The position numbers and the translations under genes were made by a program. The notes beneath the pieces are model-generated. The model had not been told where the DNA came from, searched no databases, and saw only the letters and a list, made by a program, of their open reading frames with translations. Positions 1 through 64,000 of a DNA stretch of 64,000 nucleotides are shown piece by piece (position 1 is the stretch's first letter; each line of letters begins with the position of its first letter). The DNA is from Novipirellula aureliae (lineage in GTDB: Bacteria; Planctomycetota; Planctomycetia; Pirellulales; Pirellulaceae): assembly GCF_007860185.1 (NCBI RefSeq), contig NZ_SJPY01000001.1:1405253-1469252 (forward strand), written 5' to 3'.

Positions 1-761
1 ACCGACTCGCTCACAATTATGGGCAGTCGATTGACGGGTTGCGATGGTTTTTGCGACTCGGGTTGCTCTTTGGGCATTGCAGCCAAAATTGCGTTTAAGG
101 CCCGCTGCCCTGAGGACCGTTTCTGCTGCTGCATCATCTGCTCGACTCGTGTCTTTAGATGCATCGCCAACTCTTCGACCGCCTCTTCGGGGACCTCTCC
201 CAAGCGACCAATCCGTCCGAGAGCATCGCTTTGGATGGCTGCGTCGAGACGCGGAATGATACGAGCGGCTTGAGCAGGTGAGATCGATGCGAGAACCAAT
301 GCTGCGGCTTGAGGATGCTCTTCCGACAACAACTTGACTAACAAATCATCTTCTGCGTCGCCAAGGAAAGCGAGCGGTGAGTTGGCCACCGAATCGGAAT
401 TGTTTGAACTTGCGGTCGTCGACGGAGAGGATCGCTTGACCACGTGACTTTGCTGTGCCGATGCCGAGGCATTGCTGAACGAAACCTCGTCGATCGGATT
501 CGCTTCGAAGGAGGACGATGCAGGATGTTCGACCATACCCTTAAACGAGGCCAAAGCACGCTGGCGTTCAAGCGGATCGACGTCCGACAACGTTGTCATC
601 GCACGGCGAAGGAGTTTCTTGGTTTCAGCATCGATACTGCCAATCAAGTTAGCTGAGACGGATGGCGGTAAACTGCTCAGCACAATCGCAACACGTCGAA
701 GATTGGCTTCCCGGTCGGCGGTTGCACTGTGACTTGCTGTGGGTGGTTGAGCGACATTCAT
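1..761 (-). CDS. fliG: Flagellar motor switch protein FliG (3' part cut by window edge)
   Basis: The open frame from an ATG at 761 runs off the left edge without a stop, giving about 253 residues. The middle segment has the FliG signature EEHPQAAALVLA followed by a region ending in IIPRLD, and the N-terminal part reads as a FliG_N-type helical domain (LRRVAIVLSSLPPSV). FliG couples the MS ring (FliF) to the C ring and carries torque from the stator; here it directly follows fliF, the usual order. The C-terminal torque-generating domain lies outside the window. A 171-bp spacer with one hairpin repeat separates it from fliF. An Ala/Ser-rich linker around residues 85-130 is longer than in enteric FliG. 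Confidence 0.9.
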   Translation of the reverse strand, partial: MNVAQPPTASHSATADREANLRRVAIVLSSLPPSVSANLIGSIDAETKKLLRRAMTTLSDVDPLERQRALASFKGMVEHPASSSFEANPIDEVSFSNASASAQQSHVVKRSSPSTTASSNNSDSVANSPLAFLGDAEDDLLVKLLSEEHPQAAALVLASISPAQAARIIPRLDAAIQSDALGRIGRLGEVPEEAVEELAMHLKTRVEQMMQQQKRSSGQRALNAILAAMPKEQPESQKPSQPVNRLPIIVSES

Positions 762-905
762 AGCAGCAGCAAATTCCAAAACAGATATTTGTGTGGAAGG
801 GATGCCTTCTATGTAAACGATAGACGTGAAAAAAAGAAAGAGCAGTCGCGGCGACTCTCCGAGACGGCGAGATAGTGGGTGCAAATCCAATCGGGTTTGG
901 GAGAC

Positions 906-935
906 AATTCGCGTCTCGCAAAGACGCGGCTACTA
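906..935 (+). repeat. Single hairpin-CTAC repeat; its tail contains the fliF stop codon
   Basis: Arms GCGTCT (911-916) and AGACGC (922-927) flank a 5-nt loop and are followed by GGCTACTAG. The last CTA (933-935) is the complement of the fliF stop codon TAG. The unit is a single diverged copy of the 41-bp element arrayed at 17427-17641. Confidence 0.7.
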
Positions 936-2582
936 GGCCGCATCAGCGACCCAGCTGCGAATAACGTTGGCAGCGACCTCGGGATTGTCTTCTACAATCT
1001 TGATCAATTCGTCTTTCAAACTGCCCCCTGTTATCTCCATCGTTTCCGTCTTCTCCGATTCCGGAACCCTATCCACAGGAGGTGACGGAAGTTCCAAACC
1101 AAAGCCTTCGTTGAATTCGCTCGGAACACTGTCTCCACCACTCTTGATCGCGGATCGAGCAACGAGAAGAGCAATCAGAGCCAAAAAGATCAACGCCATC
1201 GTTTGCCAATTTTGGGCCAACCACGTTAGCGCCAACTTGGCGGTCTCGGGTTCAGACACGTCGGCCAACGGTAGTGCGGGGTAATCCCAAACCTCCACAA
1301 GCTCAATCTTGCTCTCCCCCGCATTGACTTCCGGCAATAGAGGGATGACGGCCCGTTCGATTTTCGATTTCACTTCCTGTCGCATCTTTTCTAGATCCGC
1401 CGTTCGCATCGCAGGCACATCTGAAATATCCTTATCAGGATTGTCGCGGAGCCAGGCCTGGGGCCAGACATCGCTGTAATAGCTCTCTGGTAACCCAATC
1501 GAGGCACGCACTCGCTCGGTTCGCAGCGACGCGATACGAGAATTTTCGTATTGTTGGCCCGCCACCCCAACACTTTCTCGCTCATCCTCTTTCACTCGCG
1601 ATGTTTGAACGGTTTGCGATGGATCATCGATACTAGCGGATCGGTTCCCTACTCCGTTCGGGGACGCACCGGGGACGCCTTGGTTCATGGGGCGTGAGCT
1701 CTGCTCTTCAACCTTTTTCGATTTATCCTGCAGAGTCGTTCGCTCACTGTCATACTTCAACACCGTCTTTTCTACATCCATCGTCGGATCGATCTCGGCA
1801 TAAACCGATACGCTGAGGCCGGTTCCATAACCGATCAAGTGCTTACGGATTTTCTGTTCGTAAAACGCTTCCTCTTCCCGCCGCTTGGCCGCCAATGGGT
1901 CCGCGTCCTCGTTAAACAACGTCGAACCGTCGGAATTGGTGTCAATCACGGCGATATCATCATTACTCATCCCCGCATAAGAAGCTCGAATGAGATCCTT
2001 GATCTGCTCGATCCGTTGCTTCGATAGTGGCTGGGTTCCTTCGGGGGTGACCATCACACTAGCGGATTGTGGGCGTGCTCGGTTGAGACCAAACCGTTCC
2101 GCACGATCATACTCGACACTAGCGAATTTAATGTCGGGGAAGCGACTCAAATGGCCGCCAAGATCTTGCTCTTTGGCGTGCATCTCACGAGCAAGCCGCT
2201 GTTCACTCGATTCGAAAGGACTGGCGCTGTTGATCGCCGTTTGGGTGTTGGTGCGCAGCGAAAGCGGTAAAGATGCCGATTCTTCGATCGCCGCCAAATA
2301 GTCCGATCGCGATGCCTTTGGAATCCGGATACGGCGTCCTTCACGTTCCCAATCGTTCAAACCCGCATGGCTGAAGGCCAATTCGACCGCATCGATTTCG
2401 TTTTCACCAAGCACCCGTCCACCGAATAAAACCTCGTGACTGACCGAACCGTTACCGCGAACCAAGAAGCCAAGTCCGATCGCTATCGCCGCCACCAACA
2501 TGATCGTAATGACCCGCGATTGCATCGGCATCGCTTTAAGCGTTTCGCGAATTTGTTCGGTTGTTTGATTAACGAAGTTCAT
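933..2582 (-). CDS. fliF: Flagellar MS-ring protein FliF
   Basis: 549 aa, close to the usual FliF length. A hydrophobic segment at about residues 25-42 (IMLVAAIAIGLGFLV) and a second near residues 445-465 (ALIFLALIALLVA) are the two FliF membrane helices. Between them lies the periplasmic ring-building and beta-collar region, with a polar Ser/Gln/Gly-rich stretch at about 280-330 matching the variable loop. The C-terminal tail ends with SLKDELIKIVEDNPE and VIRSWV, the FliG-binding helix. FliF forms the inner-membrane MS ring on which the rotor and export gate assemble. ATG start at 2582; it sits between fliE and fliG in a minus-strand operon. Confidence 0.95.
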   Translation of the reverse strand: MNFVNQTTEQIRETLKAMPMQSRVITIMLVAAIAIGLGFLVRGNGSVSHEVLFGGRVLGENEIDAVELAFSHAGLNDWEREGRRIRIPKASRSDYLAAIEESASLPLSLRTNTQTAINSASPFESSEQRLAREMHAKEQDLGGHLSRFPDIKFASVEYDRAERFGLNRARPQSASVMVTPEGTQPLSKQRIEQIKDLIRASYAGMSNDDIAVIDTNSDGSTLFNEDADPLAAKRREEEAFYEQKIRKHLIGYGTGLSVSVYAEIDPTMDVEKTVLKYDSERTTLQDKSKKVEEQSSRPMNQGVPGASPNGVGNRSASIDDPSQTVQTSRVKEDERESVGVAGQQYENSRIASLRTERVRASIGLPESYYSDVWPQAWLRDNPDKDISDVPAMRTADLEKMRQEVKSKIERAVIPLLPEVNAGESKIELVEVWDYPALPLADVSEPETAKLALTWLAQNWQTMALIFLALIALLVARSAIKSGGDSVPSEFNEGFGLELPSPPVDRVPESEKTETMEITGGSLKDELIKIVEDNPEVAANVIRSWVADAA

Positions 2583-2645
2583 CGATGAATCGTGAGTTGG
2601 TGTAAGGGTCGCTCAGCTCTCTGAACGGAGCGATATTGTTGCAAT

Positions 2646-2969
2646 TTAGATTTGTATTTGTTGTACTTCTCGGTAGGCTTCAAGTAGCTTGTTGCGGACC
2701 TGCAACAACATACGAAACGCCAAATCGGCTTTCTGGACCGATGTCAGCACTTCGGCTTCATTCACATCGCCGCCCGTTAACAACGAATGAACCATCGAGT
2801 CGGCATTGGTTTGCATCGTGTTCACGTTCTTGACCTGATCCCCCATCAACTTGGCGAACGACCCCGCGTCGGAACTGAGAGCCGAAGCTCCGCCAGGTTT
2901 GATTGGCTGACCGTGAAGAAACGGATTGACGGGGCGCTGCGGCGGTTGGAAGGAAGGAATCGGTTTCAT
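2646..2969 (-). CDS. fliE: Flagellar hook-basal body adaptor FliE
   Basis: 107 aa, the normal size for FliE. The C-terminal half has the family pattern of a hydrophobic helix with DVNEAEVLTSVQKADLAF then LLQVRNKLLEAYREV, and the N-terminus is Pro-rich and disordered. FliE joins the MS ring and export gate to the proximal rod (FlgB). Position between flgC and fliF is the standard flgBC-fliEF order. ATG at 2969; 63 bp separate it from fliF. Confidence 0.93.
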   Translation of the reverse strand: MKPIPSFQPPQRPVNPFLHGQPIKPGGASALSSDAGSFAKLMGDQVKNVNTMQTNADSMVHSLLTGGDVNEAEVLTSVQKADLAFRMLLQVRNKLLEAYREVQQIQI

Positions 2970-3055
2970 GAATCAAAGCGTCTTTTGTCCGAAAAGGATG
3001 CTAGCCGTCAAAAAAAGGGCCTCCATAAAAGGGTCAGCCTCCTTTTCAGATGGTT

Positions 3056-3475
3056 TTATGCCAAAATGGACAGGGTTTCTCTCCCTAAATTCTTGCTGAT
3101 CTCCATCACTCCGACGTTCGCCTCGTACGCGCGAGTCGTTTCGAGTGCATCCACCATCTCCGTTGTCAAATCGATATTGGGGTATGCCACATAGCCTTTC
3201 CATTTCCCTTCTTCGATCGCCAGCGGATGGTTGGGTTGATAGCGGTAGAGTGGTTCCGAGTCATCGACCTTTATCTCGGACACCTTCACCCCCGAGGCTC
3301 CTGTTGTCGACAACGAATCATCGGTCTGAAAAACCACTTGCCGAGCTCGATAGGCACTAGGGTTTCCATCCTCGTCGGTCAGTGATGAGATGTTCGCGAT
3401 ATTGCCACTGATTGCGTTGAGGCGGGTTCGCTGTGCCACGAGAGCGGAGGTGCTGATGTCGAGAGAACTTAACAT
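3056..3475 (-). CDS. flgC: Flagellar proximal rod protein FlgC
   Basis: 139 aa. The N-terminal LDISTSALVAQRTRLNAIS and the following NIAN motif are the flagellar rod/hook signature, and the C-terminal EMVDALETTRAYEANVGVM is the matching C-terminal coiled-coil motif. FlgC is one of the proximal rod subunits exported through the flagellar type III apparatus. ATG at 3475, 5 bp after the flgB stop, so almost certainly co-translated with flgB. Confidence 0.95.
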   Translation of the reverse strand: MLSSLDISTSALVAQRTRLNAISGNIANISSLTDEDGNPSAYRARQVVFQTDDSLSTTGASGVKVSEIKVDDSEPLYRYQPNHPLAIEEGKWKGYVAYPNIDLTTEMVDALETTRAYEANVGVMEISKNLGRETLSILA

Positions 3476-3480
3476 GTTTC

Positions 3481-3885
3481 TTATGCCCTTTCGGTGATTG
3501 CTGCGCGAAGCAAAGCAAATTGGCTTCGCATCGTCGTTATCGCTAAACTGTGCAGATGTTGGTTCTTTGAGATATTCATAATTTGGTTTTCCATCGAAAC
3601 ATCGTTCCCGTCATGGAACACCACCTGCTCGGTCGCCGCTCGTGGTCCCGCAAACAAATCGTCTCGAGTGACTGGCCCCACTCGGCCAGCTGCATTCGCG
3701 ACTTTCGAATTGTGTACCGATTCGGCGAGCGCGTTTTGGAACTCATCAACATCCAAGTCTCGCGACCGATAACCAGGCGTATCCATATTCGCCAAATTGC
3801 CAGCGAGCAATTCGTGTCTTTTTTGTGCAAACGAGAGCGATTGTTCGAGAGCCGGAATCGTGCTCGATTGAAAGATGCCTAACAT
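3481..3885 (-). CDS. flgB: Flagellar proximal rod protein FlgB
   Basis: 134 aa from the ATG at 3885. The frame stays open to 3969, but the family N-terminus (SSTIPALEQSLSFAQKRHE followed by LLAGNLANMDTPGYRSRD) begins at this ATG and the upstream gene ends 2 nt before it, so the short start is preferred. The C-terminus has the expected NISKNQHLHSLAITTMR helix. FlgB is the rod subunit next to FliE. Confidence 0.94.
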   Translation of the reverse strand: MLGIFQSSTIPALEQSLSFAQKRHELLAGNLANMDTPGYRSRDLDVDEFQNALAESVHNSKVANAAGRVGPVTRDDLFAGPRAATEQVVFHDGNDVSMENQIMNISKNQHLHSLAITTMRSQFALLRAAITERA

Positions 3886-3887
3886 GT

Positions 3888-4313
3888 TTATGCCGCCATT
3901 CGTGATGCGCCTGCTTGAGGACGAAACGCGACCGTTGCGGCAACGCCTCCTTGAGGACAATTCTGCCAACGCACTTTCGCACCAAGGGCCGCCGCCGCGA
4001 ACGGAATCGTTGTATGACGTTCCTCGAGCGCAGGGCCTGAATCAGCAATCTCCAATTCGACGCCGGTTGCCGAATCGACCGCCGTTATCATCAACTCTCC
4101 CCCCTTGCTCCCCATGTGCTCAATCGCTTGGCCAACCATGTTGCGAACCAGATCCGCGATTTTCTCGCCATCGCCGGGAACCGGCAGTTCGGGTTCAACG
4201 TCCACCTCAACGCAAATCGGTGACGAATGTTGGGTTAACAAGGCACACGACACCGTTTCTACAAGAATGGCTAAAGATTGACATGCTTTTGGGTCGATCC
4301 AATGATGTGACAC
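3888..4313 (-). CDS. Histidine-kinase-type ATPase-fold protein at head of flagellar operon
   Basis: 141 aa with a GTG start (4313); no in-frame ATG lies near the N-terminus. The sequence looks like a degenerate HATPase_c domain: an N-box-like helix (KIADLVRNMVGQAIEHM, with Gln where the catalytic Asn normally sits), a G1-like ELEIADSGPALEE, and a C-terminal GGVAATVAF strand where G2 and the last strand would be. No phosphoacceptor H-box is visible. The stop is 2 nt before flgB, so it is the first gene of the flagellar operon as seen here. Possible roles are an anti-sigma or kinase-like regulator of flagellar gene expression, or a vestigial kinase. Function is inferred from fold pattern and position only. 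Confidence 0.6.
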   Translation of the reverse strand: MSHHWIDPKACQSLAILVETVSCALLTQHSSPICVEVDVEPELPVPGDGEKIADLVRNMVGQAIEHMGSKGGELMITAVDSATGVELEIADSGPALEERHTTIPFAAAALGAKVRWQNCPQGGVAATVAFRPQAGASRMAA

Positions 4314-4534
4314 GATAGGCTCCCGCGATCATCTTGTTTGCAGAGAAAAATTCAAACGCTGCTCCGCTGATAGCGAATAGAGAAGTCTCAACGCAATACG
4401 AGTTTGCCGCACCCTTGCAGGACGCAGCCCCCCCCCTTAAGGACGCTCCAGCATCCACCATTGGTTTCGAACCATTTCGTGCTGTTTTTTGCGTCAGCCC
4501 CGCGGTACAAACCATCCATTCGGACAAAAACGAA

Positions 4535-4570
4535 AAAACCCTGTGTTTTACTAGTAAAACACAGGGTTTT
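4535..4570 (-). terminator. Perfect 36-bp palindromic terminator after tRNA-Pro
   Basis: A perfect inverted repeat (arms AAAACCCTGTGTTTTACT and its complement, centre between 4552 and 4553) lies 6 nt past the tRNA 3' end. Read on the minus strand the GC core is followed by a T-run (4533-4538), as in intrinsic terminators. The symmetric A/T flanks could make it work in both directions. Confidence 0.85.
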
Positions 4571-4576
4571 CGTTGA

Positions 4577-4651
4577 TCGGGGCGACATGATTCGAACATG
4601 CGACCTCCTGGTCCCAAACCAGGCGCTCTAGCCAGGCTGAGCTACGCCCCG
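4577..4651 (-). tRNA. tRNA-Pro (anticodon TGG)
   Basis: A full cloverleaf can be drawn: acceptor arms CGGGGCG/CGCCCCG (7 of 7 pairs), D-arm GCTC/GAGC, anticodon stem CCTGG/CCAGG with loop TTTGGGA (anticodon TGG), and T-arm GCATG-TTCGAAT-CATGT. The discriminator base is A and is followed by TCA, so the 3' CCA is not encoded. It stands alone between the flagellar operon and a secreted protein gene and has its own terminator. Confidence 0.95.
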
Positions 4652-4909
4652 TTGGTGAGCATTTTTAATGCCCTCCATCCTCTTTGTCCGCACAGATTAA
4701 CGGACGAATCGATTTTGCGAAAGGTTCACTTCGCATCCAAAAATGATATTTTTTCAAGATCTTTGGTTTTTCTGCCCGGTTTCTCCAACAGAACCGTAAA
4801 ACGGTGGCGAACCGTGATACCGTTTCTCTTGTATGATCTTCATATCGTCTGGTCAAAGCCTTTTCCAGACTAATTTTTTTCCGCTTGTTCCTAATTGTTT
4901 GGTTTTTTA

Positions 4910-6295
4910 ATGAATCGTCGGCTCTTTATTTGGTCCACCGTTTTTCCCCTGTTGTGTTCGGGGGCCCTCGGACTCTTTGACTCCCATTCGGCGGTTGCGA
5001 TGCCGCAAGTGACCGAACAGCCACTAAAGATCGTCTCGCCAGCTGAGAACGAACAGCCACTAAAGATCGTTTCGCCAGCTGAGAACGATCCGAGTGATAA
5101 CGCTGAACAGGACGATGATTTGCAAGGCGGGGATCTGGAGCAACCGATTGAGATCGAATCGCCGGCGATAGAGGAATCCGGGCAACCCGCTGCCCCCGCC
5201 ATTTCTTCCGTTCCCACGACCGAAGAAGGCAAGGCGGCGAAGGCCGCTTTTGAAAATGCCGAAGTTCGACTTCGCAGTTCCGTGCTGAAGATGCGTGAAA
5301 TTCATATTCGCTATATGAATGGAGAAGATCGAACACCGCAAGCTCTCGAGCAGTATCGGCAGGAAAGAATCAATGCTCGCCAATTGATGGAAGAGGTTTT
5401 TGAAGCGGCCTACAACCTGCTATTTTATGTCCCCGATTCAGATGCCGCCCAGTTCGTTTTGACAATGGTTCAACATGAGTACGATAAAACAAATTACTCC
5501 GAACGGACCATGCGTGCCGGTTCCTTGCTTCTTGACCTGAACTTCAATCAGGCGTTCTTGTTCCAAGCCGTTGCACGGTCATCGGTTTGTTGTGGCGACT
5601 TTGAGATAGCCAGAAAAATCTATGAGTACATGAACCCTGAAGCATTGGAGGATCTAGACAAACGCTTTCTCTATCAAATGGACATTCTTGAGAGTCAATG
5701 GAAAGAGGAACTCGAGCAACGCAAAATCGATGAACAAAGCGAACTGCCCCGCGTGCATATCAAAACAACCAAGGGTGACATCGTTGTCGAGTTGTTCCTG
5801 AATGAAGCGCCCTCGGCGGTCGCCAACTTCATCAAGTTGGTTGAAGAAGGCTATTACGACGGATTGGATTTCCATCAGGTACTGGACGATTTATTGGCGC
5901 TAACGGGTGACGAAACCGGTCAAGGTTCGGGCAACACGGGGCAATTCTTGGTCGACGAACACACTCGTGAAAACGCTCGCAATGCGTTCCGTGGATCGTT
6001 AGCGATGGCAAAAATGCCTATGGGGGATGGTGAGTTTGTTGAAAACAGTGCAAGTAGTCAATTTGCGATCTTCTTTACTCCCTTGCCTTTCGTGAGCGAA
6101 AATCAAACGGTCTTCGGCCGAGTGATTGAGGGAATGGATTTGCTTACAGAAATTCGCCGGGTCGATCCTTCGAAGGAGAAAAAGAAAGGCGAAATCATTA
6201 TGCCACCCGACCGAATCATTGAAACAGAAGTCATCCGCAAACCTGATTCGATGCCTGAGCCCGTTTATGTTGAGACGGATAACGGAAAGTACTAA
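4910..6295 (+). CDS. Secreted cyclophilin-like peptidyl-prolyl isomerase
   Basis: 461 aa from ATG 4910 (a TTG at 4895 is also in frame). The N-terminus has a signal peptide (MNRRLFIWSTVFPLLCSGALG). A duplicated 12-residue segment (EQPLKIVSPAEN) follows, then a Glu/Pro-rich linker, a helical region, and a C-terminal cyclophilin domain at about residues 280-440 (VHIKTTKGDIVVELF; APSAVANFIKLVEEGYYDG; SSQFAIFFTPLPF). The catalytic-loop FHRV is FHQV here and the usual FMIQGGDP block is replaced by LLALTGDE, so isomerase activity is doubtful. Probably periplasmic. It stands alone, convergent with the GMC oxidoreductase gene. Confidence 0.85.
   Translation: MNRRLFIWSTVFPLLCSGALGLFDSHSAVAMPQVTEQPLKIVSPAENEQPLKIVSPAENDPSDNAEQDDDLQGGDLEQPIEIESPAIEESGQPAAPAISSVPTTEEGKAAKAAFENAEVRLRSSVLKMREIHIRYMNGEDRTPQALEQYRQERINARQLMEEVFEAAYNLLFYVPDSDAAQFVLTMVQHEYDKTNYSERTMRAGSLLLDLNFNQAFLFQAVARSSVCCGDFEIARKIYEYMNPEALEDLDKRFLYQMDILESQWKEELEQRKIDEQSELPRVHIKTTKGDIVVELFLNEAPSAVANFIKLVEEGYYDGLDFHQVLDDLLALTGDETGQGSGNTGQFLVDEHTRENARNAFRGSLAMAKMPMGDGEFVENSASSQFAIFFTPLPFVSENQTVFGRVIEGMDLLTEIRRVDPSKEKKKGEIIMPPDRIIETEVIRKPDSMPEPVYVETDNGKY
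5015..5086 (+). repeat. 36-bp in-frame tandem duplication inside the cyclophilin gene
   Basis: Two adjacent 36-bp copies (5015-5050 and 5051-5086) differ by one base and encode EQPLKIVSPAEN twice, just after the signal peptide. In-frame and near-identical, so probably a recent duplication. Confidence 0.9.
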
Positions 6296-6358
6296 GGCGA
6301 CCATCGCTGGAAAATATCATCAAACGACAAGGCAACGGCTCACGCCCCCCCGGATCGG

Positions 6359-8653
6359 CTAGGGCCGACACTCCAACATTCGTCTCGCCGCCAAGGTTGC
6401 CAATGCCTTGAGCGTCAACTGAGGGTTGATTTCACAGCCAGCAGGAAAGATCGATGAATCGGCGACCGTTAGATTGCTAATCAACTCACCACCATCCGTC
6501 TTCATCCGAAACGTTTCAGGATCGACGACATCGCCGAGCGAGGCACCGCCCTGTGGGTGTGTCGTTAACAAGTTGACAAACGCTGGACCACGGCGACGTA
6601 TTTGAGCGAGTGCCCATTCGAAGTCGTCCATCGTTCGAATACAAGCTGGCCGGCCAAAACGCATTAAAATTGCTTTGGTCGGCAAATGCAAGGTAACCCC
6701 ATCGTCCGGCTTGGCCGCCGCAAAATAGATCCTTGCGATCCGCCGCATGCCACGAAGCAGCATTTCGAATTCTTCACAATCAAATTCCAAATGAAAGTCG
6801 CCACAGCAATCCACATAGTTGGTTGGGCGAACCTTGGTTGGAACCACAATCCCCGACATCGACAAGTGGTTGAACTTTCGCATCACATTTGCGAACTCCG
6901 AAAACCATCCAGTCAACGCCAAGGCGACCGTCCCAGGAAAATGGAACCAATTCTCGAGCGCTGGCTCCTCCACCATTTTGCCATTCTCCATAATATTCCG
7001 GCGGTCCACCAAAAAGCACTGGGTCACTCCTGGCTCAGGTCGCTCGCTGTTTGATGGCCAAATCGGCTTGTCAAACATTGCATACATCGCCGTGCCGATA
7101 TTCGCCGTCAAACGTTTCCCGAGGTGTTGATTGGAGAGTCCAACACGAGAAAGACTATGGCTTAGCAAGCGATTCGTTTCCCCGATCCCCGCTGCCACGA
7201 CGAACTGATCCGCTTGGATTGTCGAATGCGTCGAGCAACCCGATTCTTCTTTCCGGCAAACCTCGACGCCAGCGACTTGAAGCGATCCCGCTTCGTCTCG
7301 AGTGATTTGCAAACGCCTGGCTTCGGTTCGGTAGGAAACATCAGCCGGCAGCGGTGCATTCATCGCGGCGGTCAAAAAGCTGTTGCTCTGGCCCGGTTGG
7401 TAGGGATGAATACCACCAATATGGTCACCGAAACTGTCGACCGAATTATCACTACCACAACCCGAGCATTCTCGCCGCATCGCGACGGGCAATGGTTGAA
7501 CATGTTCGCCAAGAGCGTGGCAGCCTTCAGCGAATCGCATGCTGCGGTCGCTAATTTGCGATTCGGTGACCTCCGTGTTGACGCCAAGTTCGCAGCAAAT
7601 CAGTTGCATCAACCCCGAAAACTCGGCATAAGAAACGCCGCTCGGTTGACGCTGATTCCATGATTGGTAGACCGACTCTAAGATCGGCAGGTGAATGGCA
7701 TTGTTGACATACGGTCCGCCACCAAAAACCCTCGCTTGACAAACGTTGACCGTTTGCTTGGGAGGAATTTTCTTTCGCAGGGCTGGAATAGCGAGTTGAA
7801 GTTTCGAGCGAACCTTTCCAAGCCCGCCTGCAATTTGGCCAGCTCCGTCCTTGTAGAGTCGATACAAAACTTGATCGCTGCGGGGTGGTGAAAGACAAGT
7901 GGATCCGTCGGGCTGAGGCAGTTTTTGAATCAAACCATCGGGGCTGATGAAATCTCCAACATCAACAATCAGGACACGAAGCCCTGCGCGGGTAGCCCTC
8001 TCCGCTACCGTCGCTCCTCCGGCTCCGCTGCCAATAATACAGACATCGTAGTGATTCGATAGATCCGCCAACGGTGGCGCGGGCACCGAGACAAGCGAGG
8101 TGGAGGATTCGCATTGTTTCGACCATCCGCCACCAATCCATTCTCGAGCTGGCGTACGAGAATGGATGACCAATCGCCCGAGCATCGTGATACCGCTTAT
8201 CGCAGTGTGTAGCAAATGATCTTCACACCACTCGATCCTCGGCAACGATCCACTTTGGCAATGCGTTTCACCTTGGTTGAGGACTTCACGAAGCCGACGG
8301 TGCGAAAGCTTGTGCAGTTGGTGTCCGGTGTGCTTGATACTGTAGACGTTTAGCCATAACAATGCGACGTTGATGCCTTGCTGCAACCTCTTGGGAAGAT
8401 GATCAGCATAGATCAGGACCTCACGAGCAACCGTGCAGGCGTCGTCGCCTTGATGGCCGCACCACAATGAATCGATTTGCGCCGAGATGATCGCAACGAG
8501 TGTGGGGAAACGTTTGGTACGAACCTTTCCTAATGGGTCTTCCGCGATCTGTGTTTCAGACGCCCCGAGCCCGAAAGGCAAAAGTCCAGCAGCGGTGGCA
8601 GTCTTGAAGAAATCACGACGCGAAAAAGTTTCGAGTCCAGAGAAGTCCAGCAT
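6359..8653 (-). CDS. Tat-exported GMC-family FAD oxidoreductase
   Basis: 764 aa, ATG at 8653. The N-terminus has a twin-arginine signal (SRRDFFKTATAAGLLPFG). Residues of about 50-170 form a helical domain resembling the small-subunit-like region seen in gluconate-dehydrogenase-type systems. The FAD-binding Rossmann motif YDVCIIGSGAGGATVAERA is at about 205-225. The C-terminus has the GMC signature NLTVADSSIFPAGCEINPQLT with LTTHPQGGASLGD before it, giving the His/Asn active-site pair region. It probably oxidises an alcohol or sugar in the periplasm; the substrate cannot be told. No cytochrome partner gene is adjacent. Confidence 0.87.
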   Translation of the reverse strand: MLDFSGLETFSRRDFFKTATAAGLLPFGLGASETQIAEDPLGKVRTKRFPTLVAIISAQIDSLWCGHQGDDACTVAREVLIYADHLPKRLQQGINVALLWLNVYSIKHTGHQLHKLSHRRLREVLNQGETHCQSGSLPRIEWCEDHLLHTAISGITMLGRLVIHSRTPAREWIGGGWSKQCESSTSLVSVPAPPLADLSNHYDVCIIGSGAGGATVAERATRAGLRVLIVDVGDFISPDGLIQKLPQPDGSTCLSPPRSDQVLYRLYKDGAGQIAGGLGKVRSKLQLAIPALRKKIPPKQTVNVCQARVFGGGPYVNNAIHLPILESVYQSWNQRQPSGVSYAEFSGLMQLICCELGVNTEVTESQISDRSMRFAEGCHALGEHVQPLPVAMRRECSGCGSDNSVDSFGDHIGGIHPYQPGQSNSFLTAAMNAPLPADVSYRTEARRLQITRDEAGSLQVAGVEVCRKEESGCSTHSTIQADQFVVAAGIGETNRLLSHSLSRVGLSNQHLGKRLTANIGTAMYAMFDKPIWPSNSERPEPGVTQCFLVDRRNIMENGKMVEEPALENWFHFPGTVALALTGWFSEFANVMRKFNHLSMSGIVVPTKVRPTNYVDCCGDFHLEFDCEEFEMLLRGMRRIARIYFAAAKPDDGVTLHLPTKAILMRFGRPACIRTMDDFEWALAQIRRRGPAFVNLLTTHPQGGASLGDVVDPETFRMKTDGGELISNLTVADSSIFPAGCEINPQLTLKALATLAARRMLECRP

Positions 8654-8675
8654 CCTTGCTCTATCCCGGGTTAAG

Positions 8676-8736
8676 GTGGCCTAGGCTTCTAGCCTGGGTA
8701 TTCAAGTATTCCCAAGCTGGAAGCCTAGGCTACGTT
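8676..8736. repeat. Inverted pair of AGGCT-hairpin repeats
   Basis: CCTAGGCTTCTAGCCTGGG and, 10 nt later, the opposite-strand relative CCAAGCTGGAAGCCTAGGC then TACG. Both belong to the element arrayed at 13.6 kb and 50.3 kb. They lie in the 217-bp spacer between rlmKL and the GMC gene; no other feature is seen there. Confidence 0.8.
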
Positions 8737-8870
8737 TTCTGTGCGCAGCCGCCAAATCAGCGCTCCATCTCTATCGGCATCCTCCTGGTTTCCCGAAAAT
8801 GAAAGCGTTGGTTTTTGAGCTTTGCAACCATTATCGCGGCGTCCGGTAACGAATGTAACGATTAGAGGGA

Positions 8871-11162
8871 CTATCGGACGATCCTCCAACAGCGGTGGAT
8901 GCGTCGGTTGCGAAAATCCTCTGGCACGGTTTGGCTCGAAATCTCATGGACCTGAGCAACGGGTAACACTTGAGGATCAAACTTGAATTGACGGAAATTG
9001 GTTGAGAAATAGATGACGCCTCCCTTTCGCACGAGTGGCAAAAGATCAAGCAACAGCAAGATCGCATCCTTTTGAACATCCCAATCGTTTTCGGTCCGTT
9101 TGCTGTTGGAAAATGTTGGCGGGTCAAAGACAACCAAATCATACTTTTCACCCGCTGGATGCTCACGGACAAACGTTTGAGCATCTTCCGAAACGTAGCG
9201 GTGCTCGTTACCAGAGAAACCGTTTAGCCGCATGTTCTGCCAGGCCCAATCAAGATAGTTCTTCGACAGATCCACACTGAGGGTTGTCTTTGCTCCACCA
9301 GCAGCGGCATATACCGAAAAGGCACCGGTGTAGGCAAACAGATTTAAAAAGTGTTTGCCCTCGGCTGCCTCGCGAACCATTTGACGAGTTGTCCGGTGAT
9401 CCAAGAAGAGCCCGGTATCGACATAGTCCGACAAGTTAACGAGGAACTTTAAACCGCCTTCGCTGACTTCGATTAGCTCGTTGGTTTGATCGACTTTCTG
9501 ATGCTGTGTTTTGCCACGTTGTCGACCTCGCCGTTTGAAATAGATGTTTTGCTTGGCAACGTCGAGAGTCTTACCAGCGGTCTCGGCCATCAGATCAAGC
9601 CAATTGGCATGTTCCGCAGGAGTGCGATCATGCGGTCGGTCGTATTCGGTGATATGTAGATTGTCTTCGTAGCGGTCCACCACCAAAGGAATCTCAGGAA
9701 TGTCACGCTCGTATAGTCGAAAACAGGTAATTCCACGCCGCGTCGGCCAGCGTCGCAAGTGCTTGGCTCGCTTTTGTAAGCGGCGAGCAAACAAATCGGC
9801 TTGCTCGAGTCCCTTGTCCGATAGATGTCCAAAAGCAGGAATCCCCGATGCATGAACATACGGCTTCGCTTCCGTCTTTGCTGAGCGTGTCTCGGGCTCG
9901 GCCTCCCTCGATGCTTCGTTCAGAATCTCGGCTTCTACAACAGGCTCACTGCTAACAGGCTCACTGCTAACAGGCCCGTTAATAACCGGCTTAGGACCAT
10001 GGAATTGATAGTAGGTACACTCGATACGTCCGTTGTACAACTTTCGTCGTCGGTCTGCCGAGCGACCGACGACTCGCTCGAAGTGTGGATAGGCCGTCAG
10101 GATGAAATGGGACCAAGTCGGCAACTTCCTCAGCACGTCGGGCATCGAGGCATAGACCGCGTCAAGTTCACGCTGCTCATGAACGTTTTCGCTGCCGATG
10201 CGAAGCCCATACGGCGGATTGGTGATCACACATCCAAATCGACGTTTGCTGGTCACTTCACTCATGGGCTGAGCATGAAAGTGAATATCGTTGGCGACGT
10301 CTGCTCGCTCTGCATTTTCGCGTGCGCTACGCAAAACCCGGTCGTCAATATCCGAGCCGATGATTCGTTCTTCGAGCGGCGGCAAGATCGCAGCTTCGGC
10401 CTTCGCACGCGTGTCTTGCCATAGCTCTGCTGAGAATTGTGGCCACGCCTGGCAAGAAAACTCGCGTCGAAGCCCAGGAGCAATATTGCGTGCTATCCGA
10501 GCGGCCTCGATCGGAATCGTACCACTACCACAAAACGGATCGATCATCGGTTTGCCCGCTTTGTAGTAGCTAAGCATGACCAATGCGGACGCCAACGTCT
10601 CTTTCAGGGGCGCTTGGGAGACGTGTGTCCGATAACCTCGGCGGTGCAAACTGCGCCCCGTCGTGTCGATCGTCAACGTCGCAGTGTCCTTCAAAATTGC
10701 CACATCGACTTTGAATTCGCAGCCCGTTTCCGGCAATTCCTGGCATTGATGGTCTCGCTTGAGTGCATCAACGATCGCCCGTTTCACCGTCCGTTGGCAC
10801 GCCGGGACACTCGTCAGTGTCGACTTGACCGACCGGCCGGTCACGGGGAAAGCCGAATCGGCTGGAATGATTTTTGCCCACTCAATACTGCGAGTGGTTT
10901 CAAACAATGCATCAAAATCGGCGGCAGGAAAATCGGCAACACGAATCAAGATTCGGTCCGCGCATCGCAGCCATAAATTGGCTCGACAAATCGTTTCGAG
11001 CGAACCGGCAAAATGAACTCGCCCAGGTTCGCCGATTTTCGCTTCGATATCGAGTGCTTGTAGTTCGCGGCGAACAATCGCCTCGAGTCCGAATGCGCAA
11101 GCGGCAATCAAATCGTAGGAATCGCGATTGTTAGACGCAGCGTTTGGGGTCGAATCAGCCAA
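8871..11162 (-). CDS. rlmL: Bifunctional 23S rRNA methyltransferase RlmKL
   Basis: 763 aa with a TTG start at 11162 (no nearby ATG), against about 700 for E. coli RlmKL. The order is THUMP domain (about 15-165), an RlmL-type N2-guanine methyltransferase with SAM motif MIDPFCGSGTIPIEAA and catalytic CVITNPPYGLRIG, then an RlmK domain with FLNLFAYTGAFSVYAAAGGA and LVVFDPPTFSNSKR. These modify G2445 and G2069 (E. coli numbering) of 23S rRNA. A roughly 45-residue insertion rich in Glu/Val (SSEPVSSEPV) links the halves. It follows adk on the minus strand after a 187-bp gap with no visible feature. Confidence 0.95.
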   Translation of the reverse strand: MADSTPNAASNNRDSYDLIAACAFGLEAIVRRELQALDIEAKIGEPGRVHFAGSLETICRANLWLRCADRILIRVADFPAADFDALFETTRSIEWAKIIPADSAFPVTGRSVKSTLTSVPACQRTVKRAIVDALKRDHQCQELPETGCEFKVDVAILKDTATLTIDTTGRSLHRRGYRTHVSQAPLKETLASALVMLSYYKAGKPMIDPFCGSGTIPIEAARIARNIAPGLRREFSCQAWPQFSAELWQDTRAKAEAAILPPLEERIIGSDIDDRVLRSARENAERADVANDIHFHAQPMSEVTSKRRFGCVITNPPYGLRIGSENVHEQRELDAVYASMPDVLRKLPTWSHFILTAYPHFERVVGRSADRRRKLYNGRIECTYYQFHGPKPVINGPVSSEPVSSEPVVEAEILNEASREAEPETRSAKTEAKPYVHASGIPAFGHLSDKGLEQADLFARRLQKRAKHLRRWPTRRGITCFRLYERDIPEIPLVVDRYEDNLHITEYDRPHDRTPAEHANWLDLMAETAGKTLDVAKQNIYFKRRGRQRGKTQHQKVDQTNELIEVSEGGLKFLVNLSDYVDTGLFLDHRTTRQMVREAAEGKHFLNLFAYTGAFSVYAAAGGAKTTLSVDLSKNYLDWAWQNMRLNGFSGNEHRYVSEDAQTFVREHPAGEKYDLVVFDPPTFSNSKRTENDWDVQKDAILLLLDLLPLVRKGGVIYFSTNFRQFKFDPQVLPVAQVHEISSQTVPEDFRNRRIHRCWRIVR

Positions 11163-11349
11163 CGGGACTCACAAAGAATACAATAGAAAACGGCAAAAGG
11201 TATTTAACCTAGATTACCATTGCCCGCCGAAATGGGATAGCAGAGAAACAGGCCAGAAGAGTGCTTTCAACTTGGCCAATCCAATGGTTCGGGTTCCTGT
11301 ATTTTGACAATCAATCGCTGGTTCTGACCCAAACGAATAACGCAGCGAG

Positions 11350-11931
11350 TCACCTGGGTCTATCCCCACTGTGTCCGAGAACGCAGGCTTTGACCCGCTC
11401 AAAGACGATGTCAGCAGAGGCGGTTGCATCGATCGTTTTGACTATCCCCTTTTCTCCGTAGTACGCTAGCAGCGGAACGGTAACGGTAGAATAGATCTGC
11501 AGACGCGTGCTAATGGCAGAGAGATTGTCGTCGAGGCGATGTTCGACCTTTGCTCGATCGAGCAAACGAGAGACTAGCTCGTCACGATCCACTTCAAGAT
11601 TGATGACCAGATCAATTTGACTATTCTGCGATGCTAGAATTTCATCGAACATCTCGGCTTGCCGCAGTGTTCTGGGGAAACCGTCAAACAAGCATGACTT
11701 GTTGTAATCGATCTCCGCCAAACGCGCGGTAACGATTTCCATGATCAATTCATCAGGAGCGAATCCGCCATCGTCGATGTACCCAGCGATCCGTCTACCA
11801 AGATCGCTGTGGCGGTCAACACTACGAAGCATGTCGCCCGTCGACAAATGAGCGGCATGAAGCAATTTTGCTAACCGCTTGCACTGCGTCCCTTTGCCCG
11901 CACCAGGCGGTCCGATGAATACGATTCGCAT
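11350..11931 (-). CDS. adk: Adenylate kinase
   Basis: 193 aa, ATG at 11931. The Walker A loop FIGPPGAGKGTQCKRLA is at residues 5-21, the AMP-binding STGDMLR follows, and FDGFPRTLRQAEMFDE is the family signature. The LID is of the short form without zinc cysteines. It interconverts ATP + AMP and 2 ADP. Its place directly after secY (51 bp) is the conserved spc-operon arrangement. The following map, infA, rpmJ, rpsM, rpsK, rpoA and rplQ genes are not here; rlmKL takes their place. Confidence 0.95.
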   Translation of the reverse strand: MRIVFIGPPGAGKGTQCKRLAKLLHAAHLSTGDMLRSVDRHSDLGRRIAGYIDDGGFAPDELIMEIVTARLAEIDYNKSCLFDGFPRTLRQAEMFDEILASQNSQIDLVINLEVDRDELVSRLLDRAKVEHRLDDNLSAISTRLQIYSTVTVPLLAYYGEKGIVKTIDATASADIVFERVKACVLGHSGDRPR

Positions 11932-11982
11932 CCGGCAAGCGTCCTTTGCGAAAATAGGTGCGAAACAATCGGAAAGGACGAA

Positions 11983-13383
11983 CTAGACAACGGGAGTCGT
12001 TCCGCCGCCTGCACCTTCCAAGAGTCCGCGATAGTTACGCATCACCAAGTGGGCGTCGATCTTTTGCACCAGGTCAAAGGCAACACTGACAGCAATAAGA
12101 AGCCCCGTGCCTCCGTAAAAACCGGCGATCGAATAAGGTACGCCGAGCGAACCGTAAACAATCGTTGGCACGATGGCGACGATTGACAAGAACGCTGCAC
12201 CGACATACGTAATCCGAACCATTACCTTTTCCAGATAGTCGGTCGTTCGCTTTCCAGGTCGATAACCGGGAATAAACGTCCCACTGTCTCGCAGGTTGTC
12301 CGACATCTCTTTCGGATTGAACGTGATGGCGGTCCAGAAGAAACAGAAGAAGAAGATCAAAGCGACATACAAAAGGTTAAAGATGTAAGACGTCTGATCG
12401 CTCAACGTTAAACTCGACAAGTTCATAAAGTTGAACAAACCGCTGCCGCTCTCAAAACTCGAGGCTAAAAAGCCAAACATAACGCCGGGGATCATCAACA
12501 AACTGCTGGCAAAAATAATCGGCATGACGCCCGCCTGATTGATTCGTAGCGGCAAGTATTGTCGAGTTCCACCGTAGACCCGGCGACCACGCGTGAACTT
12601 AGCCGATTGCGTCGGGATTTTCCGCTGCCCCAGCGTGATAAACACAACCCCGAACACCACACCAACAAACAACAGCACAAGCAAAATCAGCGTTTCAATG
12701 CCAACCTGGCCCCTACTAAGCCCAGTCAGCTCCGTCTTCATGTTACGGATCAATTCGTACAAAGCTTTTGGCATCTGAGCCAAGATGCCTGCCATGATCA
12801 ACAAGCTAATCCCGTTACCAATTCCGTACTCATCGATTTGCTCACCAAGCCACATCAAGAAGACCGTACCGCAAGTCATGACCAACACGGCGACGATTTG
12901 CCAACCGAAAAATAGTCCGGTCGCATCCGAGTTAAGGAAGTTGGGGTTGATGTTTCCGTAGCCGGTATTGCCACCCGACATCAACATGAACTTTAGATAC
13001 ATATAACTTTGCACGACACAAATCAAAACCGTTAAATAACGAGTGTATTCATTCAGTTTTTTGCGGCCTGCTTCGCCTTCCTTCTTCAATTCCTCAAGCG
13101 GCTTGTAAACGCTACCAAGCAATTGAAAAATAATCGATGCCGAGATATAAGGCATGATACCGAGTCCAAAGATGGTTGCTTGCCGCAAATCGCTCGCTGC
13201 AAACACACTCACCTTCTCGAAGAAATCCGCAGCTCCACCACCAACCGCTTCACCCATGTTGGTTGCAATCATCGGCAGTGGAATGTGGAATCCAATCCGA
13301 TACACTGCCAACAAGCCAATGGTCAGCAAAACCTTCTTACGAAGCTCGGGAATCGAAAAAATGATTCGCAATTTCTCAAACAT
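11983..13383 (-). CDS. secY: Protein translocase subunit SecY
   Basis: 466 aa, ATG at 13383, about ten hydrophobic segments. Clear SecY landmarks are GLGIMPYISASIIFQLLGSV (plug and TM2/3 region), TQSAKFTRGRRVYGG on the cytosolic loop, YLPLRINQAGVMPIIFA, and FIPGYRPGKRTTDYL before the last helices. It is the channel of the Sec system. It is separated from rplO by a terminator and a repeat array (498 bp), so it may have its own promoter rather than rely on the ribosomal transcript. Confidence 0.97.
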   Translation of the reverse strand: MFEKLRIIFSIPELRKKVLLTIGLLAVYRIGFHIPLPMIATNMGEAVGGGAADFFEKVSVFAASDLRQATIFGLGIMPYISASIIFQLLGSVYKPLEELKKEGEAGRKKLNEYTRYLTVLICVVQSYMYLKFMLMSGGNTGYGNINPNFLNSDATGLFFGWQIVAVLVMTCGTVFLMWLGEQIDEYGIGNGISLLIMAGILAQMPKALYELIRNMKTELTGLSRGQVGIETLILLVLLFVGVVFGVVFITLGQRKIPTQSAKFTRGRRVYGGTRQYLPLRINQAGVMPIIFASSLLMIPGVMFGFLASSFESGSGLFNFMNLSSLTLSDQTSYIFNLLYVALIFFFCFFWTAITFNPKEMSDNLRDSGTFIPGYRPGKRTTDYLEKVMVRITYVGAAFLSIVAIVPTIVYGSLGVPYSIAGFYGGTGLLIAVSVAFDLVQKIDAHLVMRNYRGLLEGAGGGTTPVV

Positions 13384-13542
13384 ACGTCAAAATTATCTCG
13401 TGCTTAACTGTGCGATTGATGCCGGAAATGCCACAACAAACCGGTTCCCCAAGAGCGGAGTTTACCGTTTCGGTGGGTTTTGAGCGATAGGAATGTCGTC
13501 AATTCGCGGAGGGGTTTTCAATTTATTTTGCATTTAAAACAA

Positions 13543-13570
13543 AAAAGGGTGGATGTTGCCATCCACCCTG
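13543..13570 (-). terminator. Intrinsic terminator between rplO and secY
   Basis: On the minus strand, GGGTGGATG and CATCCACCC pair around a GCAA loop and are followed by TTTTTTGTTTT. It lies downstream of rplO and of the repeat array and 160 bp before secY. Confidence 0.8.
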
Positions 13571-13599
13571 TGGTTTGTTGGAGTCTAGCCTTCAGCCGA

Positions 13600-13876
13600 T
13601 TTAACGTAGCACTAGGTTTTTTAGCCTAGGCCTCTACGGCTACCCGGCTAGAAACGTAGGCTACGAATCGGGTGTGAGTAACTCCCAGGCTAGAAGCCTA
13701 GGCTACGAATTTGGTGTGTCTGACTCCCAGGCTAGAAGCCTAGGCTACGATCGGGTGTGTCTGATTCCCCCAGGCTAGAAGCCTAGGCTACGAATCGGGT
13801 GTGTCTGATTCCCCAGGCTAGAAGCCTAGGCTACGAACTTGTGTGACTGACTCCCAGGCTAGAAGCCTAGGCTACG
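13600..13876 (+). repeat. Tandem array of AGGCT-AGA-AGCCT hairpin repeats
   Basis: Five near-identical copies plus one degenerate copy of CCAGGCTAGAAGCCTAGG with tail CTACGA, spaced 46-49 bp, separated by short variants of ATCGGGTGTGTCTGA. A partly inverted copy starts the array near 13612. It fills most of the rplO-secY spacer and ends 6 bp from the rplO stop. No coding capacity is seen. Confidence 0.92.
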
Positions 13877-13881
13877 GTTCA

Positions 13882-14379
13882 CTATGCCTTGGCCGTCTTC
13901 AGCTTCGCAACTCGCTCGGCTGGCGTTTGCTTTGGTGCGAGCTTGTTAACCGTTCCACCAGCCGCAGTGATTTTCTGTTCAGCCGATTTACTGAAACGAT
14001 GCGCTGAAACGGTTAGCTTCTTCGTCAATTCGCCGTCTCCGAGAATCTTGACCTCATCGAAGTTGCCCTTGGCCAAATCTTTTTCAGCAAGCAGTTCCAA
14101 TGTGATTTCCGAACCGTCTTCGAACGTCTCGTTCAATTTGCCGACATTGACGGCAAACACATCCACCGACCATTTGTTGTTAAAACCACGCTTCGGGACA
14201 CGGCGAAACATTGGCATCGCCCCACCTTGGAAGTTTGGTTTTCGGCTATAGCCGCTACGACTTTTGTGACCCTTGTGCCCACGACCCGATGTCTTACCGG
14301 TACCGCTACCGACACCACGGCCGATTCGTTTACGTTTGCGGTGCTTGGTTATCCCGCGATGGATGTCGTTAAGGTTCAT
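13882..14379 (-). CDS. rplO: Large ribosomal subunit protein uL15
   Basis: 165 aa, ATG at 14379. N-terminal [20 protein letters not shown] and [20 protein letters not shown] are the L15 signature, with [11 protein letters not shown] following. It follows rpsE directly: rpmD (uL30), normally between them, cannot fit in the 117-bp gap. Confidence 0.97.
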
Positions 14380-14424
14380 GACAAAACCTGGATCAATTAC
14401 GTTTGAGTTGTTTATTGTTTGTGT

Positions 14425-14487
14425 GTTGGATCATCAATCGGATCCACTACGTTTTTGGAGGGGATCTTGAACAAGATCCGCTACGCC
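14425..14487 (+). repeat. Two hairpin-CTACG repeats between rpsE and rplO
   Basis: GGATC/GATCC with tail ACTACG, then GGATCTTG-AA-CAAGATCC with tail GCTACG, about 30 bp apart. The second is a variant of the 29-bp element arrayed at 18.5 kb, here in the opposite orientation. Confidence 0.8.
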
Positions 14488-14496
14488 TTCTTGAAA

Positions 14497-15030
14497 CTAC
14501 TTAGCCGTGGTCAGTTCTTCGACTTCTAAACCACGCAAAGCCGCGACTTGCTCGCGAGTACGTAGTTTTGACAATGCGTCGATCGTCGCCTTCACCAAAG
14601 TAACGGGATTATTGGTCCCGTAGGACTTGGTCAAAATATCGTGAACGCCACACGCTTCGCAAACGGCGCGAACGGCTTGACCAGCAATAATACCAGTACC
14701 GGCACCAGCGGGAATGAGCAAAACCTTGGCAGCACCAAAATGTCCCCAAACTTGATGGGGCAGCGTTCCTTCAACAAGTGGCACGTCGATCATCGAACGA
14801 CTGGCTTGCTTCTGCGCTTTCTGAACACTTGGTGGGACTTCATTTGCTTTGCCGTAGCCCCAGCCAACCTTTCCATTGCCGTCGCCGACAACCACCATCG
14901 CTGCGAAACTAAACCGACGACCGCCCTTGACGACTGCGGCACAGCGTTTGATCTTGACGACGCGATCGAGCAAATCACCGAGCGAATTTTCTTCGCCCTT
15001 GTTTCGCTTGTTTCGTTGTGCGTTACTAAT
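14497..15030 (-). CDS. rpsE: Small ribosomal subunit protein uS5, probable ATT start
   Basis: 177 aa from an ATT at 15030. The S5 core is clear: [59 protein letters not shown]. No in-frame ATG or GTG exists before the core. A TTG at 14973 would give a 158-aa protein with no spaced Shine-Dalgarno and a clipped N-terminus. ATT at 15030 has GAGGA 7 nt upstream and adds a basic N-terminal tail ([15 protein letters not shown]), typical of S5. I prefer ATT; a sequencing error or use of TTG is the alternative. Confidence 0.9.
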
Positions 15031-15037
15031 GATTCTG

Positions 15038-15042
15038 TCCTC
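15038..15042 (-). promoter_or_regulatory. Shine-Dalgarno site supporting the rpsE ATT start
   Basis: GAGGA on the minus strand, 7 nt before the ATT at 15030. It is one of the better SD matches in the cluster, where most genes have weak ones, and decides the start choice. Confidence 0.6.
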
Positions 15043-15098
15043 GAATGAAAATGTTGTCTTCTCTGTTTCTCTTTGAGAGCAATCGCAGCTGCGAATGC

Positions 15099-15467
15099 CT
15101 ACAATTCTAACCCAGCTTCGCGAGCGGCTTCGGCGAACGCTCTCACACGACCATGATAGCGATTATGACCTCGGTCAAGTTTGACCATCTTGATCCCAGC
15201 TGTCGTGGCACGCTCGGCAATAATCGCACCAAGCTTCGCCGCAGCATCACGGTTGCCACCATATCCAATCTCGTCGCGAACCCCCTTGTCTCGAGTGCTG
15301 GCACTCACCAGCGTCCGACCGGTTTGGTCATCCACCACTTGGCAAGCGAAGTGCTTGAGCGAACGATGCACGCATAAGCGCGGACGCTCCGAAGTGCCAC
15401 GCAATTTATTGCGTACATGGTTGCGACGCCGAATGCGTTTGACTTGCAGCTTTTTGTTCTTATCCAT
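15099..15467 (-). CDS. rplR: Large ribosomal subunit protein uL18
   Basis: 122 aa, ATG at 15467. RRRNHVRNKLRGTSERPRL and the C-terminal FDRG-like LDRGHNRYHGRVRAFAEAAR are L18 hallmarks. It binds 5S rRNA with L5 in the central protuberance. Lies 15 bp after rplF. Confidence 0.97.
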   Translation of the reverse strand: MDKNKKLQVKRIRRRNHVRNKLRGTSERPRLCVHRSLKHFACQVVDDQTGRTLVSASTRDKGVRDEIGYGGNRDAAAKLGAIIAERATTAGIKMVKLDRGHNRYHGRVRAFAEAAREAGLEL

Positions 15468-15482
15468 CTTTTTATTATTCGC

Positions 15483-16028
15483 TTACTTCGTTGCCGACTT
15501 ACCAGGCTTGATCTTGACTTGTTCACCCACATACCGAACGCCTTTGCCCTTGTAAGGCTCTGGCTTCCGCAATGCACGAATCTCGGCTGCAAATTGACCG
15601 ACGGCTTGCTTGTCACAACCCTGAATCACCACGTGGGTTTGATCAGGACAGGTGACATTCAAATCAGCCGGGATCTTACGATGCAGTTCGTTAGCGTAAC
15701 CAACACGTAGTTGCAACGTATCACCACTGATCGCCGCTAAATAACCAACGCCGACGACTTCCAGCTTCTTCTCGTATCCCGCCGTGACTCCCTCAATCAT
15801 ATTCTTCACGATCGAACGGGTAAGCCCGTGCAATTCGCGAGAAGTACGATCCTCACCGCTCCGGCTTACGATCACTTCCGACCCGTCTTCGCTCAAGGCA
15901 ACCGAGATCTCGGGGCGATGTTCGAAACTTAGCTTCCCTTTAGGGCCTTCGACTTCGATCTTACAATCGCTCAGCGATACTTTCGCACCGCTTACGATAG
16001 CGACCGGCTTTTTTCCAATACGACTCAT
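15483..16028 (-). CDS. rplF: Large ribosomal subunit protein uL6
   Basis: 181 aa, ATG at 16028. SRIGKKPVAI at the N-terminus and PEPYKGKGVRYVGEQVKIKPG at the C-terminus are L6 signatures. Standard place between rpsH and rplR. Confidence 0.97.
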   Translation of the reverse strand: MSRIGKKPVAIVSGAKVSLSDCKIEVEGPKGKLSFEHRPEISVALSEDGSEVIVSRSGEDRTSRELHGLTRSIVKNMIEGVTAGYEKKLEVVGVGYLAAISGDTLQLRVGYANELHRKIPADLNVTCPDQTHVVIQGCDKQAVGQFAAEIRALRKPEPYKGKGVRYVGEQVKIKPGKSATK

Positions 16029-16085
16029 GACTTATCTTCGTTATTGCTTGCAGCAGACAGGTTAATTTTCACTCTGAATTTTCGA

Positions 16086-16484
16086 CTACGAAACTTCGCA
16101 AAGCACTTCGCCGCCGACATTATCGCGACGAGCTTCACGATCGCTAATCACGCCATGGCTGCTGCTGATAATACTAATCCCCAGCCCGCCGAGCACCGGA
16201 CGCAATTCATTGCTACGCGTATACAATCGACGACCTGGCTTACTAATCCGCTTGATCGTTTGGATCACGCGCTCGCCATTGGGGCCGTACTTCAATTCCA
16301 AACGAAGTGTTGCCGAAGGGTTTTCCTGGTCGACTTCTTTCCAGTCCCAAATAAAACCTTCTCGCTTGAGCACATCGGCCACGCCACGCTTCACCCGACT
16401 GCTTGGAATATCCACATAGGGTTTTTCCACACGAACCGCATTACGGATCCGAGTCAGCATGTCGGCAATTGGGTCAGTCATCAT
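16086..16484 (-). CDS. rpsH: Small ribosomal subunit protein uS8
   Basis: 132 aa. MMTDPIADMLTRIRNAVR at the N-terminus and GLGISIISSSHGVISDREAR at the C-terminus are diagnostic. Two adjacent ATG codons (16484, 16481) are possible starts. It binds the central domain of 16S rRNA. Confidence 0.97.
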   Translation of the reverse strand: MMTDPIADMLTRIRNAVRVEKPYVDIPSSRVKRGVADVLKREGFIWDWKEVDQENPSATLRLELKYGPNGERVIQTIKRISKPGRRLYTRSNELRPVLGGLGISIISSSHGVISDREARRDNVGGEVLCEVS

Positions 16485-16512
16485 AGTTTGTGTTCTCCCC
16501 TTTCGGGCTCAA

Positions 16513-16698
16513 TTACCAACTTGCCTTGCGAACGCCGGGGATCAACCCAATGTTCGCGTTTTCGCGAAAACAAATTCGGCACAGGCCAAATTTACGATAG
16601 ACGCTGCGTGGTCTTCCACAGAACTTGCAGCGATTCTCTCGCCGAGTGCTAAACTTAGGCTTGCGTTCGGCCTTCGCGATCTTTGATTTACTTGCCAC
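16513..16698 (-). CDS. rpsN: Small ribosomal subunit protein uS14, zinc-binding type
   Basis: 61 aa from a GTG at 16698, exactly the length of the zinc-binding S14 form. Two CxxC pairs ([20 protein letters not shown]) form the zinc site. The frame stays open to 16764, but the extra 22 residues do not match S14, so the GTG is chosen. Confidence 0.93.
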
Positions 16699-16810
16699 GG
16701 TCGATTGTTCCGTCGGTTTAATTCTGAGTTGCTTCGGGTTTCTTGCTTTGGCTAATACAACCAAAACGTTTCTATTTACTTACTAATCCGGGTTGTCACC
16801 GGAACTGCTG

Positions 16811-17386
16811 TTAAGCAGCGTCTTCTTTCTTTGGAATCTGCTTAAACGGCATTCCAAACATTTCCAACAAATCGCGAGCCTCGTCATTCGTCCGAGCCGA
16901 AGTCACGATCGTAATGTTCATGCCTTGCGGACGAGTGAACTTGTCGGGATTCAATTCTGGGAAAACCAACTGCTCGTTCAAGCCCAGCGTATAGTTTCCA
17001 TTGCCATCGAACGCGTTGCGATTGATCCCACGAAAGTCACGGACGCGTGGCAAAACAATCGAAACCAGCCGATCCAAAAACTCATACATCCGCTGACGTC
17101 GCATCGTCACCATGCAACCAATCGGCATCCCTTCGCGAAGCCTAAAACCCGCGATCGATTTACGAGCAACCGTGATAACAGGCTTTTGGCCAGTAATCTG
17201 GGTCATCGCATCAACCGCCAAGTCAAGAATCTTCTTGTCGCCTGTCGCTGCCCCAACACCCATGTTCACCGTGATCTTCTCGATCCGTGGAACCTGGTGA
17301 GGATTCGCGTAGCTATGCTTTTCAACCAACGCCTGGCGTATGGTCTCATCATAGCGAGTTTGCATTCGTGTTTTTGAATCAGCCAT
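16811..17386 (-). CDS. rplE: Large ribosomal subunit protein uL5
   Basis: 191 aa, ATG at 17386. NPHQVPRIEKITVNMGVG and GQKPVITVARKSIAGFRLREG are L5 motifs, with MNITIVTSARTNDEARDLL at the C-terminus. It contacts 5S rRNA. A 263-bp repeat-filled spacer separates it from rplX. Confidence 0.97.
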   Translation of the reverse strand: MADSKTRMQTRYDETIRQALVEKHSYANPHQVPRIEKITVNMGVGAATGDKKILDLAVDAMTQITGQKPVITVARKSIAGFRLREGMPIGCMVTMRRQRMYEFLDRLVSIVLPRVRDFRGINRNAFDGNGNYTLGLNEQLVFPELNPDKFTRPQGMNITIVTSARTNDEARDLLEMFGMPFKQIPKKEDAA

Positions 17387-17426
17387 TTTGGCTCAACTAC
17401 ATCTAAAAGTTTGGACTGTCAAATAT

Positions 17427-17641
17427 GGCGTCTCGGAGAGACGCCGCTACTAAATCGTTATCTCTTTGGCGTCTCGGAGAGACGCCGCTACTAAATTCTT
17501 GTCTCTTTGGCGTCTCGGTGAGACACCGCTACTAAATTCTTATCTCTTTGACGTCTCGGAGAGACGCCGCTACTAAATTCTTGTCTCTTTGGCGTCTCGG
17601 AGAGACGCCGCTACTGGCTTTTGCGTCCCGGAGAGACGCCA
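17427..17641 (+). repeat. Six-copy 41-bp hairpin array between rplX and rplE
   Basis: Units start at 17427, 17468, 17509, 17550, 17591 and about 17622. Each is GGCGTCTC-GGA-GAGACGCC then GCTACTAAAT and a T-rich spacer (TCTTGTCTCTTT). The last copy is truncated. Changes are scattered in arms and spacer and none clearly restores pairing. The units are contiguous with no variable spacers, so this is not a CRISPR array. Confidence 0.95.
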
Positions 17642-17649
17642 AAACGAAA

Positions 17650-17997
17650 TCATTTTACTGCGTGACGACTACGTGCCGGTGCGATCTTGTCAAGAGTTGT
17701 GCCTGACTTTTTCGCAAATCGTTCTTTACTTCCATCTTTCAAAAACCGTACACCAATACGCGTCGGCTTTCCGGTCGTGGGATCGACAAGCATTACGTTG
17801 CTGGCGGAGATCGGCATCTCCTTGTTCAACCGACCACCCTGTGGATTCTTTTGACTCTTGCGAACATGCTTCCAAACACGCCCGGCACCTTCGACGACCA
17901 CCTTATTGTTCTTGCGGTCCACCTTCAAGATCTTGCCTTTATGGCCGATATCGGCTCCGGCAATCACTTGGACTTCATCATCGATTCGGAATTTCAT
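17650..17997 (-). CDS. rplX: Large ribosomal subunit protein uL24
   Basis: 115 aa, ATG at 17997. FRIDDEVQVIAGADIGHKGK is the KOW motif, and ISASNVMLVDPTTGKPTRIG is typical L24. An assembly-initiator protein of the 50S subunit. Stop codon lies 9 bp from the repeat array. Confidence 0.97.
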   Translation of the reverse strand: MKFRIDDEVQVIAGADIGHKGKILKVDRKNNKVVVEGAGRVWKHVRKSQKNPQGGRLNKEMPISASNVMLVDPTTGKPTRIGVRFLKDGSKERFAKKSGTTLDKIAPARSRHAVK

Positions 17998-18090
17998 GGT
18001 CGTCTATGCTTGTGTTCTAAATGTCTTGCTTAATCTGTCAGATCTTTTCTTGGTCTTGCGTAAACGCCTCAGCCTTAACGCTTTGAAAAA

Positions 18091-18459
18091 TCAAACAACC
18101 TCGTTCGCCAAACTAACGATCTTCATAAAGTTACGATCGCGAAGCTCTCGAGCAACCGCACCAAAAATCCGCGTTCCCCGAGGAGTCTTGTCTTTGTCAA
18201 TCAGCACAACCGCATTGGAATCAAACCGAATGTAACTACCGTCAGGACGTCGTGTCGGAGTCTTCGTACGAACGATAACCGCCCGCACAATCGACTTCTT
18301 CTTGACTTCACTACCAGGAATCACACTTTTCACACTGCACACGATCACGTCACCAACACTGGCGAACCGTCGACGCGATCCGCCGAGTACCTTGATGCAC
18401 ATGACTTGACGAGCACCGGTGTTGTCGGCAACCTCGAGTCGGGATTCTTGTTGGATCAT
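18091..18459 (-). CDS. rplN: Large ribosomal subunit protein uL14
   Basis: 122 aa, ATG at 18459. [20 protein letters not shown] and [20 protein letters not shown] are L14 signatures. Confidence 0.98.
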
Positions 18460-18509
18460 GATTTACGTGGCCGCTGATGGCCAATGGTTAAAAGTTGAAT
18501 TTGCTTTGT

Positions 18510-18793
18510 CGCGGATCTTGTCAAAGACCCCATTTCGTCGCGGATCTCGTCAAAGATCCCATCTCGTAATGGATCTTGTCAAAGACCCCATCTCGTAGTG
18601 GATCTTGTTAAAGATCCCATTCCGTAGTGGATCTTGTCAAAGATCCCATCTCGTAGTGGATCTCGTCAAAGATCCCATTCCGTAGTGGATCTTGTCAAAG
18701 ATCCCATCTCGTAGTGGATCTTGTTAAAGATCCCATTCCGTAGTGGATCTCATCAAAGATCCCATCTCGTAGTGGATCTTGTCAAAGATCCAT
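18510..18793 (+). repeat. About ten copies of a 29-bp hairpin repeat between rpsQ and rplN
   Basis: The unit, read on the plus strand, is CGTAGTGGATCTTGTCAAAG then ATCCCATCT. Copies begin about every 29 bp from 18510. Arms GGATCTT and AAGATCC pair around TGAC (minus strand), followed by ACTACG. It fills the 337-bp rpsQ-rplN spacer and ends 3 bp from the rpsQ stop. Copies differ by single changes such as TTGTC, TCGTC and TTGTT. Confidence 0.95.
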
Positions 18794-18796
18794 CCA

Positions 18797-19135
18797 CTAT
18801 GCTTGTTCAGTTTCGCCAGCGTGTGCTGCTTCAAGTGCTTCAGCTTCCGCAGCATCTTTCCGGGCCGCACGCAGAGCGGCAACATCGACCTCGGTACTCT
18901 TGACGAGCACTCGAACTAAACGCCAACGCTTAAGCTTGCTAACCGGTGGCGACTCAATCAATTCAACGCGGTCGCCCACGCCCGACTCATTGTTTTCGTC
19001 GTGCATGTGACAAACCGTACTACGTTTCACATACTTCTTATACTTCGGATGCTTAACGACACGATTGATTTCGACGCGACGAGTCTTGCTCATCTTGTCG
19101 CTAGTGACGACACCGGTTACGACACGCTTTGGCAT
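18797..19135 (-). CDS. rpsQ: Small ribosomal subunit protein uS17
   Basis: 112 aa, ATG at 19135. VVTGVVTSDKMSKTRRVEIN and GVGDRVELIESPPVSKLKRW are the S17 core. The C-terminus extends about 25 residues past the usual end (Ala/Glu-rich, ending AHAGETEQA). Confidence 0.96.
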   Translation of the reverse strand: MPKRVVTGVVTSDKMSKTRRVEINRVVKHPKYKKYVKRSTVCHMHDENNESGVGDRVELIESPPVSKLKRWRLVRVLVKSTEVDVAALRAARKDAAEAEALEAAHAGETEQA

Positions 19136-19177
19136 AATTCTTTGGGCCCGCTCTAATGACGGGAAAAATGGGTATTA

Positions 19178-19378
19178 CTAAGTAGTCGCAGGAACACGCT
19201 CGGTTTGGATCGTTTTGATCCGAGCAATCATGCGGCGATTTTTTCTAATCTCACTTGGCGTATTGAGCCGTTCGGACTGCGATTGAAAACGAAGTCGAAA
19301 CAGGGTTTCGCCCGCTTCGTTCAATGTCGCTTGCAGTTGTTCATCGCTCATTTCGCGAAGTTCTGTGATCTTTGTCAT
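19178..19378 (-). CDS. rpmC: Large ribosomal subunit protein uL29
   Basis: 66 aa from ATG 19378 (an in-frame GTG at 19399 is the alternative). MTKITELREMSDEQLQATL and ETLFRLRFQSQSERL then RRMIARIKT are L29 motifs. Lies near the exit tunnel. Confidence 0.94.
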   Translation of the reverse strand: MTKITELREMSDEQLQATLNEAGETLFRLRFQSQSERLNTPSEIRKNRRMIARIKTIQTERVPATT

Positions 19379-19517
19379 GTTATTCGCTTCGAAATTCACT
19401 TCAGTTTTGGTGACATGTTATAGCCAATCTTAGGCGAGACGTAACTCGCTTAACCTTGACTTGCCGATTGATTTTGCTTTCTTTGGCCGGTTATAACACC
19501 AACGCTCGAAACCATCA

Positions 19518-20589
<1,072 letters not shown>

Positions 20590-20630
20590 AATTTAGGACT
20601 CGTTCTCTTCGTTTCTTTTGGGAATTTCAT

Positions 20631-20660
20631 GTAGTGGAACTCGCTAAGAGTTCCGAATGA
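20631..20660 (-). repeat. Hairpin-ACTAC repeat between rplV and rpsC
   Basis: On the minus strand GGAACTC and GAGTTCC pair around TTAGC and are followed by ACTACA, the same architecture as the other arrays with a different stem. Degenerate related sequence with CCGCTACGG continues to about 20735. Confidence 0.65.
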
Positions 20661-20739
20661 CGGCCGAAAGTCCTAATGACCTCCGCTACGGTGCCTCGGT
20701 TTCTAGACGAAAGCCTTGACGACCTCCGCCACAATCTAC

Positions 20740-21099
20740 CTACACTTCATCAATGGGTGTCAACCCAACGTGAATGTGACTACTACGCTTCTTAATCATG
20801 AATGCGGTACCGCGAGCACGGGGCCGAATTCGCTTCAACATAGGCCCGCCATCAATCCGAACGTCAGTCAAAACCAACTCTTCAACTCGGTGACTGCGAC
20901 CATCGTTCTGGTCAGGATCCTGAGCATTTCCGATCGCACTCTTGATTACCTTCTCAAGCATCCGAGCACCACGCTGTGGCTGGAACTTCAGGGTATCAAG
21001 AGCCTCGTCGGCATACATGCCTCGAACCAAATTTGCCAACAACCGCACCTTTTGGGCGCTGATGCGAGCGTTTCGATAATGTGCGGTAAAATTGGACAT
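20740..21099 (-). CDS. rplV: Large ribosomal subunit protein uL22
   Basis: 119 aa, ATG at 21099. ISAQKVRLLANLVRGMYADE and the C-terminal RIRPRARGTAFMIKKRSSHI are L22 signatures. Its hairpin lines the exit tunnel and contacts macrolides. Confidence 0.97.
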   Translation of the reverse strand: MSNFTAHYRNARISAQKVRLLANLVRGMYADEALDTLKFQPQRGARMLEKVIKSAIGNAQDPDQNDGRSHRVEELVLTDVRIDGGPMLKRIRPRARGTAFMIKKRSSHIHVGLTPIDEV

Positions 21100-21204
21100 A
21101 ATTATTCTCGTGTTCGTTTACGCTTTCGTGGGATAGGCGTCTAACCCGTCTCGTGGGATAGGCTTTCGGCCTGTCGCTCCCAGATCATCACCTCAATCGC
21201 ATTC

Positions 21205-21250
21205 CCTTCAATCACATCACCCAACAGGCTGGAAGCCTGTTCCACGGCAA
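21205..21250 (+). repeat. Hairpin repeat in the rpsS-rplV spacer
   Basis: AACAGGCT-GGA-AGCCTGTT followed by CCACGG (about 21208-21245) is a variant of the AGGCT-hairpin element with the tail NCCACG. A related GGGATAGGC/GGCCTGTC piece lies at about 21153-21175. Confidence 0.65.
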
Positions 21251-21523
21251 CTACTTCTTGCCGCCCTTGCCGCCGTGACCGCGAAAGGTCCGCGTCGGTG
21301 CAAACTCACCGAGCTTGTGACCGACCATATCTTCCGACACCAACACCTTCACGTGCTTGCGACCATCATGAACCATAAAGGTCATGTTCACAAATTCCGG
21401 AACGATCGTGCACGATCGCGCCCATGTCTTGATCGGTTCCTTGCGCCCACCCTCAAGTTGCTTCTGTACTTTGAAGTAAACTTTTGGATCGACAAACGGG
21501 CCTTTTTTACTACTGCGGCTCAT
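21251..21523 (-). CDS. rpsS: Small ribosomal subunit protein uS19
   Basis: 90 aa, ATG at 21523. [19 protein letters not shown] and [18 protein letters not shown] are diagnostic for S19. Confidence 0.98.
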
Positions 21524-21557
21524 AAATCAAACAATTCGGTTGGGGTGATTCGGTGTC

Positions 21558-22418
21558 TTACTTGTGCAATTTCAACTGACCATAACGACGACTCTTACGA
21601 CGACGCACGATCGAACTATTACTTGGCTTACGCTTCTGGCGAGTTGCTCCGCCCTTGGCACTCTTGCCTTGCGGACTCACAGGGTGACGACCACCCTTGG
21701 TACGACCTTCACCACCACCGTGTGGGTGATCGATGGGGTTCATCGCAGTACCGCGAACATGAGGCCGACGACCAAGCCATCGCGAGCGGCCCGCTTTTCC
21801 TAGCCTTACCTTCATATGATCGCTATTGCCGACCTGGCCAATCGTCGCTCTGCAAACGCTTGGAATACGGCGAATTTCGCCACTCGGAAGCGAAATCTGG
21901 GCCCAATCCGCTTCACGTGCCATTAAAGTCGCCTGCGTCCCAGCCGAACGACAAAGCGTCGCACCACGACCCGCCCGCAACTCAATACAACAAACGCTGG
22001 TTCCAAGCGGAATATTCTTCAGTGGCAAACAGTTACCCAAAACAGGTGCTGCATCTGGTCCATTCTGAACCTTATCCCCCGCCTTCAACCCCGAAGGAGC
22101 GATCACATAAACCTTTTCGCCATCACTGTACTTCAACAACGCGATGCGAGCTGATCGATTCGGATCGTACTGAACCGAATCCACAATCGCATCGACACCA
22201 TCTTTGGCTCGACGAAAATCAACCACGCGATACATCTGCTTATGCCCACCGCCTCGGTGGCGCGCGGTAATCTTGCCCTGGTTATTGCGACCACCCGTCT
22301 TTCGGTTCTTACGCAACAACCCCTTCTCTGGCTTGTAGCCAGGAGTCAGTTCGGCAAAGTCACTAACCGACGCATTACGCCGTCCAGCACTTGTCGGCTT
22401 GTAGACTCGGATTCCCAT
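21558..22418 (-). CDS. rplB: Large ribosomal subunit protein uL2
   Basis: 286 aa, ATG at 22418. [39 protein letters not shown] and [19 protein letters not shown] are L2 landmarks, including the conserved His-rich loop near the peptidyl-transferase centre. Confidence 0.98.
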
Positions 22419-22484
22419 GATTCAGTTTTCGGTTAACAGTAACAGTTTTCAGTTTCAATACGACGACTCAACAACAAGCCAGCC

Positions 22485-22808
22485 CTAGAAGAAATCAATA
22501 CGATGATCTTCACCCAGCTTGACAATCGCCTTCTTCCAATCGTTGGTCCGCCCACTACGATACCGGTACCGACGAATCTTACCCTTGCGGGTTTGCGTGC
22601 GAACCTTCTCAACTTTCACGTTGAACAATTCTTCAACCGCTGCCTTCACATCGGTCTTGGTCGCTTCACGATGAATCTCAAAAGCATACTGATTATTCCG
22701 AGACGCTCGATGAACACCCTTCTCGGTGACAAGCGGACGCAGAATTATCTGATGCGGCTCAAGCTTGATCGCATTCTCTGGCGGAGCAGGTGGTTGTATT
22801 CGGGCCAT
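22485..22808 (-). CDS. rplW: Large ribosomal subunit protein uL23
   Basis: 107 aa, ATG at 22808. IILRPLVTEKGVHRASRNNQ and YAFEIHREATKTDVKAAVEE are the L23 signature. The N-terminus is extended by about 15 Pro-rich residues. Docking site for trigger factor and SRP. Confidence 0.96.
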   Translation of the reverse strand: MARIQPPAPPENAIKLEPHQIILRPLVTEKGVHRASRNNQYAFEIHREATKTDVKAAVEELFNVKVEKVRTQTRKGKIRRYRYRSGRTNDWKKAIVKLGEDHRIDFF

Positions 22809-22843
22809 GTCTTCTATCGTTTCTTTAAAAAACCTTGCGTGAC

Positions 22844-23494
22844 TTAAGCATCCGCGGTAAGCGGACCAGCAAAAGTGCCGTCTTTAATCTTGTCCAATGC
22901 CGCCTTCGTGACCAGCATATGCTTAGGCTGCAACACTTCCAGCGCGTTCAAATCTCGCACCGGGTGCACACTAACACCCTCAATATTGCGACCACTCTTG
23001 TACACGACAACGTCCCGATCGGCCGTTGCCACAAGCGTCGTCTTACCATCAAGCCCAAGCGCCTTGAGCACCGACACCATTCTATTCGTCTTTGGCTCAT
23101 CAAAACCGAGCGATTCAATCACAACCACCTGGCCGTCATCAATCTTCGAGCGAATTGCCATCCGAGTGGCCAAACGAATCGCCTTTTTCGGCAACCGATA
23201 GCTGTAATCACGCGGCTTGACCGTGCGAGCAACACCACCACCACGACGAACGTTCGTCCGTTTGCTACCAGCACGTGCGTTACCAGTACCCTTCTGCCGA
23301 TACATCTTCTTCGTCGTACCGGATACCTGGCCACGTGTCCGCGTGTTATGCGAACCCTGACGCCTGTTCGCCTGGTACATCACGACAACATCGTGCAGCA
23401 GCTGCTTACTAACGCGGTCAGCGATTTGCTCGGTATCAATGTCGTACGTACCGACCTCGCTACCCGACTCATTGTAAATTGTTAGCGTTGCCAT
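22844..23494 (-). CDS. rplD: Large ribosomal subunit protein uL4
   Basis: 216 aa from ATG 23494, 5 nt after the rplC stop (an in-frame TTG at 23503 would overlap it). YRQKGTGNARAGSKRTNVRR is the L4 tunnel-loop signature. In E. coli L4 also represses the S10 operon; whether it does so here cannot be told. Confidence 0.96.
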   Translation of the reverse strand: MATLTIYNESGSEVGTYDIDTEQIADRVSKQLLHDVVVMYQANRRQGSHNTRTRGQVSGTTKKMYRQKGTGNARAGSKRTNVRRGGGVARTVKPRDYSYRLPKKAIRLATRMAIRSKIDDGQVVVIESLGFDEPKTNRMVSVLKALGLDGKTTLVATADRDVVVYKSGRNIEGVSVHPVRDLNALEVLQPKHMLVTKAALDKIKDGTFAGPLTADA

Positions 23495-23499
23495 TCGTC

Positions 23500-24186
23500 T
23501 CAACCAACCTTATTTGTTTCTTGAACCGAAACGAACCCACCGTTCGGCCCGGGCACTGCCCCACGAACGAGCAGCAAATTATTCTCGGCGTCCACTCGCA
23601 CGACTTCCAAATTCCGGACAGTCGTTTTCGCATTTCCATATTGGCCAGCCATCTTCGTTCCTTTGAACACACGGCTTGGCGAAGCACTGCACCCAGTACC
23701 CCCTGCATAACGGTGACACTTTTTAACACCGTGCGTCGCACGTTGGCCTGCAAAGTTATGACGCTTCATAACACCCGAGAAACCGCGACCCTTGCTCGTC
23801 CCAGTGACATCAACCTTCTTGACCTCACTGAACTGATCCACCGTCACTGTCGTGCCGACTTCAACATCAGCCCCACTCCGGAACTCGCGAATAAATCGCT
23901 GCGGCTCACAACCCGCTTTAGCAACTAGCTCAACGCCTGCGGCGGAGCGTTCTTTCGATCGCTTACTCTCAAGCTTCGCGACATGACCTCGCTCACTGCG
24001 ATCAGCGAGCCGGCGCGGCTTATCCTCGAATCCCAACTGCACGGCACGGTAGCCATCACGGACTTCACTACGAACTTGCAAAACATGACACGGGCCTGCC
24101 TGGATAACAGTAACCGGCACGGACGTGCCGTCTTCCAAGTAAATTTGTGTCATCCCGACTTTGCGGCCGAGAATGGATGGTGACAT
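23500..24186 (-). CDS. rplC: Large ribosomal subunit protein uL3
   Basis: 228 aa from ATG 24186; ATG 24195 is an equally open alternative and the frame continues to 24243. MSPSILGRKVGMTQIYLEDG fits the L3 N-terminus, and GFSGVMKRHNFAGQRATHGV holds the conserved W/H-loop region. The 285-bp gap upstream to rpsJ has no visible gene. Confidence 0.95.
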   Translation of the reverse strand: MSPSILGRKVGMTQIYLEDGTSVPVTVIQAGPCHVLQVRSEVRDGYRAVQLGFEDKPRRLADRSERGHVAKLESKRSKERSAAGVELVAKAGCEPQRFIREFRSGADVEVGTTVTVDQFSEVKKVDVTGTSKGRGFSGVMKRHNFAGQRATHGVKKCHRYAGGTGCSASPSRVFKGTKMAGQYGNAKTTVRNLEVVRVDAENNLLLVRGAVPGPNGGFVSVQETNKVG

Positions 24187-24471
24187 ATCTTTCATCTCGC
24201 CCCGCGATTTCACGGGACGTCCGTCTTTCGTGTTGGAACCCAAGTTTGCCGAGGCGAACCTACAACGCCTCGCTTCCGTCCCTATGGAGGAAAACTTTGC
24301 TGCTGTGGTTATCGACCCGGCATCCGTTCATTCGGAAACCGTTGCTTCTTAGACTGAGTGCAATATGAGCCAGAATACTGCCCGACACCGAAACGACCCG
24401 ACCAACGAGCCATTCCGAAACCCCGCTACAAGCGGACTGGACATGATGTTTTGGTACTTGACCAGTCGGCC

Positions 24472-24798
24472 TTATCGTGCTGACGCCTTAATCTTGATGT
24501 CAACACCAGCCGGAAGGCTTAACTTATTCAACGCTTCGATCGTCTTGGCTGTCGCCTGGACAATGTCTATCAAACGCTTGTGCGTCCGGATCTCGTACTG
24601 CTGACGAGCTTTTTTATTCACAAAAGGACTCGACAAAACAGTGTACCGCTCAATCCGAGTCGGCAACGGGATCGGCCCATGCACTTCGCTATGAGTTCGC
24701 TTCACGGTATCCACGATTTCCTGAGCACTCAGATCAAGCACGCTGTGGTCGTATGCTTCCATACGAATGCGAATAACTTCACTTGCACCGGCTGACAC
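24472..24798 (-). CDS. rpsJ: Small ribosomal subunit protein uS10
   Basis: 108 aa with a GTG start at 24798. [20 protein letters not shown] and [20 protein letters not shown] are S10 signatures. First gene of the S10-spc cluster. fusA/tuf are not upstream; the next gene is divergent, so the operon promoter should lie in 24799-24970. Confidence 0.97.
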
Positions 24799-24970
24799 GA
24801 TTCAGGACTCGTTGGGAAATATGATGGTGAATTGAACTTGCTCTAGACCGCCGGACCACCGCCCTAGCAAACCAAACACGGCCGCCAGTTGCTTGTAGTA
24901 GCCTTGTAGACTAGAACACACTTCTCCCCGAGCGACGTTTCGCCCAGGTGAGAGGCGGAGAATTTACGTC
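24799..24970. promoter_or_regulatory. Divergent spacer expected to hold the ribosomal operon promoter
   Basis: This 172-bp region is the only upstream sequence for the roughly 13-kb ribosomal transcript and also precedes the DUF2752 gene on the other strand. I see no confident -35/-10 pair. The location is inferred from gene orientation only. Confidence 0.4.
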
Positions 24971-25474
24971 GTGTCCGCCCCTACGTCAACGGCTGTTGAA
25001 CGATTCGTCAAAAAAGTTTTTGAATTTTGCGTGAGCATTGGCTTAATGAAGAACGAAACCACGCAAAGTAGGCAGTTTGGGAAGAGATTCGCGGCAATCG
25101 CTGTTGGTTTTGTGCCCTTGAGCCTGCTGATTACCGCCGGTCGCCTCAACCCAAGCCCGCTCGGACTCGGTACACACCAACAACTCGGCTTGCCGCCATG
25201 CACTTCTCGCGTTCTTTTCGGGGTGCGTTGCCCGTCGTGTGGAATGACGACGTCATGGTCCCTGTTTATGCATGGCAAGTGGATGGAGAGCATTTCGGTC
25301 AACGCAGGTGGGTTCTTATTGGCAATCGTCTCCTGCGTGATCGTCCTATTCGCAGTGGTTTGTCTATTCAAGCCAAGTATTCGTATCATGAATTTCCAAA
25401 AACCAGCGGCAATCGTAGCGATTGGGGTCACTGCGGTAACTTTGGTGGATTGGGGAATGCGGACGCTTTTTTGA
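24971..25474 (+). CDS. DUF2752 family membrane protein
   Basis: 167 aa from GTG 24971; ATG 25046 (142 aa) is the other candidate. The DUF2752 core GVRCPSCGMTTSWSLFMHGKW is clear, with a preceding helix (AIAVGFVPLSLLITAGRL) and two following helices (GGFLLAIVSCVIVLFAVVCL; AAIVAIGVTAVTLVDW). The CPxCG pair may bind metal or be redox active. The family has no known function. It stands alone, divergent from rpsJ. Confidence 0.8.
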   Translation: MSAPTSTAVERFVKKVFEFCVSIGLMKNETTQSRQFGKRFAAIAVGFVPLSLLITAGRLNPSPLGLGTHQQLGLPPCTSRVLFGVRCPSCGMTTSWSLFMHGKWMESISVNAGGFLLAIVSCVIVLFAVVCLFKPSIRIMNFQKPAAIVAIGVTAVTLVDWGMRTLF

Positions 25475-25530
25475 CAGTAGAATTGACGATGGCCGAAGGG
25501 ACTTTGGCTGGCAACGTAGCGAAAATCGTG

Positions 25531-25578
25531 GAGAACCCCGGCCAGTGAGAACCCCGGCCAGTGAGAACCCCGGCCAGT
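25531..25578 (+). repeat. Three perfect 16-bp tandem repeats
   Basis: GAGAACCCCGGCCAGT three times in a row (25531, 25547, 25563), between the DUF2752 gene and the HExxH gene. The CCGG core is partly palindromic. Confidence 0.95.
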
Positions 25579-25643
25579 GAGAGATCCGAAAGCCCCAACG
25601 GCTTGCGTTACAATACACCTCTTTTTCTGCAAAAAAAATACAA

Positions 25644-26393
25644 ATGCTTTCTGTCGCAAGATTCACTCGATCGTTTGCCAGGGCACTCATCGGCTTGTCG
25701 CTCGCGACATCGCTAAGTCACGGCGAAGAACCTGCTCTCCCCGACCAACCCGCTCCTCGACTCGAGCCGATAGACCTATCGACACTGCCCGAATCGTCCG
25801 CGGAGATTGCGAAGTTGATTGAATCCGCACAGGTGCAGTTTGTCATTGGACCACGCCAAGATTCGGTGCGATCCGAACGATTTCGCACCTCAACGCTTCC
25901 CAATGGGCGTCCGGTCGCAGGGGTAACCGAGTATCGATTCGGCTACCACTTTCGCAGCTCCCATCGCTGGAAGACGAGCCGCGGTAGCAATCCAAAAATG
26001 AAGACGGTTACTGCCCGAGTCGAATATCGTGATCTGGGCGTGAGGTACGAGCACACGATATGGCTTGCCAAAAAGCCGAACCCTGACGACTTTTGGAGCG
26101 ACCGCGTGCTACTTCACGAACTCGATCACGTTCGCTTGTCGAGTGACCCCATGCTGGAAAGACGATTCATTGAAAAAGTGCTAGAAAAAACGGTATTTAC
26201 CATCCATCTCGAAGCGAATGCATCGCTCAAGGCCGCTCAGATTAACGAATTAGTCGACCGGCACGTAAAGGAATGCTTCGAGCAGATTGGTGAGCTAATC
26301 GCAGTCCGCTACAAGGAACTCGACCGGATTACCAATCATGGAATCTCGTCTTTTCCAAATGGATCGTCGCTCGAATCGTTATTGGAACGCTAA
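25644..26393 (+). CDS. Secreted protein with HExxH motif (putative zinc protease)
   Basis: 249 aa, ATG at 25644. It has a signal peptide (about residues 1-27), then a predicted beta-rich stretch with alternating polar/hydrophobic residues (VTARVEYRDLGVRYEHTIWL) and LLHELDHVRLSSD at about 157, an HExxH motif. This layout (beta strands, then HExxH in a helix) recalls secreted zinc proteases of the DUF922 type, but I cannot confirm the family. Likely periplasmic or secreted. The following PEP-CTERM protein gene is 157 bp downstream on the same strand. Confidence 0.6.
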   Translation: MLSVARFTRSFARALIGLSLATSLSHGEEPALPDQPAPRLEPIDLSTLPESSAEIAKLIESAQVQFVIGPRQDSVRSERFRTSTLPNGRPVAGVTEYRFGYHFRSSHRWKTSRGSNPKMKTVTARVEYRDLGVRYEHTIWLAKKPNPDDFWSDRVLLHELDHVRLSSDPMLERRFIEKVLEKTVFTIHLEANASLKAAQINELVDRHVKECFEQIGELIAVRYKELDRITNHGISSFPNGSSLESLLER

Positions 26394-26550
26394 GCAACCC
26401 GACAGACTGCAAATATTGAAATTTGTGGACTTTGCTCCCGCTTTGAATAGAATCGAAGCCCCAAGCGGCAGTGACAAACCGACGCGATCGCCGGCGTCAT
26501 GCTCTACGTCGTTCCAACAGCCACCTCTCTTCATCGATCAATCCATTCTC

Positions 26551-28065
26551 ATGAAACAGTTTTCTACATTTTTCCTCTTGATCCTGTCGTGCTTCGTCGG
26601 ATTTGCGTCGGCAGACTGGAAAGACGATATTGGTTTCACTCGTTTACAAACCGAACTCGGAGCGTCCACGCCGACTGGTGATGGCGTGGGTGTGTCGCAA
26701 GTGGAAGCAGGGTCGAACACCAACTACATGCCGGATACCACCAGCGGCCAGTTCACTGGCAAAGCCCTTGTCGACGCCACGGGCACGCAAGGTGCCAGCA
26801 GCTTTTCGCATGCGACGGGCGTGGCCAACGTTTTCTTTGGCAACACAGCCAGCATTGCCCCCGATGTCTCTTCGATTCGAAGCTATCAAGCGATCGATTG
26901 GTTGAACAACCAACTGGGATCCACAACTGGCACTGAGCCCGTTAGCCACACATTCTCGGATCTTGCCGAAACGATTCCACTGAAGGTTCAAAATCACAGT
27001 TGGGTAAGCCGACCGCCCGCGCGAGACGACTACGACAGCGATGCCGAATACGACGAGGCGGTGCTTAATGCCATCTCGGATTCAACCTTTATCTCGGAAC
27101 GCGTTGATTTTTTGGTCAATCGTGACGACCTACTCGTCGTCGGAGGCACGGACAACGGCAGTTCGAGTCCGCTGCCCTATCTACTAGCCCCATCTTATAA
27201 TTCGCTGATTGTGGGGCGAACCGATGGATCCCATGCGGCTGGAACCACCTCCTTTTACGGCAGCGAACGCTATCTGCCCCACATCGTCGCGTCAGGTGGT
27301 GTGACGAGCACTGCGACGCCGATGGTCGCGTCGACCGCAGCGATGCTGTACGAAGTTGCGGATGGATCCAACGCGGATCATGTCGAAACGATGCGCGCGG
27401 TCCTAATGGCCGGAGCGACGAAAGAAGAGTTTGTGACCTGGGATCGAACGACGACTCGACCGCTTGACGAACGCTACGGCGTTGGTGAAGTCAATGCTTA
27501 TAACAGCTACCAGATCATCGCAACTGACGAAACCGATGGCTCGTCCACGACCCCCACCCTTGTCGGTGAATATGGATACGATTTCGTCGAGACTGGCGAT
27601 CAGTCAATCGATTTTGATACGAATCCGATGCAGTATCAATTTGATGTGGAGTCCGGCTTCGAGATGGACGAATTGTCGATCTTTTTGAGCTGGAACATCA
27701 ACGTGCAAAATACGGCCGTGAATCCTGGCGACCTGAACACACAGGTGGATTTTACACCAGGCACAGGCGATTTGGCTAACTTGGATATGAAGTTGTTCGA
27801 TGCATCCAATATGCTGATCGATGAAAGCGTCAGTACGCTGTATAATTTCGAGCATCTCTATTTGACCGACTTGGTCGCGGGCTCGTACCGACTAGAGGTT
27901 TCGGGCGACCAGTTGGTGGATTATGGATTGGCGTGGCGATACTCGATCTCGGCAATCCCCGAACCCAACAGCTTCACAGCGTTAGCGGTCATCGGTTGCG
28001 GGCTATCCTTCCCCCGCCGCCGACACAGCTCGGTAAGAGGTCGTCAAACCCGCCGCAATCCTTAA
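26551..28065 (+). CDS. Subtilase-like protein with PEP-CTERM sorting signal
   Basis: 504 aa from ATG 26551, where the signal peptide MKQFSTFFLLILSCFVGFAS begins (the frame is open to 26338). Subtilisin landmarks are visible: the Asp-strand region GDGVGVSQVEAG with Glu where Asp is expected, a His-like SSFSHATGVANVFFGN then APDV, and GGVTSTATPMVASTAAML matching the Ser region GTSMAxP. The C-terminus ends in IPEPNSFTALAVIGCGL and Arg residues, a PEP-CTERM anchor processed by exosortase. A surface protein with possible proteolytic activity; the altered Asp position makes activity uncertain. Exosortase is not in the window. Confidence 0.75.
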   Translation: MKQFSTFFLLILSCFVGFASADWKDDIGFTRLQTELGASTPTGDGVGVSQVEAGSNTNYMPDTTSGQFTGKALVDATGTQGASSFSHATGVANVFFGNTASIAPDVSSIRSYQAIDWLNNQLGSTTGTEPVSHTFSDLAETIPLKVQNHSWVSRPPARDDYDSDAEYDEAVLNAISDSTFISERVDFLVNRDDLLVVGGTDNGSSSPLPYLLAPSYNSLIVGRTDGSHAAGTTSFYGSERYLPHIVASGGVTSTATPMVASTAAMLYEVADGSNADHVETMRAVLMAGATKEEFVTWDRTTTRPLDERYGVGEVNAYNSYQIIATDETDGSSTTPTLVGEYGYDFVETGDQSIDFDTNPMQYQFDVESGFEMDELSIFLSWNINVQNTAVNPGDLNTQVDFTPGTGDLANLDMKLFDASNMLIDESVSTLYNFEHLYLTDLVAGSYRLEVSGDQLVDYGLAWRYSISAIPEPNSFTALAVIGCGLSFPRRRHSSVRGRQTRRNP

Positions 28066-28146
28066 GGAAAACGGCGTAGACAATGTCAGGGGCGTTCGAT
28101 ACCTTTGACCAAGCAGGCCCGCGACTATTTGCTTCGAGACACCTTC

Positions 28147-28626
28147 ATGCCGATCGATCCGAAACAGACTTGCTATTACAAACGGGCTCGATTTACGACG
28201 CGTTTGCCAATAAACCGAATCTATGATCCAGGGCACTTTTGGCTCGAAGAGATCGAAAAAAATCTGTATCGTGTCGGTTTTACTAAATTTGCTACTCGTA
28301 TGCTGGGTGATTTGGTAGAGATCAATTTTGATGTTACACAAAACGACGCGGTGTCGATTGGCCAGGTAATCGGAAGCATTGAAGGTTTCAAAGCGATTTC
28401 CGATATTTATAATAGCGTCGGCGGAGTGATCACCCAAACCAACGGTTCGCTCGATCGCGACCCCACACTTCTCGATCGTGACCCCTACGACGCGGGTTGG
28501 CTGTACATGGCCCGGGGGACGATTTCCTCAGCGAGTCTCGATTTGCAAGGGTACATCGCTCTGCTTGACACCACCGTTGACCAAATGCTTAACCATCCTT
28601 CGACTGAAGAGCAGAACCATTGTTAA
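28147..28626 (+). CDS. GcvH-like lipoyl carrier protein
   Basis: 159 aa from ATG 28147 (TTG 28105 is also open). It follows the glycine-cleavage H-protein pattern: GHFWLEEIEKNLYRVGFTKF, MLGDLVEINFD, IGSIEGFKAISDIYNSVGG with the lipoyl lysine at about residue 82, and DPYDAGWLYMARG. It is about 30 residues longer than GcvH, mostly N-terminal. None of gcvT, gcvP or lpd is present. It is the first gene of a nine-gene block with Fe-S, radical SAM and terpenoid genes, so it is more like the lipoate-binding LbpA proteins of sHdr systems than a housekeeping H protein. That reading is inference. Confidence 0.8.
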   Translation: MPIDPKQTCYYKRARFTTRLPINRIYDPGHFWLEEIEKNLYRVGFTKFATRMLGDLVEINFDVTQNDAVSIGQVIGSIEGFKAISDIYNSVGGVITQTNGSLDRDPTLLDRDPYDAGWLYMARGTISSASLDLQGYIALLDTTVDQMLNHPSTEEQNHC

Positions 28627-29744
28627 AATCGCGTTACCTGATGATCGGCGGTTTTTTGGGCGCTGGTAAAACCACGTCGGTTGTACGACTCGGGAAAATG
28701 ATCCACCAGCGGCAGCTTTCGGTGGGGCTAATCACAAATGATCAAAGTATCGGATTGGTCGATACGCGGCACCTCCGGTCGGAAGGTTTCGAGACCGAAG
28801 AGATCACCGGCGGCTGCTTTTGTTGCAAATTCAATTCCTTGGTCCAGGCATCCGACAAACTATCATCCGCGGATCGGCCCGATGTATTTATTGCCGAGCC
28901 AGTCGGTAGCTGTACCGATCTACAAGCCACCGTTAGCTATCCGCTACAGACGATGTTTGGCGACCAATTCGTCGTTGCGCCCTACAGCGTGCTACTCGAT
29001 CCGCTGAGAACTCGGCGAGTTTTAAAACTTGATAGCGGCAAGACGTTTTCTGCCAAAGTTCTTTATATCTTCGAGAAACAGCTTGAAGAGGCGGAATTGC
29101 TGGTTATCAACAAATGTGATCGGATCGATCGTGAAAGGATTGACGAACTAGAATCCGCTTTACGACAAAGATTCCCCGAAAAACAGATTTTACGTGTGTC
29201 GGCCCGCAGCGGCGAAGGATTCGAGCAGTGGCTATCGCTGCTAATGGAAACCGAGGCGACAATGACCGATTCGATGGAGCTCGACTATGACGAGTACGCC
29301 GAAGGGGAAGCACTTCTGGGCTGGCTCAATCTGTCCGCAGAGATTGAATCGTCGGCAACCACCGATGGAGAATCGATTGATGGAAACAAGTTGGTTGTTC
29401 AACTAGCGACCAAAATCGCCCGTCGCTTGGAAGCGGACCAGATCGAGATCGCTCACCTGAAGATGACGTTGACTCCGGACAGCGGGAACGACTTAGCCGT
29501 CGGCAACCTGGTCCGAACGGATGGACTGTTCGAACTCTCGCACGAGTTGGTTGAACCGCTCGATGCGGGAGAATTACTGATCAACCTTCGCGCCGAGGCC
29601 GCCCCCGAGCGATTGCGAACGATTGTCGAAGAAGACCTCCAGACGCAGTGCCGTCGGTCGTCGATCGAATTCACGATCAACCATGCGGAAGCGTTTCAAC
29701 CAGGCCGCCCCACCCCTACGTATCGCATGCCGGAGCCGAAATGA
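28620..29744 (+). CDS. CobW/G3E family GTPase
   Basis: 374 aa from TTG 28620, overlapping the upstream stop by 7 nt; ATG 28641 is inside the first strand and is less likely. Walker A GGFLGAGKTT, metal-binding GGCFCC (the family CxCC site) and NKCD specify a G3E GTPase. Such proteins insert or deliver metals (Zn, Ni, Co) to client proteins. C-terminal part is acidic and unlike the usual CobW_C. Here it may mature a metal enzyme of the same operon, but the client is unknown. Confidence 0.85.
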   Translation: MLKSRYLMIGGFLGAGKTTSVVRLGKMIHQRQLSVGLITNDQSIGLVDTRHLRSEGFETEEITGGCFCCKFNSLVQASDKLSSADRPDVFIAEPVGSCTDLQATVSYPLQTMFGDQFVVAPYSVLLDPLRTRRVLKLDSGKTFSAKVLYIFEKQLEEAELLVINKCDRIDRERIDELESALRQRFPEKQILRVSARSGEGFEQWLSLLMETEATMTDSMELDYDEYAEGEALLGWLNLSAEIESSATTDGESIDGNKLVVQLATKIARRLEADQIEIAHLKMTLTPDSGNDLAVGNLVRTDGLFELSHELVEPLDAGELLINLRAEAAPERLRTIVEEDLQTQCRRSSIEFTINHAEAFQPGRPTPTYRMPEPK

Positions 29745-30118
29745 GCCCCCCCAATTCCCCAACGATTTTGTACTGCCACTGCGCCTATGCTAAAGTCATC
29801 CCAGAGGACGTCAAATCGGCGGTGCTAAAAGGACTAATCGATTCGGGTACCGATTTCGAATCCGTACCCGATCTGTGTGAGATGTCAGCCCGCCGAGACC
29901 CGGTAATGCAGCAATTGTCAGAGTTGCCGAACCTGCGAATCGCCGCCTGTTACAAACGAGCGGTAATGGGATTGTTCGAAGCGGCGGATTGTAGCCTTGC
30001 CAAGACTCCCTCTCCGCAGGGTGCGGAACCGCAGGTGGTCAACCTACGCGTCACCAACCAAGACGATGCGTTGCAGCAATTGCTCGCACCGCTCGATCAA
30101 GAGGGAGCCAACCAATGA
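29741..30118 (+). CDS. Small Cys-rich protein resembling the HdrA N-terminal domain
   Basis: 125 aa, ATG at 29741, overlapping the CobW gene by ATGA; its own stop overlaps the next start by ATGA. ILYCHCAYAKVIPEDVKSAV, then VPDLCEMSARRDPVMQQL and LRIAACYKRAVMGLFEAADC match the pattern seen at the start of heterodisulfide reductase HdrA (CHCG..., MCS, VVAACSPR). Four cysteines plus a CHC pair suggest Fe-S or disulfide chemistry. The HdrA FAD domain is absent. Function is not known; the comparison is by motif pattern. Confidence 0.6.
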   Translation: MSPPNSPTILYCHCAYAKVIPEDVKSAVLKGLIDSGTDFESVPDLCEMSARRDPVMQQLSELPNLRIAACYKRAVMGLFEAADCSLAKTPSPQGAEPQVVNLRVTNQDDALQQLLAPLDQEGANQ

Positions 30119-30927
30119 TTGCTGCAAATCAGGCGAAACCGTGGCTGACGATCGAGGGATCGCAGTATCGAAACGGGATAGACGGTGAGAAGGACGCTGA
30201 GCAGATGGCACAGCTCCTCAGAGCTCTGCTTGAACGCGGGTTCCCGGTGGCCGTGACTCGGACGGATCCGCAAGAAACCCCCGCGAACAGCCTACGGATC
30301 AAAAGCCCAACGTTCCTTGTCGAAGGCGCCGAGACGCCGGTTGATCAACTCGTCGAAGAGATCGAATCACGGACCCAAGAGCAACTGGGGGAGGTGACGA
30401 CACGCAAGTGGAAACCTTGGTTTCCCGTCATCGACATGGACCGTTGCACGAACTGCATGCAATGCCTGAGTTTTTGTTTGTTCGACGTCTACTCCGTGAC
30501 GGAGGACAAGAAAATCACGGTGCAAAACGAGGACAATTGTAAAACGGATTGTCCCGCCTGTTCGCGTGTTTGCCCCGAGGTGGCGATCATGTTTCCGAAA
30601 TACAAGGCGGCGCCGATCAATGGTGATGAGGTGAGCAGCGACGACACTCGCCGAGAAGCGATGAAAGTCGATATCTCATCCCTGCTTGGCGGTGATATCT
30701 ACGCCCTGCTAAGAGACCGTAGCGCGAAAGCCAAGTCGCGTTTTTCGGCCGAACGTGATGACGACCGCGCACTGCGAGAACGTCAGCGTTGTCTAAAAAA
30801 ACTGCAAACAATGATGGAGGATCTCGATATCCCACCCGAGGTATTGAGCTCGCTGCCAAGTGATGAAATGATTCGCGCCAAAGCAGCTGCAGCGCAGCAA
30901 AAAGCAGCCAACACACCTGACCAATAA
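30115..30927 (+). CDS. Ferredoxin-type protein with two [4Fe-4S] clusters
   Basis: 270 aa, ATG 30115. Residues of about 111-121 have CTNCMQCLSFC and about 140-150 have CKTDCPACSRVC, two cluster-binding sets. The N-terminal 100 residues form a separate domain without cysteines, and a charged C-terminal helical tail (about residues 200-270) follows the clusters. Likely an electron carrier to or from the redox partners in this operon, possibly the radical SAM enzyme. Translation is coupled to the upstream small protein (ATGA). Confidence 0.85.
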   Translation: MIAANQAKPWLTIEGSQYRNGIDGEKDAEQMAQLLRALLERGFPVAVTRTDPQETPANSLRIKSPTFLVEGAETPVDQLVEEIESRTQEQLGEVTTRKWKPWFPVIDMDRCTNCMQCLSFCLFDVYSVTEDKKITVQNEDNCKTDCPACSRVCPEVAIMFPKYKAAPINGDEVSSDDTRREAMKVDISSLLGGDIYALLRDRSAKAKSRFSAERDDDRALRERQRCLKKLQTMMEDLDIPPEVLSSLPSDEMIRAKAAAAQQKAANTPDQ

Positions 30928-30980
30928 CGCAACGTCGTACTCCTTCCCTTCATCGCTCCACCACTCAAAAAAACCTGCTT

Positions 30981-32177
30981 ATGTCCGTCACTCTCAAGTT
31001 GGCTCGTCGAATGATTCAAGGCCGCGACATGCGGATCCTTTGGAAATTCGGCTGGAATTTCGGGTTTAAGGGCATGCGTTCTGTTCAAAAGTTTAAACGC
31101 AGGCTGAAGGACGGAATTCACTTTCCGCCATTCATTTTCATCTCGATGATCAACTCCTGCCAATTGCGGTGTACCGGTTGCTGGGTCGATGTTTCATCGA
31201 AGCGGCAAATGATCGAACTCGATGACATGAACCGCATCATTACGGACGCCAAGAAGCATGGGAACAGCTTTTTTGGTTTGCTTGGCGGTGAACCCTTTAT
31301 GCACCCGAATCTATTGGAGGTGTTGGCTGCTCATCCTGATTGTTACTTTCAAATCTTCACGAACGGGCATTTGATCACGCCGGAAACCGCCAAGGAACTT
31401 CGTCGCCTTGGCAATGCGACGGTACTCATCAGTATCGAAGGATCAGAGATTGTCAGCAACCAGCGTCGCGGCGGTATGGACGTACTCAATAAGACCATGG
31501 AAGGACTCCAGAACGCCGTCCGTGAAAAACTGATCGTCGGTGTCGCAACGAGTGTCTGCCAAACGAACATTGACTTAGTCGACGAAAATTGGCTCCGCAA
31601 ATTGATCGATATGGGGGTCATGTACGCTTGGTTTCATACCTACCGGGTGATCGGACCGTTGCCCGAACCGAAACTGGCGCTGACTCCCAAGCAAGTGCTG
31701 GACGTCCGTCGTTTTGTCGTGAATATGCGAAAAAAACTACCGATCGGCTTGGTCGACGCTTACTGGGACGACAAGGGGCAAGCTCTTTGCCCGATGGCAA
31801 CCGGCGTCAGCCATCATATCGGTCCATCGGGAGCGATTGAACCTTGCCCAATCATCCAATTCGCCAAGGATTCGATCCACGATTCGGGTGGTTTGTACGA
31901 GACGATGACTCGGTCGGAGTTTTTGAGTGATTTTCGTACCGAAGCGGCCAAGGCGACACGCGGATGCATTATCCTAGAAAGGCCAGACATCGTAAGCGAT
32001 CTCGTGACCAAGCACGGTGCGTCCGATACGACCCAGAGGCAAACGGCATTTGTTGAACTCGAGTCGTTGCTACCGAGATCGAGTCAGCACTTGCCTGGTG
32101 AAGAGATTCCGGAAGAACAGTGGATGTACCGTTTTGCCAAAAAACACTGGTTTTTCGGTTTCAATGCATACACTTAA
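30981..32177 (+). CDS. Radical SAM enzyme, possible lipid- or peptide-modifying type
   Basis: 398 aa, ATG 30981. CxxxCxxC at about residues 60-67 (SCQLRCTGCW) binds the [4Fe-4S] cluster; GGEPFMHPNLLEVLAAHP is the SAM-binding GGE motif. A C-terminal region has CPMATGVSHHIGPSGAIEPC, a Cys pattern like a partial SPASM/twitch auxiliary site. It recalls HpnH-type lipid-tailoring enzymes in being next to a cyclase, but the CxxxCxxC surroundings differ and I do not call it HpnH. Short N-terminal basic/aromatic stretch could contact membrane. 53 bp after the ferredoxin gene. Confidence 0.82.
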   Translation: MSVTLKLARRMIQGRDMRILWKFGWNFGFKGMRSVQKFKRRLKDGIHFPPFIFISMINSCQLRCTGCWVDVSSKRQMIELDDMNRIITDAKKHGNSFFGLLGGEPFMHPNLLEVLAAHPDCYFQIFTNGHLITPETAKELRRLGNATVLISIEGSEIVSNQRRGGMDVLNKTMEGLQNAVREKLIVGVATSVCQTNIDLVDENWLRKLIDMGVMYAWFHTYRVIGPLPEPKLALTPKQVLDVRRFVVNMRKKLPIGLVDAYWDDKGQALCPMATGVSHHIGPSGAIEPCPIIQFAKDSIHDSGGLYETMTRSEFLSDFRTEAAKATRGCIILERPDIVSDLVTKHGASDTTQRQTAFVELESLLPRSSQHLPGEEIPEEQWMYRFAKKHWFFGFNAYT

Positions 32178-32239
32178 GTCCTCCGAGTCGCAGACCGTGG
32201 GCAAACTTGCCGAGAATTTCGCGGCGAAAAACGCACGAG

Positions 32240-32263
32240 GATCGCAACTTAGAAGTTACGATC
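32240..32263. promoter_or_regulatory. 24-bp near-perfect inverted repeat before the prenyl synthase gene
   Basis: GATCG-C-AACTT-AG-AAGTT-A-CGATC: ten of eleven possible pairs. It lies in the only gap (179 bp) inside the nine-gene block, 94 bp before the next start. No U-tract follows, so it looks more like an operator or RNA hairpin than a terminator. Confidence 0.5.
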
Positions 32264-32356
32264 ATCGACCCATTTTCGCCGCATGCGGTTGGATCTCGCC
32301 TTTCAGAAGTCTTGAATGAGTCTAACGTTCCCGATTATTTTCGCTCTAGGTGATTG

Positions 32357-34105
32357 ATGTTTAAGTTGAATGTGATTGAACTACCGCGTGCCGTCCCGGT
32401 TCAGAAACAAAGAAAGCCGAAAGAGAATATCCCACAGACGCTCAGCGAACGGGAACGGATGCGAGTCGAAGTCGCTAGATTTGTCGCAGAGCGAAACCCC
32501 GTTCCGCCACTGGACCAATCGGAACTTCGCGGCTTGGCCGATGACTTCATGGCACAACACGCGTGGCCTGAAATCTATGCTGATTACGCTGGCGTCATAA
32601 TCAACGGCGAAGTTTGGAAGGATACGTTGGCGTCGGTGCCGTTCAACCGGCGGTTGTTGCTGCTTCCTAAATGCTTGAGGATCGAGGACAAATGCCCAGC
32701 CCCGTTCGATGAATTTGGGCTGCTGTGCAAGCAATGCGGACTCTGTTCGATTCAAGACTTACAAGAGGAAGCCGAACGTTTGGGGTACGCGGTATTGGTC
32801 GCGGAAGGATCGGCGCTTGTGATGGCGATCATCGAGACGGGAAAGATCGAAGCGATCGTCGGTGTCAGTTGTTTGTCGGTTCTCGAAAAAGCATTCCCCT
32901 ATGTGGAATCCGCGGCGATCCCCGGGTTGGCGATTCCACTGCTTCAAGACGATTGCAAAGACGTGACAGTCGATTTGGAATGGATTTGGGAGGTTATCCA
33001 CCTGCATTCGGATGACCGAACCTACCGCTTGGATCTCGATGCTTTGCGTACCGATGTGCAAAGCTGGTTTAACGAGCCGACAATCACTCAAATGCTTGGG
33101 GATCCGATTTCGCAAGCGGACACGATAGCTCGGGATTGGTTGTCCAAAGACGGTAAACGATGGCGACCGTTCTTGGCCGCCTGTGCTTGGAAAGCGTTCC
33201 AGGGTGAATCACAAACGCCCCCCCCCGAGGATTTGAAACGGTTAGCGATCGCGGTCGAATGCTTCCACAAAGCCTCACTTATTCATGATGATATCGAGGA
33301 TGATGACGCGCTGCGTTACGGTGAAGCGACGCTGCATGAGCAATGCGGGGTGCCGATGGCGCTTAACATCGGAGACCTTCTTATCGGGGAAGGGTATCGT
33401 TTGATCGGCGAATGTGACCTGCCGCCGGACCGTTTACGAGCGGTTTTGCGATCGGCGGCACAAGGGCATCGCATGTTGAGTATCGGGCAAGGCGAGGAAT
33501 TGAGTTGGATGCGTTCACCACGACCGTTGTCTCAGCTAGAGGTGTTGGACATTTTCCGCCGCAAAACGTCTCCCGCATTCGAGGTCGCGTTGCAACTCGG
33601 AGCGATTCTCGGTGGCGCTGACGACGATGTTTTGGATCTGCTCACTCGGTATAGTGATTCGCTTGGCGTTGCCTATCAAATCCGAGACGATCTAGAGGAC
33701 TTTGACAGCGAGCATTATTTAACCGACCTCCAAAGGATTCGGCCAAATTTGCCGTTGGCGCTGTTGTATGAGCGGACGATCGCAAAACCGGAACAACGGA
33801 AATTGGTCGAACGCGTTTGGAATCGCGAAAGCAGCCGCGAAGAACTACAAGCGGTGCGTGCAATGATGGACGAGTTCGGAATTCTCGAACGCTGCCAAGT
33901 TCTACAAGAATCATTCAAAGAACAATCGCTTCGGATTTTGGCGGAATTAACATCGCCGAGTTTGAAAGGTTTACTTCGCCGTGTCGTGGGCAAAATTTTC
34001 AGTTTGGAAGTAAAGGGTTGGTGCGGTGAATCTGAGACTCGAAATGGTTCAAGTAGCGAGACTCGCGCCACAGATCCTCGGCAACTCGACTCCCCTCGTG
34101 GTTGA
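32357..34105 (+). CDS. DUF116 fused to polyprenyl diphosphate synthase
   Basis: 582 aa from ATG 32357. N-terminal half (about 60-215) is DUF116: LLLLPKCLRIEDKCPA, LLCKQCGLCSIQDL (Cys cluster, about 104-135), VLVAEGSALVMAI, and a final AIPGLAIPLLQDDC. C-terminal half (about 240-560) is an all-trans isoprenyl diphosphate synthase with HDDIEDDD at about 310 (first Asp-rich motif), and YQIRDDLEDFD at about 443 (second). It should condense IPP units onto an allylic primer. The fusion of these two domains is unusual; DUF116 Cys residues suggest an Fe-S or metal site. The end overlaps the next gene by about 80 nt. Confidence 0.85.
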   Translation: MFKLNVIELPRAVPVQKQRKPKENIPQTLSERERMRVEVARFVAERNPVPPLDQSELRGLADDFMAQHAWPEIYADYAGVIINGEVWKDTLASVPFNRRLLLLPKCLRIEDKCPAPFDEFGLLCKQCGLCSIQDLQEEAERLGYAVLVAEGSALVMAIIETGKIEAIVGVSCLSVLEKAFPYVESAAIPGLAIPLLQDDCKDVTVDLEWIWEVIHLHSDDRTYRLDLDALRTDVQSWFNEPTITQMLGDPISQADTIARDWLSKDGKRWRPFLAACAWKAFQGESQTPPPEDLKRLAIAVECFHKASLIHDDIEDDDALRYGEATLHEQCGVPMALNIGDLLIGEGYRLIGECDLPPDRLRAVLRSAAQGHRMLSIGQGEELSWMRSPRPLSQLEVLDIFRRKTSPAFEVALQLGAILGGADDDVLDLLTRYSDSLGVAYQIRDDLEDFDSEHYLTDLQRIRPNLPLALLYERTIAKPEQRKLVERVWNRESSREELQAVRAMMDEFGILERCQVLQESFKEQSLRILAELTSPSLKGLLRRVVGKIFSLEVKGWCGESETRNGSSSETRATDPRQLDSPRG

Positions 34106-34958
34106 TTTCTTCGCCCAACAACGGCATCCCGATGGCGGCTTCCGCGATCGCGCAGGCAACAGTGATCTGTACTATAGCGTCTTTGGGATCGAGGGCTCCC
34201 TTGCACTTCAACAGACCCTTCCGGCCGATTGGTTGCTCTCCTACGTCCGCTCCTGCAGTCGCAATCTTGCTAGCTTGGACCTCGTCCATTTGTCTTGCCT
34301 GGCAAGATGCTGGAACGCTGCGGCGACCCATTCTCGAGGGGCCTGCCCGGTGGAGGAATTGGTCGACGAAGTTTTGAAATATCGCGGCGCCGACGGCGGC
34401 TATCGCCTTGGTCACGAAGGTGAAGCGTCGAGCCTTTACGGATGCTTCGTCGCCGTAGGTGCGTTCCAAGATCTCGGATACCCGATCCCTCATCTCGATT
34501 CATTGCTCGATTTTGTTACTTCACTACGAGACCCTCGTGGCGGATATTACAATTCACTCGACATGCCCATCTCGCTCGCTCCGCAAACCGCAGGAGCGGT
34601 CGGATTGATGAGATCCGTTGGCCGGCTTGAGTCGATGGAGCGGGCAGCCGAGTGGCTGCTGAGCTGCTTCCATCCCCAAGGAGGTTTTTGCGTCAGTGAA
34701 TTGATGCCAATCCCTGATCTTCTTTCAACCGCAACGGTTCTTCATGCACTGGCGGCATTGAAAGTGGACGTCGACGTCGAAATCAGCGAATTATGCCTCG
34801 ACTTTATCGACAGTCTCTGGACCAATCGCGGCGGTTTCTACGGACAATGGGAGGATACCCATGCCGATGTGGAATACACTTTTTACGCACTGCTTGCCCT
34901 CGGCCATCTCTCGGTAATGCCAACAGCAAGGATTCGGAACGAGGATTCGGAAGGATGA
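34026..34958 (+). CDS. Prenyltransferase/squalene-oxidase-repeat protein without Zn ligands
   Basis: 310 aa from GTG 34026; ATG 34044 is the alternative. It shows repeated alpha-alpha-barrel motifs (FFAQQRHPDGGFRDRAGNSD, then GADGGYRLGHEGEA, RDPRGGYYNS, HPQGGFCVSE, TNRGGFYGQWE). It resembles the beta subunit of protein prenyltransferases, but the expected zinc ligands Cys and His are missing (PDLLSTA and DVEYTFY at the matching sites) and no DXDD is present. It may be a non-catalytic partner of the downstream cyclase or a different prenyl-binding enzyme. ATGA overlap with the next gene. Confidence 0.75.
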   Translation: MNLRLEMVQVARLAPQILGNSTPLVVDFFAQQRHPDGGFRDRAGNSDLYYSVFGIEGSLALQQTLPADWLLSYVRSCSRNLASLDLVHLSCLARCWNAAATHSRGACPVEELVDEVLKYRGADGGYRLGHEGEASSLYGCFVAVGAFQDLGYPIPHLDSLLDFVTSLRDPRGGYYNSLDMPISLAPQTAGAVGLMRSVGRLESMERAAEWLLSCFHPQGGFCVSELMPIPDLLSTATVLHALAALKVDVDVEISELCLDFIDSLWTNRGGFYGQWEDTHADVEYTFYALLALGHLSVMPTARIRNEDSEG

Positions 34959-37033
34959 TTGGTCGGAGTTTCGCAAACCAATCGCCGGAAAGCGAGACGA
35001 GGGTCGATGCAAATTCGTTTACCTCCGCGATCTACCAAACCCGGCGGTCGCTTGCCGAGCAAATCACAGCCGATGGCCACTGGGAAGGGCACCTGTCGTC
35101 AAGCGCGCTCGCGACCGCGACCGCCGTCATTGCACTCGAGCAATTTGTAAAACACTGTCAAGCATCGTTGACAGAGAGATCTTCCCGTAAGGCGTTTGCT
35201 GCAAAACAGCGAAAACGTTTCGACGATTCCACCGAGCAGAAGAAAAGGTTTGACGAGGATCGCCACGTTTGTAGCGAAGACGATTTAAAGGATTGTCGAG
35301 AACGATTGAATGCTGGACGTCGCTGGTTGATCGAGACTCAGAACGAGGATGGGGGATGGGGTGATTCGGTTCTTAGTTCAAGCAACATCAGTACAACCGC
35401 ATTGGTTTGGGCTGCATTGGCGGATCACGATGCACCGCCGAAGGACGCAAGCCGGATCCGCGCCGCGGAAGCGAAATGCGAACGCTGGATCCAACGCATC
35501 GCGGGCTCACTTGAGCCCGACGAAATTGCCGAGGCGATTTCTCAACGCTACGGGCGTGACCGTACGTTTTCGGTCCCCATTCTGACCACGCTTGCAATCC
35601 GCGGACGATTGGGAAGAAAACAAGACGCCTGGCGGCAGATTGTCCAACTGCCCTTTGAAGTGGCTGCATTACCCCATCAATGCTTTGCGATCGCACGACT
35701 TCCCGTGGTTAGCTATGCGTTGCCAGCACTCATCGCGATGGGACAACTTCGGCACCAGCGTTTGCCATCCCGAAATCCCTTCGCACGGATCGCCCGAAAA
35801 TTGGCCTGGAAAACGACTCAGCGAAAACTGGAAGAAATCCAGCCAACTGGCGGCGGCTTTCTGGAAGCGACACCCCTGACTAGCTTTGTCGTGATCGCAT
35901 TGTTGGCGTGCGAAGCAACGCCTTGGCGAGTCATTCAAAATGGAATCCACTTTATCGTTGCATCGGCACGGCCCGATGGCTCTTGGCCAATCGACACAAA
36001 CCTAGCGACCTGGACCACAACACTCGCTGTCAATGCACTGGCTGTCAATTCACTGGCGAAAGAGAATTCCACAGCTCCGCATGATCTGTATTGCTCCGAA
36101 ACGGTCCGCCAATGGTTGCTCGCCCAGCAATACACGACCGAGCATCCGTTTACACACGCTGCGCCGGGCGGCTGGGCGTGGACCGACTTGGCCGGTGGCG
36201 TCCCCGATGCCGATGACACCTCGGGCGCGTTGTTAGCACTGAAAAAGCTCTCCGGCGAGAACGACTTATCGGCTGCCACCGCTGGACTTCAATGGTTGGC
36301 TCAACTTCAAAATCGAGACGGAGGCATGCCTACCTTTTGCCGAGGCTGGGGAACACTGCCATTCGATCGTAGCAGCTGTGATATTACCGCGCATGCAATC
36401 CGCGCATGGGTCGCCTGGATCGATCACGTTCCACCGAAACTCCAAAAAGTCCTGCGCAAAGGCATCCGCCGTGGCGAACGCTATCTGGCTTCCCAACAGA
36501 GCCAATCAGGATTCTGGTCTCCGCTTTGGTTTGGAAATCAACACGCCTCGCCCGAGGAAAATCGCGTCTATGGCACCTCTCGAGTCCTCCTGGCAATTGC
36601 GGATCTGCTCATGGACTCGACATCATCAAGGAGCAACTCTCCCGATGAAATCCTGTCGCGAACGAAGATCAATTGGCAGGCTGCGGTCGAATGGCTACGG
36701 TCGATTCAGAACGACGACGGTGGATGGGGTGCCGACCGGGCGATTCCCTCCTCGATCGAAGAAACCGGCTTGGCCGTCGAAGCGTTGGCGGCAATTTGGA
36801 TGGTTATCGATCGTCAAACTCTCGGTCGCAGCACCATTGACCGAAACGAGATACGCGAGGCGGTCGAACGTGGCATCAACTTTTTGATCGATCGGACCGC
36901 TGGGGGGACGCAGTTTCCCGCTTCCCCGATCGGTTTTTATTTTGCCAAGCTTTGGTATTTCGAACGCTTGTATCCGGTCCTCTACACCCTTGCCGCTCTC
37001 GAAAAATCGTCTGTGATGCTGAATTCGCCATGA
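34955..37033 (+). CDS. Squalene-hopene-cyclase-family class II terpene cyclase
   Basis: 692 aa from ATG 34955 (ATGA overlap, GGAAGG ahead); the frame is open to 34793 but the earlier part is the shadow of the upstream gene. QW-type repeats are visible (LIETQNEDGGWGDS, WLAQLQNRDGG, YLASQQSQSGFWSP, WLRSIQNDDGGWG). The catalytic acid motif is PDADDTSGALLAL at about 416-420, the DXDDT of class II cyclases. The C-terminus (FYFAKLWYFERLYPVLYTLA) matches the SHC end. It should protonate and cyclise a polyprenoid. No squalene-synthesis genes (hpnC/D/E, sqs) are in the window, so the substrate may be a polyprenyl or other linear terpenoid. Confidence 0.88.
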   Translation: MIGRSFANQSPESETRVDANSFTSAIYQTRRSLAEQITADGHWEGHLSSSALATATAVIALEQFVKHCQASLTERSSRKAFAAKQRKRFDDSTEQKKRFDEDRHVCSEDDLKDCRERLNAGRRWLIETQNEDGGWGDSVLSSSNISTTALVWAALADHDAPPKDASRIRAAEAKCERWIQRIAGSLEPDEIAEAISQRYGRDRTFSVPILTTLAIRGRLGRKQDAWRQIVQLPFEVAALPHQCFAIARLPVVSYALPALIAMGQLRHQRLPSRNPFARIARKLAWKTTQRKLEEIQPTGGGFLEATPLTSFVVIALLACEATPWRVIQNGIHFIVASARPDGSWPIDTNLATWTTTLAVNALAVNSLAKENSTAPHDLYCSETVRQWLLAQQYTTEHPFTHAAPGGWAWTDLAGGVPDADDTSGALLALKKLSGENDLSAATAGLQWLAQLQNRDGGMPTFCRGWGTLPFDRSSCDITAHAIRAWVAWIDHVPPKLQKVLRKGIRRGERYLASQQSQSGFWSPLWFGNQHASPEENRVYGTSRVLLAIADLLMDSTSSRSNSPDEILSRTKINWQAAVEWLRSIQNDDGGWGADRAIPSSIEETGLAVEALAAIWMVIDRQTLGRSTIDRNEIREAVERGINFLIDRTAGGTQFPASPIGFYFAKLWYFERLYPVLYTLAALEKSSVMLNSP

Positions 37034-38175
37034 GTGCTTCCTATTTAGACCATTGTTCCACAACGCCGATCGACCCGAGAGTTCAACGCGAAGTCGTACG
37101 TTGCTTCCAAGAACTCTATGCCAATGCGTCGAGTCCGCATGAACTCGGACGCCACAGCAAAGAACAGGTGCATCGGTCACGAGACGTAATTGCAGCGGTC
37201 GTATCCGCCCGCAAACATGAAGTAATCTTCACCTCGGGGGCGACAGAAAGCAACAATTTGGCGATCCTCGGTTTGGCTCCCTATGCTCAGCAGACCAACA
37301 AGAAGCATATCGTCACAACGAGCATTGAGCACAAATCGGTACTCGAACCACTCCGCGAACTCGCTCGCCAAGGTTTTGAAATCACTCGAATCGACGCTGA
37401 ACCAAGTGGTAGGATCCCGGTTCAAATGATCGTTGATGCAGTCCGTGAAGACACCATTCTTGTTTCACTGATGCACGTCAACAACGAAACGGGAGTGATC
37501 CAACCGGTCCACTCGTTAGCCGATGCCCTTTGCGAGCGTAAAGGCGTTTTTCTACATGTCGATGCAGCCCAAGGTTTCGCGAAAGAGGCTGAGCAAATCG
37601 ATCACCCTCGAATCGACCTCTTGAGTGTCAGCAGCCACAAGCTTAACGGTCCGCTAGGCGTCGGAGCGTTGATCGCTCGCAAACGAGGTTCCGAAGTGAT
37701 TCCATTATCGCCATTGATGTTTGGCGGTGGCCAGGAATTAGGGCTTCGACCAGGAACGTTGCCAGTCGCGTTGATCAGTGGTTTTGCGTTGGCGGTACAA
37801 TTGGCTCAAGAAGAGCGAGAACGGCGGAGTGCTCATTGCCAGAAACTTCGAGAAATCGTTCTGGAAAAACTAGCCATTCTAAGACCGATCGTGCATGGCG
37901 CCCCCGAAACAACTTTGCCTCATGTTTTGTGTGCCTCGTTTGCCGGACTAGACGCCGAACGGGTGATCGATGAACTAAGCGATATCGCAGCTATCTCAAC
38001 CGGGTCGGCCTGTACGTCCATCTGTGCGACGAGCAGTCACGTCTTGAATTCGATGGGGGTTCCCGCGTCAGACTCCGATTCCGCAGTGCGGATCTCGTGG
38101 AGTCATGTGACGGATCAAGCGGAGCTAATCGAAACACTTGATCGCATTGTGTTCAAGTTGAACCGTCTAAAATAA
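37030..38175 (+). CDS. Cysteine desulfurase (IscS/NifS-like)
   Basis: 381 aa from ATG 37030, ATGA overlap with the cyclase gene. Family features: YLDHCSTTPID at the N-terminus, TSGATESNNLAILG, MHVNNETG, HVDAAQGF, SSHKLNGPLG with the PLP lysine at about 204, and TGSACTSI with the persulfide Cys at about 328. It makes persulfide sulfur from cysteine. No iscU, iscA or tusA-type scaffold follows, so it is likely dedicated to this operon: Fe-S cluster supply, or a direct sulfur donor for the product or lipoyl protein. The last is speculation. Confidence 0.93.
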   Translation: MSASYLDHCSTTPIDPRVQREVVRCFQELYANASSPHELGRHSKEQVHRSRDVIAAVVSARKHEVIFTSGATESNNLAILGLAPYAQQTNKKHIVTTSIEHKSVLEPLRELARQGFEITRIDAEPSGRIPVQMIVDAVREDTILVSLMHVNNETGVIQPVHSLADALCERKGVFLHVDAAQGFAKEAEQIDHPRIDLLSVSSHKLNGPLGVGALIARKRGSEVIPLSPLMFGGGQELGLRPGTLPVALISGFALAVQLAQEERERRSAHCQKLREIVLEKLAILRPIVHGAPETTLPHVLCASFAGLDAERVIDELSDIAAISTGSACTSICATSSHVLNSMGVPASDSDSAVRISWSHVTDQAELIETLDRIVFKLNRLK

Positions 38176-38183
38176 GGGGCTCT

Positions 38184-38438
38184 TCAGAAGGATTTGTGGG
38201 TTAAAAGGAAGTTGCGGAAGTTTTTTTGGGGGCATGGCAGTCCCGATACCCATTGCCACTCTTGCTCGAATCCCTCGATGCCTCGGAGCAAGAAGCGAGG
38301 CCGATCGAACATCACCTTGATGACCGGGAAGGGTGTTTCGCCGAAATCACGGCGGCGACGGTATGCGATCTTGGACTCTTCCTTCGGCCTCTTGGCTCGG
38401 TGCCCACGATGGGCCGATTTGTGAATGTCATCCATCAC
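38184..38438 (-). pseudogene. Remnant of an IS transposase C-terminus
   Basis: An 84-codon minus-strand frame contains YRRRRDFGETPFPVIKVMFD then RPRFLLRGIEGFEQEWQW, which follows the pattern of the C-terminal end of DDE transposases of the IS1182-like type (E.PF.VIK...FLLRG...EW). The expected upstream DD residues and the rest of the gene are absent and the end is garbled. No terminal repeats are recognisable. Confidence 0.5.
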
Positions 38439-38538
38439 TTCTCGACCGACGTCGCATTGTTTTCAGGCCGGAGGCCGACATATCGATCGTAATGTGTCGC
38501 CCTCCGGGCTAGTGGTTCGATTTTCATCCATCCGGTGG

Positions 38539-38895
38539 CTCACGCCACCGGCAAGGATGTTTCGGCCTCCGGCCTGTGAGTGGATGGTGCAACGATCCAC
38601 AGATCGAAGGGCTCACGCCACCGGCAAGGATGTTTCGGCCTCCGGCCTGTGAGTGGATGGTGCAACTATCCACAGATCGAAGGGCTCACGCCACCGGCAA
38701 GGATGTTTCGGCCTCCGGCCTGTGAGTGGATGGTGCAACGATCCACAGATCGAAGGGCTCACGCAACCGGCAGTGGATGTTGCGGCCTCCGGCCTGTGGG
38801 TCGATGGTGCAACTATCCACAGATCGAAGGGCTCACGCCACCGGCAAGGATGTTTCGGCCTCCGGCCTGTGAGTGGATGTTGCGGCCTCCGGCCT
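38539..38895 (+). repeat. Five-copy 73-bp tandem repeat
   Basis: Copies begin at 38539, 38612, 38685, 38758 and 38832 (the fourth is 74 bp and diverged; the last is partial). The unit contains CTCACGCCACCGGCAAGGAT, CGGCCTCCGGCCTGTGAGTG and ATCCACAGATCGAAGGG. The first copy forms CCGGTGGC-TCAC-GCCACCGG with its flank. Open frames across it (GWCN..DGATIHRSKGS) are a by-product of a period with no stops. Region 38176-39149 otherwise holds only the transposase remnant and a 15-bp repeat. Confidence 0.95.
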
Positions 38896-38905
38896 GGCTC
38901 TGCTG

Positions 38906-38945
38906 AGGGACAAATTACTTAGGGACAACTTTCTTAGGGACAACG
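38906..38945 (+). repeat. Short GGGACAA tandem repeat
   Basis: Three units (GAGGGACAAATTACTT, AGGGACAACTTTCTT, AGGGACAACGGGG) follow the 73-bp array. The design resembles the GGGCACAAACTCTTT repeat at 47.0 kb. Confidence 0.75.
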
Positions 38946-39149
38946 GGGTCAGGGAGGGAAGGATGTCTCGCTTGGCCTTGATAAAACGGCTTGTTTTACC
39001 GAGGTTTATTTTTGAACGTCCGATTGCCGATGCACCGAAAGCATCCTTTTTGCCCTGCGGTGCCTGAAAAACCTACCCTTCGTTACTTGGGATGGATGAA
39101 TCAAACCACGGATTCTTCGGTCGAGCCCGAAAAAACGGGGCGATATCGA

Positions 39150-40274
39150 TTAGCTGTTAGCGGCGTCAGCAACTTCACTGGCCGCTTCACCGCTCTCGTC
39201 CTCGATGGCATCCCCCTCTTCGACGGGTCCCGCATAACCGCCTGCGGCTAGAACCTTGGTCTTGATCTCGTCGGCGATATCGGAGTTCTCGATCAAAAAA
39301 TTGCGAGCCTTCTCTTTGCCTTGCCCTAAGTAGGTTTCACCGTACTTGAACCACGAACCGCTGCGTGAAACGATGTCGTGCGTGACGCCAAGGTCGAGCA
39401 AATCGCCTTCATAACTTATACCGTTGCTGTGCATCATGTCGAATTCAGCAATGCGGAACGGTGGTGCCACCTTGTTCTTAACGATTTTTGCCTTGACCCG
39501 CTGGCCGACTTGCTCTTCGCCATCCTTCAACGCTCCGATACGGCGAACATCGATACGGCATGAACAGTAAAACTTCAGTGCTCGACCGCCGGGAGTCGTT
39601 TCGGGACTGCCGAATGTGACTCCGATTTTTTCGCGAATCTGGTTAATAAAGATGACCGCGCATTTACTCTTGGAGATCGCTCCGGTCAATTTCCGCATCG
39701 ACTGGCTCATCAACCTTGCTTGCAAACCAACATGCGAGTCACCGATTTCGCCCTCGAGTTCTTTTCGCGGCACCAGAGCGGCGACCGAGTCAACAATAAT
39801 CACGTCGACCGCGTTACTCTTGACCAACATTTCACAGATCTGCATTGCTTCTTCACCACACCCTGGCTGGCTGACCAAAAGCGTATCGAGTTCGACACCA
39901 ATCTTCTTTGCCCAACTGGGGTCGAAGGCGTGTTCGGCGTCAATGATCGCGGCAATGCCACCAAGCTTTTGAGCTTCCGCACCAATGTGCAAAGCCAGAG
40001 TTGTTTTACCACTCGATTCAGGGCCAAAAACCTCGATGATGCGTCCACGCGGGACGCCGTAACCGCCCAAAGCCATGTCGAGACCTAGACTGCCGGTCGG
40101 GATACCATCGATCTGAAATTTCTGGTTTCCGCCAAGTGGCATGATCGCCCCGTCCCCGAACGCTTTACCGATTTGGTCCAGGGTGGTTTTGAGACCAGGT
40201 TCAAGTGCCAAGACGGCCTTGAGTGCTGGATCAACCTTTGTTTTGCCCGTTGCTTTTGCTGCTTTCTTTGCCAT
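39150..40274 (-). CDS. recA: Recombinase RecA
   Basis: 374 aa, ATG 40274. Walker [41 protein letters not shown] and [16 protein letters not shown] are RecA signatures. It carries out strand exchange and LexA cleavage. A basic N-terminus ([13 protein letters not shown]) and acidic C-terminus flank the core. Upstream, in 40275-40450, I do not see an obvious LexA box, although the planctomycete SOS operator is not well defined. No recX follows. Confidence 0.97.
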
Positions 40275-40882
40275 CTGATGATTCCCTTTTGATTCAGAAA
40301 TTTCCCGTGAATATCAATATCGTACTGGTGCCCATCCGTGATTGGAAGCACTTGGATCTTTGCTTGCTGTCACGTTGTCTCACCCACATGACTAGTATCC
40401 GCGGTCATTGTGACAAGTCTGGTCAATGGGTGCAGATAAAAACGACGAGTTTTTCTGGGGTTGGGAAAAGATTCGTTATCCGGCGTTAGTTTGGGCAATT
40501 TTGCTAGTGCTTTGTCACAACGAAGAGGGAGGGGAAGAATCATTTGTGGCTGTGGCTTCCCGCCGCAGCTCACGGAGCCAAGATGCCCAGCCACTCTTTT
40601 GCAAGCCGAAAATCAAGCGTTGACAAAGCATTCGCTGGTTTTGTTTGACCGATCCGACGGCTCTTCTAGAAACCTTCAAAAAAAACGGAAGAAGCGTCAA
40701 AGTTTACCTAACCGGTCGTCCGATACCTTACTTCGGACGAGGGCTTTGCCATTCACGTCGTTGTGATTCGGCAAAGTTTCGGAGGGGGGCTTCCACACTC
40801 GGCCCGTACGGGGACGCGCTTGTTGCAACGGCAACTCGTTTTGGCGCGTTTTACGTCGGCACCGCACCAGGAAGCCTAGAGC
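40275..40882. other. 608-bp divergent spacer, recA and TolC-like gene
   Basis: No gene with family support. Short frames on both strands lack start context and codon pattern. It must hold the promoters of recA and of the TolC-like gene; I cannot place either with confidence. Confidence 0.5.
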
Positions 40883-43219
40883 ATGAATCGCTCCTTGTTT
40901 CGAATTGCTGCGTATCTCCAGCTAGGGATTGCGATCCTTTTTGCGACCGGGTGCGCTCCAACCCAACCGTTTTTTCTGAATGAGTCTCCGGACCTTCAGT
41001 TCTATCTCAACGAAGCCACTTCCATCGAGTACCCCGATGTCGAAGTCGATAGTTTGGCTGAGACGACCGAGGCACTTCCTCCGTTGACCGTGGGCAATCA
41101 CGACTACCAATTCTGGGACTTGACGGTCGAAGAAGCGGTCTCGATCGCGCTACAAAATGCCAAGATTCTACCGACAACGAGTGGCAATGCTGAATTTCGC
41201 CAAAACATTGCAACCCAATTCACAAGCGGAAATGCCGACCAATTCGGTAGCATTTACGACGTCGCCGTCCAACAGTCGACGACCCAGTCCGTTCCGCTAA
41301 CCGTCGATAGCGATGGCAACCGCGTTTTACCGCGGGGCGTTTTGCGAGCCAACCAAATCGGTGGCGTCGAAGATGCGTTGGCCGAATTCGATGCACAGGC
41401 GAGCGGATTTCTCAGCTACGCCAATACCGACCGACCTCGAAACGTTGGGGAAGCCAACACGGTCAACCCACAACTCTACCGTTCCTACGACGGCAGCCAA
41501 CAATCGGCCATCAGCAAACGGTTAGCCACCGGCGGCGTCGCAACCCTCCGCCAACAGATTTTATACTCGCGTACCAATGCTGAGATTAGCCCGATTTCAC
41601 GATCGGTCCCAAGTGACTGGACCGCTATCGTCGAAGCTCAAGTACAGCATCCGTTGATGCGTAATCGCGGTACGCTAATCAATCGTATCCCCGTCGTCCT
41701 AGCCAGCTTGAATGAAGACATTTCCTTGGCGGAATACGAAGCTCAAGTGCGAAACCTTGTTCGCGATGTCGAAGTCGCCTATTGGAATCTGTACGTATCG
41801 TACCGTAACGTATCGACAGCGATCATTGGTCGAAACAGTGCGATTGCCACGGCCCAGTTTGCTCGTTTGAATTTAGAAAACGGAACAGGTACACGCCAAG
41901 AGTTGGCTCAGGCGGTTGAACAGTACTATCAATTCCGCGGCATCTTGGAATCGGCGATTGCAGGTTCGAACTTGCCCGGATCAGACCGCTTCGGTGTCTA
42001 CGGAAACGAACGAGTGCTTCGCGAATTGATGGGATTATCGCCCACCGATGGGCGACTGATTCGACCGATTCAAGAACCGTCGCTCGCTCGAATCGAATAC
42101 GACTGGAACGAGTCGGTTGCACAAATGCTGTACCTTAGCCCTGAGCTTCGCCGTAACAAAACACGGCTGAAGCAAAACGAGCTTGAGCTAATGTCGGCAA
42201 AGAACCAACTACTTCCCGAAGTCAACCTGTCACTACTTTACCGCTGGGTCGGTGTCGGCGATACACTCGGACCATCACAACGTAACGGGCTGGATTTCCC
42301 TGCCGTGGGCAGTAGTGCTCTCGCTGAATTGACCGGAGGCAATTACCAAGAGGGTGCCGTTCGTTTGGAAATCACACCGCCGGCGTTTGGTGCTCGTCGT
42401 GAATTGACACGCATTCGAGGTGCTCAGTTGCGATTGGCCCGCGAAAAGGCTTTCTTGCAAGACCAAGAACGATTGCTGGTCAGCCAACTAAGTGACGCCG
42501 TAGCCAAAGTGGCAACCCATTATCAATTGGTGCAAACCAATGCTCAACGATGGCAAGCTGCGGAACAAGAAGTCGAAGCACGTCTGGCCGAGTTCAAGGG
42601 CGGACGAAGCCCAGTGAACGTGGTGCTGCAAAGTCAACAGCGTCGTGCTCAAGCCCAAATCGACTACTACCGCGCTCTTGGCGAGTACAACAAATCGATG
42701 AACTACACCGACTATTTGAAAGGCACGTTGCTGGCCAATAGTAACATCACGCTTCGTGAAGGACCATGGAACAAAAAAGCCTACTGGGATGCTCTCGAAC
42801 GTGCTCGCGAACGAAGTGCTGGCAAACAAGGCCAATACGGTGTGTCGCGGCCAAGCGTCGTCCGAACCGGGCCTCTGCGTGATGCGAACTCAGCCGTCGG
42901 CATCATGAGCGGAGACATGGCAAACGATCCATTGAACCTGAACTTGTCGCCTTACCGCGATTCGATCGACATCGACGATACGCCGCTCCGTGAGATGGGC
43001 ACACCTCAGCAAATGTTTGATTCGGGGCCAACCCTGGTGGAACCGCTACCGCCCGGAACCCCCGCGGCAACAATGCCTGAGATGAATCGTTTGCCGGACT
43101 CCAGTGACGATAACACGTTCGAGTCGCCGATCGGCAGCTCTGTCAAACCGATCAGCTATACCGACGACGTCGAAGTGGACTACACACCCCAACCGGTATC
43201 CAGGCGGGCACTCCCCTAG
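40883..43219 (+). CDS. TolC-type outer-membrane efflux lipoprotein
   Basis: 778 aa, ATG 40883. A signal peptide ending LFATGC makes it a lipoprotein. Two outer-membrane-efflux repeats follow, with long coiled-coil helices (LVRDVEVAYWNLYVSYRNVS; LVSQLSDAVAKVATHYQLV) and GGRSPVNVVLQSQQRRAQAQ. The C-terminal roughly 150 residues are a Pro-rich, variable tail not found in TolC. It would form the outer channel of a tripartite exporter or a type I system. No inner-membrane pump or adaptor gene is adjacent. It lies upstream of mutS. Confidence 0.85.
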   Translation: MNRSLFRIAAYLQLGIAILFATGCAPTQPFFLNESPDLQFYLNEATSIEYPDVEVDSLAETTEALPPLTVGNHDYQFWDLTVEEAVSIALQNAKILPTTSGNAEFRQNIATQFTSGNADQFGSIYDVAVQQSTTQSVPLTVDSDGNRVLPRGVLRANQIGGVEDALAEFDAQASGFLSYANTDRPRNVGEANTVNPQLYRSYDGSQQSAISKRLATGGVATLRQQILYSRTNAEISPISRSVPSDWTAIVEAQVQHPLMRNRGTLINRIPVVLASLNEDISLAEYEAQVRNLVRDVEVAYWNLYVSYRNVSTAIIGRNSAIATAQFARLNLENGTGTRQELAQAVEQYYQFRGILESAIAGSNLPGSDRFGVYGNERVLRELMGLSPTDGRLIRPIQEPSLARIEYDWNESVAQMLYLSPELRRNKTRLKQNELELMSAKNQLLPEVNLSLLYRWVGVGDTLGPSQRNGLDFPAVGSSALAELTGGNYQEGAVRLEITPPAFGARRELTRIRGAQLRLAREKAFLQDQERLLVSQLSDAVAKVATHYQLVQTNAQRWQAAEQEVEARLAEFKGGRSPVNVVLQSQQRRAQAQIDYYRALGEYNKSMNYTDYLKGTLLANSNITLREGPWNKKAYWDALERARERSAGKQGQYGVSRPSVVRTGPLRDANSAVGIMSGDMANDPLNLNLSPYRDSIDIDDTPLREMGTPQQMFDSGPTLVEPLPPGTPAATMPEMNRLPDSSDDNTFESPIGSSVKPISYTDDVEVDYTPQPVSRRALP

Positions 43220-43225
43220 CAGTAA

Positions 43226-43262
43226 CGAGCTGTGGCGTAAGCTTCCAGCTTGCGAGCACACG
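43226..43262 (-). repeat. AAGCT-hairpin repeat downstream of the TolC-like gene
   Basis: On the minus strand GCAAGCT-GGA-AGCTTAC is followed by GCCACAGC, close to the other hairpin repeats with a different stem (AAGCT/AGCTT) and tail (CGCCAC). Confidence 0.55.
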
Positions 43263-43444
43263 AACCGATTCATCCGTAGGGCGGAGGAATGCGAGGGTTG
43301 TCCCCAACACGCGCCGGGAACCACAACCCTTGTACACGAAAGCTTGAGCAGCGTCGCAAGACGCCTCAAGCTTTTCGTCGTTGCTTGGACTCCAACGCAT
43401 CCAAGAGCTTGCCGTTTTCATTTTTCGGCGTTAGGATTTGCGGC

Positions 43445-46078
43445 ATGACACCGATGATGAAACAATACCATGAAGCGAAAGAGGCGTGCGGCGACGCATT
43501 GCTATTTTTCCGCATGGGCGATTTTTATGAATTGTTCTTGGACGATGCCAAGGTTGCTGCCAAAATCCTTGGCTTAACGCTGACCAGCCGCGATAAGGAC
43601 AGCGACAACCCGACCGCGATGGCTGGGTTCCCCCACCATCAACTCGATTCCTATTTGAACAAGTTGATCCGGGCTGGCTACCGAGCCGCCGTTTGCGAAC
43701 AAGTCGAAGATCCGAAGCAAGCCAAAGGACTCGTCCGCCGTGAAATCACGCGTCTGGTTAGCGCGGGCACCCTCACCGACGATGGACTGCTCGATCCGCG
43801 CGAAGCGAACTACTTGGCAGCCGTCTATTTGGTCACTCCCAAAACCAAAGCAAAGTCGAACGCAAACAGCAAAGACGATGCCGAACCGCTCGCGGGAATC
43901 GCGTGGGCCGAACTGTCGAGCGGACGTTTCGAAGCAGGTGTCTTTCCAAAATCGAGAATCGAAGACGAACTCGCTCGCATCGGCCCAGCCGAAGTGATCT
44001 ACCGTGAAGACGACGTACGATTCAGTCCCGATACGACCGCTCCATGGTCATGGACATCGCGTCCTGCGTGGTCATACGCCGAAGATTCGTCGCGTGATGC
44101 ACTCTGCAAGCAGTTCGCCGTCCACAATCTCGAAGGCTTCGGTTTCGGAGATTCGGATGCCCCCGCCATCCGTGCCGCCGGCGCCGTGCTGACGTATCTG
44201 CAAGAGACTCAGCGAAGTGGTCTCGATCACTTCAAGGAGATCAGGGCACACCATCAATCGGGCGTCTTGCAAATCGATGCGTCGACGCGGCATAGCTTGG
44301 AGATTTCAAGAACCATCCGCAGCGGGTCTCGCGACGGATCCCTGCTCGGGGTAATCGATCGCACCTGTACGCCGATGGGCGCTCGTCTGCTGGCGGATTG
44401 GGTATCCGCTCCCTTGATCGATCGCGAACGAATCGAACATCGACTCGATGCGGTCGCTGAATTGGTCAAGGACTCGAAACTGCGCGGCGACGTTCGCGAA
44501 ACGCTCAAACAAACCTTCGATCTGACTCGGCTGTTGGCCCGCATCGCCACGGGACGCACTGGGCCTCGTGATTTGCAACAAGTTGCTAGAACACTCTCGA
44601 GTTTGCCCGACTTGAAAGCCCGTTTGACGGATCGCAAAGCCGAGCGACTCGGCTTCGTCGAAGCCCATCTGCATCTGTGCCCTGAACTTCGCGCGCATCT
44701 GGAAAGTGCTCTTACCGACGAGTGCCCACTATCCGCATCGGACGGAAACTTCATTCGTGCTGGTTTCGACGAAGAACTCGATGCGATGCGGTCGCTTGCT
44801 AGTGGCGGCAAAGAGTGGATCGCGGCGTACCAGCAGAAACAGATGGAAGAGACCGGGATTGCCAACTTGAAAGTTGGCTACAACCGCGTCTTCGGGTACT
44901 TTCTCGAAGTCAACAATACACAACGTGACAAAATCCCAGGCGATTTCATTCGTAAACAAACGCTCAAGAATTGTGAACGTTACATCACGCCCGAACTGAA
45001 AGAGTACGAAGAGAAGGTTTTGTCGGCGGATGAAAAAGCATCGACGCGGGAACAGATGCTGTTCCAGAATCTGCGCACGCAAGCCCACCAGCATCTGAAC
45101 GTACTGCAAGAGGTTGCCGCTGCGATTGCCGAGCTAGACGTACTCGCCTCGCTGGCGGAAATCGCTGCCGCTCGCCGTTGGATACGCCCAAAACTCGTCG
45201 ACGAATCGATCCTAACCATCGAAGCCGGGCGACACCCCGTTTTAGATGTGACACTTCCGCAGGGTGAATTTGTGCCAAATGATTGCACCCATTCGCCTGA
45301 CTCCGGCATGATTTTGTTGATTACCGGACCGAACATGTCTGGAAAGAGCACTTACATTCGACAGGTCGCACTGATCACACTGATGGCACAAGCTGGCTCG
45401 TTTGTCCCGGCGGAAAAAGCGACCATTGGAATCGCCGACCGCATCTTTGCTCGGGTCGGTGCCAGCGACGAGCTTAGCCGCGGCCAAAGTACGTTCATGG
45501 TCGAAATGGTCGAAACCGCTCGGATTTTGAACACCGCTACGGAGCGAAGTTTGGTGATCCTGGACGAGATCGGACGAGGAACGAGCACCTACGACGGGCT
45601 GTCACTCGCCTGGGCGATTTCCGAGCATTTGCATGAACACGTTGGCTGCCGCACGTTGTTCGCAACCCACTACCACGAATTGACTCAACTTGCCGAAACG
45701 TTGCCGCGTGTGGCTAACTTAAACGTTGCCGTCAAAGAATGGAACGACGAAGTCGTCTTCATGCACCGTATTGTCGCGGGCGGTGCCGATAAGAGTTACG
45801 GCATCCATGTCGCACGTTTGGCGGGCATCCCCCAATCGGTCAACGAGCGGGCTAAGGATGTGCTAGCACAACTCGAGATGAACCACCGCGACTCGTTGGA
45901 CCGACCCAACTTATCGCCTCTGCCAACATCATCGAAACAGAATTATTACCAATTGAATCTGTTCGGCTTGGCCGACCACCCGTTAATCGAAGAAATCCAA
46001 AAGTTGGATGTCAACGCCATGACCCCAATGGACGCGCTCCAGTTTCTGCAATCGGCAAAGAACCAATTGAAGCCGTAG
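43445..46078 (+). CDS. mutS: DNA mismatch repair protein MutS
   Basis: 877 aa from ATG 43445, where the family N-terminus begins (TPMMKQYHEAKEACGDALLF then FRMGDFYELF); the frame is open to 43289. Domain I has the mismatch-binding FYELF motif. Walker A GPNMSGKSTYIRQVALITLM is at about 628 and ILDEIGRGTSTYDGLSLAWA follows. It binds mismatched DNA and starts repair with MutL. No mutL is present nearby. It is convergent with a SHOCT-domain gene, 31 bp apart. Confidence 0.97.
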   Translation: MTPMMKQYHEAKEACGDALLFFRMGDFYELFLDDAKVAAKILGLTLTSRDKDSDNPTAMAGFPHHQLDSYLNKLIRAGYRAAVCEQVEDPKQAKGLVRREITRLVSAGTLTDDGLLDPREANYLAAVYLVTPKTKAKSNANSKDDAEPLAGIAWAELSSGRFEAGVFPKSRIEDELARIGPAEVIYREDDVRFSPDTTAPWSWTSRPAWSYAEDSSRDALCKQFAVHNLEGFGFGDSDAPAIRAAGAVLTYLQETQRSGLDHFKEIRAHHQSGVLQIDASTRHSLEISRTIRSGSRDGSLLGVIDRTCTPMGARLLADWVSAPLIDRERIEHRLDAVAELVKDSKLRGDVRETLKQTFDLTRLLARIATGRTGPRDLQQVARTLSSLPDLKARLTDRKAERLGFVEAHLHLCPELRAHLESALTDECPLSASDGNFIRAGFDEELDAMRSLASGGKEWIAAYQQKQMEETGIANLKVGYNRVFGYFLEVNNTQRDKIPGDFIRKQTLKNCERYITPELKEYEEKVLSADEKASTREQMLFQNLRTQAHQHLNVLQEVAAAIAELDVLASLAEIAAARRWIRPKLVDESILTIEAGRHPVLDVTLPQGEFVPNDCTHSPDSGMILLITGPNMSGKSTYIRQVALITLMAQAGSFVPAEKATIGIADRIFARVGASDELSRGQSTFMVEMVETARILNTATERSLVILDEIGRGTSTYDGLSLAWAISEHLHEHVGCRTLFATHYHELTQLAETLPRVANLNVAVKEWNDEVVFMHRIVAGGADKSYGIHVARLAGIPQSVNERAKDVLAQLEMNHRDSLDRPNLSPLPTSSKQNYYQLNLFGLADHPLIEEIQKLDVNAMTPMDALQFLQSAKNQLKP

Positions 46079-46109
46079 GAGCAGGTCGCAGGCGATCGAT
46101 TGCAGTTAA

Positions 46110-46955
46110 CTACAGTCGACTTAATAGCTCGGCTTTTTTCGCAGCGAATTCCTCATCACTTAGCAACCCCTTTTCTCGGAGTGTTCCCAGTCGTTCGATG
46201 GTTCCAAGAATGTCGTCTGCACTTGCAGGCTGGCCTTTCACATTCGCCGCCGCTTCAACCGAAACCGTTGTGGGGTCTTTATCGAAAGAGACCGGGGCGG
46301 AGTGACTCGGTGCGTCCACCTTGGTGTTGCCGCGGGCAACAAGCGGCAGAGTCGCCAAGTCGACGGTTCCGAATTGGCTACTAAAAGTGATCGAACCGCT
46401 ACCGCCTTGCTGCTGGCCAAACCCGCCGATTTGATGGTTGAGCGTGTCGTACACCCATGGCTCACCACCGGTGGTAACGGCCAATCGATGTGCCTCGGGA
46501 AAGTAGGCGTACTTTGTACTGTTCTGCGAACCAACAGCACGAGGGGTTCCTAGATCTTGCGGCCACCATTGGTCATTCGGATCGGGGACGAACAGTTCAT
46601 TCGTTGATCCAGGCATTCCGGCCATTTGCGATTGACAATGCGTCCCACCTTGGCTCTGCGATTGAAACGATCCCGTTGGCTGAGTCAGTTGGTGACTGGC
46701 CAACTCCGCAGCGATGTCAGAGCAAAGGTTATTAACTAAGTTCTTCAAATGATTATTGAACAGATCGCTAACCATCGTCATTCCACCCTGCATCCATTGG
46801 CCAGAACCGCCAAATTCGGGGTGGCTGAATTGTGCCATCGACCCATTTCCGTTGCTCACAGCAACCAACATATGAGTGACCGCATCGGCAGAAAGTCCAT
46901 AGCGATTGGAAAGGTTTTGGACCACTTGAGTCCCAGCGGGAGAGAGATTGGGCAA
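46110..46955 (-). CDS. Hypothetical protein with C-terminal SHOCT domain
   Basis: 281 aa, ATG 46955. The C-terminal 35 residues (DILGTIERLGTLREKGLLSD then EEFAAKKAELLSRL) form a SHOCT domain, a short oligomerisation module. The middle part is Gly/Ser/Gln-rich (about 100-200) and may be disordered, and an N-terminal helical part includes SAGTQVVQNL-type sequence (residues 1-90). No membrane helix or signal peptide. Function unknown. Confidence 0.75.
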   Translation of the reverse strand: MPNLSPAGTQVVQNLSNRYGLSADAVTHMLVAVSNGNGSMAQFSHPEFGGSGQWMQGGMTMVSDLFNNHLKNLVNNLCSDIAAELASHQLTQPTGSFQSQSQGGTHCQSQMAGMPGSTNELFVPDPNDQWWPQDLGTPRAVGSQNSTKYAYFPEAHRLAVTTGGEPWVYDTLNHQIGGFGQQQGGSGSITFSSQFGTVDLATLPLVARGNTKVDAPSHSAPVSFDKDPTTVSVEAAANVKGQPASADDILGTIERLGTLREKGLLSDEEFAAKKAELLSRL

Positions 46956-47488
46956 GATGATGTTTCCTCGTATCCGCCAGAATAAGAATCAATGAATACC
47001 TGCGCACCTGTTTTTTGGGCACAATTTTTTTTGGGCACAAATTTTTTTGGGCACAAACTCTTTGGGCACAAACTCTTTGGGCACAAAGGAAGTCTACCCA
47101 GGGTTCCCAACCGCGCGCAGGGGTCGTCAGGTCCCAAGGAATCGAGGGCGGCTACGGGACCGACCATGCAACCCGAGTTTCTTTGCCCGATTTCGTTCGG
47201 CATTTGCCGCCGCCCAGCCGCCCAGCCCCAGCCCCAGCCCCAGCACCCAGAACACCAGCCTCTTTGCCCCGAAATTTGGTGAGCGCCACCCTATCGGGAG
47301 ACACGGTAGAGGGAGGTGACAATCGCGAACGTCACTCCGACGCCTGTCGGGCTGACATATTTGCCGCCAGACGTGGTTATCTCAAAGCGGCGTCTCTGAT
47401 ATCTTGACCCATCATTTCTGAGCGTCCTCCAATACGGAGCGCACAGTGTGTTGAATCCGATCAGAGAGATTGAGCCGGAGAGCTAAAA
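46956..47488. other. 533-bp spacer with low-complexity tracts, no gene seen
   Basis: Contains the 16-bp tandem repeat at 47012-47088 and a CCCAGC-rich tract at about 47215-47260. No frame has family support on either strand. Confidence 0.6.
47012..47088 (+). repeat. Five-copy GGGCACAA tandem repeat
   Basis: TTTGGGCACAAACTC and variants repeat five times with a 15-17-bp period, T-runs between copies shrinking along the array. It precedes the glutamate-synthase-like gene by 400 bp. Confidence 0.9.
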
Positions 47489-49012
47489 ATGTGGTATTGG
47501 TGGGTTATCTTCGTCGTTTGCGGTTTGCTGTTGGGCATTTTTGCTTATGACCTGTTTCAACGCAAACATGCCATCCTACGGAACTTCCCGATCATTGGGC
47601 ATTTTCGCTATCTGCTAGAAATGATTGGCCCTGAACTGAGGCAGTATATCGTCACGGGAAACGACGAAGAGCGGCCATTCAGCCGTGATCAACGCCGATG
47701 GGTGTATACAACAGCGAAGCAGAAGAACAGCTATTTTGGGTTTGGATCCGACAATGAGATGGAGCAAACCGAAAACTACTTGATTCTAAAACACAGCGCT
47801 TTCCCTTTATCGTTGCCGCACGCTAGCGAACCAGGCTACGATCCAAACCACCCGATCCCTTGTGCAAAAACACTCGGTGCCAAACGTGGCCGAGCGAAGG
47901 CGTTTCGTCCAGCCTCGGTCGTCAATGTTTCGGCCATGAGTTTTGGCTCGTTGAGTGGTCCAGCAGTAGAGGCGATCAATCGTGGATGCAAGTTGGCTGG
48001 TTGCTTACACAATACCGGTGAAGGCGGCATCTCTAGTCATCATCTTCATGGTGGTGATCTGATTTGGCAAATTGGGACGGGGTACTTCGGTTGCCGCGAT
48101 GCCGACGGCAAGTTCAGTCTCGAGCGATTCAAAGAAAATGTGGCTCGACACCCGATTCGCGCCATCGAAATCAAACTCAGCCAAGGAGCAAAAGCTGGCG
48201 TCGGCGGTATTGTCCCAGGAGCGAAAGTGACTCAAGAGGTCAGCCAGATCCGTGGGGTTCCGGTCGGAAAAGACTGCATTAGTCCAGCGACTCATTCTGC
48301 CTTTGACGGACCGGATGCCCTATTGGATTTTGTTGAACAACTGGCCGCCGAAACAGGACTTCCGGTAGGGATCAAATCGGCCGTGGGTCAGATGCCGTTT
48401 TGGTCTGAATTGACTCAACTGATGTCATCGACCAATCGAGCGGTTGACTTTATCAGTATCGATGGTGGTGAAGGCGGATCGGGTGCCGCTCCATTAGCGT
48501 TCTCCGATCATGTGGGCCTGCCATTCAAATGGGGGTTCAGCCGAGTGTACCGATTGTTTGCTGAATTGGGGTTGCATGAAGATGTCGTCTTTATCGGTGC
48601 CGCAAAACTAGGGTTTCCCGATTCAGCGATGTTCGCGTTTGCGCTTGGCTGCGACATGATTGCTGTGGCACGCGAGCCGATGATGGCAATCGGGTGCATT
48701 CAAGCGCAACGCTGCCACACCGGTCATTGCCCGACAGGCGTTGCGACGCAAAACCGTTGGCTCATTCACGGGCTCGATCCGACAGACAAGGCAGCTCGGA
48801 TGGCGAACTACGTCGTGAATCTACGCAAAGAGATCTTGATGCTCAGTCGAACGATGGGTGTCGTCCATCCCGGCCTTGTCGGTGGGGATCACCTGGAAAT
48901 ACTGAACGGTCGATTTGGATCCAATACGCTGGCTGACCTATTTGATTACAGCAGCGGTTTTGGCTTGCCCAGTGTCGAGGATCAACAAGAGATCACCTCG
49001 TTGATGAAATGA
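47489..49012 (+). CDS. FMN-binding glutamate-synthase-domain protein, membrane-anchored
   Basis: 507 aa, ATG 47489. An N-terminal helix (WVIFVVCGLLLGIFAYDLF) precedes the GltB-like FMN domain: NVSAMSFGSLSGPAVEAINR, NTGEGGISSHH, IKLSQGAKAGVGGIVPGAKV and ISIDGGEGGSGAAPLAF, and a C-terminal CHTGHCPTGVATQ with the Cys residues of the [3Fe-4S]/FMN region. It lacks the glutamine amidotransferase domain and the gltD partner, so it is one of the stand-alone glutamate-synthase-family proteins with unknown substrate. Confidence 0.88.
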   Translation: MWYWWVIFVVCGLLLGIFAYDLFQRKHAILRNFPIIGHFRYLLEMIGPELRQYIVTGNDEERPFSRDQRRWVYTTAKQKNSYFGFGSDNEMEQTENYLILKHSAFPLSLPHASEPGYDPNHPIPCAKTLGAKRGRAKAFRPASVVNVSAMSFGSLSGPAVEAINRGCKLAGCLHNTGEGGISSHHLHGGDLIWQIGTGYFGCRDADGKFSLERFKENVARHPIRAIEIKLSQGAKAGVGGIVPGAKVTQEVSQIRGVPVGKDCISPATHSAFDGPDALLDFVEQLAAETGLPVGIKSAVGQMPFWSELTQLMSSTNRAVDFISIDGGEGGSGAAPLAFSDHVGLPFKWGFSRVYRLFAELGLHEDVVFIGAAKLGFPDSAMFAFALGCDMIAVAREPMMAIGCIQAQRCHTGHCPTGVATQNRWLIHGLDPTDKAARMANYVVNLRKEILMLSRTMGVVHPGLVGGDHLEILNGRFGSNTLADLFDYSSGFGLPSVEDQQEITSLMK

Positions 49013-49164
49013 TGGCCTTTCGTCACACTCCAACGATCAAACGCCAAACGTGGGTGACAAAAAAGCAAACGATCACGCCCATGACTCGCGGTAGAAGAGT
49101 GGCGATTGCGGTCCACTTCCAACCGTTTCATTGGACCCACCGCAGCCGTTTGCCACGCAACGCT

Positions 49165-50220
49165 CTAGCTGCCCACCAAACGGTCGTACACGGCACGTGC
49201 TTCACCCGATTGATCGGTTCCCTCGATCACCGCTCGCCCATCTCGAAACAAGGTCAACCGCAAAGTCGCTAAAGTCAAGCGGACGAAGAAACGAGTTAAC
49301 TGGACCTCTCCTTGACCTTGCCAACGGAGAGCCATTTGATTGAGGTCGACGGTTGCCATGGCTGAAGGGGTGATTTGCACCGCACTGCGTCCACACAACG
49401 TCATCGTTTCTCCCACGCCAACAGGATCCCCTTCAAGAAAATCGTATTGACGTTCACCGCAGGCGCGGCATGATTGACTTAGCGAAGAATCGATGGAAAG
49501 TTCACGAAATCGATTTGACCAAAAATCGAACGACCACACGCTTTCATGAATCGTATCGCGGTTACCCGATAGCCACTTGAGTGCTTCGAGTGCTTGCAGA
49601 CTTGCGATCGCGTGCGTTGCCGCACCGACGACACCAGCGGTATCGCAGGTGGCGACCGATGATGCAGGTGGTAGATTGGGAACGAGGCAGCGGAAACAGG
49701 GTGCCCCGAGACCGCTGAACAATCGAACTTGGCCCGCCGCCCCGACACAGCCACCATGGACCCAAGCCGTCTTCGTTTTCAATGACCAATCGTTCAACAG
49801 AAAACGAATCGAAAAATTATCAGCGGCGTCGACGACAAGATCCGTCCCTCGCAAGTGCCGGTCGATGTTGTCGGCGGTAAGATCGGCGACAAAAGGCTCG
49901 GCTGTGATATCGCTATTGATCGACTGTAGCCGGTCGCAGGCGGCTTCCGATTTAGCTCGACCTTGTTTAGCATCGTTTTCATCAAACAGGGCTTGACGCT
50001 GTAGATTGGTCCATTCGACATAATCACGATCGATGATACGGAGCTGGCCGACGCCGCTTCGTGCTAGGATTTCAGCAATCACACTGCCCAACGCTCCACA
50101 TCCCAGGATCGCGACAGTCGATTGGCTGATCAGACGCTGTCCATCGACCCCGATCGCATCGAACCGGACCTGACGTGCATATCGATTGTCGGATAAGTTG
50201 TGTGCATCAATTTCGTTCAT
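49165..50220 (-). CDS. ThiF/MoeB-type adenylyltransferase
   Basis: 351 aa, ATG 50220. YARQVRFDAIGVDGQRLI, the nucleotide-binding ILGCGALGSVIAEILARSG, RDYVEWTNLQRQALFDENDA and the pair CFRCLVPNLPP and CRACGERQYDFL (the Zn-binding cysteines) match the E1-like ThiF/MoeB family. It would adenylate the C-terminus of a ThiS/MoaD-like carrier. No carrier gene is adjacent. A C-terminal region of about 90 residues replaces the rhodanese domain of MoeBR. The catalytic Cys between them is probably in VATCDTAGV. Confidence 0.88.
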   Translation of the reverse strand: MNEIDAHNLSDNRYARQVRFDAIGVDGQRLISQSTVAILGCGALGSVIAEILARSGVGQLRIIDRDYVEWTNLQRQALFDENDAKQGRAKSEAACDRLQSINSDITAEPFVADLTADNIDRHLRGTDLVVDAADNFSIRFLLNDWSLKTKTAWVHGGCVGAAGQVRLFSGLGAPCFRCLVPNLPPASSVATCDTAGVVGAATHAIASLQALEALKWLSGNRDTIHESVWSFDFWSNRFRELSIDSSLSQSCRACGERQYDFLEGDPVGVGETMTLCGRSAVQITPSAMATVDLNQMALRWQGQGEVQLTRFFVRLTLATLRLTLFRDGRAVIEGTDQSGEARAVYDRLVGS

Positions 50221-50239
50221 GAATTCGCTTGTCCCGGTT

Positions 50240-50738
50240 ATAAGTGGCCCAGGCTTCCAGCCTGGGTTTTATCGTGGCCCCAGGCTGGAAGTGGCCCAGG
50301 CTTCCAGCCTGGGTTTTATCGTGGTCCCAGGCTTCCAGCCTGGGTTTTTATCGTGGCCCCAGGCTGGAAGCCTAGGCTACGAGCCTGGGTTTTATCGTGG
50401 CCCCAGGCTGGAAGCCTAGGCTACGAGCCTGGGGTTTTATCGTGGTCCCAGGCTGGAAGCCTAGGCTACGAGCCTGGGTTTTTATCGTGGCCCCAGGCTG
50501 GAAGCCTAGGCTACGAGCCTGGGGTTTTATCGTGGTCCCAGGCTGGAAGCCTAGGCTACGAGCCTGGGGTTTTATCGTGGTCCCAGGCTGGAAGCCTAGG
50601 CTACGAGCCTGGGTTTTATCGTGGCCCCAGGCTGGAAGCCTAGGCTACGAGCCTGGGTTTTTACCGTGGTCCCAGGCTGGAAGCCTAGGCTACGAGCCTG
50701 GGTTTTATCGTGATCCCAGGCTGGAAGCCTAGGCTACG
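50240..50738 (+). repeat. Tandem array of AGGCTGGAAGCCT hairpin repeats
   Basis: About nine copies of CCCAGGCTGGAAGCCTAGG with CTACGAGCCTGGG and TTTTATCGTGG, period about 45 bp, preceded by two rearranged or truncated copies (50245-50345). Same core as the array at 13.6 kb. The open frames through it (SLGYEPGFYRG-type) exist because the period lacks stops. It fills the 554-bp spacer between the ThiF gene and epmA. Confidence 0.95.
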
Positions 50739-50774
50739 TCGTTGCGGCAAGTCACCTTCAAGAAATTTCAGACG

Positions 50775-51755
50775 ATGAATCGAGTAAATTACCAGCAACC
50801 CGATCTGAGCCTGCTGCGTCAACGCGCTCGGCTACTTCACGACGTACGAGCGTACTTTGATGATCGTGGTTTCTACGAAGTACAGCCCCCATGCTTGGCA
50901 TCCGATTGCATCGTCGATCCTTATATCGATCCGATCACAATCGACACGACACAATTATTGATGCCAAGCCGTGACTTGTCATCGCCGTTTTATTTGCAAA
51001 CATCGCCGGAATTGTCGATGAAGCGAATGCTGGCCGCCGGTGCCCCCTCTATCTATAGCGTCGGACCGGTGTTTCGGGCAGGGGAGCGGGGAGACATGCA
51101 TAACATTGAATTCACCATGCTGGAGTGGTACGACGTCGGCGCCGATATCGAATCTGGCATTCAGACACTTGGGGGACTGGTTTGTGAGACGCTAAAGCAA
51201 CCTCACTTTGAGTGCATCACATATCGCGATCTGTTTGAAACCTTTCTGGGGTTTGATCCGATTTCGGTGCCATCCTCGACATTGGTGACAGAAGCCAGCC
51301 GGATCGATGGCCTATTGGCCGAGCGGATGTCGGAGGATCGTGATTCGCTACTCGATTTGCTGTTTTCGAGCGTGATCCAACCCTCCTTGGGGCTGGAAGC
51401 CCCCGTCATCATCAAAAACTACCCGCTAAGCCAAGCAGCATTAGCACGTTCTTGCCAAGACGATCCGGAGTGTGCCGCCCGCTTTGAGTTGTTTTTCGAG
51501 GGCGTTGAATTGGCCAACGGCTACGATGAATTGCTTGATGCGGACGTGCTCCTCGAACGATCACGCATCGCAAACCAGCGTCGGGCGATGAGTGGCAGGC
51601 CGTTGATCGAAATCGACAGCTCTTTGGTTTCCGCGCTAAGGCAGGGGATGCCTGCTTCAACGGGTGTCGCCATGGGCTTCGATCGCCTATTGATGGTTGC
51701 AACAAAAAGCGTGAACATTCATCAAGTGATCCCCTTCCCAATCGAACGAGCCTAG
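50775..51755 (+). CDS. epmA: EF-P lysine ligase-type aminoacyl-tRNA synthetase paralog EpmA
   Basis: 326 aa from ATG 50775, the point where the family N-terminus begins. Class II synthetase motifs are visible: motif 1 YEVQPPCLASDCIVDPYIDP, motif 2 VGPVFRAGERGDMHNIEFTM and LEWYD, motif 3 GVAMGFDRLLM. It lacks the OB-fold anticodon domain, as EpmA (PoxA/GenX) does. EpmA attaches beta-lysine to EF-P; its partners epmB and efp are not in the window, so the role in this organism is unconfirmed. Confidence 0.9.
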   Translation: MNRVNYQQPDLSLLRQRARLLHDVRAYFDDRGFYEVQPPCLASDCIVDPYIDPITIDTTQLLMPSRDLSSPFYLQTSPELSMKRMLAAGAPSIYSVGPVFRAGERGDMHNIEFTMLEWYDVGADIESGIQTLGGLVCETLKQPHFECITYRDLFETFLGFDPISVPSSTLVTEASRIDGLLAERMSEDRDSLLDLLFSSVIQPSLGLEAPVIIKNYPLSQAALARSCQDDPECAARFELFFEGVELANGYDELLDADVLLERSRIANQRRAMSGRPLIEIDSSLVSALRQGMPASTGVAMGFDRLLMVATKSVNIHQVIPFPIERA

Positions 51756-51882
51756 CCAACTTATTGGTCCCCTTTTCGAGCTGGGGCTGGTTTTGAAGGC
51801 ACGATGGAGCGATAATGGGATAGAATATCGCGTTCACGCACGGCCTTCCCAAATCGACGCACCCTTTTTCCAAGAGATCGTC

Positions 51883-52362
51883 ATGACCGAAAATTTCACC
51901 GCGACTCGCCGTTTAGCTGTTAACGCGGCATTTTTGAGGGATATCAAAGACGACAGCCACCATTTAAAGGTGCTACTAGAAAAAATTCGTCCGATGGTGT
52001 CTCACGAGAAAATCGCGAGTAACCACTGGACAGAAGTGCTCGAATTGTGGTCGGAACTTCGCGACCAATTGGCGCTACATTTCTCGCTGGAGGAAGCCTA
52101 CGGCTACTTTGAAGAAGCGATCGACACCGCCCCGGAATTGAGCACGAAAGCAGAATCGCTGCGTGGTCAGCATTCGTCCTTGTTTGAATCGATCCGGCAC
52201 TTGGTCGAGTCGGCTGGAGAAGTGTCCACTGACCAGGAAGAGAAGATCGCGAAAATGCTGCGCCGCTACGAAACATTTCTTCGGGCATTTCAAGTACACG
52301 AAGAAGCGGAATTACTGCTAATTCTTGAAGCACTCGATAGCGACTTGGGTGTCTGCGACTGA
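51883..52362 (+). CDS. Hemerythrin-like HHE-domain protein
   Basis: 159 aa from ATG 51883 (frame open to 51793). Helical, with spaced His/Glu residues: DIKDDSHHLKVLLEKI, LALHFSLEEAYGYFEEAI, RGQHSSLFESIRHLVES and FQVHEEAELLLILEAL, matching an HHE-type cation-binding fold that may hold a di-iron site. It ends in a 45-nt convergent overlap with the next gene. Confidence 0.75.
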   Translation: MTENFTATRRLAVNAAFLRDIKDDSHHLKVLLEKIRPMVSHEKIASNHWTEVLELWSELRDQLALHFSLEEAYGYFEEAIDTAPELSTKAESLRGQHSSLFESIRHLVESAGEVSTDQEEKIAKMLRRYETFLRAFQVHEEAELLLILEALDSDLGVCD

Positions 52363-53001
52363 TGCGGCCATGGGCTCTTGCCGACGCTCGGATTCTTCTT
52401 TTTCCAACGCAATTCGGCACCGTTTTGCGAGGGGGGCCAGCATGATAGGGACAGAAATCGCGGCAAACATCGCTGGTACGAATCCAAACAGAACCCCCAT
52501 GCCAAAACCGGAAAACAACGCCGGGACTGCCACACAGGCATAGCCACTCACCGCACCCGAGATGCTTCCGAAGATGCGAATCGACGAGGGCGTCCACGAT
52601 TTGCCCTTTTGCTCCGACGCAGAATACATCCACAAACAGGCCGGAACCATTGGAACGGCGGCAAATGCGGCGGTAACCATGCCGAAACCAAATGCGATGG
52701 CGGCAAAATAGAGTATTGAAAGGAGCGCTTCGAACAGACTTGGGTCCGTAAAACCTGCCGCCCGGAACAACAACTCAGATCCGAACACGAAACAGGCCAA
52801 AACCATACCAAAAAGTCCGCCTGAAAGGATCACGACGAAGATCGTATTAAAACCAACGGTATAGTTGGAAATGCGTACCGCATCCCGCCTAGGCTCGATC
52901 GCCTTCTCTTCCTCTTCGATGATAGCCGAGGGAGCATATGGATTGGGCTGCGGAGCGGATGGCATGAAATTTCCTAAGTCTCTGATATCGACCTGTCCCA
53001 T
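52318..53001 (-). CDS. Hypothetical membrane protein
   Basis: 227 aa; ATG 53001 or 52965 (MPSAPQPNPYAPSA, a Pro-rich cytosolic N-terminus). Four or five hydrophobic segments (TIFVVILSGGLFGMVLACFV; ALLSILYFAAIAFGFGMV; AVPALFSGFGMGVLFGFVP). The Pro/Ala/Tyr-rich N-terminus before membrane helices is common in uncharacterised planctomycete membrane proteins. The 3' end overlaps the hemerythrin gene by 45 nt in antisense. No function assigned. Confidence 0.7.
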   Translation of the reverse strand: MGQVDIRDLGNFMPSAPQPNPYAPSAIIEEEEKAIEPRRDAVRISNYTVGFNTIFVVILSGGLFGMVLACFVFGSELLFRAAGFTDPSLFEALLSILYFAAIAFGFGMVTAAFAAVPMVPACLWMYSASEQKGKSWTPSSIRIFGSISGAVSGYACVAVPALFSGFGMGVLFGFVPAMFAAISVPIMLAPLAKRCRIALEKEESERRQEPMAASVADTQVAIECFKN

Positions 53002-53065
53002 GATCGCTGGTCAAACGCTATTGTAAAGCATTCTGAATACCTCGAACATCATTTTCCCCCAGTCC

Positions 53066-53797
53066 ATGTCTGACCCGCAAAATAACTCTGATGAAGTCGA
53101 TTCGATGCGAGCTCAGTACGAGGAACTCGCTGAATTGGCCGGTTCGTTGGCCCATGAGATCAAGAATCCACTATCCGTGATTCTGATGAATATCGATTTA
53201 TTGAGCGAAGACTTGACCGAAATCGAGTCGCAGATCGGACGCCGATCAATCAACCGCATCGATATCGTGCGTCAACAATGTGAACGGATGCAGTCGCTGC
53301 TGAGAGATTTCCTGCGTTACGCTCGGCTCCGTGACATCGACTTGGTGCCCGGTAACTTGAACGACCAAATTGAAACGGTGTTGCGCGCCTATCAGGCGCA
53401 GGCGGATCAGGACGACGTCGATATCGAAAAGTACCTTGACCCTGATTTGCCAGCGATTTTGCTGCACAGCGATTCCTTGCAAGCGGCATTAATGAACTTG
53501 GTCAAAAACGCGCTCGAAGCGATGCAGCCCGGTGGCCAACTCTGGGCTCGCACGTATACCACACGGACAGGCGTCGCACTCGATTTGATCGACACCGGAA
53601 GCGGCGTGGACGACAACACGGTGCTGCACATGTTCGAACCGTTCTACAGCACAAAGGACGGAGGATCGGGATTGGGGTTGCCGACGGCTCGGAAAATCAT
53701 CGAAGCACACGGAGGCCGCATTAGCGTCCAAAGTGAAACGGGGCGAGGAACCAAATTCGTACTCGAATTTCCCGTCCCCAAACGTTTGGCAACGTGA
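53066..53797 (+). CDS. Soluble sensor histidine kinase
   Basis: 243 aa, ATG 53066. H-box LAGSLAHEIKNPLSVILMNI (phosphoacceptor His near residue 30), N-box ALMNLVKNALEAM, G1 LIDTGSGV, and G2 DGGSGLGLPTARKIIEAHGG. No membrane or sensor domain, so it is cytosolic and probably takes input from a partner. The GspD gene follows 167 bp downstream. No response regulator is adjacent. Confidence 0.92.
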   Translation: MSDPQNNSDEVDSMRAQYEELAELAGSLAHEIKNPLSVILMNIDLLSEDLTEIESQIGRRSINRIDIVRQQCERMQSLLRDFLRYARLRDIDLVPGNLNDQIETVLRAYQAQADQDDVDIEKYLDPDLPAILLHSDSLQAALMNLVKNALEAMQPGGQLWARTYTTRTGVALDLIDTGSGVDDNTVLHMFEPFYSTKDGGSGLGLPTARKIIEAHGGRISVQSETGRGTKFVLEFPVPKRLAT

Positions 53798-53929
53798 TGC
53801 CTGAAGGTGACAGAGTCGCGAGGTTGCTAGGTCGCTCCGTGAATTTGCTCTCCGCTAGCATTTAGCCATAGTTTGGCTTGACAGTCGCTATCTAATTTTC
53901 CTAGCATCGAGCGGTAACAGCCTTTTTAG

Positions 53930-53949
53930 AAACGGAATCGATTCCGTTT
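53930..53949. promoter_or_regulatory. Perfect 20-bp palindrome upstream of gspD
   Basis: AAACGGAATC-GATTCCGTTT is fully symmetric and ends 14 bp before the gspD ATG. It could be an operator or an mRNA hairpin over the ribosome site. Confidence 0.55.
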
Positions 53950-53963
53950 TACCTGCCTCCCCC

Positions 53964-56900
53964 ATGAAGGCGATCGCAAGGATGCCCCCCACTCAACCTC
54001 ATTTCGCTCAACCTTCCTGCCTCTATGCCCTGACTCTCTCTTTCGTTGTGATGACGTTGGGGACTGCTGCCGCACAGCCACCGCCTGCTGCGCCCCACAA
54101 TCAAGACGTCGCATCCACCGTTTCCTATGCCGTCCGGTTCAAATCGGCGAGTGACATTGAGACGGTTTTTGCTCCATTGGTGACCGATTCTCCACAAACT
54201 CAATTGCGAATTGACGAAGAACGCGACCGAGTCATCTTGCATGGCCCCCCTTGGGCTCACGAACTGATGGAGCAAATCCTCGATCGTATCGACCGCCCCA
54301 CATCCGACCAAACCACACGTGGCGGTCCCGTTCGACTACCTCGACCCGAACGTCCCACTTCGCCCCTTACTCCTTCGCAATCAGCTACTTCAACTCCGCC
54401 ACCCAAGAATCAAAGCATCGCCACGGCTCGGCGGTTGTTGCCGTTACCACCCGGTAGTGCCGCGTCGGTCCACCACGATGTTTTGCAGTTGCTTGGTGAA
54501 CGGTTACAAATCGAACGAGCCGAGTCAGGCGAATTGGTCATCCGCACTCAGAAGGGGACGCTGCGAGTTGGAATCGACCTCGCCCGTGACGACGTGATGG
54601 TTGACGGCCCCGCAACGGTTGTGGAACAGTTCAGCCGCTTGATTTCAGTGTTGTCACAACGCTACTCAGGTGCGAGCACTCGATCGGGACAGCAAGTACA
54701 ACATCGCGTATTGATGTTGCCGCGGAATGTTCAACCGAAAGTCCAGCAAATGATTCCGTCGGTTCCTGGCTCCAATGCCGGCCCGAACGCAGAGGGTGCC
54801 GCTACTGGCGGTCACCGAGCCAAAATGCTGTTTCGGCTGACCGGTATCGCGCAAGCCCAAACCGTCCAAGCCCAAACCGTCCAAGCCCAAACCGTCCAAG
54901 CCCAAACAGCACAAGCCAATACAGCCTCAAACGGCGTAACAGCGACCGAAGAGTTACCAGCCCCCAGCAACAATCCTCCGCAACCGACACCGACCGAGAC
55001 GGTCCCATCGCTACCACAACTGGAAGGGGTGGAGGTTGAAACGTTGCCAGACCTTGATGCAATAATCTTGCGAGGACGCGACCAAGATCTGGATCAACTG
55101 GCCGAGATCATTCGCGAGTTGGAGCAGTTAAGCCAGAAAACTCAGCCGGCGATCGAGATCGTTGAATTGCAATTCACGAACTCACAAAAGGTAGCCGATT
55201 TGATTGAACGGACTCAGGAGAGCCTAATTGGAAATCGTCAAGGGCGAGCCACGGTCACGCCGCTTGGCAAGCCAAACGCGCTACTGCTACTCGGTTGGGG
55301 GGACGCCGTCACCGCCTTAAAGGAATTGATTGCCAAAGTCGATCAACCGACGAACCCTGAGACACAATTCAATTTGTATCGTCTGCGTTATGCAACCGCA
55401 GCGGTGTTGCAAAACACAATCGAGAACTTCTTTGCAAACCGTGATGGAGAATTGACGCCGGCAATTGAATTAACGGTCGATCAGCGCACCAATTCGTTGA
55501 TCGTTCATGCGGCACCTCGCGATATACTGGAAATCACGCGGCTTGTCGAGCGGCTCGACACCGTAAAAGGCGAAGTCGTCCTGCGGACTCGCGTCTTTCC
55601 GATACGAAATAGCTTGGCCACCGACATTGCCGACACCCTTCGTGAAACCATCAATGCCCCCGATTCGTCGGCTCGTTCGGCTGCAATGGAACTGATTCTT
55701 GATGGATATTCCGAACCGCTGCGGATTGTGTCTGGCATTTTGGATAACGTACAGATCACGGTGGACGCCCGCAAAAACAACTTAATCATTTCGGCACCGG
55801 CCGAAAACTTCGAAGTGATCGAGGCATTGATTCGGGAATTAGATGGCCCCGGGATGGTGGCAAAGATCAAGATTTTCCCCATCCAAAATGGCGATGCCGC
55901 TAGTCTGGTTGAAACGTTGCGATCCCTCCTGCCTAGCCAAGCGGGCGCGGACCCGGTCTCATCGGCCCAACTTTCGAGTTCGCCCGGTGAATCCTCGCTT
56001 GCACCACTACGTTTTACGGTGGATGTGCGTAGTAACAGCATCATTGGAACCGGATCGGCGGGCGACCTCAAAATCGTGGATGCCTTAGTGACTCGGTTGG
56101 ATGAAGCCGATGCGATGCAACGACAAAACACGGTCTATCAACTCAAGAACTCGCCTGCGGTCGACGTGGCCCTCGCGGTGAATGAGTTTTTGCGAAATAC
56201 TCGCCGCGTCGAAAACGCATCTCCTGGCTCAATCAATCCGTACGCCCAATTGGAAAAGGAAGTCGTTGTCGTTCCTGAGCCTGTGTCAAACAAATTGATT
56301 GTTAGCGCGACGCCACGCTATTTCGATGAAGTCAGACGAATGATCGAAAAACTTGATGAACAACCGCCTCAGGTGATGATCCAAGCGTTGATCGCCGAAG
56401 TCACACTCGGCGATGCGGCCGAGTTTGGCGTCGAGCTAGGGATTCAGGATTCGGTGTTGTTCGACCGAAGTTTGCTTGGGGACCTACTAACCGTCACTAG
56501 CAGCACACAAAATTCGACTGCCGGTGGTGTGACGACCAACACGCAAGACGTCGTCGTCGCGGCATCGAATGAACCTGGATTCAATTTCAACAACACGAAC
56601 TCACTTGGAAATAGTGCATCGGCAACTGCCTTGTCAAACGCCGCTGCCGTTGGTGGACAAGGGATCTCGAATTTCGCGGTTGGACGCGGCAATGACGAAT
56701 TGGGGTTCGGAGGCTTGGTATTATCGGCCAGCAGCCAAAATGTCAGCGTTCTGCTACGGGCGTTAAAAGAAACGAGACGATTGGAAGTATTGAGCCGACC
56801 TCAAGTACTCACCCTCGATAATCAACCCGCCTTTATCCAAGTGGGCCAGAGAGTACCACGAATCACAGGATCGACGATTTCTCAAGTCGGTCAACAAAAC

Positions 56901-57671
56901 ACCATCGAACTCGAGAACGTCGGCTTGATTCTTGGGGTCACCCCGCGAATCAGCCCCGAAGGAAACGTAACGATGGAAATCGATGCCGAGAAATCAGAAG
57001 TCGGTCCCGAATCGGAAGGGATTCCCGTTTCGGTCAGTACGGATGGCACGGTCGTGCGAAGCCCGCGGGTCGACGTCGCTAGCGCTCAAGCGACCGTGAG
57101 TGCAGCGGATGGTGAGACAATTATTCTCGGTGGTTTGATCTCGAACAACAAAAAACAGGTGCATCGAAAAGTGCCATGGCTCGGCGATTTGCCGCTCGTC
57201 AAACATCTCTTCCGCTTTGATTCGGTGTCGAATCGTCGCTCCGAGTTGTTGATCATCCTGACGCCGCACGTGATTCGTTCCTCCGCCGATATGGATCGAC
57301 TCAAGCAAACCGAGATGGCACGGATGAGTTGGTGTGCTTGCGATGTGTTCGATCTGCATGGCGAAATCATTGCCGATCCCCACGGAGGAACATTGTTTTC
57401 CGATTCACTCGATAGCTGTGAAACCGAGATTATCTATCCGCACATCGATCCGCGCGGGCAAAGCGCAATCGCTCCGGTGTTAGCGGCCCCTAATCTTGAT
57501 AATCCAATGAATTCATCGGAAGTGATCGAGATGCCCCCGCCTTCGTTCCAAGTCGAGCCGATGAACGATCCGCAATCGGAACCGATGGGTTCCGGCTTAA
57601 CCCCTATTCCCCAACCTAACTCTATCCCCACCGATAGTTTTCCCCCTTCTCTCCAGGAAGGACGTTTGTGA
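53964..57671 (+). CDS. gspD: Type II secretion secretin GspD-like
   Basis: 1235 aa, well over the usual 650-700 for GspD, with a signal peptide (LTLSFVVMTLGTAAAQ). Several N-type ring domains are repeated (YRLRYATAAVLQNTIENFF; VFPIRNSLATDIADTLRET; IFPIQNGDAASLVETLRSL) and a C-terminal secretin domain has VEVLSRPQVLTLDNQPAFI-like text and PWLGDLPLVKHLF then SELLIILTPHVI. It is the outer-membrane channel. A Pro/Gln-rich linker with a QTVQA repeat lies at about 297-318. ATG 53964 (53982 also possible). The stop overlaps the next gene by 1 nt. Confidence 0.92.
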   Translation: MKAIARMPPTQPHFAQPSCLYALTLSFVVMTLGTAAAQPPPAAPHNQDVASTVSYAVRFKSASDIETVFAPLVTDSPQTQLRIDEERDRVILHGPPWAHELMEQILDRIDRPTSDQTTRGGPVRLPRPERPTSPLTPSQSATSTPPPKNQSIATARRLLPLPPGSAASVHHDVLQLLGERLQIERAESGELVIRTQKGTLRVGIDLARDDVMVDGPATVVEQFSRLISVLSQRYSGASTRSGQQVQHRVLMLPRNVQPKVQQMIPSVPGSNAGPNAEGAATGGHRAKMLFRLTGIAQAQTVQAQTVQAQTVQAQTAQANTASNGVTATEELPAPSNNPPQPTPTETVPSLPQLEGVEVETLPDLDAIILRGRDQDLDQLAEIIRELEQLSQKTQPAIEIVELQFTNSQKVADLIERTQESLIGNRQGRATVTPLGKPNALLLLGWGDAVTALKELIAKVDQPTNPETQFNLYRLRYATAAVLQNTIENFFANRDGELTPAIELTVDQRTNSLIVHAAPRDILEITRLVERLDTVKGEVVLRTRVFPIRNSLATDIADTLRETINAPDSSARSAAMELILDGYSEPLRIVSGILDNVQITVDARKNNLIISAPAENFEVIEALIRELDGPGMVAKIKIFPIQNGDAASLVETLRSLLPSQAGADPVSSAQLSSSPGESSLAPLRFTVDVRSNSIIGTGSAGDLKIVDALVTRLDEADAMQRQNTVYQLKNSPAVDVALAVNEFLRNTRRVENASPGSINPYAQLEKEVVVVPEPVSNKLIVSATPRYFDEVRRMIEKLDEQPPQVMIQALIAEVTLGDAAEFGVELGIQDSVLFDRSLLGDLLTVTSSTQNSTAGGVTTNTQDVVVAASNEPGFNFNNTNSLGNSASATALSNAAAVGGQGISNFAVGRGNDELGFGGLVLSASSQNVSVLLRALKETRRLEVLSRPQVLTLDNQPAFIQVGQRVPRITGSTISQVGQQNTIELENVGLILGVTPRISPEGNVTMEIDAEKSEVGPESEGIPVSVSTDGTVVRSPRVDVASAQATVSAADGETIILGGLISNNKKQVHRKVPWLGDLPLVKHLFRFDSVSNRRSELLIILTPHVIRSSADMDRLKQTEMARMSWCACDVFDLHGEIIADPHGGTLFSDSLDSCETEIIYPHIDPRGQSAIAPVLAAPNLDNPMNSSEVIEMPPPSFQVEPMNDPQSEPMGSGLTPIPQPNSIPTDSFPPSLQEGRL
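54852..54917 (+). repeat. 15-bp in-frame tandem repeat in gspD (QTVQA)
   Basis: CAAGCCCAAACCGTC repeats three times with a diverged fourth and partial fifth copy, coding QTVQA units in a linker before the N-domains. Period 15 keeps frame. Confidence 0.93.
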
Positions 57672-58720
57672 TGCTGCTACGCGATCGTCGCATAAACGTT
57701 TTGCTTTTTTTGGTTCTTACCGTCTTTGGCATCGGTTGCCAATTGGTTCCCGATAAGCTGAAGAACGGAAAAGATCTTTTTACGGGAAAAGAAAACGATG
57801 AGTTACCGAGCCGAATGATGGTGATTTGGACCGACACGGTTCTACATCAACCGCAACAACCCGGTATTCGAGGTTTCGGTGGAAGAATCTATTTCTATGC
57901 CGAAGATGATTCCGAACCGATTGAAGTCGATGGTGGCTTGGCCGTCTATGCATTCGACGCCGACTCGATCGATCCCGAAAGCGTCAAACCCGAACGCAAA
58001 TTCGTCTTCACGGCGGAGCAGTTTGCCGAACACATGAGCCAGACATCAATGGGCTCGTCGTACAGCGTTTGGATTCCGTGGGACGAAGTGGGTGGGTATA
58101 GCAAAAAGCTAAGCCTCATCGTGCGGTTCGAAGGTACCGGGGGCGGTGTGGTGATTTCCGACCCAACCATCAAACTACTTCCAGGACTCGATCGGCCCGA
58201 AATCCAAACGCCATCCCTGGCTCGCTCGAACGTTTCCCAAGCAAACAATGTGCAACAGGACGCTGGGATAGACCCATCCTCGACTCGTTTAGCTGGATTT
58301 GAGGAAGCACAACCGAAGAATAAGGTAGGACGACGTCAGACGGAAACGATTGATCTGCCACCTAGCTTCTATCGACACCTTCACGTCACCAACCAACCAG
58401 TCGAAACTCAGGACGTGGATACGACACCTAGTGGTGCGGAGTCGGGCTCTGCGCCAGTGAATGCATTGAATGGCGCATCGCAATCGAACGACGACAGCGA
58501 CAGACAGGATGATGCACCAGAGAACGAATCGGCACAGCAGACGATGCCGCGCAGCACAAAATGGGCCCGGTATCCTTTCCGGACGCTTGGTGAGGGTCGT
58601 CCGACGATAGAAGGACTAAATCGAAATCAGACGCTTCAAGCGGGATGGATGGAGCCGTTACCACGGACGCCAAGATACAGCTATCCCAACGGTGTGGATC
58701 TATCGGTCGACCACGAATAA
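57671..58720 (+). CDS. Lipoprotein linked to the secretin (putative pilotin-like)
   Basis: 349 aa from ATG 57671, sharing 1 nt with the gspD stop, with AGGAAGG ahead. The N-terminus has a lipoprotein signal (LFLVLTVFGIGC). The body has a beta-rich domain (GFGGRIYFYAEDDSEPIEVD; SVWIPWDEVGGYSKKLSLIV) and a disordered C-terminal half. Its operon place right after gspD suggests a pilotin or accessory role, which is inference. Antisense overlap of 21 nt with the next gene at its 3' end. Confidence 0.7.
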   Translation: MLLRDRRINVLLFLVLTVFGIGCQLVPDKLKNGKDLFTGKENDELPSRMMVIWTDTVLHQPQQPGIRGFGGRIYFYAEDDSEPIEVDGGLAVYAFDADSIDPESVKPERKFVFTAEQFAEHMSQTSMGSSYSVWIPWDEVGGYSKKLSLIVRFEGTGGGVVISDPTIKLLPGLDRPEIQTPSLARSNVSQANNVQQDAGIDPSSTRLAGFEEAQPKNKVGRRQTETIDLPPSFYRHLHVTNQPVETQDVDTTPSGAESGSAPVNALNGASQSNDDSDRQDDAPENESAQQTMPRSTKWARYPFRTLGEGRPTIEGLNRNQTLQAGWMEPLPRTPRYSYPNGVDLSVDHE

Positions 58721-59338
58721 CTGGTCCTCGATCTCGTCGACATGTGGCTCGAATGAGGCAATAATTCGCAACTTTTCGGCGACTTGTTCCGAGGACACCG
58801 TGCCACGCAAAATCGTTCGGTCTCCTGCCCGATACACTTCGATGTTCGATCTCGCTGTTTTGCTTAATCGTCCCTCGAGCCGCGCATCGCGTTCATTGAT
58901 TAACTCCGTTTCCATCACGCCTCCCTTCCAATCCGAAGCGTCTAAGGTCAAACGTGGGTAGTACATTTGATTGGGGCGCAGCGGTGGGAAAGGACGATTG
59001 ATCCGCGAACTTCGATCGGCTGGTGGTTGCATCGTTTCGGTTGACGCTGGAACTCGCCCCGCTCCAATCGCCTGTTCACTGCCGACAAACCCCTCCAGCG
59101 ATTGACGATTGTTTCCAACATAGTCATTGCGTGACCTATTTTCTCGCAAAAACCGCTCGTCACCCTCGACCACACCCGACGACTCCATCGTCACGTCAGC
59201 CGCAGTGGTACCGGTACGCCGCCCTTCAAACGGCTGGCCGAGCGTGCGTGCCCCAAACATTTGGGCATCCGCCGTGACCGCCACCAAAATCAGTGACAAA
59301 AATAATCCGCAGCGTCGCAGTAAGTCGGTAAGTTGCAT
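58700..59338 (-). CDS. Secreted BON-domain protein
   Basis: 212 aa, ATG 59338. A signal peptide (LFLSLILVAVTADAQ) is followed by a low-complexity stretch and a C-terminal BON-type repeat (ARLEGRLSKTARSNIEVY; TILRGTVSSEQVAEKLRIIA then FEPHVDEIEDQL). BON domains bind phospholipid or occur in secretin-associated proteins. It may work with the secretion system nearby, although it is on the opposite strand. Confidence 0.75.
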   Translation of the reverse strand: MQLTDLLRRCGLFLSLILVAVTADAQMFGARTLGQPFEGRRTGTTAADVTMESSGVVEGDERFLRENRSRNDYVGNNRQSLEGFVGSEQAIGAGRVPASTETMQPPADRSSRINRPFPPLRPNQMYYPRLTLDASDWKGGVMETELINERDARLEGRLSKTARSNIEVYRAGDRTILRGTVSSEQVAEKLRIIASFEPHVDEIEDQLFVVDR

Positions 59339-59759
59339 GACAGATGGTGTGGTTTGAGTAATAACGTTTTACCGCGTGGGCATCGTCCCGTGAGTTAGCA
59401 TCGTCCCGTGAGTTAGCATCGTACAACACGACGCCCGCTGGGCACCCCGCTTAACGCCTACAACGCCATTTCCAATCTCAACAGAGCGAAAACGTGAATT
59501 TGTTTTCACGATGCACATCATTCCAATTGTAATTCAAACGCCTGAGCAATCCCAGTCTTCCCCCCTGCCTTCCATTCGCATGCCACAACGTAGAGCTTCC
59601 TTTGACACGGGATAGAGGAAATCGTCGAAACTTTTCAATGCGTTCGATCGTCAAAAGCAGGCGTGTGTCCATTTGGAGTGTGATCTTCGCTTCCGCACAG
59701 TCGGGAAAAAAGTGCAAGGCAAAAAAATGGCTTCCATGGTTATAGGATGCATTTTTTCC
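59339..59759. other. 421-bp spacer with 18-bp direct repeat
   Basis: GCATCGTCCCGTGAGTTA occurs twice in tandem (59380-59397, 59398-59415) with a partial third copy. A 79-codon minus-strand frame at 59478-59717 has no recognisable family and no clear start context, so I do not call it. Nothing else is seen. Confidence 0.6.
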
Positions 59760-60740
59760 TTAGGGCGTCACGTCACTTGGCGAAGACGGCGATTCTTCCG
59801 CCTTGGCGGCAACCGAATCAACGACCGTTGGCGATTGTGACTCACCCAACACGGACGCAAGCGTTTGTCCCAAAGAGATCCAGCACCGGAAATCATTCAC
59901 CGTCAACTCCACACGGCCCTCATCGAACGAGACCACTTTGACGGTGTGCAAAGGAATATCGAGCGTTCCGCCCGTGCCGATGATTTGTGTTTTTGGTGGC
60001 GATCCGACTGCAAACCATGCCTCTAATATACCGAAACGGTTCTCGGTGATCGCATTGAGGCGAACTTGACCAAGCGATTTCGAGAACCCTTTTGCAAATA
60101 GATTACGATTCACAAACTCGTTATACACAGGACGCAAAGGGAAACCATCATTGCTGCGAACCAGCGGCGACAATCCACCTTCTCGCTCCGTCGCCTCCAT
60201 CGAAAATGTCTCAATCGCTAGCGACAAATCCAATTGATTTCCATTGACCAATGGCGAAAGTGAAAAGCTACGGATCTTATGCAGTTGAGCGGAGCGGTGA
60301 AAGTCGTACAAGAAATCCGTCAGCTTGTTCAGCGTCGTGCGGGCATGCAAATTGAACCCGATCCGGTGACCAACCAACCGACTTTTCCGTCGAGAAATTC
60401 GCGAACGAATTTCGACCGGACGCGGCGTATTCGCGTCAACCGATGCCGATTCCATTTCGTGTTGTTCCACTAACTTCAACAGCCAATCCTGATAACTCGA
60501 CCGCGCGAGCGCCGGGTCATACGGCAGCGCCCGAGCGGCATATTCGTCTAACTGAATCGCCAACCGGCGGCCGGTAATTTGAGACGTGTTCGCATCGGAT
60601 ATTTTGGATTCGATCGATTTCAACTCGCCTTCATAGCGCTGTGTCGGTTTTTCAATAAACGATCGATAACCGCTATCAAAAAGATACAAGATGAATACAG
60701 CAGCGGCAGCGCCGGCGAGCAACAAGGTTCTTTGGTTCAT
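59760..60740 (-). CDS. gspM: GspM/PilO-like assembly platform protein
   Basis: 326 aa, ATG 60740, ATGA overlap with gspL. A single N-terminal helix (LLLAGAAAAVFILYLF) is followed by a coiled-coil (YEGELKSIESKIS) and a ferredoxin-like domain (LNKLTDFLYDFHRSAQLHKI), the PilO/GspM layout. The C-terminal Ser/Pro tail is disordered. It should sit in the inner-membrane platform of the type II system with GspL. Confidence 0.7.
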   Translation of the reverse strand: MNQRTLLLAGAAAAVFILYLFDSGYRSFIEKPTQRYEGELKSIESKISDANTSQITGRRLAIQLDEYAARALPYDPALARSSYQDWLLKLVEQHEMESASVDANTPRPVEIRSRISRRKSRLVGHRIGFNLHARTTLNKLTDFLYDFHRSAQLHKIRSFSLSPLVNGNQLDLSLAIETFSMEATEREGGLSPLVRSNDGFPLRPVYNEFVNRNLFAKGFSKSLGQVRLNAITENRFGILEAWFAVGSPPKTQIIGTGGTLDIPLHTVKVVSFDEGRVELTVNDFRCWISLGQTLASVLGESQSPTVVDSVAAKAEESPSSPSDVTP

Positions 60741-62395
60741 TCCGACACCTCCGTTTCCGCGTCCATGCCGACAGACTCATCCATCGCCTTGCCGGACTCG
60801 TCCGCCTGATCGGTAGGCAACACAAACGTCGATTCGCGTTCATCGAGAGGCAGGATTGCGAATGCGATTCTTGCTTCAAACTGCCATGGATACTCGGTAT
60901 TATTGGCTTGCTCGCTAATTCGTTTGCTGGTGATCGAAAAACCAGCGTCACGAAGTCGGTTCTCCAGTTCAGCCACTCGGCTGGGGTCATTCACCTGAAT
61001 CGACAAATCGAACACGCCTGTACTGCCATCCACCGCAGCGGACAAACGCCGAACGTTGGCCAATTGGCCCTCGGGGAATAAGGATGACAGACGTTGCAGT
61101 TGGCTGAGCCAGTCGACTTGATCGGCAAGCCACTGCTCCACAAACCGCGTCTCGTCCGCCTTCTCCTGGACCTTGTTTGCAACACTCTCGACCTCGACCA
61201 ACTCTTGCTGCTTTTCCGAAACCTTCGTTGCCAAATCCCGCACGTCCGCATACAACGTGTAAGCAACCAATGCAATACTCGCTGCCGCGAACCCTCCGAT
61301 CGCTCCCCATCGCAGCATCGGATTGGGCGGCACGGGTGGTAATTTGGGGTTTGTCAAATCGACCGACAAACGATCAAGTAAGAACGCGTTGGCAGCGCCG
61401 ATTAGCACCGGATCCGGTGCCGGCATCGCGTCTTGACCACGATCGACCATTCCCGGTTCCATCGAGATCGTGAGCGACACCGATCGCGCATCAAGAGCCT
61501 CACACAGCGACATCGCGTCGTCGTCTTCGCTCGCAGCGTGATCAAGCGGACTGCGAGTCAGTAGCAACCATTCCGGCGACTCACCCGGAGTCACAAAGTC
61601 CATCAACGACATACTACGTTGGACTTCAAGCTGGATTTGTTCGGTTAGCGAACTGATCTCGTGACTGCCGGCCCGAAACGTTCGCAGCGACGCCAACCGG
61701 CTGCCCCGGAGGAACGACAATTCGACTTCGCCTTCGTAAACAACAATCAATACCGACAACGGAGCACGAAATACACGTTGTTGTCCAAGCGGCAGCAGCG
61801 GAGCGGTTTGACGCGATGTCAATGCGGTAAGCGGTAACCCCAGTTCTGTCGCGGCTGCTTCCCACGCTTCCAATTCGCTATGTTCCATTGAAAACGCAAC
61901 AGCGGAATGAGAACGCAGTCGTTCCCCCAGCGCGTCGTCGCTCTGCTCCGCAATCGTGTCCGTATCCCCCACTTGTGGGAGCGGTGCCGGCGTGGCCCCC
62001 TCAAGCAATCGATAATCGACAACCAATTCGTGGTCACCGTCGCCAATCAATTGTTCCACTTCGGCTCGCACCAGCGCCGCAACTTCGGCATCCTCGGCGG
62101 GCGGCACCTCAACGGTGGTCATTTCCAAATCCGTTCGCGGCAACAATAGCAGCAACCGAGCGACATGGATCTTATGCTCGTCGAGATATTCTTTTAGCAG
62201 GGCAAGCGGTGGACGTTCTGAATCACGCTGGACGGTTCCCCAAGCGGTCGCTGTCAACGAATCCTTGCGTTCCTTGACAACTAGAAAATAGACGTTTGCT
62301 TGATCCCACGACGTGACCATCATCGGGCCTCGTTTCGATGGTCCGGCGATCGACCCGATGAAGGGCAAACGTTCTAGGTAGGCGGGAAATTGCAT
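60737..62395 (-). CDS. gspL: GspL/PilM-PilN-like platform protein
   Basis: 552 aa from ATG 62395 (GTG 62422 would overlap gspK). An N-terminal actin-like half with degenerate ATPase fold (LVVKERKDSLTATAWG; LLLLPRTDLEMTTVEVP; LSVLIVVYEGEVELSFL), then a membrane helix near 375 (WGAIGGFAAASIALVAYTLY), then a periplasmic ferredoxin-like domain. This is the GspL/PilM-N architecture. Position between gspK and gspM fits. Confidence 0.78.
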   Translation of the reverse strand: MQFPAYLERLPFIGSIAGPSKRGPMMVTSWDQANVYFLVVKERKDSLTATAWGTVQRDSERPPLALLKEYLDEHKIHVARLLLLLPRTDLEMTTVEVPPAEDAEVAALVRAEVEQLIGDGDHELVVDYRLLEGATPAPLPQVGDTDTIAEQSDDALGERLRSHSAVAFSMEHSELEAWEAAATELGLPLTALTSRQTAPLLPLGQQRVFRAPLSVLIVVYEGEVELSFLRGSRLASLRTFRAGSHEISSLTEQIQLEVQRSMSLMDFVTPGESPEWLLLTRSPLDHAASEDDDAMSLCEALDARSVSLTISMEPGMVDRGQDAMPAPDPVLIGAANAFLLDRLSVDLTNPKLPPVPPNPMLRWGAIGGFAAASIALVAYTLYADVRDLATKVSEKQQELVEVESVANKVQEKADETRFVEQWLADQVDWLSQLQRLSSLFPEGQLANVRRLSAAVDGSTGVFDLSIQVNDPSRVAELENRLRDAGFSITSKRISEQANNTEYPWQFEARIAFAILPLDERESTFVLPTDQADESGKAMDESVGMDAETEVSE

Positions 62396-62402
62396 TTCTA
62401 CT

Positions 62403-64000
62403 TTATGGTGTCCGTTCGGCACTTAAATCATCAATCGAAAATCCGCTGCCCCATGCGTCCCAGGATCGAAAGTTTCGGATCGTTACATCGGATGTTCGAG
62501 CGTCGAGCGTCGCGGTACAACGAAACATGGGCGTCTGCCGGTCACGAAAGGAAACAATCTGGGCGTGGTAACAATCGCCTCCGACAGTGATCCAAGGTTG
62601 CAATTGTTTGAAGGTGGGCAAGTCGACGACGTTTTCAATCAATAACCAAGCAATCGTATCACGCGACGCATCCGTACCAGTTGCCGACGAACGGCGCTCG
62701 ATAATTTGTGCGACCGCCTCGGGCGTCATCCACGGCACTCCGAGCAAAACTTCTCGAGGGGCCTCGTTTACGTCCACTTGGCCGTCAATGACTCGTTCGG
62801 GGCGAACGGTGACGTCATCCACTAGTGCTCTAAGATAATCACTGCGATCGCCAAAGTCATCGGAGAAAGGGCTACGGATTCGTAAAACCTTATTCTCGGG
62901 TTGTGGTATCGCCACCGTAGCTCCGACCAATTCGAGGCTACTGGAAATCCACACACCAGCGGGCACCGAAAAATCAGGCGGCCACTCCGCAGCAGAAATC
63001 GTCGTGATATTGCTGCCCGCAGATCCGCTCGTTGTGCCACCGTACTGGCGATAAGCAATCACAAAGTTGGCTTGATCTGCCGTCCATACGGCCATCAAGT
63101 CCTGATGTAGTTTTTGCAAATCGTTGCCATTCAAGAAAACCCGCGGTGAACCCGTAAGGGTCTCGTTTCGCTGTCCGCTGTCGAACGTCACAAAGTCTCG
63201 CCAAGCAACGGGAGCGATTGGCGACAACGCTTGACGAGAACCGGATGAGTAACGAGGCAAGTCATCATACGCGTCAAACCCATTCGCCGACAGCGATGCA
63301 CTTTGCAGCGCAAGCTCTAGCGAATCGAGTTGATAATTGTGATCCCAATCGCCGCCTGTCCAATGCCAAGCCCAACTGCGTGCCAGCCCGTTTGCCGAGT
63401 TGTCGCTTGAGCGAAGTGAATTGCCGCTCCCGGCGGCTCCCTCGGTCGCAAACGCCCCAATCCGATCACTTAACCGCCGATCGCTCGCTTTGCCGGTGTC
63501 TTTTATCCGGTACGCCCGCATGATCGCATCGGCCATCGACGCTTCCATCTCCGGCAGATTCATTAGCGATTTCCTCGCTTGGCCAGGAACCGCTTTCTCC
63601 CATTCATTCAATACCGCCAAATTCAATTTTGCCGATTCATTGCTGAGCCCAAACCGCCACGTTTTGGCTTGTTCGATCGAGGTTGGATCGGTTTGTGTGC
63701 TAGATGCCCCCGATACAGAGAACGGTGAAATCACCGAGAATGACCAAACCGAAGTGGAATCATCGGTGTCGGCCCATTCGCCCTCTTCGATCTCAATACC
63801 GGCAAAGGATTCGGGGCTGTTATGATGCCATCCGATACGCCCGCCGCGAGGTTGTTGGATCGACACCCTCAATGCATCGATGGCGCTCATGGCAGTCAGG
63901 CGGGCCTGAGTCCGTTCGATTTGCCGTTGGCTGATTCGATACGCATCCGTCATTTGCTGATTAAACCCGTACGCGGCTAACGACACGAGCATCACGATTA
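62403..64000 (-). CDS. gspK: Minor pseudopilin GspK-like (5' end cut by window edge)
   Basis: At least 530 codons; the frame continues past the right edge (ATC then xTA before the first GTG), and the first residues (MLVSLAAYGFN) look like the end of the pilin helix, so the true start lies outside. The KxxK-type core of GspK is seen (KLNLAVLNEW; RDTIAWLLIENVVDLPTFKQ; VDVNEAPREVLLGVPW; VAQIIERR), matching the helix-hairpin-helix repeats. GspK caps the pseudopilus. 7 bp to gspL. Confidence 0.8.
   Translation of the reverse strand, partial: IVMLVSLAAYGFNQQMTDAYRISQRQIERTQARLTAMSAIDALRVSIQQPRGGRIGWHHNSPESFAGIEIEEGEWADTDDSTSVWSFSVISPFSVSGASSTQTDPTSIEQAKTWRFGLSNESAKLNLAVLNEWEKAVPGQARKSLMNLPEMEASMADAIMRAYRIKDTGKASDRRLSDRIGAFATEGAAGSGNSLRSSDNSANGLARSWAWHWTGGDWDHNYQLDSLELALQSASLSANGFDAYDDLPRYSSGSRQALSPIAPVAWRDFVTFDSGQRNETLTGSPRVFLNGNDLQKLHQDLMAVWTADQANFVIAYRQYGGTTSGSAGSNITTISAAEWPPDFSVPAGVWISSSLELVGATVAIPQPENKVLRIRSPFSDDFGDRSDYLRALVDDVTVRPERVIDGQVDVNEAPREVLLGVPWMTPEAVAQIIERRSSATGTDASRDTIAWLLIENVVDLPTFKQLQPWITVGGDCYHAQIVSFRDRQTPMFRCTATLDARTSDVTIRNFRSWDAWGSGFSIDDLSAERTP

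Follow-up and report, generated by a model that had tools for sequence, protein, structure and literature searches.

A nine-gene bacterial cassette for the probable synthesis of a ring-shaped, terpene-like lipid with the help of iron-sulfur and lipoyl-carrier proteins

Here, we describe a set of nine co-directional genes that is kept together in two bacterial phyla, and largely in more. Its likely product is a terpene-like lipid with a ring structure, made with the aid of iron-sulfur and lipoyl-carrier proteins. Four of these genes had been flagged as a lipoyl-carrier, CobW, HdrA-N-like and ferredoxin subcluster resembling the logic of sHdr sulfur oxidation with its lipoate-binding protein LbpA. 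We consider it reasonably probable that they are the electron- and sulfur-delivery arm of a predicted, dedicated isoprenoid-cyclising pathway. The cassette is probably not an sHdr system.

The four flagged genes (28147-30927) exist in the order and on the strand first described, with overlaps of 4-7 bases at all three junctions. The operon proposed for them was too short, however: in the reading frames of the window (the whole 64-kb stretch of Novipirellula aureliae DNA that was analysed), they sit within nine co-directional and mostly overlapping genes, 28147-38175, so that the true unit extends to 38175:

28147..28626, + strand: GcvH-like lipoyl-carrier protein, 159 aa, K82 (Pfam GCV_H 2.3e-20)
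28620..29744, + strand: CobW-family GTPase with GGCxCC (Pfam cobW 4.5e-22)
29741..30118, + strand: putative stand-alone HdrA-N-like protein, 125 aa, C12/C14/C46/C70 (alignment, profile comparison with HdrA-N, structure model)
30115..30927, + strand: ferredoxin-like protein with an N-terminal region beside its two 4Fe-4S motifs (Pfam Fer4_6 5e-06, other Fer4 models)
30981..32177, + strand: radical-SAM protein, CxxxCxxC and invariant C270, C289 and C329 (Pfam Radical_SAM 3.5e-15)
32357..34105, + strand: DUF116 domain fused to a polyprenyl diphosphate synthase (Pfam polyprenyl_synt 1.1e-39, DUF116 2.1e-32)
34026..34958, + strand: prenyltransferase-like alpha-alpha toroid protein (Pfam Prenyltrans 5.1e-13)
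34955..37033, + strand: squalene-hopene-type (class II) cyclase with DADDT (Pfam SQHop_cyclase_C 5.4e-27)
37030..38175, + strand: IscS/NifS/DndA-type cysteine desulfurase (TIGR03235 428 bits, cut-off 480)

The original prediction described a GcvH-like protein with a lysine near residue 82, a CobW protein and a ferredoxin, and all three descriptions agree with these assignments. The GGCxCC cysteines of CobW (C66, C68, C69) are kept in at least 90% of 51 relatives and the eight cluster cysteines of the ferredoxin in at least 90% of 64 rows; the Pfam Fer4_6 and Fer4_2 matches of the latter are barely above their cut-offs. The desulfurase scores best with DndA, and a role in Dnd phosphorothioation was rejected on its score below the TIGR03235 cut-off. 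No glycine riboswitch was found upstream, Rfam at gathering scores returning one tRNA only in the whole window. Promoter-like sites number 5 versus 6.0 expected, and terminator-like sites 21 versus 13.3 expected (sd 3.7), scattered across the operon on both strands.

Because the same genes recur in other phyla, mostly in the same order and at about 28-80% identity, the cassette is more than a chance assembly. We retrieved 80 loci, many of them short contigs and 48 with long flanks. The complete nine-gene set lies on one strand in 29 of the 80 (18 Acidobacteriota and 11 Planctomycetota, the only two phyla of the sample in which it was found) and in 24 of the 48 long-flank loci, while Verrucomicrobiota and Lentisphaerota harbour near-complete or reduced versions. 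Among the long-flank loci, 36 have the cyclase, 37 the carrier, 37 CobW and 26 the desulfurase. Carrier and CobW travel together, both being present in 35 of these loci, neither in 9 and one alone in 4. Relatives of the desulfurase occur in 44 of the 80 loci, seven of them having it solely on the opposite strand, and five of these seven matches are only 29-32% identical. The HdrA-N-like protein and the ferredoxin share one open frame in 12 loci. In ten HdrA-N-like loci inspected, taken from 42 positive genomes and including that of N. aureliae, CobW, ferredoxin and radical-SAM genes were found within 3.3 kb in all ten and the carrier in nine. Aeoliella straminimaris ICT_H6.2, which is in culture, has all nine genes, and Sulfidibacter corallicola has the set with relatives of the radical-SAM protein and the desulfurase on the opposite strand. 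Many close relatives also possess a diverged sister system, whose proteins reach E 0.52 at best with the HdrA-N-like profile, too weak to support such a domain there.

The link to lipid chemistry that had been suggested is borne out by the presence of a polyprenyl synthase and a squalene-hopene cyclase (SHC)-type enzyme in the cassette. The cyclase is the sole strong SQHop_cyclase_C match genome-wide (2.9e-19 versus 2.9e-7 for the next) and matches SHC in the PDB at 1.5e-35. Its residues D418, D420, D421 and H480 are invariant in 12/12 aligned rows, and the DxDD motif and the histidine align with those of SHC. It scores 88.6 of the 431.1 bits of the NCBIfam SHC equivalog cut-off, hence below it. 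As an HpnC/HpnD-like pair is also encoded in the genome, squalene is a possible substrate of the cyclase. The polyprenyl synthase is one of three in the genome. Seven cysteines of the DUF116 part fused to it are invariant in 57/57 aligned rows and probably form an Fe-S site, and fold searches with a DUF116 model returned generic Rossmann-like matches only. The toroid protein matches class II cyclases and the Rab GGTase beta subunit in the PDB. In the radical-SAM protein, the CxxxCxxC motif and C270, C289 and C329 are invariant in 12/12 aligned rows and kept in at least 90% of the 67 known.

The evidence favours the small protein as a distant, free-standing relative of the N-terminal Fe-S domain of HdrA. 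This relationship is drawn from four invariant cysteines (C12, C14, C46 and C70, in 54/54 aligned relatives) whose spacing matches that of HdrA, and from a profile score that exceeds all 400 permuted controls: hhalign against HdrA-N gave 28.1 (E 2.1e-4 for a single comparison, probability 45.5), a score reached by 0/400 column permutations, of which the best gave 24.7. With 11 HdrA rows, the match was marginal. The CxC and later AC..R patterns reported earlier are real and invariant, and a resemblance to HdrA was indeed found by profile. Pfam and NCBIfam gave nothing above cut-off for this protein, with a weak PF22415 match (14.1 bits of 27, E 0.048). When its 54 members were compared with NCBIfam, HdrA appeared in five (best E 0.012) and other models in fewer members, one of them with a lower E. 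PDB sequences searched with the profile yielded nothing up to E 10, and Foldseek on the structure model nothing at E 0.001 or better. In the structure-model fold search, HdrA chains came at ranks 8 and 11 (Z 5.9 and 5.8) amid many unrelated Rossmann-like chains.

In the carrier, E79 and K82 are invariant in 32/32 aligned rows and kept in at least 90% of the 49 known. A LipA gene lies elsewhere in the genome, as does an unlinked member of the LplA-like ligase family (188 bits); no such ligase was found inside the 64-kb window. This ligase family adjoins the cassette in 14/25 Acidobacteriota loci and in none of the other 55. Dedicated lipoate ligases also adjoin sHdr loci (PMC6067878), and the lipoyl logic gains weight from this parallel.

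Altogether, we can propose the following pathway. The DUF116-fused synthase would make a prenyl diphosphate longer than farnesyl, which the DUF116 part and the radical-SAM protein would modify. The toroid protein may bind or present the chain, and the SHC-type cyclase would protonate and cyclise it through its DxDD motif. The HdrA-N-like protein and the ferredoxin could pass low-potential electrons, while the GcvH-like protein, predicted to be lipoylated on K82 by the LplA-like ligase, would act as a swinging arm that carries electrons, sulfur or an intermediate bound to it. Finally, the cysteine desulfurase and CobW would give the Fe-S enzymes sulfur and metal. For such a pathway, we count the nine genes on one strand, the DxDD and histidine of the cyclase, the synthase, the HdrA-N resemblance, the invariance of K82 and E79, the LipA gene, the ligase and the co-occurrence of carrier and CobW. 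Against it stand the finding of the complete one-strand set in two phyla only, the many loci without cyclase, carrier, CobW or desulfurase, the opposite-strand desulfurases, the lack of the ligase at 55 of 55 other loci, the HpnC/HpnD-like pair and the generic DUF116 folds. More tentatively, the lipoyl-protein and the free-standing HdrA-type Fe-S domain may together drive a radical-SAM/DUF116 step on the prenyl chain before cyclisation, such as the insertion of sulfur or a deep reduction, leading to an undescribed class of terpenoid lipids in several bacterial phyla. We judge this possibility less likely than not, though strengthened by the ligase family beside the cassette.

As an alternative, the carrier could be part of a stripped sHdr-type sulfur-carrier module, in which it would be an LbpA holding sulfur for an Hdr remnant. 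We compared the cassette with sHdr loci for LbpA cysteines, linked hdrA/hdrB/hdrC, lipoate ligase, LipS1/LipS2 and the grouping of carrier and LbpA in a tree. Part of the resemblance holds, since one operon combines an HdrA-N-like protein, a GcvH-like lysine carrier and a cysteine desulfurase, and the ligase lies beside 14/25 Acidobacteriota loci; membership of the sHdr systems is not supported. LbpA possesses two conserved cysteines near its N- and C-terminus, with exceptions in archaea (PMC6067878), and both are present in the LbpA of one genome of our sample (G117) and in the LbpA-like carrier of another (G084). In the cassette carriers, however, a cysteine occurs within the first 30 residues in 7/49 and at the C-terminus in 10/49. 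The latter is striking in the Pirellulales clade, and we considered it as a sulfur or prenyl site and rejected it; as its codon overlaps the CobW start codon in nine of the ten, its presence is probably a side effect of the coupling to that start. No linked hdrA/hdrB/hdrC was found among the cassette genes or the named, non-overlapping flanking clusters (small clusters being judged by their first residues only), in line with the earlier remark that HdrB/C are missing; the recurring clusters include ligase, ABC ATPase, beta-propeller, radical-SAM and others. Likewise, no recurring LipS gene was found in the flanks, whereas LipS2 scores 201 bits in an sHdr cluster (L178). The genome has no HdrA2-type match at E 1e-30, and one genome carries both a clear sHdr cluster and the cassette. 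After removal of five duplicate rows (L156, L157, L161, L167, L168), a tree with GcvH and two LbpA-like rows, both from Planctomycetota and one from a clear sHdr cluster, united the carriers in their own clade (99/100), and the best tree placed the LbpA-like rows among GcvH and not with the carriers. A joint clade of carriers and LbpA was not rejected by the AU test (p 0.212), given two LbpA-like rows only and a long branch. Altogether, the sHdr-module reading appears improbable.

The same phylogeny, which had been suggested as a check, sets the carrier apart from housekeeping GcvH. Neither a grouping with the latter nor a lack of HdrA resemblance, the two outcomes named as contrary to the original prediction, was observed. 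If the carrier were an additional H protein of glycine cleavage, or a one-carbon carrier, that lies beside terpene genes by chance, the GCV_H family membership, the lysine and the 13 PDB matches, all GcvH, would be accounted for. Nevertheless, the carrier falls below both NCBIfam GcvH cut-offs (79.9 of 117 bits and 71.4 of 115.85 bits), a stronger, separate GcvH is encoded elsewhere in the genome and the carrier gene recurs within the cassette, which makes this explanation very unlikely. A tblastn search against plasmids gave 29 records, and wherever the match carried a name, it was GcvH. Hardly any weight goes to bacterial protein prenylation, in which the toroid protein would attach a prenyl chain to the carrier. 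The relationship of the toroid to Rab GGTase beta, the prenyl synthase in the operon and the C-terminal cysteine of the Pirellulales clade fit such a role, but this cysteine is absent in 39/49 carriers. Moreover, the toroid has a leucine and a tyrosine, in an alignment made by eye, where GGTase has its cysteine and histidine zinc ligands. Rather unlikely, though less so, is that the GcvH-like protein is a substrate carrier whose acyl or prenyl group on K82 is processed by the radical-SAM protein, much as LipA works on octanoyl-domains. The invariance of K82 and its context, the extra invariant cysteines of the radical-SAM protein, a desulfurase with the potential to restore a cluster sacrificed in the reaction and the same ligase neighbourhood (14/25) are consistent with it. 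Yet the closest PDB relatives of the radical-SAM protein are BlsE and SkfB, LipA and LipS are absent from its best 25 NCBIfam models, LipA is located elsewhere in the genome and the radical-SAM gene is kept in 4/9 loci without carrier and CobW.

A set of nine genes that is ordered in two phyla, and largely in others, is expected to serve one compound or one process. DUF116, the free-standing HdrA-N domain and a lipoate-ligase family that looks like an orphan all gain a context from the cassette. If the lipoyl- and HdrA-driven step on the prenyl chain is real, it would, to our knowledge, be without precedent, as neither an Hdr-derived domain nor protein-bound lipoate is known to us from terpenoid synthesis. 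Our full-text literature searches returned no paper that we recognised as describing the nine-gene cassette. Should the product be a terpenoid lipid, it could be relevant to planctomycete and acidobacterial membranes and to lipid biomarkers.

The cassette can finally be set beside known systems. With sHdr and its LbpA (PMC6067878), it has in common a GcvH-like lysine carrier beside an Hdr-like Fe-S protein and, in part of the loci, a nearby LplA-like ligase, but it differs in that no linked HdrB/C or LipS was found, in the absence of the LbpA cysteines and in being linked to terpene genes instead. Compared with the N-terminal Fe-S domain of HdrA, the small protein has its four cysteines in register (spacing 2-32-24 versus 2-33-25) and shares its A-A-C-x-P-R and N-x-R patterns, while it stands alone or in one frame with the ferredoxin, has no FAD domain and no HdrB/C, and resembles HdrA at a level detectable by profiles only. 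The carrier belongs to the same fold family as the glycine cleavage H protein, with its lysine in E-G-x-K, but it branches apart in the tree and scores less than the curated cut-offs require. Class II terpene cyclisation, known from hopanoid SHC and from the C35 pathway of Bacillus, likewise combines a prenyl synthase with an SHC-type cyclase bearing DxDD; in the cassette, the synthase is fused to DUF116, the cyclase lies below the NCBIfam SHC cut-offs, and radical-SAM, HdrA-N-like, ferredoxin, carrier, CobW and desulfurase genes are added.

In the genome of Novipirellula aureliae (7.27 Mb, 40 contigs), we observe a set of nine genes that is conserved across phyla, that keeps active-site residues and that, in part of the Acidobacteriota loci, has a ligase family as neighbour. 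In the window, the genes are arranged as follows:

28147-30927, co-directional: GcvH-like protein (the carrier), CobW GTPase, 125-residue CxC protein, ferredoxin
onward to 38175, same strand as the first four: radical-SAM protein, DUF116-polyprenyl-synthase fusion, prenyltransferase-like toroid, squalene-hopene-type cyclase (SHC-type), cysteine desulfurase

Overlaps of 4 to 80 bases occur at six of the eight junctions, and the remaining two are gaps of 53 and 179 bases. As the final codon of the carrier gene overlaps the CobW start (window:28620-28626), a C-terminal cysteine of the carrier is favoured in this clade.

This cassette is one unit and is widespread. When a genome collection was scanned with the DUF116 fusion, 440 stretches proved to encode a relative, of which some may be plain prenyl synthases. 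The analysis used the 80 best loci, which come from Planctomycetota (33), Acidobacteriota (25), Verrucomicrobiota (13), Lentisphaerota (6) and Poribacteria (1), with 2 unassigned. The full set is present in 34 of the 80 if any match on either strand is counted, and in 29 (18 Acidobacteriota and 11 Planctomycetota) on the strand of the fusion. Among the 48 loci that extend at least 7 kb upstream and at least 5.5 kb downstream of the fusion start, 24 hold all nine genes on that strand; there the desulfurase is found in 26 loci, the cyclase in 36, the carrier and CobW in 37 each, the radical-SAM protein in 40, the HdrA-N-like CxC protein in 44, the toroid in 45 and the ferredoxin in 46. The eight genes other than the desulfurase occur together in 27 of these 48, including one verrucomicrobial and one unassigned locus. 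Most planctomycete loci carry the desulfurase at their 3′ end, most acidobacterial loci at their 5′ end. Carrier and CobW are both present in 35 of the 48, both absent from nine and found singly in four; since seven of those nine keep the ferredoxin and five the HdrA-N-like protein, the pair looks dispensable in some lineages. In locus L076, where the usual radical-SAM gene has no match, a different radical-SAM protein of 553 residues (L076:8314-9975) stands between ferredoxin and fusion; its cluster covers six loci, with one member annotated.

We propose that a prenyl chain would be made and that Fe-S and radical chemistry would modify it before cyclisation, with the first four genes possibly feeding electrons, sulfur or metal to this pathway, which as a whole we consider fairly probable. 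The cyclase keeps the DADDT motif and a histidine aligning with that of SHC, and is the sole strong cyclase match in the genome (next best 2.9e-7). The fusion's synthase is one of three in the genome. Five residues ahead of its first aspartate motif stands an alanine, which at least 90% of 81 sequences share. The residue at this position bears on product length, and by this chain-length rule the product would be longer than farnesyl; the cyclase may instead act on squalene, because a pair that we name HpnC/HpnD-like is encoded elsewhere in the genome. For the toroid protein, the matches are to class II cyclases and Rab GGTase beta; on visual inspection, two of the three GGTase zinc ligands have no counterpart in it. 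DUF116 has seven cysteines invariant in 57/57 rows, and its model shows likeness to generic Rossmann folds only. The radical-SAM protein combines CxxxCxxC with three further invariant cysteines.

The 125-residue protein is probably a remote homologue of the HdrA N-terminal domain. C12, C14, C46 and C70 are invariant in 54/54 rows of its family, and the Planctomycetota HdrA N-terminal domains have C9, C11, C44 and C69, giving spacings of 2-32-24 and 2-33-25, respectively. No single member passes family cut-offs, and the NCBIfam model that matches most members is HdrA, yet in 5/54 only (best E 0.012). Profile comparison with 11 HdrA rows gave a borderline result (hhalign probability 6 to 8), with 0/300 permutations as high and the best just below. 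Raising the HdrA rows to 31 brought the score to 28.1 (95 columns, E 2.1e-4, probability 45.5); the 400 permutations reached 24.7 at most, and the reversed control 16.4. In this alignment CxC falls on CxC and the last cysteines also line up. The AlphaFold model is of good quality (pLDDT 89) and matches the HdrA chains 7bkd_A (Z 5.9) and 8rvu_A (Z 5.8), amid unrelated folds of like kind. According to an excerpt of PMC9012536, the HdrA N-terminal domain holds a cluster ligated by its own cysteines and one from a partner subunit; the HdrA domains are listed in an excerpt of PMC12054007. One open frame encodes both the small protein and the ferredoxin in 12 loci, which ties the two together. Seven Planctomycetota HdrA2-type genes (L088-L094) have in-frame TGA codons, one in six of them and two in L090, perhaps read as selenocysteine.

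The original prediction had likened the first four genes to sHdr sulfur-oxidation systems, whose GcvH-like lipoate-binding protein is LbpA. E79 and K82 of the carrier are invariant in 32/32 rows, picked from 49. The carrier scores under the GcvH cut-offs, a stronger GcvH being encoded elsewhere in the genome; in each of 15 further genomes searched, a strong GcvH is accompanied by at least one weaker. Of the 70 rows in a tree, 38 are cassette carriers and group together (support 99/100), next to seven GcvH-like proteins from genomes with a diverged sister system (union support 97/80), three of them beside the sister fusion and four elsewhere. The 22 GcvH rows and two LbpA-like rows fall apart from both carrier groups. 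One LbpA, which has both of the LbpA cysteines, comes from a clear sHdr cluster (L178:4195-11765, in the Planctomycetota genome G117) with HdrA-, HdrB-, HdrC-, DsrE2- and LipS2-like neighbours. The other is from genome G084, where an HdrA-like match lies about 10 kb away. The cassette is present in both genomes as well (all nine genes in L180, eight in L179). G084 encodes an additional, long-branched GcvH-like protein (L177) that lies in neither group. The LbpA cysteines, as named in an excerpt of PMC6067878, are missing from the cassette carriers. A topology that joins these carriers with LbpA is not rejected (p 0.21), and the branch to LbpA is long. Our claim therefore goes no further than that the data do not identify the carrier as LbpA and place it outside housekeeping GcvH.

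The flanks of the 80 loci also bear on the carrier. Their clustered frames comprise the nine cassette families, many frames overlying them and few non-overlapping clusters. One of the latter is an LplA-like protein (PF21948, 4.9e-26; TIGR00545, 54-87 bits for a cut-off of 280), encoded divergently and adjoining the desulfurase-carrier end (e.g. L025:4197-4817). Its profile finds the gene in 14 of the 25 Acidobacteriota loci, L025 among them, and has no match in the other 55 loci or in the window. At C10:168725 (L212), away from the cassette, the window's genome has a member of this family (38% identical over 190 residues, E 9.9e-36; profile score 188 bits); the genome also has a second, more distant ligase-type gene. 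Judging from these sequences, the carrier therefore probably has a lipoate or octanoate ligase of its own. Just upstream of the cassette in the window is a subtilase-like gene (window:26338-28065) whose product has a PEP-CTERM-like tail; none of the open frames in the 80 loci is related to it.

For the carrier's job, the main choices are an electron or sulfur arm versus a substrate carrier. The ligase adds weight to two readings. That the cassette is a stripped sHdr-type sulfur-carrier module still seems to us improbable. Somewhat better placed, and tentative, is the reading in which a lipoyl-protein and a free-standing HdrA-type domain would drive a radical-SAM/DUF116 step on the prenyl chain before cyclisation.

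DUF116 is found in 35 of 40 close relatives, the window's genome included (34 over the cut-off), and the HdrA-N-like protein in 5/60 only with a single query, all five within the 40. Sixteen regions were fetched, three with the present cassette and 13 (L124-L134, L136, L137) with the sister form, in which the fusion is 31-38% identical, the SHC-type cyclase 38-43% (12/13), the radical-SAM protein 56-59% (5/13) and the toroid 28-32% (4/13); a GcvH-like gene and a ferredoxin occur in 3/13. Four sister regions were read gene by gene in part, and three (L126, L130, L131) have extra genes, not all in each, including a HemN-like radical-SAM protein, an iron alcohol dehydrogenase, a beta-propeller, a flavin oxidoreductase and a glycosyltransferase. 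Directly after the fusion in L130 and L131 is a protein of ~190 aa (L130:7625-8173) with no Pfam or NCBIfam match, which may be chorismate-lyase-like. Both forms occur in one of the 40 relatives, the present form only in four, another DUF116 only in 30 (13 of them checked by region) and neither in five. The two forms thus seldom share a genome (Fisher p 0.006, kinship ignored) and may replace each other; of the two genomes from the same genus, one has the sister form and the other no DUF116.

Our literature search found no description of a redox and carrier arm on a prenyl synthase with an SHC-type cyclase. The pairing of these two enzymes is of a known kind, from which the cassette differs by this added arm.
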